Shown: positions 1-16,961 of the stretch, piece after piece
How positions within the stretch are numbered: position 1 is the stretch's first letter
How the letters are laid out: every line of letters begins with the position of its first letter
NCBI GenBank assembly: GCA_003483675.1
Contig: DMYK01000574.1
Location: 21,204-38,164, forward strand
Source: Microcoleaceae cyanobacterium UBA11344
GTDB taxonomy: Bacteria; Cyanobacteriota; Cyanobacteriia; Cyanobacteriales; Microcoleaceae
DNA: 16,961 bases
Direction of reading: 5' to 3'
Notes under the pieces: generated by a model
Told to the model about the DNA's origin: nothing
Database searches by the model: none
What the model saw: only the letters and a program-made list of their open reading frames with translations
Position numbers and translations under genes: made by a program

Positions 1-36
1 GGTTAAAACATTCCGATGCAACCCGAATTGATATCA

Positions 37-77
37 TTGGTTATTGGTTCTTGGTTATTTGTTATTTCTTGTTAGTT
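37..77. repeat. Degenerate TTGGTTATT-type short repeats
   Basis: A low-complexity run of overlapping units such as ttggtta, ttggttc and tgttatt lies near the window edge, downstream of the minus-strand gene that ends at 161. Such T/G-rich short repeats are common between genes of filamentous cyanobacteria. No coding potential is seen. Confidence 0.45.
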
Positions 78-112
78 TTTTGCAGTTGAGATTCCCAGGG
101 ATTAATTTATTA

Positions 113-154
113 GTTAACAGTTAACAATTAACAGTTAACAATTAACAGTTAACT
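113..154. repeat. Heptanucleotide tandem repeat (six units of gttaaca/attaaca)
   Basis: Six adjacent 7-bp units read gttaaca, gttaaca, attaaca, gttaaca, attaaca, gttaact. The array ends seven bases before the stop codon of the minus-strand gene at 161-1489, so it lies in that gene's 3' flank. Heptanucleotide arrays (STRR type) are a known trait of filamentous cyanobacterial genomes. Copy number is likely variable between strains; that is an inference. Confidence 0.85.
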
Positions 155-160
155 AACTAA

Positions 161-1489
161 TTAAAATTTCTGCCCAACAAAAACCGATCGCACATCTCCT
201 CCCTTACGAATAACTGCTTCTTGATTTTTGATTTCTGCCAGCGTCCAACCACTAGCGCCGATGCTTTCGCCGACATAAATTCTGCGGGCTACGCCGTCTA
301 CTTCAAACAAAGCTGCCGATCGATCACCCAATTCCAAAATCCCAACCAGCGTGTGTGCAGAAGTCTGGGCAGTGCTGGTGGTGGGCGGTGCTGATTGTGG
401 CTGCGGTGTTGCCTGCTGGGCTGCGGGCGCTGGGGTGACTGCGGGTGCTGCTGCCGGTTCGATTTCGCGAGCCAAAATCTTTGGCTGGGGAGACTCCGAG
501 GGGGAGGGGGAAGTGGCGACGGGAGTTTGAGTTGCCCTTCCGGCGGAGGCGATGGCTCGACCAGAGGCGGGGGCTGTGGGCGAGGGTGAAACCGTAGCGG
601 TTTGAGGAGCCACAGTAGCTGAAGCTGGAACTGGAGCTGGAGCTGGAACTGGAACTGGAAATGGAATTAGAACTGGAGCTGGAGCTGGAGCTGGAACTGG
701 AAATGGAATTAGAACTGGAGCTGGAGCTGGAACTGGAGCGGGCGGGATGATGATCACTTGAGCCGGGAGTGCAGGTGCTCCCGGCTGCATAGCGACTTGT
801 TCTAAGGCATCGGCGATGCGATTGACGGCCGTTGAAAGACCTGCAGTTACAGGTGGTGACCCGGAAATTGAAATACTGGGCAGTGTTCCTGGGGGGGCGA
901 CTCCGGGAACTACCGGCAGTTGCGGGTTTGCCTGTGGCGCTTTTTTTTGTTCGATCACCTCTAATGATCGTTGCACATATTCGACAAACTGGGTATCTGG
1001 CACTGTTTTTCCAGTCTTTGCTGACGTAGAGGCAGTTGGTGTGGTGGTGGATAAGCGCACCAGTCCTGACCTACTTGCTAGCCATAGTCCTAGGACTAGG
1101 ATTAGCGAACCGAATGCTGCTCCGAGTAGGATTTTGTCGAAGGATTGTTTGGACTGTTGTTTTTGAGTTGTTTCTAGGGCGACTTGGCGGGCGATCGCTT
1201 TTATGTCTTTTTCGGCTGGCTGCCGTGGCTGCGCCAACTGCGACAGGACTATTTGGGGGACCGAGATGGACTTGAGCGTGATCGTTTCTGGCTGCATCGG
1301 CTCTGTGGGCAATCCGCCACTTTTCTCAAATGCTTGATCGACTCCTTCAAACAGTTCGTCCATCAACCGATCGGCATAGGATTCTACCGCCACTGCTTCG
1401 GCCAGCACTGTTTCGACGGTCGCAACTACGGTTATCGGCTCTTGGCCTGATTCCAAAGCCATCTGTTTTGTGGTGACATTCTGAGACAT
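161..1489 (-). CDS. Membrane-anchored Pro/Ala-rich protein with GspC/PilP-like C-terminal domain
   Basis: A 442-residue protein of unknown specific role. Residues 1-117 are soluble and acidic. A single hydrophobic segment at about 118-138 is the likely membrane anchor. Residues 145-375 are low-complexity and rich in Pro, Ala, Ser and Thr, and include a 14-residue repeat unit centred on VLIPFPVPAPAPA (about 251-288). The last 65 residues, from TLVGILELGDRSAALFE to the terminal VGQKF, resemble the small periplasmic beta domain of type II secretion GspC and type IV pilus PilP: a pattern of 'G.L..G.R..A...DG....Y.VGE.IG..GW.L..I....V...G'. This suggests an inner-membrane protein whose tail reaches through the periplasm to contact an envelope machine such as a pilus or secretin complex. 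That role is inferred. The start ATG at 1489 has only a weak purine tract (aagagaaaac) upstream. The gene stands alone. Confidence 0.85.
   Translation of the reverse strand: MSQNVTTKQMALESGQEPITVVATVETVLAEAVAVESYADRLMDELFEGVDQAFEKSGGLPTEPMQPETITLKSISVPQIVLSQLAQPRQPAEKDIKAIARQVALETTQKQQSKQSFDKILLGAAFGSLILVLGLWLASRSGLVRLSTTTPTASTSAKTGKTVPDTQFVEYVQRSLEVIEQKKAPQANPQLPVVPGVAPPGTLPSISISGSPPVTAGLSTAVNRIADALEQVAMQPGAPALPAQVIIIPPAPVPAPAPVLIPFPVPAPAPAPVLIPFPVPVPAPAPVPASATVAPQTATVSPSPTAPASGRAIASAGRATQTPVATSPSPSESPQPKILAREIEPAAAPAVTPAPAAQQATPQPQSAPPTTSTAQTSAHTLVGILELGDRSAALFEVDGVARRIYVGESIGASGWTLAEIKNQEAVIRKGGDVRSVFVGQKF
621..740 (-). repeat. In-frame 42-bp coding repeat in the Pro-rich region
   Basis: On the + strand the block starting ggaactggaaatggaatt occurs at 651 and again at 693, a period of 42 bp or 14 codons. 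It is flanked by runs of the 6-mer ctggag. It encodes the duplicated VLIPFPVPAPAPA units. The period is a multiple of three, so gain or loss of a unit keeps the reading frame. Confidence 0.8.
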
Positions 1490-2071
1490 AGTTTTCTCTT
1501 GCTCGCGCTCCTCGACTACACCTGAGACTCTTAACTTCTGACTTCTACAGGATAGCTGTAAAATTTATCAATTCTTTCCCCTGGACAGGTAGATTGTACC
1601 TCATTCATCACAAAATTTTTAGTCTTTGGCAAACTTCTTTGCCTGATCGACTTTTTCGAGACTTGGTTGCTTAATTTCTGTCACCAGTCTTAATTTTCTC
1701 TTAGTCCGTACTACATTTTTGTTTATTTGTCAAGCCCTTTCACGGCGCTCTGACCGACTTTTGATACAAAACAAAATTTTTATTTACTTTTCTTTACTTT
1801 CGGATCTAGCAAAACTCTCTCTCCCCCCCTAGCTTAGCGCTGGTATTCAAAAGAGTTTCAGGGTTTTGCTGTTGAAGAGCCTGCTTGGTTAGTGGTTATA
1901 ACTTACGCCAAATTATAGAATTTTAATTGTACCATAGCTTCATTACGATGTAGCAATGTATTCTGAAAACTCGCAAAATCGTCAATTAAATAAGAATGTT
2001 TCTCAACAATTTTTTTTACAATTTTTTACATTACAAAACGTAACATAGAAATATAAAAATCCGCTCTTCGT
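1490..2071. other. Gene-poor AT-rich spacer
   Basis: Between the minus-strand start at 1489 and position 2071 I see no open frame with coding character. The stretch contains poly-T and poly-A runs (for example 2010-2030). It should hold the promoter of the 161-1489 gene, but no convincing -35/-10 pair could be picked by eye. There is no tRNA-like or rRNA-like sequence. Confidence 0.5.
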
Positions 2072-2323
2072 ATGTATAAAAAAAACTTATACAAAAGTGG
2101 GCCGGTGCGCTCGGCTCAAAGTAAAAATATGATGATGACTGATCATGCTTTTGATTTTTTACTGGCGTTGTGCTTGAGAAACTCGAATGTTCCGGTATCA
2201 CAAAAACGCTTATTTGTCAACTACCACCGGGTGGAATATTTCCGCGACTTGAAAGATCGATCGCATAACAGCTTCACACACCTGCTAGATTTAATCAACT
2301 CGCTGTCAACTTGGATTACCTGA
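2072..2323 (+). CDS. Doubtful small ORF, 83 codons
   Basis: An ATG-started frame of 83 residues with no recognisable domain. A second in-frame ATG cluster (MMMTDH) follows at about residue 20. No Shine-Dalgarno sequence precedes either start. The composition is mixed, with no signal peptide or membrane segment. It lies alone in a 977-bp spacer, so it may be a chance frame or a lineage-specific small protein. A conserved homologue in related genomes would be needed to accept it. Confidence 0.2.
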   Translation: MYKKNLYKSGPVRSAQSKNMMMTDHAFDFLLALCLRNSNVPVSQKRLFVNYHRVEYFRDLKDRSHNSFTHLLDLINSLSTWIT

Positions 2324-2462
2324 TCGAAATTTGTTTCCATTTAACGTGCGATCGACACTGTGGTTAATATTGACGAGCGCCGGTCAGGCAGATATTGATT
2401 CCGTGATGTATTCTGGTATAGATCGATCGCACATCTCACCCAATTAATTGGCTGACTTAAAC

Positions 2463-2483
2463 ACAAGTGCGATCGCCTGTCTG
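2463..2483. repeat. Dispersed 21-bp repeat containing HIP1, copy 1
   Basis: Twenty-one bases beginning acaagtgcgatcgcctgtct are identical to 4554-4574; the match stops abruptly on the right. The unit contains the HIP1 octamer GCGATCGC. It covers the GTG codon that opens the longest frame of the following oxygenase gene, which makes that GTG suspect as the true start. Confidence 0.75.
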
Positions 2484-3165
2484 TAAGGTATCGCAAGCTA
2501 GCGGTACAAAAACAGTGCCAGCAGACTCCTGTTTCCTGAAAAAATTATTACCCTTGGATGCCTTGAAATATTATAGCAGATATTCTAATGCTTTCTCGAT
2601 CGCCTACCTCAACGATTTGCGAGGGGCAATTCTAGCATCCCCTTATTTTGCGATCAATAACCTCAACCGCGACTTCATCGGTACAAAAGGCTTTTCCGTC
2701 GTATTTCAACGTTCCGAAATCGCCCAAGTAGAACAGCGTTTCCCATACTTCAAACCCTATCTAGACCAAGCGCTACAGCCAGCTTGCAATGCTTTTTACC
2801 TCAACCCTCTGCTACTGAAAGAAGGTTCCCGCGTCGATCCGCATATCGATCGCTCTTTGCGATCGTACTGCAAAACAGTTGAACCGCCGGCGACAGTCAG
2901 CGTTTTGTACGTCCAGGTACCAGCAAATCTCGAAGGGGGAGAGTTGGTGTTGTGTTGTCACAAAAAACAAGTCGGTCAAATTAAGCCAGAAATGAACGCA
3001 CTGGTGTATTTTCAAGGAGACTTGACTCATTCTGTCAATGCTGTCAAAACTGCTGGAACTCGTCTGAGTTTGGTTTGCGAACAATACAGTTTAAGCGAAA
3101 CAGAATTGCAAGACATTCCAGGATTTACTATGGAGTCTAGGGCGACAATCGCCAAAAGCAAATAA
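2467..3165 (+). CDS. 2-oxoglutarate/Fe(II)-dependent oxygenase (prolyl-4-hydroxylase-like fold)
   Basis: A 232-residue protein with the metal and cosubstrate residues of the Fe(II)/2-oxoglutarate dioxygenase superfamily: His126-x-Asp128 (VDPHIDRS), distal His188 (GDLTHSVNAV) and Arg199 (AGTRLSLVCEQY) for the 2OG carboxylate. Family members hydroxylate proteins or small molecules with O2 and 2OG; the substrate cannot be read here. The segment between the ligands (LYVQVPANLEGGELVL) is typical of the double-stranded beta helix. The start is uncertain. A stop at 2458-2460 limits it; the first possible codon is GTG 2467, inside a dispersed repeat, and GTG 2515 or TTG 2554 are alternatives. None has a clear ribosome binding site. 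The conserved part begins near residue 28. The gene stands alone, convergent with the channel gene. Confidence 0.85.
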   Translation: MRSPVCKVSQASGTKTVPADSCFLKKLLPLDALKYYSRYSNAFSIAYLNDLRGAILASPYFAINNLNRDFIGTKGFSVVFQRSEIAQVEQRFPYFKPYLDQALQPACNAFYLNPLLLKEGSRVDPHIDRSLRSYCKTVEPPATVSVLYVQVPANLEGGELVLCCHKKQVGQIKPEMNALVYFQGDLTHSVNAVKTAGTRLSLVCEQYSLSETELQDIPGFTMESRATIAKSK

Positions 3166-3181
3166 AAAGTTTGCTTTTGGC
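3151..3181. terminator. Perfect 12-bp stem hairpin over the oxygenase stop codon
   Basis: The arms gccaaaagcaaa (3151-3162) and tttgcttttggc (3170-3181) are perfect reverse complements with a 7-nt loop. The left arm encodes the last four residues (AKSK) and the loop opens with the TAA stop. The stem carries its own A and T runs, but no separate U-tract follows. It probably works as a terminator or 3'-end stabiliser for one or both convergent genes. Confidence 0.55.
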
Positions 3182-3214
3182 AGCAACTGCTTGAAACCGG
3201 GACTAAAGAAACCA

Positions 3215-3245
3215 GGTTTTTCACCCTTGATTAAGGGTGAAAACC
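3215..3245. terminator. Second hairpin between convergent genes
   Basis: The arms tcaccctt (3221-3228) and aagggtga (3233-3240) enclose a 4-nt loop. The stem extends outward with one bulge to ggtttt/aaaacc, ending at 3215 and 3245. It is nearly symmetric, so it could act from both sides. The CCCTT...AAGGG core resembles a cyanobacterial interspersed repeat also seen inside the uup gene near 7580-7640, so it may be a repeat remnant used as a terminator. Confidence 0.45.
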
Positions 3246-3339
3246 AAATATGTTGGCTAAAAAACCCGGTTTTTCAATACCCCTGGGTAATTCCTCTTAA
3301 AATATTTCTAAGTTCAGCAACGCCAACCGCATTTCAGTT

Positions 3340-4479
3340 TCACGAACCCAAAAATACGGTCATGACTATCCCTTGAAAGAGGATAAAAGCTAAGGGGAAC
3401 ATCCAGCGAAACTTTTGTATCATCCCAGAGGTGAAATCAGGATTTTTGTGATTGTTGAGCAAGCAATGGACGGTGACATTAGCTATGATCGACAAAAAGA
3501 AAAAGATATAACAGATAAATATGTATGCGTCTAGCAGAGTCAAGTAAGATAATCTCGGCAAAGCATTAGCAACAGTAAAGTTAAAAGTGATTGCCGTGAG
3601 GGTGCTGGTCATCCCTACACTCATTTGAGTGGAAAAAGCTGCATTAGCATCGAACCAAAAAGTCGCCCAAGAAAGCAGCGTAATTAGCAGCAGGGGAATA
3701 AAGACTTTAAAGATGTAAAATTCGTGATTGCGCTTGAGTTTGAGTTCAAAAGTGTATCGCGAATAGGTCTTATTTTCTAGTTCAAATTTTTGGGTAGTGA
3801 CTGTACTCTTGAATCCGAGAATTTGCCATTCGGATAAAGAAAGAAAAGAATCCGTACTGTATCCAGTTAACTTGGAATCTGTTTTTAACACTATACGTCG
3901 CTCATCAGAAGACAAAGATTCCAAAACAACCTTAGCTGTTTGCGAATCAAAGGGAAACTTTCTCAAATCTAAGTCAGAGGATACAGTGGCGTTAATGAGT
4001 TCTAAATAATTGACCGTACCGTCCGGCTGTGCGGTTAATTCCACCGCGCCTTTTTTGGCGGCTGATTGAGAATTGACAATCGTTAAAGCTGGTTCCCATA
4101 TTTTTTCGGAACTGTAACGCATTTCCCGATCGCCAATTGCTTTCGGGTCAAATGCTAGACGTCGGTCTTTCCAAGTTGCGGACAAATAACCGCTGACATC
4201 AAAAGTCTCATCTGATTGATTAATACGACCGAGGTTGGTGAGGTAGAAACCGACAACAACTTCTGTTGACTTGTCAGCGTTAGGAGGATTTTTGAGGGTA
4301 GCTTTGGAAGTTTCTGGGGGCGCTGTTGGCCCAGTTGTGGCTGCGGTGGTTGGTCCTGGTGCGCGGGAATTGGTGGGAGTATTTTGAGCTGTGGCTGGGG
4401 AATAGATAAAAAGAGCAGCAGTTAATGCTAGAGTAACTAGGGCTGAGATTGCGTGAGCTTTCAGTCGATTGTTGTTCAT
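3340..4479 (-). CDS. Pentameric ligand-gated ion channel (GLIC/ELIC-like)
   Basis: A 379-residue prokaryotic member of the Cys-loop receptor family. Order: signal peptide 1-32 (…YSPATA/Q), Pro/Thr-rich linker 33-68, beta-sandwich extracellular domain about 70-250, then four membrane helices: M1 ~255-275, M2 ~282-303, M3 ~312-338, M4 ~357-377. Hallmarks are WKDRRLAFDP (103-112), as I recall it from Gloeobacter GLIC, QPDGTVNYLE (151-160) and the Pro-loop FPFDSQ (175-180), which lacks the two cysteines, as expected for bacterial members. The M2-M3 stretch ALPRLSYLTLLD aligns ungapped with that of ELIC. By this alignment the pore has Ser at 2', Thr at 6' and Leu at 9'. The -2' position is Ser, not the Glu of GLIC, and GLIC's His at 11' is Ala, so proton gating and cation selectivity should not be assumed. 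The M3-M4 loop is short. ATG 4479 follows a good GAGGAA ribosome binding site. Confidence 0.95.
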   Translation of the reverse strand: MNNNRLKAHAISALVTLALTAALFIYSPATAQNTPTNSRAPGPTTAATTGPTAPPETSKATLKNPPNADKSTEVVVGFYLTNLGRINQSDETFDVSGYLSATWKDRRLAFDPKAIGDREMRYSSEKIWEPALTIVNSQSAAKKGAVELTAQPDGTVNYLELINATVSSDLDLRKFPFDSQTAKVVLESLSSDERRIVLKTDSKLTGYSTDSFLSLSEWQILGFKSTVTTQKFELENKTYSRYTFELKLKRNHEFYIFKVFIPLLLITLLSWATFWFDANAAFSTQMSVGMTSTLTAITFNFTVANALPRLSYLTLLDAYIFICYIFFFLSIIANVTVHCLLNNHKNPDFTSGMIQKFRWMFPLAFILFQGIVMTVFLGS

Positions 4480-4887
4480 CGAATCATATTCCTCGGATTA
4501 AAAGTAACTAGGTGCGCGGACTAAGAGATCATCGAACTTATCCAACTTTACATACAAGTGCGATCGCCTGTCTGGTAGAGTAAGATATAGCAGTTTTCAA
4601 TCGGATGCAATACAGAAGATGGCTGTAGGGACACTCAAGCTGACGCATTAGTGCCAACAATCGCTTAAAAGCCTTGATAAATCTCGTTTTTACGCTAAGT
4701 CTAGATCCCCCTCGCATCCCCCTGATTGTTGAGGGACGAAAGATCGGACTCTTGTCCCCCTGGACATCTGTACTTCACTCAACTGAAAAATGTTATATGG
4801 AATTGGATGTGCGATCGTGCTTGACACCGCACTTACCCAAGTCTTAAATCAATCGGGTTGTTGTGGCGATGATCGACATTAAAAATT
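4480..4887. other. Divergent spacer between channel and methyltransferase genes
   Basis: This 408-bp spacer must carry promoters for the channel gene (-) and the methyltransferase gene (+). It holds the second copy of the 21-bp HIP1-bearing repeat (4554-4574) and a C-rich patch around 4705-4765. No open frame with coding character and no firm promoter pair was seen. Confidence 0.5.
4554..4574. repeat. Dispersed 21-bp repeat containing HIP1, copy 2
   Basis: Identical over 21 bases to 2463-2483 and in the same orientation on the + strand. Here it lies in non-coding DNA about 75 bp upstream of the channel start. This supports the view that the unit is an interspersed sequence rather than a coding feature. 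Confidence 0.75.
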
Positions 4888-5529
4888 ATGTACTCAGACC
4901 CTGTTCAAAGAGAGTATTCTCGCCTCGCACAGCAATATGATAGTCGCTGGTCATTTTATGTAAATGCCACAATTTGGGAAACACTCAACCGTCTAGAGTT
5001 TTGTCCAGGGGAACGTATTTTAGACCTTGGTTGTGGAACCGGGGTTTTAATCCAGCGTCTGTTACAAGTGTCTCCAGAATCAGAAGTTGTCGGAATTGAT
5101 GCTAGTGCTGAAATGCTCGAAATTGCCAAACAGAAACTACCTGAATCTGTGGAATTAAAACTAGGTAGTGCTGACAACCTGCCATTTCCCAGTAACTATT
5201 TTGATATCGTAGTTTCAATAAATGCATTTCACTACTTTCGAGATCCATCCCAAGCACTCCAAGAAGCAAAACGAGTTTTAAAACCCAATGGTCGTCTAGT
5301 GATTACAGATTGGTGTTATGATTATCTAACTTGCAAAATTTTTGATTTTTTCCTGCGCTGTTTCAACCGCGCTCATTTCCGTACCTATGGAGTGGCTGAA
5401 CTTCAAGCGATGATGCGAGATGAGGGATTGCAAGGAATTGCGATCCTCTCCGAGGGCTGCGCTAACGAACGATACAAAATCGATTGGTTTTGGGGAATGA
5501 TGACAGTAACAGCAGTCAATCGATTTTAG
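4888..5529 (+). CDS. Class I SAM-dependent methyltransferase (Methyltransf_11 type)
   Basis: A 213-residue enzyme with the Rossmann-like methyltransferase fold. Motif I is ILDLGCGTG (44-52). The acidic residue that binds the SAM ribose is Asp71 in GIDAS. SADNLPF (94-100) is the adenine-side motif, FDIVVS (105-110) is motif IV and RVLKPNGRLVITDW (129-142) is post-motif. This is the usual set for small-molecule methyltransferases of the UbiE/Methyltransf_11 group; the acceptor is not evident. The Trp/Phe-rich C-terminus may shape a hydrophobic substrate pocket. Length is normal for the family. ATG 4888 has no clear ribosome binding site, only an A-rich leader (ttaaaaatt). The stop codon lies inside a heptamer repeat. 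The gene stands alone and converges on the TOPRIM-like gene. Confidence 0.92.
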   Translation: MYSDPVQREYSRLAQQYDSRWSFYVNATIWETLNRLEFCPGERILDLGCGTGVLIQRLLQVSPESEVVGIDASAEMLEIAKQKLPESVELKLGSADNLPFPSNYFDIVVSINAFHYFRDPSQALQEAKRVLKPNGRLVITDWCYDYLTCKIFDFFLRCFNRAHFRTYGVAELQAMMRDEGLQGIAILSEGCANERYKIDWFWGMMTVTAVNRF

Positions 5530-5543
5530 ATTTTAGATTTTAG
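5523..5543. repeat. Heptanucleotide tandem repeat (three units of attttag) spanning a stop codon
   Basis: Three perfect units of attttag occur; the first contains the TAG stop of the methyltransferase gene and the last two Ile/Arg/Phe-coding bases. They are followed by aattgaagaa. The mirror strand of the array at 15896-15930 reads ttttagattgaag…, so both arrays belong to one repeat family. Confidence 0.8.
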
Positions 5544-5630
5544 AATTGAAGAATCGACCCCACTGATAAATCCAGGTGCTTGTCAAGGAAGCAAATATAG
5601 GTCTAATATCGTTTCTCAGTTATTAACTAA

Positions 5631-6185
5631 TTACTGCAAAAGTGGTAATAGCCACTGTAATTCGCCACAAGCTGCTTGAAGCGATCGCGGTGCATCTTCT
5701 GGTAAGTCCTGAGCATAACATCGATCGGCTAAATTCTCAACATAGGTCTTGCAAACAGCCTCATTTTTCTCATATTTTGCATAAGCATCCTCCTCATTCA
5801 CAGTTTCTCCCTGCAAGTAGTGTATCCAAGTCTCAATATTGCGCTTGGGAACGAATATTGCGATCGCCTCATCCGATCGCCTCTTTTCCTGAGCATCTTC
5901 ATCAAGTATACTAGCTAACTGATTTAGTCTGTCTTGCAGCGTACCCCTATCTGCATCAATTAACACCACTAATGCGATCGATACCCGGTTTCTATTCTGG
6001 CGATAAGCTTTCACTTCCACCGGATACTGACTGCGTACATACTGTTCTCCAGATTGGCTACCGGGCGGACAAATTTTAGTCCGAAATAGACCTGTGAAAC
6101 CTCGCTTTTTCAGGAAATGACGGGCAAAAACTTCCTGCTGTCTATCCTCGCAGAGAATGACAATCTGAACTCTACGCTGACTCAT
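5631..6185 (-). CDS. Small TOPRIM-like protein paired with AAA ATPase
   Basis: A 184-residue protein. The N-terminus VQIVILCEDRQQEVFARHFLKK has the look of the first TOPRIM strand and helix with acidic Glu13. ALVVLIDADRG (72-81) provides an Asp77-x-Asp79 pair as in the TOPRIM DxD motif. IFVPKRNIETWIHYL (110-124) matches a segment seen in OLD-, RloB- and DUF4435-like families. TOPRIM domains of this kind usually cut or nick nucleic acid with divalent metal. Its ATG overlaps the last 14 bases of the upstream ATPase gene (ATG 6185, ATPase stop at 6172), so the two are translationally coupled. A split OLD-type or PARIS/AbiL-like defence pair is the best reading, but assignment to a named system is not secure. 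The C-terminus (140-184) is helical and unassigned. Confidence 0.75.
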   Translation of the reverse strand: MSQRRVQIVILCEDRQQEVFARHFLKKRGFTGLFRTKICPPGSQSGEQYVRSQYPVEVKAYRQNRNRVSIALVVLIDADRGTLQDRLNQLASILDEDAQEKRRSDEAIAIFVPKRNIETWIHYLQGETVNEEDAYAKYEKNEAVCKTYVENLADRCYAQDLPEDAPRSLQAACGELQWLLPLLQ

Positions 6186-7290
6186 TCAACCATCCCCGTG
6201 CAATCAGTTCAGAAACTGGCAATCCAGAATTGTCAGCTACTTCATTGCTAATTTTTTTGACTCTAACCGCAGCATTACTTTGACGTTCAAACCAATAGCC
6301 AATTGGTGAAACTAAAAGATAGTTGATTAACTCAGGATGGTGAGAAATTAGTAAAGCTTGAAGTTTACCATCACTACAAAGGTCATAAATCTCAATCAGC
6401 CAGGGTTGAATTTCTGGCAATGCTAAAAAGTTTTCTGGTTCATCAATCCACACAGTATAGTCTTCATATTTTGTACCGTGAATCAGCGCGTATAAAGCCA
6501 CTAATGTTTTTTGTCCGTCCGACAATTCTCTGAGACGATATTCAATTGGCTTGCTGTTATCTTTTTCTCCTGAAAACCGCAGTTTTAACACCAAATTATC
6601 TTCGCTTACTCGCTCAAACTTAAAATTGTTGAATCCATTCAAAACATCTTTTAAAATATTGCCAATTTCAGCAACTTTACCTTGATCTTCAGATAAGTAG
6701 CGATACCAAGAAACAAAATTTTCCATCTTAGGAGTCAAACGCATTTGTTCTTGGCTACTTTCATCAACCATCAAGCTGGGAACAACTTGCACGATGATAA
6801 ATCGCGCCATCCGTTCTCTAAACCAAGTTAACTTCGTGTTGTCGTTTCTTGGCATTAATGAAGGCAGAATAGATTGCGACCAGTCAAACTGGTATTTCGG
6901 GCCTGGTGAATAATCATCTCGATAGAGTTGAACTTCGCCGAATTCAAATTGTAGTAAAAGCCGGTTATCAAAGAGCAGACTCTCGTACCTAACACGACAT
7001 TTATCTCGATTGTCATCGATTTGTAATTGATATGTGTAGCAGCCGCCATTACCGAGAATTTCTAGCTCGAAACGCTGAATTTGTGAGATTTGCCAGCGGG
7101 TGCAGTCCGCTGGTTTGAAAATTCCTTCTACCTTACTGTCGCCGCTGACCAATGCTTGGATTTTCTGCAATACTTCAAAAACAGTTGATTTTCCCGAACC
7201 GTTAGTACCCAGAAATAAATTAATTGCATCAAGGTCAATTTCAAAATTAACCAGACAGCGAAAATTGTCAATGTATATCCGTTTCAACAT
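6172..7290 (-). CDS. AAA/ABC-type ATPase of the SMC/OLD-like group
   Basis: A 372-residue ATPase starting MLKRIYIDNFRCL, the typical 'I.NFR.' opening of OLD/RecF-like proteins. Walker A is GTNGSGKST (28-36), the ABC signature is LSDGQ (256-260), Walker B is VWIDEPE (280-286) with Glu284 as likely catalytic base, and the H-loop region is ISHHPELI (315-322). The middle, about 60-240, is an insert without known motif; no coiled coil or zinc hook stands out. The protein has no TOPRIM domain of its own; the downstream overlapping gene supplies one. Such pairs (for example AriA/AriB of PARIS, or RloA/RloB-AbiL) use the ATPase as sensor or scaffold for a nuclease. ATG 7290 has GGGA about 8 nt upstream. 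It starts 46 bp after the uup stop, so it may be read through from uup. Confidence 0.9.
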   Translation of the reverse strand: MLKRIYIDNFRCLVNFEIDLDAINLFLGTNGSGKSTVFEVLQKIQALVSGDSKVEGIFKPADCTRWQISQIQRFELEILGNGGCYTYQLQIDDNRDKCRVRYESLLFDNRLLLQFEFGEVQLYRDDYSPGPKYQFDWSQSILPSLMPRNDNTKLTWFRERMARFIIVQVVPSLMVDESSQEQMRLTPKMENFVSWYRYLSEDQGKVAEIGNILKDVLNGFNNFKFERVSEDNLVLKLRFSGEKDNSKPIEYRLRELSDGQKTLVALYALIHGTKYEDYTVWIDEPENFLALPEIQPWLIEIYDLCSDGKLQALLISHHPELINYLLVSPIGYWFERQSNAAVRVKKISNEVADNSGLPVSELIARGWLNESA

Positions 7291-7336
7291 GAGCTATTCC
7301 CAATCTAAACTCCCCAATTAAAAAACTCAAATCGGA

Positions 7337-9310
7337 TTAACTCACCCGTTCCGCAAATTCCAACCAGAGCTCAGTCGCGCGATCGATCTCTTGATTCAAT
7401 TGTCCCAAACGTTCAGATAACTTTTTCACCTGACTAAACCCACTCGGAGAATTGAGAGATAAAATCTGCTCAATCTCTGCTTTCTCAGCTTCCATCTGCG
7501 GAATTTTAACTTCTAACTTCTCGTATTCCCGCTTTTCATTAAATGACAGTTTGCGCGGTTTGTCCAATTTCTGATTTTCTCCCCCCTTTGCTAAGGGTGA
7601 TAATTGCTGATTTTCTCCCCCCATTGATAAGGGGGGGTTGGGGGGGGTAGCGGATTGTGATAGTTTACCTTTACTTTTTTGTGCTTTAAGCTCCTTCGCT
7701 TCTTCGGCTTTCTTGTAATCTACATACACCGAATAATTACCTGGATACAAACGCAAATTCCCCCCAGGTTCTAAGGCGAAAACCATGTCTATTGTGCGAT
7801 CGAGAAAATAGCGATCGTGGGACACAACAATTACGCAGCCGTTGAAGTCTTCCAGATAATCCTCCAACACCGTCAAAGTCTGGACATCCAAATCGTTTGT
7901 CGGTTCATCTAAAATCAGCACGTTCGGCGCACTCATCAGCACCTTCAACAGAAACAATCGGCGCTTTTCCCCGCCCGAAAGTTTGCTAATCGGTGCATAT
8001 TGTTGATTCGGCGGAAACAGAAACTTCTCCAACATTTGAGAAGCCGTAATGATTTCTCCATCGGCAGTTTTGACCAATTCCCCGACACTTTTGAGGTATT
8101 CAATAACTCGCTGGTCTTCGTTTGGTGTCAAATCCTCCGAGTGTTGGTCGAAATAACCGATGTGAATCGTTGTCCCAATTTCTACAGTGCCAGAATCCGG
8201 CTTAATTCGTCCAGTAACAATGTCCATCAGCGTCGATTTTCCCGCACCGTTGCAGCCAATAATCCCAATCCGGTCTTCGGGAGTGAAATTGTAAGTAAAA
8301 TCTTTAATTAAAATGCGATCGCCATAAGCCTTACAGATATTGACTAACTCAATAACTTTCTTACCAATTCGGCGGCCCGCTGTAGCAATCTCGACTTTGC
8401 CATTGGCTGTTTTGAACTCCTCTGCGCGCATATCTTTAATTCGATCGATCCGAGCCTTTTGCTTCGTACTGCGCGCTTTAGGCCCCTTTTTGAGCCATTC
8501 CAACTCACGCCGCAATACTCCCGCGTGTTTGCGCTGAGTGCTAGTGGCTGAGTCTTCAGCTAAGGCTTTTTTCTCCAAGTAATAAGCGTAATTGCCAGCA
8601 TAATTGTAAAGGTCGCCGCGATCGATCTCTAGGATGCGATTGGTGACGCGATCGAGAAAATAGCGATCGTGCGTAATCAGCAGCAAAGCACCGCGATAGC
8701 CGTTCAAATAATTCTGCAACCACTCCACAGACAGCGCATCCAAGTGGTTTGTCGGTTCATCCATCAACAACACATCTGGTTCCGAAAGTAAAGCGGTTGC
8801 TAAGGCAATTCGCTTGCGGTAGCCACCGGACAAATCGCCAATTTTGGCATCAAAATCCTCAATTCCCAACTTAGTCAAAATCAATTTGGCCTTGGTTTCC
8901 AAATCCCACGCATCCACCTCATCAATGCGTTCAGACACCGCAGACAGACGCGCCAGCAACTTATCAGTATCGCCTTTACCGTGGGACAATTGATCGGAAA
9001 TTTCCTCGTATTCGCGCACCAAAGCCATCTGTTCGCCACTGTCGGCAAATACTTGCTCTAAAACCGTGTGATTTTCGTCCAAATCCGGCTGTTGGGGGAG
9101 GTAGACAATTGTAGCGCCTGGATTGACCCAGCGATCGCCCGCGTCGATGGATTCCAAGCCCGCAATCATTTTCAGCAGGGTTGATTTCCCGGAACCGTTG
9201 GTGCCGATGAGTCCGACTTTATCGCCTTCATCGAGGCTGAAACTGGCATCTGTCAAGAGTTCTTTGATGCCGAAGTCTTTTTTGATCGATCGAAGAGTAA
9301 AAATAGTCAT
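7337..9310 (-). CDS. uup: ABC-F ATPase, Uup type
   Basis: A 657-residue soluble protein with two ABC domains in tandem. Domain 1: Walker A GTNGSGKST (36-44), LSGGY (160-164), MDEPTNHLD (183-191), H-loop THD (213-215). Domain 2: GCNGAGKST (352-360), LSGGE (444-448), LILDEPTNDLD (465-475), SHD (497-499). The linker 245-300 is helical and basic, as in ABC-F factors that reach into the ribosomal E site. A basic, helical C-terminal domain (581-657) makes it Uup-like. ABC-F proteins act on ribosomes; Uup is also linked to precise excision and branched DNA in E. coli. A low-complexity segment (553-580) is encoded by an inserted repeat. ATG 9310 lacks a strong ribosome binding site. It is first of a possible three-gene run with the ATPase and TOPRIM-like genes. 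Confidence 0.95.
   Translation of the reverse strand: MTIFTLRSIKKDFGIKELLTDASFSLDEGDKVGLIGTNGSGKSTLLKMIAGLESIDAGDRWVNPGATIVYLPQQPDLDENHTVLEQVFADSGEQMALVREYEEISDQLSHGKGDTDKLLARLSAVSERIDEVDAWDLETKAKLILTKLGIEDFDAKIGDLSGGYRKRIALATALLSEPDVLLMDEPTNHLDALSVEWLQNYLNGYRGALLLITHDRYFLDRVTNRILEIDRGDLYNYAGNYAYYLEKKALAEDSATSTQRKHAGVLRRELEWLKKGPKARSTKQKARIDRIKDMRAEEFKTANGKVEIATAGRRIGKKVIELVNICKAYGDRILIKDFTYNFTPEDRIGIIGCNGAGKSTLMDIVTGRIKPDSGTVEIGTTIHIGYFDQHSEDLTPNEDQRVIEYLKSVGELVKTADGEIITASQMLEKFLFPPNQQYAPISKLSGGEKRRLFLLKVLMSAPNVLILDEPTNDLDVQTLTVLEDYLEDFNGCVIVVSHDRYFLDRTIDMVFALEPGGNLRLYPGNYSVYVDYKKAEEAKELKAQKSKGKLSQSATPPNPPLSMGGENQQLSPLAKGGENQKLDKPRKLSFNEKREYEKLEVKIPQMEAEKAEIEQILSLNSPSGFSQVKKLSERLGQLNQEIDRATELWLEFAERVS
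7571..7654 (-). repeat. Interspersed G/C-run repeat carried in frame inside uup
   Basis: The unit ctgattttctcccccc occurs at 7571-7586 and 7607-7622, a 36-bp period (12 codons). It is flanked by cttTgctaaggg and attgataagggggggttgggggg, which look like the CCCCCTT...AAGGGGGG repeats common between genes in cyanobacteria. Translated, it gives GGENQQLSPLAKGGENQK (564-581) with the preceding ATPPNPPLSM. It sits between the second ABC domain and the C-terminal helical domain, a place that tolerates length change. Confidence 0.75.
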
Positions 9311-9534
9311 CAGTATATCAAGTCATTTACCTAACTTAGTTTAACCTAGTTCGATCGCTTCCGGTTGTATTTGTTAGAATTGGACGCAAGGGCGCTTCCT
9401 ACTCATCATCGAGTGCATTTTTTGAAGTTGGGAAGTTTCAGAAAAATTGTGTTGACTCTGGATCTACTCTACCGTCGATCGATCAATCTTCTTATACGAT
9501 TAGCAAACTTGTATAGAGGAAAGACATAGATAGC
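9311..9534. other. Divergent spacer upstream of uup
   Basis: This spacer separates the uup start (-) from the small + strand ORFs. The duplicated motif cgcttcc occurs at about 9356 and 9401. No firm promoter pair could be chosen on the minus strand. The spacer plus the weak ORF at 9535 make a roughly 400-bp gene-poor interval. Confidence 0.4.
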
Positions 9535-9669
9535 ATGAGCAATCAAGAGAGCTTTCGACAATGGATAAGCGATGTTGCAGCAACTATCATAACGAGGGTT
9601 GTTGTATGGCATCTAACTGAGGGAACTAAGCCCACCACAAACCCCATCGCCCAACTCTTCTTCATCTAA
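9535..9669 (+). CDS. Possible 44-residue small protein
   Basis: An ATG-started frame encodes 44 residues starting MSNQESFRQWISDVAATI and ending in PIAQLFFI. It has a short amphipathic or hydrophobic stretch (11-27, IS DVAATIITRVVVWHL) but no known domain. A purine-rich agaggaaag lies about 14 nt upstream, rather far for a ribosome binding site. It ends 43 bp before the next small gene in the same direction. It may be a leader peptide, a remnant or a chance frame. Confidence 0.25.
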   Translation: MSNQESFRQWISDVAATIITRVVVWHLTEGTKPTTNPIAQLFFI

Positions 9670-9712
9670 GATAGAAGATCTCAAACCACCCAATACCGAA
9701 AGGTGGAGATTT

Positions 9713-9949
9713 ATGGGAATTTCGACAAATACGAATGAAGCAGTCTATGTCGATAACACTAGCATTAGTAAATCAGGTGGGACTACTAGCTTCACTTACA
9801 AAATCGGGAATGATTTAATAAATGCCAATGCTGAATGCGAACGCAATCGATGGCATTCAGTAAATAAGAATACTGAGGAAGACTATGGATGGAACTCTCC
9901 CCAAAGTCAAGCAACTCAGAGCATAATGAATCATGTATGTAAACCGTAA
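9713..9949 (+). CDS. Small protein, possible partial surface-adhesin-E-like domain
   Basis: A 78-residue protein. Its first part, with AVYVDNTSISKSGGTTSFTYK (10-30), and the Cys pair at Cys42 (NAECERNRW) and Cys76 (NHVCKP) resemble the small 'surface-adhesin protein E'-like domain of many bacteria, where a 'YVD..SI...G....F......' strand pattern precedes a disulfide-linked tail. Here there is no signal peptide, which the exported members have, so this is either a cytoplasmic variant, a mis-started gene or a 5'-truncated copy. ATG 9713 has a good ribosome binding site (aaggtggag, ending 5 nt upstream), which supports real translation. Domain similarity is from memory and tentative. Confidence 0.6.
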   Translation: MGISTNTNEAVYVDNTSISKSGGTTSFTYKIGNDLINANAECERNRWHSVNKNTEEDYGWNSPQSQATQSIMNHVCKP

Positions 9950-9994
9950 TTATATAAATCTTGAGAAAGATAAACTATCCTACGCAAGTGGAGA

Positions 9995-10023
9995 TTGACA
10001 ACAAAAAACCTCTGGGGTAAAAT
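9995..10023 (+). promoter_or_regulatory. Sigma70-type promoter of the toxin-antitoxin operon
   Basis: TTGACA (9995-10000) and TAAAAT (10018-10023) are separated by 17 bp, a near-consensus -35/-10 pair at the ideal spacing. The -10 box ends 27 bp before the antitoxin ATG at 10051. Its position directly upstream of the decayed toxin-antitoxin genes suggests transcription may outlive the coding function. Confidence 0.6.
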
Positions 10024-10050
10024 GAGGGAAAAAGCACGGATAATTCCCAA

Positions 10051-10302
10051 ATGAACGATCGCTCGTCAGCAGATTTGAGCTCTGTGACAGAGTTACACCG
10101 CCAGCTTAATGACTTACTCCAGCAACTATCACCATAACGGCAGGTGCTTGCTGATTTTGCGGCTTATTTAGCAAATGCTGAAAGCGAAGCTGCAACTCAA
10201 GAACTTTTGGCAATTTCTGGATTGCTAGAGCGAGTTAAGCAAAATCAAGCAACTCCTAAAACTGATTACACAACTTGGAGAACTCTTCGCTCTGATGTAT
10301 GA
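10051..10302 (+). pseudogene. Antitoxin gene interrupted by an in-frame stop codon
   Basis: From ATG 10051 the frame reads 28 codons ending in LNDLLQQLSP, then TAA at 10135-10137, and continues in the same frame RQVLADFAAYLANAESEAAT… to …TWRTLRSDV and TGA at 10300-10302, 84 codons in all including both stops. The part after the stop has clear coding character and the end typical of small cyanobacterial antitoxins paired with RelE/ParE-type toxins. In those, LSPE(K/R)Q is common, so GAA (Glu) to TAA by one base change explains the break. No start codon lies close after the stop to rescue the rest, though internal GTG 10144 could. The next gene overlaps its end by 8 bp, the usual antitoxin-toxin arrangement. 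A sequencing error remains an alternative explanation. Confidence 0.75.
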
Positions 10303-10414
10303 AGATCGCCTCCATCCTGATGCTCAAAAGGTTTATGTCAACAGTCAACAATCCTTGCTGAGTGCAACCGGAATTGATCTGAATTCATTGATACAATTTA
10401 TCTCTTCAGTTTGA
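10295..10414 (+). pseudogene. Truncated RelE/ParE-family toxin remnant
   Basis: A 39-codon frame opens MYEDRLHPDAQKVYVN, matching the usual start of cyanobacterial RelE/ParE-superfamily mRNA-interferase or gyrase-targeting toxins ('YEV.LHPDAQK.Y'). Such toxins run to about 85-95 residues with a conserved core ending in 'RVGDYRVIY'; that part is absent here. After residue 16 the sequence (SQQSLLSATGIDLNSLIQFISSV) no longer resembles the family, so a deletion or rearrangement removed the catalytic core. ATG 10295 overlaps the antitoxin stop. It ends 16 bp before the deacetylase-family gene. Loss of function is inferred. Confidence 0.6.
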
Positions 10415-10430
10415 CTGGGAAAATAAAACG

Positions 10431-11447
10431 ATGCGATTTGCTACCTATCTACACCCACAAACATTTTCTACTTCCAAATTAATACAAGAAATTTCTTTTA
10501 CCGGATATTCTTTTACCTACTACAATCAAGTTAGACAAACTCTTCAAAAATCTCTGACAGACTATCCAGCCTTACCCTTAATCAAAGCTAAAATGAGCGA
10601 TTATCTTAGGGTTCATGCTGGGGAATATCTCCGCAAACTGATATTACAAGCCCTCGGTAAACCACTAGATAAAATCAGCCTAGCCTTACCAGAATTGAGG
10701 ATTGAATGTCAAGGCTTGGAGTATTGTTTACCTGGTTATCTTTATGGTTTGGGAGGAATGATGGAAGCGATCGACCAAATGAAACAGGGAAACCTAGAAC
10801 GGGCTTACTGCTTCAGTATGGTAGGGCATCATGCTCACAGGAATTGGGGACATGGTTACTGTCTCTTAAACCCTCTTGCTGCTGCTGCTAGATATGCTCA
10901 GACGCAAGGATTTGAAAAAGTATTGATCCTTGACTGGGATATTCATCATGGCGATGGAACTCAGTCAATTTTTAGTAACGATCCTAGCGTCTATTGTATT
11001 AGCATTCATAGTGGCGTAGATCTCTACATGGCTAAAGCCTCAGACTTGAAAGCTGGAACAACAACCATTGCCGAAACTGTTGGACACTGCAACATTCCGA
11101 TCATTCCTGAATCTTTTCCAGTGGAAGTTTTGCAATCAGAAGGTATCACAGGCAGATTTTACTACGGCTATCAGAGTATCAGCACTTTTCGGCAAGCTTT
11201 AGAAAACCTGCCGTGGCAACCTGATTTAGTTGCTATTTTTTCGGGTTATGATTCCCACAGAGATGATTGTGGAAAGGGAATCACAGATTGGACAAATACT
11301 GATTTCTGTAAACTGACCGAAATTGTCTTATATTTTGCCAAGAAATGGGGATGTCAAGTGCTCTCTACTCATGGAGGTGGCTACAGATTACCAGTTACAG
11401 TAGCAGCAGCTACCGCTCACGTCAGGACTTTAGCAACCTATGTTTAG
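10431..11447 (+). CDS. Histone deacetylase/acetylpolyamine amidohydrolase-family hydrolase
   Basis: A 338-residue zinc-dependent deacylase of the arginase/deacetylase fold. Visible active-site residues: GHHA (132-135) with the two charge-relay histidines, LDWDIHHGDGTQ (167-178) with zinc ligands Asp170 and His172, SGYDSH (271-276) with the third ligand Asp274, and GGGY (315-318) with the transition-state Tyr318. All required residues are present, so it should be active. Bacterial members remove acyl groups from lysines (AcuC), polyamines or other amides. Residues 1-60, before the first motif block, are longer and less conserved. ATG 10431 has a ggga purine run 11 nt upstream. An acyl-CoA synthetase follows 99 bp downstream, a context that recalls AcuC, which deacetylates an acyl-CoA synthetase in Bacillus; the link is inferred. 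Confidence 0.93.
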   Translation: MRFATYLHPQTFSTSKLIQEISFTGYSFTYYNQVRQTLQKSLTDYPALPLIKAKMSDYLRVHAGEYLRKLILQALGKPLDKISLALPELRIECQGLEYCLPGYLYGLGGMMEAIDQMKQGNLERAYCFSMVGHHAHRNWGHGYCLLNPLAAAARYAQTQGFEKVLILDWDIHHGDGTQSIFSNDPSVYCISIHSGVDLYMAKASDLKAGTTTIAETVGHCNIPIIPESFPVEVLQSEGITGRFYYGYQSISTFRQALENLPWQPDLVAIFSGYDSHRDDCGKGITDWTNTDFCKLTEIVLYFAKKWGCQVLSTHGGGYRLPVTVAAATAHVRTLATYV

Positions 11448-11546
11448 TCAGTATTATCTTAGCATTTCATATCGAGTCGATCTAGATGAGATATTTTCAA
11501 GTTATACTGAGATCGATCGCACTTCTGATTTACCCACATTATTCAG

Positions 11547-13046
11547 ATGAATACTCAAAACGTGAATCTCCCCTTGATAAATCTTGCTCTAGGACACAAA
11601 GAGCGAATTGCGATCGCCACCAACGAACAAAAATATACCTATGCAGATTTGCTGCACACATCCAGCCAAATAGCAACAAATCTGCTTCAGGATGTGACAG
11701 ATTTACAAGAACAGCGAATTGCTTTTCTAATTCCGTCTGGCTTTGAATATGTTGCTACTCTGTGGGGAATTTGGCGCGCCGGTGCGATCGCCATACCTCT
11801 ATGTGTGTCCCACCCGCGACCAGAATTAGAGTATGTTATCACTAATTCTGGAGCATCAATGATTGTTGCCCATCCCAATTTTGAAGCTTTGTTGGGTCCG
11901 ATCGCCCGATCGCACAACTTACGATTTATCCTCACTTCAGAAACCCTTCCAACCCAGATTAGTCATCTTCCAGAAATAGATATCAGCAGACGCGCCTTAA
12001 TTCTCTACACCAGCGGTACAACCGGCAAACCAAAGGGAGTAGTAACCACTCATCAAAATATTCAAGCTCAAGTAACCAGCTTAATCGACGCTTGGGAATG
12101 GAAAGTTCGCGATCGCATTCTGCACGTACTCCCATTACATCATATTCACGGAATTGTCAATGTATTAACCTGTGCTTTATGGGCCGGCGCAGAATGCGAA
12201 ATGTTGAGCAAATTTGATGCCGAAACAGTTTGGAATCGCATTTGTGACGGTAATTTAACCTTATTTATGGCAGTACCGACGATTTATGTAAAATTGATTG
12301 CTGCGTGGGAAACCGCTACGGAAGAACGCCAAAAAAGCAGATCAGAAAGTTGCGCTAAAATGCGATTAATGGTTTCTGGATCGGCTGCGTTACCAGTTCA
12401 AGTATTAGAAAAATGGCAAAAAATCAGCCGTCATTTTCTGCTAGAACGCTATGGGATGACAGAAACTGGTATGGTCTTATCCAACCCTTTACACGGTAAA
12501 CGGGAATCGGGATATGTAGGTAAACCTTTACCTGGTGTGGAAGTGCGATTAGTCGATGAAAACGGAGAATTAGTCGCAGCAGGAACACCAGGAGAAATTC
12601 AAGTCAAAAGCGCTAGTGTGTTTCTGGAATATTGGCAAAACCCCGAAGCAACGGCGAAAACTTTCCGAGATGGCTGGTTTTGTACAGGAGATTTCGCAGT
12701 AGTCGAGAATAACAATTATCGGATTCTCGGAAGAATGAGCGTGGATATCATCAAAACCGGAGGCTATAAAGTTTCAGCTTTGGAAATTGAGGAAGTATTG
12801 CGATCGCATCCAGAGATTCAGGAATGTGCAGTGGTTGGGGTTGAGGATGTAGAATGGGGTGAGCGAGTTTGTGCTGCGTTAGTATTGCGATCGGCATCCA
12901 GTTTAACCTTAGCATCTTTCAGGAGTTGGGCAAAAGAGCAATTGGCGGTTTATAAAGTCCCCACCAGAATTTTAACAGTTGAAGAATTACCTAGAAATGC
13001 AATGGGAAAAGTGACTAAGCCGGCAATTATTCAACTATTTTGTTGA
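11547..13046 (+). CDS. AMP-forming acyl-CoA synthetase, malonyl-CoA synthetase (MatB/ACSF3)-like
   Basis: A 499-residue adenylate-forming enzyme making acyl-CoA from acid, ATP and CoA. Motifs: P-loop LYTSGTTGKPKG (153-164), VLPLHHIHG (194-202), SGSAALP (277-283), RYGMTETGM (301-309), GWFCTGD (376-382), hinge GRMSVDIIKTGGYKVS (395-410) and the C-terminal lysine in NAMGKV (Lys488). The LHHIHG and ERYGMTETGM…GKPLPGVEVR pattern is closest, as I recall it, to MatB and mitochondrial ACSF3, which act on malonate or methylmalonate. Acid specificity cannot be settled by eye. Length is typical. Lys488 is the residue that lysine acylation usually silences in this family. A TTATACT -10-like box lies at 11502-11508, about 40 nt before ATG 11547; there is no clear ribosome binding site. 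It may have its own promoter or follow the deacetylase gene. Confidence 0.93.
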   Translation: MNTQNVNLPLINLALGHKERIAIATNEQKYTYADLLHTSSQIATNLLQDVTDLQEQRIAFLIPSGFEYVATLWGIWRAGAIAIPLCVSHPRPELEYVITNSGASMIVAHPNFEALLGPIARSHNLRFILTSETLPTQISHLPEIDISRRALILYTSGTTGKPKGVVTTHQNIQAQVTSLIDAWEWKVRDRILHVLPLHHIHGIVNVLTCALWAGAECEMLSKFDAETVWNRICDGNLTLFMAVPTIYVKLIAAWETATEERQKSRSESCAKMRLMVSGSAALPVQVLEKWQKISRHFLLERYGMTETGMVLSNPLHGKRESGYVGKPLPGVEVRLVDENGELVAAGTPGEIQVKSASVFLEYWQNPEATAKTFRDGWFCTGDFAVVENNNYRILGRMSVDIIKTGGYKVSALEIEEVLRSHPEIQECAVVGVEDVEWGERVCAALVLRSASSLTLASFRSWAKEQLAVYKVPTRILTVEELPRNAMGKVTKPAIIQLFC

Positions 13047-13107
13047 GCTTCAGTCGATTTTGGATTGAGATTTGAGAATACTCAGAACCCTGACTTCTTT
13101 ATGGATG

Positions 13108-13198
13108 TTTTTTTTACCGCAGATGAACGCAGATAAACGCAGATGAAATTCCATCAGCGTTCATCAGCGTTCATCCGCCGATATCTGCGGTAAAAAAA
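13108..13198. repeat. Long imperfect inverted repeat of the ACCGCAGATGAACGCAGA family
   Basis: The left arm starts with eight T, then accgcagatgaacgcagata. The right arm ends gatatctgcggt plus seven A and contains tcatcagcgttcatcagcgttcatc, the complement of the left-arm units with mismatches. The whole can fold into a long hairpin ending in a T-run on both strands. Dispersed elements of this type occur in many cyanobacterial genomes. It lies 60 bp after the synthetase stop and may act as a bidirectional terminator. Confidence 0.75.
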
Positions 13199-13245
13199 TC
13201 CCAATCTAACTAATTTGGTTGAATGATGAAGGTTTTTTGAACCGC
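13194..13245. repeat. 52-bp direct repeat, copy 1
   Basis: The block begins aaaaatcccaatctaactaa and ends gaaccgc. It is identical over 52 bases to 13316-13367. It is flanked on the left by tatctgcggt and on the right by two 9-bp units (cgccgagga, cgccgaggg). Confidence 0.9.
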
Positions 13246-13315
13246 CGAGGACGCCGAGGGCACAGATAAAATAACATCAGCGTTTATCCGTGTTTATCCG
13301 TTGGTATCTGCGGTC

Positions 13316-13367
13316 AAAAATCCCAATCTAACTAATTTGGTTGAATGATGAAGGTTTTTTGAACCGC
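13316..13367. repeat. 52-bp direct repeat, copy 2
   Basis: Identical over 52 bases to copy 1 at a 122-bp offset. Its left flank (agcgtttatccgtgtttatc, then tatctgcggt) is a diverged half of the inverted-repeat element at 13108-13198. The larger unit of half-hairpin plus 52-mer plus 9-bp units was therefore probably duplicated as a whole. Confidence 0.9.
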
Positions 13368-13390
13368 AGAGGGCGCAGAGGGCGCAGAGG
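13365..13390. repeat. 9-bp tandem repeat cgcagaggg
   Basis: Three 9-bp units, cgcagaggg, cgcagaggg and cgcagagga (the last base shared with the next stretch), follow copy 2 of the 52-mer. Copy 1 is followed by two variant units at 13243-13260. This is a known-looking cyanobacterial interspersed motif that ends 36 bp before the stop of the minus-strand gene at 13426. Confidence 0.8.
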
Positions 13391-13425
13391 AAGAGATGAG
13401 AGAGATGAATAATCTGGACTTGATA

Positions 13426-15702
13426 TTATCTATTTTGCGGTATCCTAGGTGGGCACCAAAACAGGTTTTTGCTGCAAACCCCGATCGACTCCAAAATCCC
13501 TCGCATCACGTCTGTACAGTACATCCAGTGTCCTAAATCGTCATACATTCGATCGGGATTAAACTCCACATTGTAATGCAGCACATGATCAAGTCCTGCA
13601 AATTCATCGGAAGTTTGGGGAGAAAGCAGCAGTAATTGAAAAGGTTTCCCCTGGCATTTGTATTCCAGTTTATGGATGAGATCGATCACACCATTGCGAT
13701 CGGCAATACCTGTGCGAACAAACAGCACTTGGTCGCAATGTTTAAGTGCGTACCAAAACCGCCCAGAACGTGCCGTATATCGCTCGCGCATCCGTTCGTA
13801 TACCGGAGACATATCGTTAACAGGATCGTCTGTATCCTCAATTTCATGGGCAAAAGAAAGACCTGACCATTTGCTATGATAGATTCTACCGGCTTCGGCA
13901 CTGTAGTGCAGAAAAGCAGGATTCCACATATCATAAAATCCGTTTTCGATCGCATCTGCAACATCTCCAATATTGGTAGTGCGCGTCAAATCGAAGGGAA
14001 AAGCTGGACCATCGTACTCCATTTTATACAGCATCATCCGCACCGCACACCGATCGCCCAGTGGCAAAATCGCCACGCGGCTGATGTCGGATAATTGACA
14101 TTTATATTGAAACAATACAGCGGATTTAGGCGGTGCTTTCACCCGGCTTTCGATCCCATCTTTGCCAATCATCATGGTGCGAAAAGGTGTGTCGGGATTT
14201 AGCGGATCGTCATAGACTCCCGATGGCATGGCTTTCAGTAGATTGCGAACCTCTTTCCACATGGGTTGGATGTTGTATTCTTTGTCTGATTCGTTGATAA
14301 TCCAAAGGTGGCGATCGTCTAATTTCAAAATTCCTAAATGCCCGTCATAAAACAACAGTTGTGAGTTGTTCGGTGCAAAAAGATTGAAAGCGGAAGTGTA
14401 TTCTAAGTCGGCACCGGGGGGAATTTCCATTGTAGTTTCGATCGCCCCATTTTCCGGCACTGCAAAGAAAGGAAGCGTCCCTGACAAGACATTCTTATTA
14501 ATGTAGATCCCCGGGATCAATCCTGCTTTGCTTTGCAGTGCAGTTTGCATTGCTTGCCAATAGGTAGCGATTGTGTAATTGTTTGGTGATGAATTGACAA
14601 TCCGCAAACGTTGTTCTTCACAACAAGCAGTGACTTGAAAACCCGCATTGTCAAGGTAAACTGGGACTTCTTTGGGTTGGCTAATGTTTTGTTTTTCTCT
14701 TGCTATTTCGTCTTTGTCGATCGCAAACAAGTTAAGATCGATCGTCTCATACATCAGGTTATGACCGATCGTATTTGGGTGAGACGGATCGAAGGATGTT
14801 CCTGGTTTCCAGCGTCCTTGTCCATCATCCAACACTCTCAGCCAATCCAGCACTGGAACGCCCCAATTCTGCATCCGGTGGTGAGTATCTCGCAGCAGCC
14901 AGTAATGTTCTGAGTTATATTCGCCGTGGGGATATACCCCGCCCAGAATCGGACGTGCTCCCAAAGCCCGTGTCATTTTCACCAACTGCTGCAAGCCGCT
15001 TTCAAACCGGCGCTGGGCTCCCCGTCGTTCGTGAGGGCGACAGTAGGCCAACCCTTCGTTACCCAGAGACAGAGCAATAATTACCACATCTGGTTGTTCT
15101 GGGGCGACGACTGAGGAAAAACGGGCGATCGTTCTGCTGATATTGGCCCCCGCTTCTGACAAATTTACGAGTTGGTGTCCGTATTTTTCCTGCAAAGATT
15201 GTTCCAACTGGGAAGCCCAACCTTTGAACATCCAGGTTTTATGACCCTTGGCGACGGAGCTACCAATAACTGCGATTTTTAAGCCTTCAGACTTTTGGTT
15301 CGATGGGAGCTTGACAGCGGGTTCTTCAAGGTATCCGAAGGGATAAGGCTGCAAATAACCAAAGGTACCATCGTCTACTACGATTTTGCTGGATTTGTGG
15401 TCTGGGTCGATCGGTATCCAGCGGTTCCAACCGAATCCTTCCCATTCTGCGATACCGTTGGCATGAATATATACGTACTTATATTCAATTTTTTGGCGAT
15501 CGGCAGAGTATGTTGTCGAAGAGTGTCGAAGAGCCAGAGCTGGCTGAATGTCTATATCTATGTACCATAAAGGATAGCGATCGGCACTTGTGTTAAGGTG
15601 TACACATTTCGTGATATCCCACAGTCCTAATTCGGGAGCAGAACCGACGATCCCGATGGATGCGCCAGTCTGCGTGGGTCCAATAATCTGGAATCGATAC
15701 AT
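13426..15702 (-). CDS. CBM20 - SGNH hydrolase - DUF1796 papain-like fusion protein
   Basis: A 758-residue protein with at least three parts. Residues 1-110 are a CBM20-like starch-binding domain (GSAPELGLWD, then WYIDIDIQ and EYKYVYI, GIAEWEGFGWNRW). Residues 141-328 are an SGNH/GDSL hydrolase: block I IGSSVAKG with Ser149, Gly185, block III SLGNEG with Asn215, block V DPSHPN with Asp305 and His308; the full set suggests an active esterase or carbohydrate deacylase. Residues about 345-530 look like beta-rich spacer domains of unknown family. Residues 541-750 match DUF1796, a putative papain-like cysteine peptidase, with LGDRCAVRMML (Cys552), FPFDLTRT (568-575) and FAHEIED (His619). There is no signal peptide, so it probably works in the cytoplasm, perhaps on glycogen or another glycan; that is inferred. 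ATG 15702 has a weak agagaa ribosome binding site. The gene stands alone behind a repeat island. Confidence 0.85.
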   Translation of the reverse strand: MYRFQIIGPTQTGASIGIVGSAPELGLWDITKCVHLNTSADRYPLWYIDIDIQPALALRHSSTTYSADRQKIEYKYVYIHANGIAEWEGFGWNRWIPIDPDHKSSKIVVDDGTFGYLQPYPFGYLEEPAVKLPSNQKSEGLKIAVIGSSVAKGHKTWMFKGWASQLEQSLQEKYGHQLVNLSEAGANISRTIARFSSVVAPEQPDVVIIALSLGNEGLAYCRPHERRGAQRRFESGLQQLVKMTRALGARPILGGVYPHGEYNSEHYWLLRDTHHRMQNWGVPVLDWLRVLDDGQGRWKPGTSFDPSHPNTIGHNLMYETIDLNLFAIDKDEIAREKQNISQPKEVPVYLDNAGFQVTACCEEQRLRIVNSSPNNYTIATYWQAMQTALQSKAGLIPGIYINKNVLSGTLPFFAVPENGAIETTMEIPPGADLEYTSAFNLFAPNNSQLLFYDGHLGILKLDDRHLWIINESDKEYNIQPMWKEVRNLLKAMPSGVYDDPLNPDTPFRTMMIGKDGIESRVKAPPKSAVLFQYKCQLSDISRVAILPLGDRCAVRMMLYKMEYDGPAFPFDLTRTTNIGDVADAIENGFYDMWNPAFLHYSAEAGRIYHSKWSGLSFAHEIEDTDDPVNDMSPVYERMRERYTARSGRFWYALKHCDQVLFVRTGIADRNGVIDLIHKLEYKCQGKPFQLLLLSPQTSDEFAGLDHVLHYNVEFNPDRMYDDLGHWMYCTDVMRGILESIGVCSKNLFWCPPRIPQNR

Positions 15703-15895
15703 AGGTTTTTTCTCTATCTAAAGATACAAGGCCGGACAGGAAGGCTGAATCCTCAAAGTTGTTTTGACAGTAACACATAGGAGTTGTTAAAATCTGTCTT
15801 GAAAATAACATTGGACAGTATTAATCTTCTGTGTCCCCAGATTCATTCCTTCCTATTCTTGTCAATTCGTTACCAAGTCAAAAAACTATTCAATT

Positions 15896-15930
15896 CTTCA
15901 ATCTTCAATCTTCAATCTTCAATCTTCAAT
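15896..15930. repeat. Heptanucleotide tandem repeat (five units of cttcaat)
   Basis: Five perfect cttcaat units run 15896-15930 and are bordered by attcttc on the left and ctaaaatt on the right. On the minus strand this reads aattttagattgaagattg…, the same family as the attttag array that ends the methyltransferase gene at 5523. Confidence 0.9.
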
Positions 15931-16038
15931 CTAAAATTCGATGTTCCGCTTGACTCATAACAAGTAAGCGTTTATAGTAAGTGATTTACCGGACTTGATC
16001 TAACGGGAGTAATTTGCCAATTTCAAATCTCAAAATAG

Positions 16039-16074
16039 AAAAAATCGATCGACCTTGACTAAAAGAGCGATCGA
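16039..16074 (-). terminator. Possible intrinsic terminator of the TerC-family gene
   Basis: Read on the minus strand, TCGATCG (16074-16068) and CGATCGA (16051-16045) form a 7-bp stem around a 16-nt loop, followed at once by six T. It starts about 36 nt after the TerC-family stop. The loop is long and CGATCG is frequent here by chance, so the call is tentative. Confidence 0.35.
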
Positions 16075-16109
16075 CTTTCCACAAAAACAAAAGTCTATAA
16101 TCAAGGAGC

Positions 16110-16880
16110 TTAAATTTCGGACTTCAGTCCTTCCGACTCCAGCGCTACAGGTTCTGAATCTGGCTGCTTGAGAGCAACTTCCAAGGATTTTAGATCAGTT
16201 CGCAATTCAGGACTACGTTGAGAAAATCCCCAGACAAATACTAGGGCTATACTCAAAACCACCAGCCATTGCGGCGGAACTAAATTGTCATTAATCACTT
16301 TCACCAGCAGTCGCAAGCCAACCAACCCGACGGTGACGTAGCCAGCATCTTCCAGGTGAACGAATTCGTCCAGCCAGCGGATGAACAATCCTGCCATAAA
16401 TCGCAGGGCGATAATTCCGATTGTCGCGCCCGTCAGCACGAGCCAAGTTTGATCAGAAATTGCGATCGCCGTAGTGACGCTATCCAAAGAAAACGCTAAA
16501 TCTGTCAAAGCAAGCACTGGAATTGCTTGCCATAGAGACGAAAATCGCGGCCCGTGATGTTCTCCTTCCGAGTCAGCATCTGAGTAAAAATGCTGGAAAA
16601 CTAGCCACAGCAGGTAGAGAGCTCCTAGCAGTTCAAACTGCCAGTATTGGATCACCCAAGTAGCAGTTAAAATTAATGCGATCCGTAGTACAAAAGCAAT
16701 TGCCAAACCGAAGTTGAGAGCCTGTTGCTGTAGCTTGGCATCTTCCAAACCTTTAGAAATAGATGCCAGGGCGATCGCATTGTCTGCCGAAAGAACAGCC
16801 TCCAAAGCCACCAAAACCAATAATAATAAAAAGGCATCTACTCCAAAACTGGGCGAAGCGTCGAGAAATTGATCTAGCAT
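16110..16880 (-). CDS. TerC-family integral membrane protein (probable metal transporter)
   Basis: A 256-residue polytopic membrane protein with about seven hydrophobic segments between 14 and 219. The family signature is clear: LEAVLSADNAIALA (26-39), with Glu27, Asp33 and Asn34 in the membrane, and the second half-repeat TDLAFSLDSVTTAIA (126-140) with Asp127 and Asp133. TerC-family proteins include manganese and calcium exporters (for example Alx/MntP-linked systems and bacterial TerC paired with secretion), and plant relatives act in thylakoid biogenesis. Metal flux is the likely role; the ion is not evident from sequence. A His-rich acidic loop (DADSEGEHHG, 101-110) separates the halves, and the C-terminal 35 residues are soluble and acidic. 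ATG 16880 has no clear ribosome binding site. The gene is alone in the window; nothing here suggests tellurite resistance. Confidence 0.92.
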   Translation of the reverse strand: MLDQFLDASPSFGVDAFLLLLVLVALEAVLSADNAIALASISKGLEDAKLQQQALNFGLAIAFVLRIALILTATWVIQYWQFELLGALYLLWLVFQHFYSDADSEGEHHGPRFSSLWQAIPVLALTDLAFSLDSVTTAIAISDQTWLVLTGATIGIIALRFMAGLFIRWLDEFVHLEDAGYVTVGLVGLRLLVKVINDNLVPPQWLVVLSIALVFVWGFSQRSPELRTDLKSLEVALKQPDSEPVALESEGLKSEI

Positions 16881-16932
16881 TAACTATTTTGTGTACCTAA
16901 GATTTTTGACATACTCATCGACTATCAGGTAC

Positions 16933-16956
16933 GGTGGTTGGTGAGCGTAGTCGAAC
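16933..16956. repeat. Probable interspersed repeat ggttggtgagcgtagtcgaa
   Basis: The motif ggttggtgagcgtagtcgaa upstream of the TerC-family start resembles a short dispersed sequence I recall from many filamentous cyanobacteria (variants of GGTTG-TGAGCG-AGTCGAA). Only one copy occurs in the window, so the call rests on recall and is limited by the window edge. Confidence 0.35.
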
Positions 16957-16961
16957 TATGA

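Follow-up and report, generated by a model that had tools for sequence, protein, structure and literature searches.

The described systems closest to the locus analysed here are the CBM20 starch-binding modules, the SGNH carbohydrate esterases, the capsule enzyme WcbI and the malonyl-CoA synthetases. Starch-binding site 1 of CBM20 is made up of Trp543, Lys578 and Trp590 in the glucoamylase of A. niger (PMC9920598). SGNH carbohydrate esterases are represented in the PDB by PbeAcXE and CspAcXE (7tog, 7toj), and the title of entry 7toh has MeGlcA-Xyl bound. WcbI is a CoA-binding enzyme in which a cysteine ends strand 1 of the alpha/beta lobe and is accompanied by a His (PMC4104973). In the malonyl-CoA synthetases an Arg, a His and a Ser are placed at the acid (PMC6122825).

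The gene described here lies at positions 13426..15702, on the minus strand of the window (the whole 16,961-nt stretch of DNA that was analysed), and appears in the ORF list as coding for a protein of 758 aa, hereafter T. The original prediction gave no strand; the plus strand across 13426-15702 is closed by many stop codons. A hmmscan of T against Pfam-A returned CBM_20, Lipase_GDSL_2 and DUF1796, each above its Pfam cut-off, and the three-domain fusion that had been predicted is thus found in one ORF; the full order, as read from the ORF, Pfam and the homologues, is CBM20, SGNH, a tandem repeat and DUF1796. A protein search gave 474 homologues with cyanobacterial organism names among those listed, and since 119 of the 120 listed carry all three Pfam domains, T is not a chance fusion. 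Conservation was read from two alignments, one of 18 sequences with 52-76% identity to T and one of 38 sequences, and neither shows any change at Ser149, Gly185, Asn215, His308, Cys552 or His619. Those that the original prediction had named (Ser149, Asp305, His308, Cys552 and His619) are all present under those numbers and are invariant in the 38 homologues except for Asp305, which is D in 37 of them, with one N, and in 18/18 of the smaller set. The architecture is visible in databases, yet apparently unstudied: within PubMed Central we found no paper on DUF1796 or on acylated glycogen and, judged by titles, none on the CBM20-SGNH/GDSL-DUF1796 architecture, and a word search for 'acylat', 'malonyl' or 'esterified' returned nothing from the available part of a review on the enzymes of alpha-glucans in prokaryotes, published in 2024 (PMC11046441).

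In an even sample of the phylum (386 genomes, the top two candidates being scored per genome), T was present in 26 genomes, full-length in 25, including the window's own, and split in one (G143). The split gene runs in two frames with the switch at a run of ten A, located between the SGNH and repeat parts (around 1501-1546 of contig L027); the change of frame could stem from mutation, from an error in sequencing or from slippage. Two further genomes, G167 (L028) and G118 (L029), hold decayed remnants only, and T is absent from all six of the further genomes sampled in the genus of the window. In a scan of species genomes, 136 relatives were confirmed, and the best 80 of the 136 are all titled cyanobacteria, with Nostoc, Calothrix, Dolichospermum, Oscillatoria, Pseudanabaena, Crocosphaera and Chamaesiphon among the genera. 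One contig, L127, is titled a Gloeobacterales MAG and carries a T 64% identical to that of the window, above the Pseudanabaena copies (59-60%); this contig may be mis-binned. On a contig of 103616 bases from Aulosira sp. ZfuVER01, two proteins (P0129 and P0176) match different parts of T and may represent another split copy.

The CBM20 module spans residues 4-105 (15388..15693, minus strand; Pfam-A E 1.6e-14, 53.9 bits against a cut-off of 23.3). By alignment to the glucoamylase structure 1ac0, the equivalents of site 1 are W28, K75 and W87, of which the two Trp residues are kept in 38/38 homologues and the Lys in 35/38; the module is therefore predicted to keep an intact starch-binding site 1. 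All 18 sequences of the smaller alignment begin MY[RQK]F, straight into the first CBM20 strand, and in 44 further homologues the start is MY in 41, the rest having LY, VY or starting one residue in. This reading of sequence starts agrees with the earlier statement that no signal peptide is present, and T would be cytosolic as far as can be judged from its sequence.

The SGNH/GDSL hydrolase domain follows at residues 145-315 (14758..15270, minus strand), where Lipase_GDSL_2 matches with an E of 9.9e-15 and 55.9 bits (cut-off 32.9). Blocks I to III correspond to Ser149, Gly185 and Asn215, and the fourth to His308, with Asp305 three residues before it; the prediction that all four blocks are present holds, S149, G185, N215 and H308 each being found in 38/38 homologues. 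The predicted model contains the SGNH fold, and the structures nearest to it are carbohydrate esterases. The SGNH domain is the best-supported catalytic domain of T. Together, the retained site 1, the absence of a visible export signal and the nearness of the model to carbohydrate esterases favour the proposal of an enzyme that works on glycan inside the cell and includes an ester hydrolase, and T is somewhat more likely than otherwise to be an alpha-glucan-directed esterase.

Between the SGNH and DUF1796 domains, residues 345-530 had been described as an unassigned beta-rich spacer. The region is indeed unassigned, with no Pfam family or solved structure matching at E below 0.01, but it turns out to consist of two tandem copies of a module of about 98 residues, at residues 343-440 (14383..14676) and 441-538 (14089..14382), both on the minus strand. 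The copies find each other by BLASTP and by hhalign (probability 98.1, E 7.5e-14), and in the model both have a similar order of strands with one helix. A protein search with the module gave nine matches of 155-343 aa; because seven of the nine were also found with the DUF1796 piece, these are taken to be pieces or split copies of T, and the module has so far been seen only in the T family. A hairpin in the second copy (IINESDKEYNIQPMWKEV, residues 468-485, 14248-14301 on the minus strand) bears a statistically weak likeness to the core of MbtH proteins, which activate adenylating enzymes. We set aside an MbtH identity for the repeats and keep the likeness, which was picked after the fact, as a lead only: the PDB match of the second copy has an E of 1.3, hhalign against five MbtH sequences (from seven loci) gave probabilities of 6% and 4% for the second and the first copy, and 2/600 random segments scored as high against MbtH as copy 2 did.

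The DUF1796 domain was delimited by Pfam, the model and conservation to residues 541-745 (13468..14082, minus strand); the Pfam-A match itself covers residues 545-682 (E 1.2e-8, 35.3 bits, cut-off 23). PF08795 was matched by 38/38 homologous domains scanned. C552, D571, H619 and R645 are invariant in the 38 T homologues, so the conserved Cys/His pair of the original prediction stands within T, and D571 and R645 are also invariant in 19 distant DUF1796 proteins. In a wider DUF1796 alignment, F589 is invariant as well and the position of His619 is H in 19 of 24 rows and Asn in five; the filter used there demands a G and a C, so that the invariance of G549 and C552 is by construction, whereas that of D571, F589 and R645 and the 19/24 for H619 are independent of it. 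Six of the 25 standalone sequences were left out, three as wrong ORFs (L154, L160, L163) and three by the motif filter (L164, L168, L179), although the latter visibly retain G..C. The invariance of C552, D571, H619 and R645 points to a putative working second active site in T.

Within the window's class, G368 is the one sampled genome with DUF1796 outside T, and the assembly of the window itself (74.7% complete) has no DUF1796 match besides T; outside the class the domain is mostly standalone, at about 250 aa. Around the standalone genes (25 loci, with one protein scanned from each of ten), the sampled neighbours include glycosyltransferases, sugar aminotransferases, hexapeptide transferases, a nucleotidyltransferase and a sulfotransferase. 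Also outside the class, one genome has a GT2-DUF1796 fusion (L158, 1183-2655, minus strand). The model of the domain (pLDDT 87.9) alternates strands and helices, with Cys552 just past the first strand, as in a predicted Rossmann-like alpha/beta domain. Given this model and the standalone relatives among glycan-biosynthesis genes, DUF1796 is probably not a peptidase, and the transferase that the original prediction had left as an alternative fits the evidence better. That it is an acyl transferase we propose tentatively, the chances being somewhat below even.

Membership of the WcbI family was not assigned to DUF1796, as neither a PF18588 profile match nor a listed fold match was obtained: PF18588 is absent among the Pfam matches of T at E<=1 and from the 38 DUF1796 domains at E<=10, a threshold at which HMMER filters drop most weak matches, and WcbI is not among the listed fold matches of the model. 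Searches with PF18588 and PF08942 gave 0/59 genomes each, and the control genomes were likewise without a match, a result that speaks neither for nor against kinship. DUF1919 might be another relative of DUF1796.

The strongest evidence on the function of T is a partner gene, overlooked in the original prediction. It lies at 11547..13046 on the plus strand, convergent with T and pointing at its end, and codes for a MatB-like acyl-CoA ligase of 499 aa, as judged from Pfam, NCBIfam and PDB matches. Its best PDB matches are the malonyl-CoA ligases 3nyq and 4fuq, and R301, H201 and S279 are the equivalents of the malonate-binding Arg, His and Ser; the three are kept in 74/74 aligned rows, some of which are one gene fetched twice. 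The score against the NCBIfam malonyl-CoA synthase model PRK07514 is below the cut-off (385.7 of 558 bits). The ligase would convert a free acid, probably malonate, to its CoA ester; for a malonyl-type substrate as such, judged by these residues, we would put the chances only just short of even.

When the 386 genomes were surveyed for the ligase, the top four candidates being scored per genome, a close orthologue was found in 19, and 19/19 carry T. These 19 stand apart in score (59-100% identity, 632-1132 bits) from the next three (37-40%, 286-335 bits), which also carry T, and from the rest (<=265.7 bits); T occurs without the ligase in G286, G131, G177 and G332. Fisher's exact test on 19/26 against 0/360 gives 9e-27, a value uncorrected for kinship. 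In the six genera that include both states (32 genomes, hand-read from the tables), ten genomes have T and the ligase and 22 have neither, so that kinship is no easy explanation for the co-occurrence. The two genes are also often linked: among 80 T loci, a ligase scoring above 450 bits lies in the flank of 54, convergent in 42, downstream in the same direction in 11 and upstream in one, and in eight of the 26 loci with no ligase nearby the sequence stops less than 2.4 kb past the downstream side of T. In the 26 T genomes of the phylum sample, the ligase is within the region taken around T in nine, once directly upstream. No other neighbour family is as common at the 80 loci, the runner-up being found at 13/80, among loci of the Nostoc type. 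As a control, the deacetylase-like neighbour at 10431-11447 has an orthologue in 8/386 genomes, and since only three of these eight carry T it was dropped as a third partner; close orthologues stand beside the ligase only in the window's genome and in L064, and in L035 and L076 there is a relative of 31% identity. We regard a functional partnership of T and the ligase as highly probable.

Elsewhere in the window, an AAA ATPase overlaps the gene of a 184-aa protein (5631-7290, minus strand); PADLOC models PDC-M25A and HEC-01A are among the best for the ATPase, HEC-01B matches the smaller protein weakly (E 5e-4), and the pair is possibly a two-gene anti-phage system. A defence-system identity for T and the ligase was dropped, there being no PADLOC match to either at E<=0.01. 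A pentameric ligand-gated ion channel homologue (Neur_chan_LBD plus membrane domain) is found at 3340-4479, minus strand. Upstream of T and on the same strand, as also in L060, L061 and L064, is a TerC/YkoY-family membrane protein (16110-16880); the region between this gene and T has no Rfam family above the gathering score and includes, at 15690-16120, a short direct repeat with CTTCAAT units, seen by reading.

We propose that acyl esters on an alpha-glucan inside the cell, with glycogen as the likeliest candidate, would be handled by a cytosolic two-gene module, T plus the ligase. The chemistry built on the observed architecture, residue conservation, co-occurrence and linkage would run in four steps. 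The N-terminal CBM20, with its intact binding site, would tether T to the glucan; the SGNH domain, with its intact blocks and carbohydrate-esterase-like fold, would cut O-acyl esters off the glucan and free the acid; DUF1796 might act as a cysteine-dependent glycan acyl transferase, working along the lines suggested for WcbI, and add an acyl group, this being the weakest step; and the ligase would use ATP and CoA to activate the released acid again, the acyl group probably being malonyl, to judge from acid-binding residues like those of a malonyl/methylmalonyl-CoA synthetase. That the whole chain is correct we consider rather unlikely. Its most specific version is improbable: a reversible dicarboxylic (malonyl-type) ester mark on the cyanobacterial storage glucan, which glucan-bound T would write through DUF1796, then a cysteine acyl transferase of a new class, and erase through the SGNH domain, while a dedicated ligase, perhaps docked by the repeat, would recycle the acid.

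T could instead be purely deacylating, a glucan-tethered (thio)ester hydrolase in which DUF1796 would be a second hydrolase or a substrate binder and the ligase would salvage the acid, with no deliberate esterification of glycogen. The standing of the SGNH domain speaks for this, as do the esterase TesA, the closest PDB sequence to T, and the suitability of a ligase adjoining an esterase for salvage; the four residues invariant across the 38 homologues, two of them kept in the distant DUF1796 proteins, and the biosynthetic loci of the sampled relatives argue against it, and we hold it to be rather unlikely, on a par with the whole chain above. The same apparent surface-glycan loci would suit a second possibility, less likely again, that the substrate of T and the ligase is a small glycoside bearing acyl groups, or an oligosaccharide precursor of a surface polysaccharide, the CBM20 binding a maltose-like unit in place of glycogen. 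Site 1 of CBM20 modules can hold short alpha-glucans; however, when the starts of their sequences were inspected by eye, the 22 neighbour families most frequent at the 80 T loci included nothing that resembled a glycosyltransferase, and T has no visible export signal.

The link between the two genes might also reflect shared horizontal transfer of unrelated genes, the ligase serving polyketide or fatty-acid metabolism. The patchy distribution of T would fit such transfer, and the distance matrices of T and the ligase correlate over 54 loci (r 0.91), as also expected from co-transfer or plain common descent. In 10 of the 19 genomes with the ligase, however, it lies outside the region taken around T: in G191, G119 and G109 both genes are retained at 0.65 to 2.5 Mb from each other on one contig, and in seven others they fall on different contigs. 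In addition, to arrive at the three arrangements seen among the 80 loci, the pair must have been rearranged at least twice without losing its linkage, and both genomes with T remnants are without a ligase orthologue; this explanation has little to recommend it. Just as improbable is that DUF1796 is a papain-like cysteine peptidase by which T processes a glycan-attached protein, a possibility raised in the original prediction that derives from the Pfam name (putative papain-like cysteine peptidase) and agrees with the invariant Cys552/His619 pair, but has against it the Rossmann-type model with the Cys after the first strand, the Asn in place of His in five of 24 aligned proteins, the glycan-biosynthesis genes that make up most of the sampled neighbours and a CoA ligase partner unexpected for a peptidase.

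If our preferred reading, a two-gene module for acyl esters on an internal glucan, is true, an acyl modification that we have not found described would exist on the glycogen, or some other internal alpha-glucan, of cyanobacteria, together with the enzymes that add, remove and recycle it; DUF1796 would gain a testable function, and the automatic 'cysteine peptidase' and 'lipase' labels on many cyanobacterial proteins would be replaced. Because T co-occurs with one particular ligase, this reading can be tested directly.

Compared with the known systems, the ligase shares the malonate-binding Arg/His/Ser triad of MatB, the malonyl/methylmalonyl-CoA synthetase (3nyq, 4fuq), but has a Lys where an Arg of the group contacts the CoA phosphate, and keeps five of 11 group residues in a manual comparison; we call it MatB-like and not a MatB member because of this count and of its score below the NCBIfam cut-off. 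Standalone members of PF08795 share with T the Asp, the Arg and mostly the His, along with a profile match above the cut-off. The likeness to WcbI is offered as a proposal of similar working only, the modelled position of Cys552 resembling the published description. The CBM20 of T is like those of glucoamylase and CGTase in its profile match above the cut-off and in its kept site 1 residues; its PDB matches are amylolytic enzymes or modules thereof, whereas in T the module precedes an SGNH hydrolase. Finally, for PbeAcXE and CspAcXE the identity is 17-19%; T differs from them in its CBM20, in a further domain that looks catalytic and in having no visible export signal.
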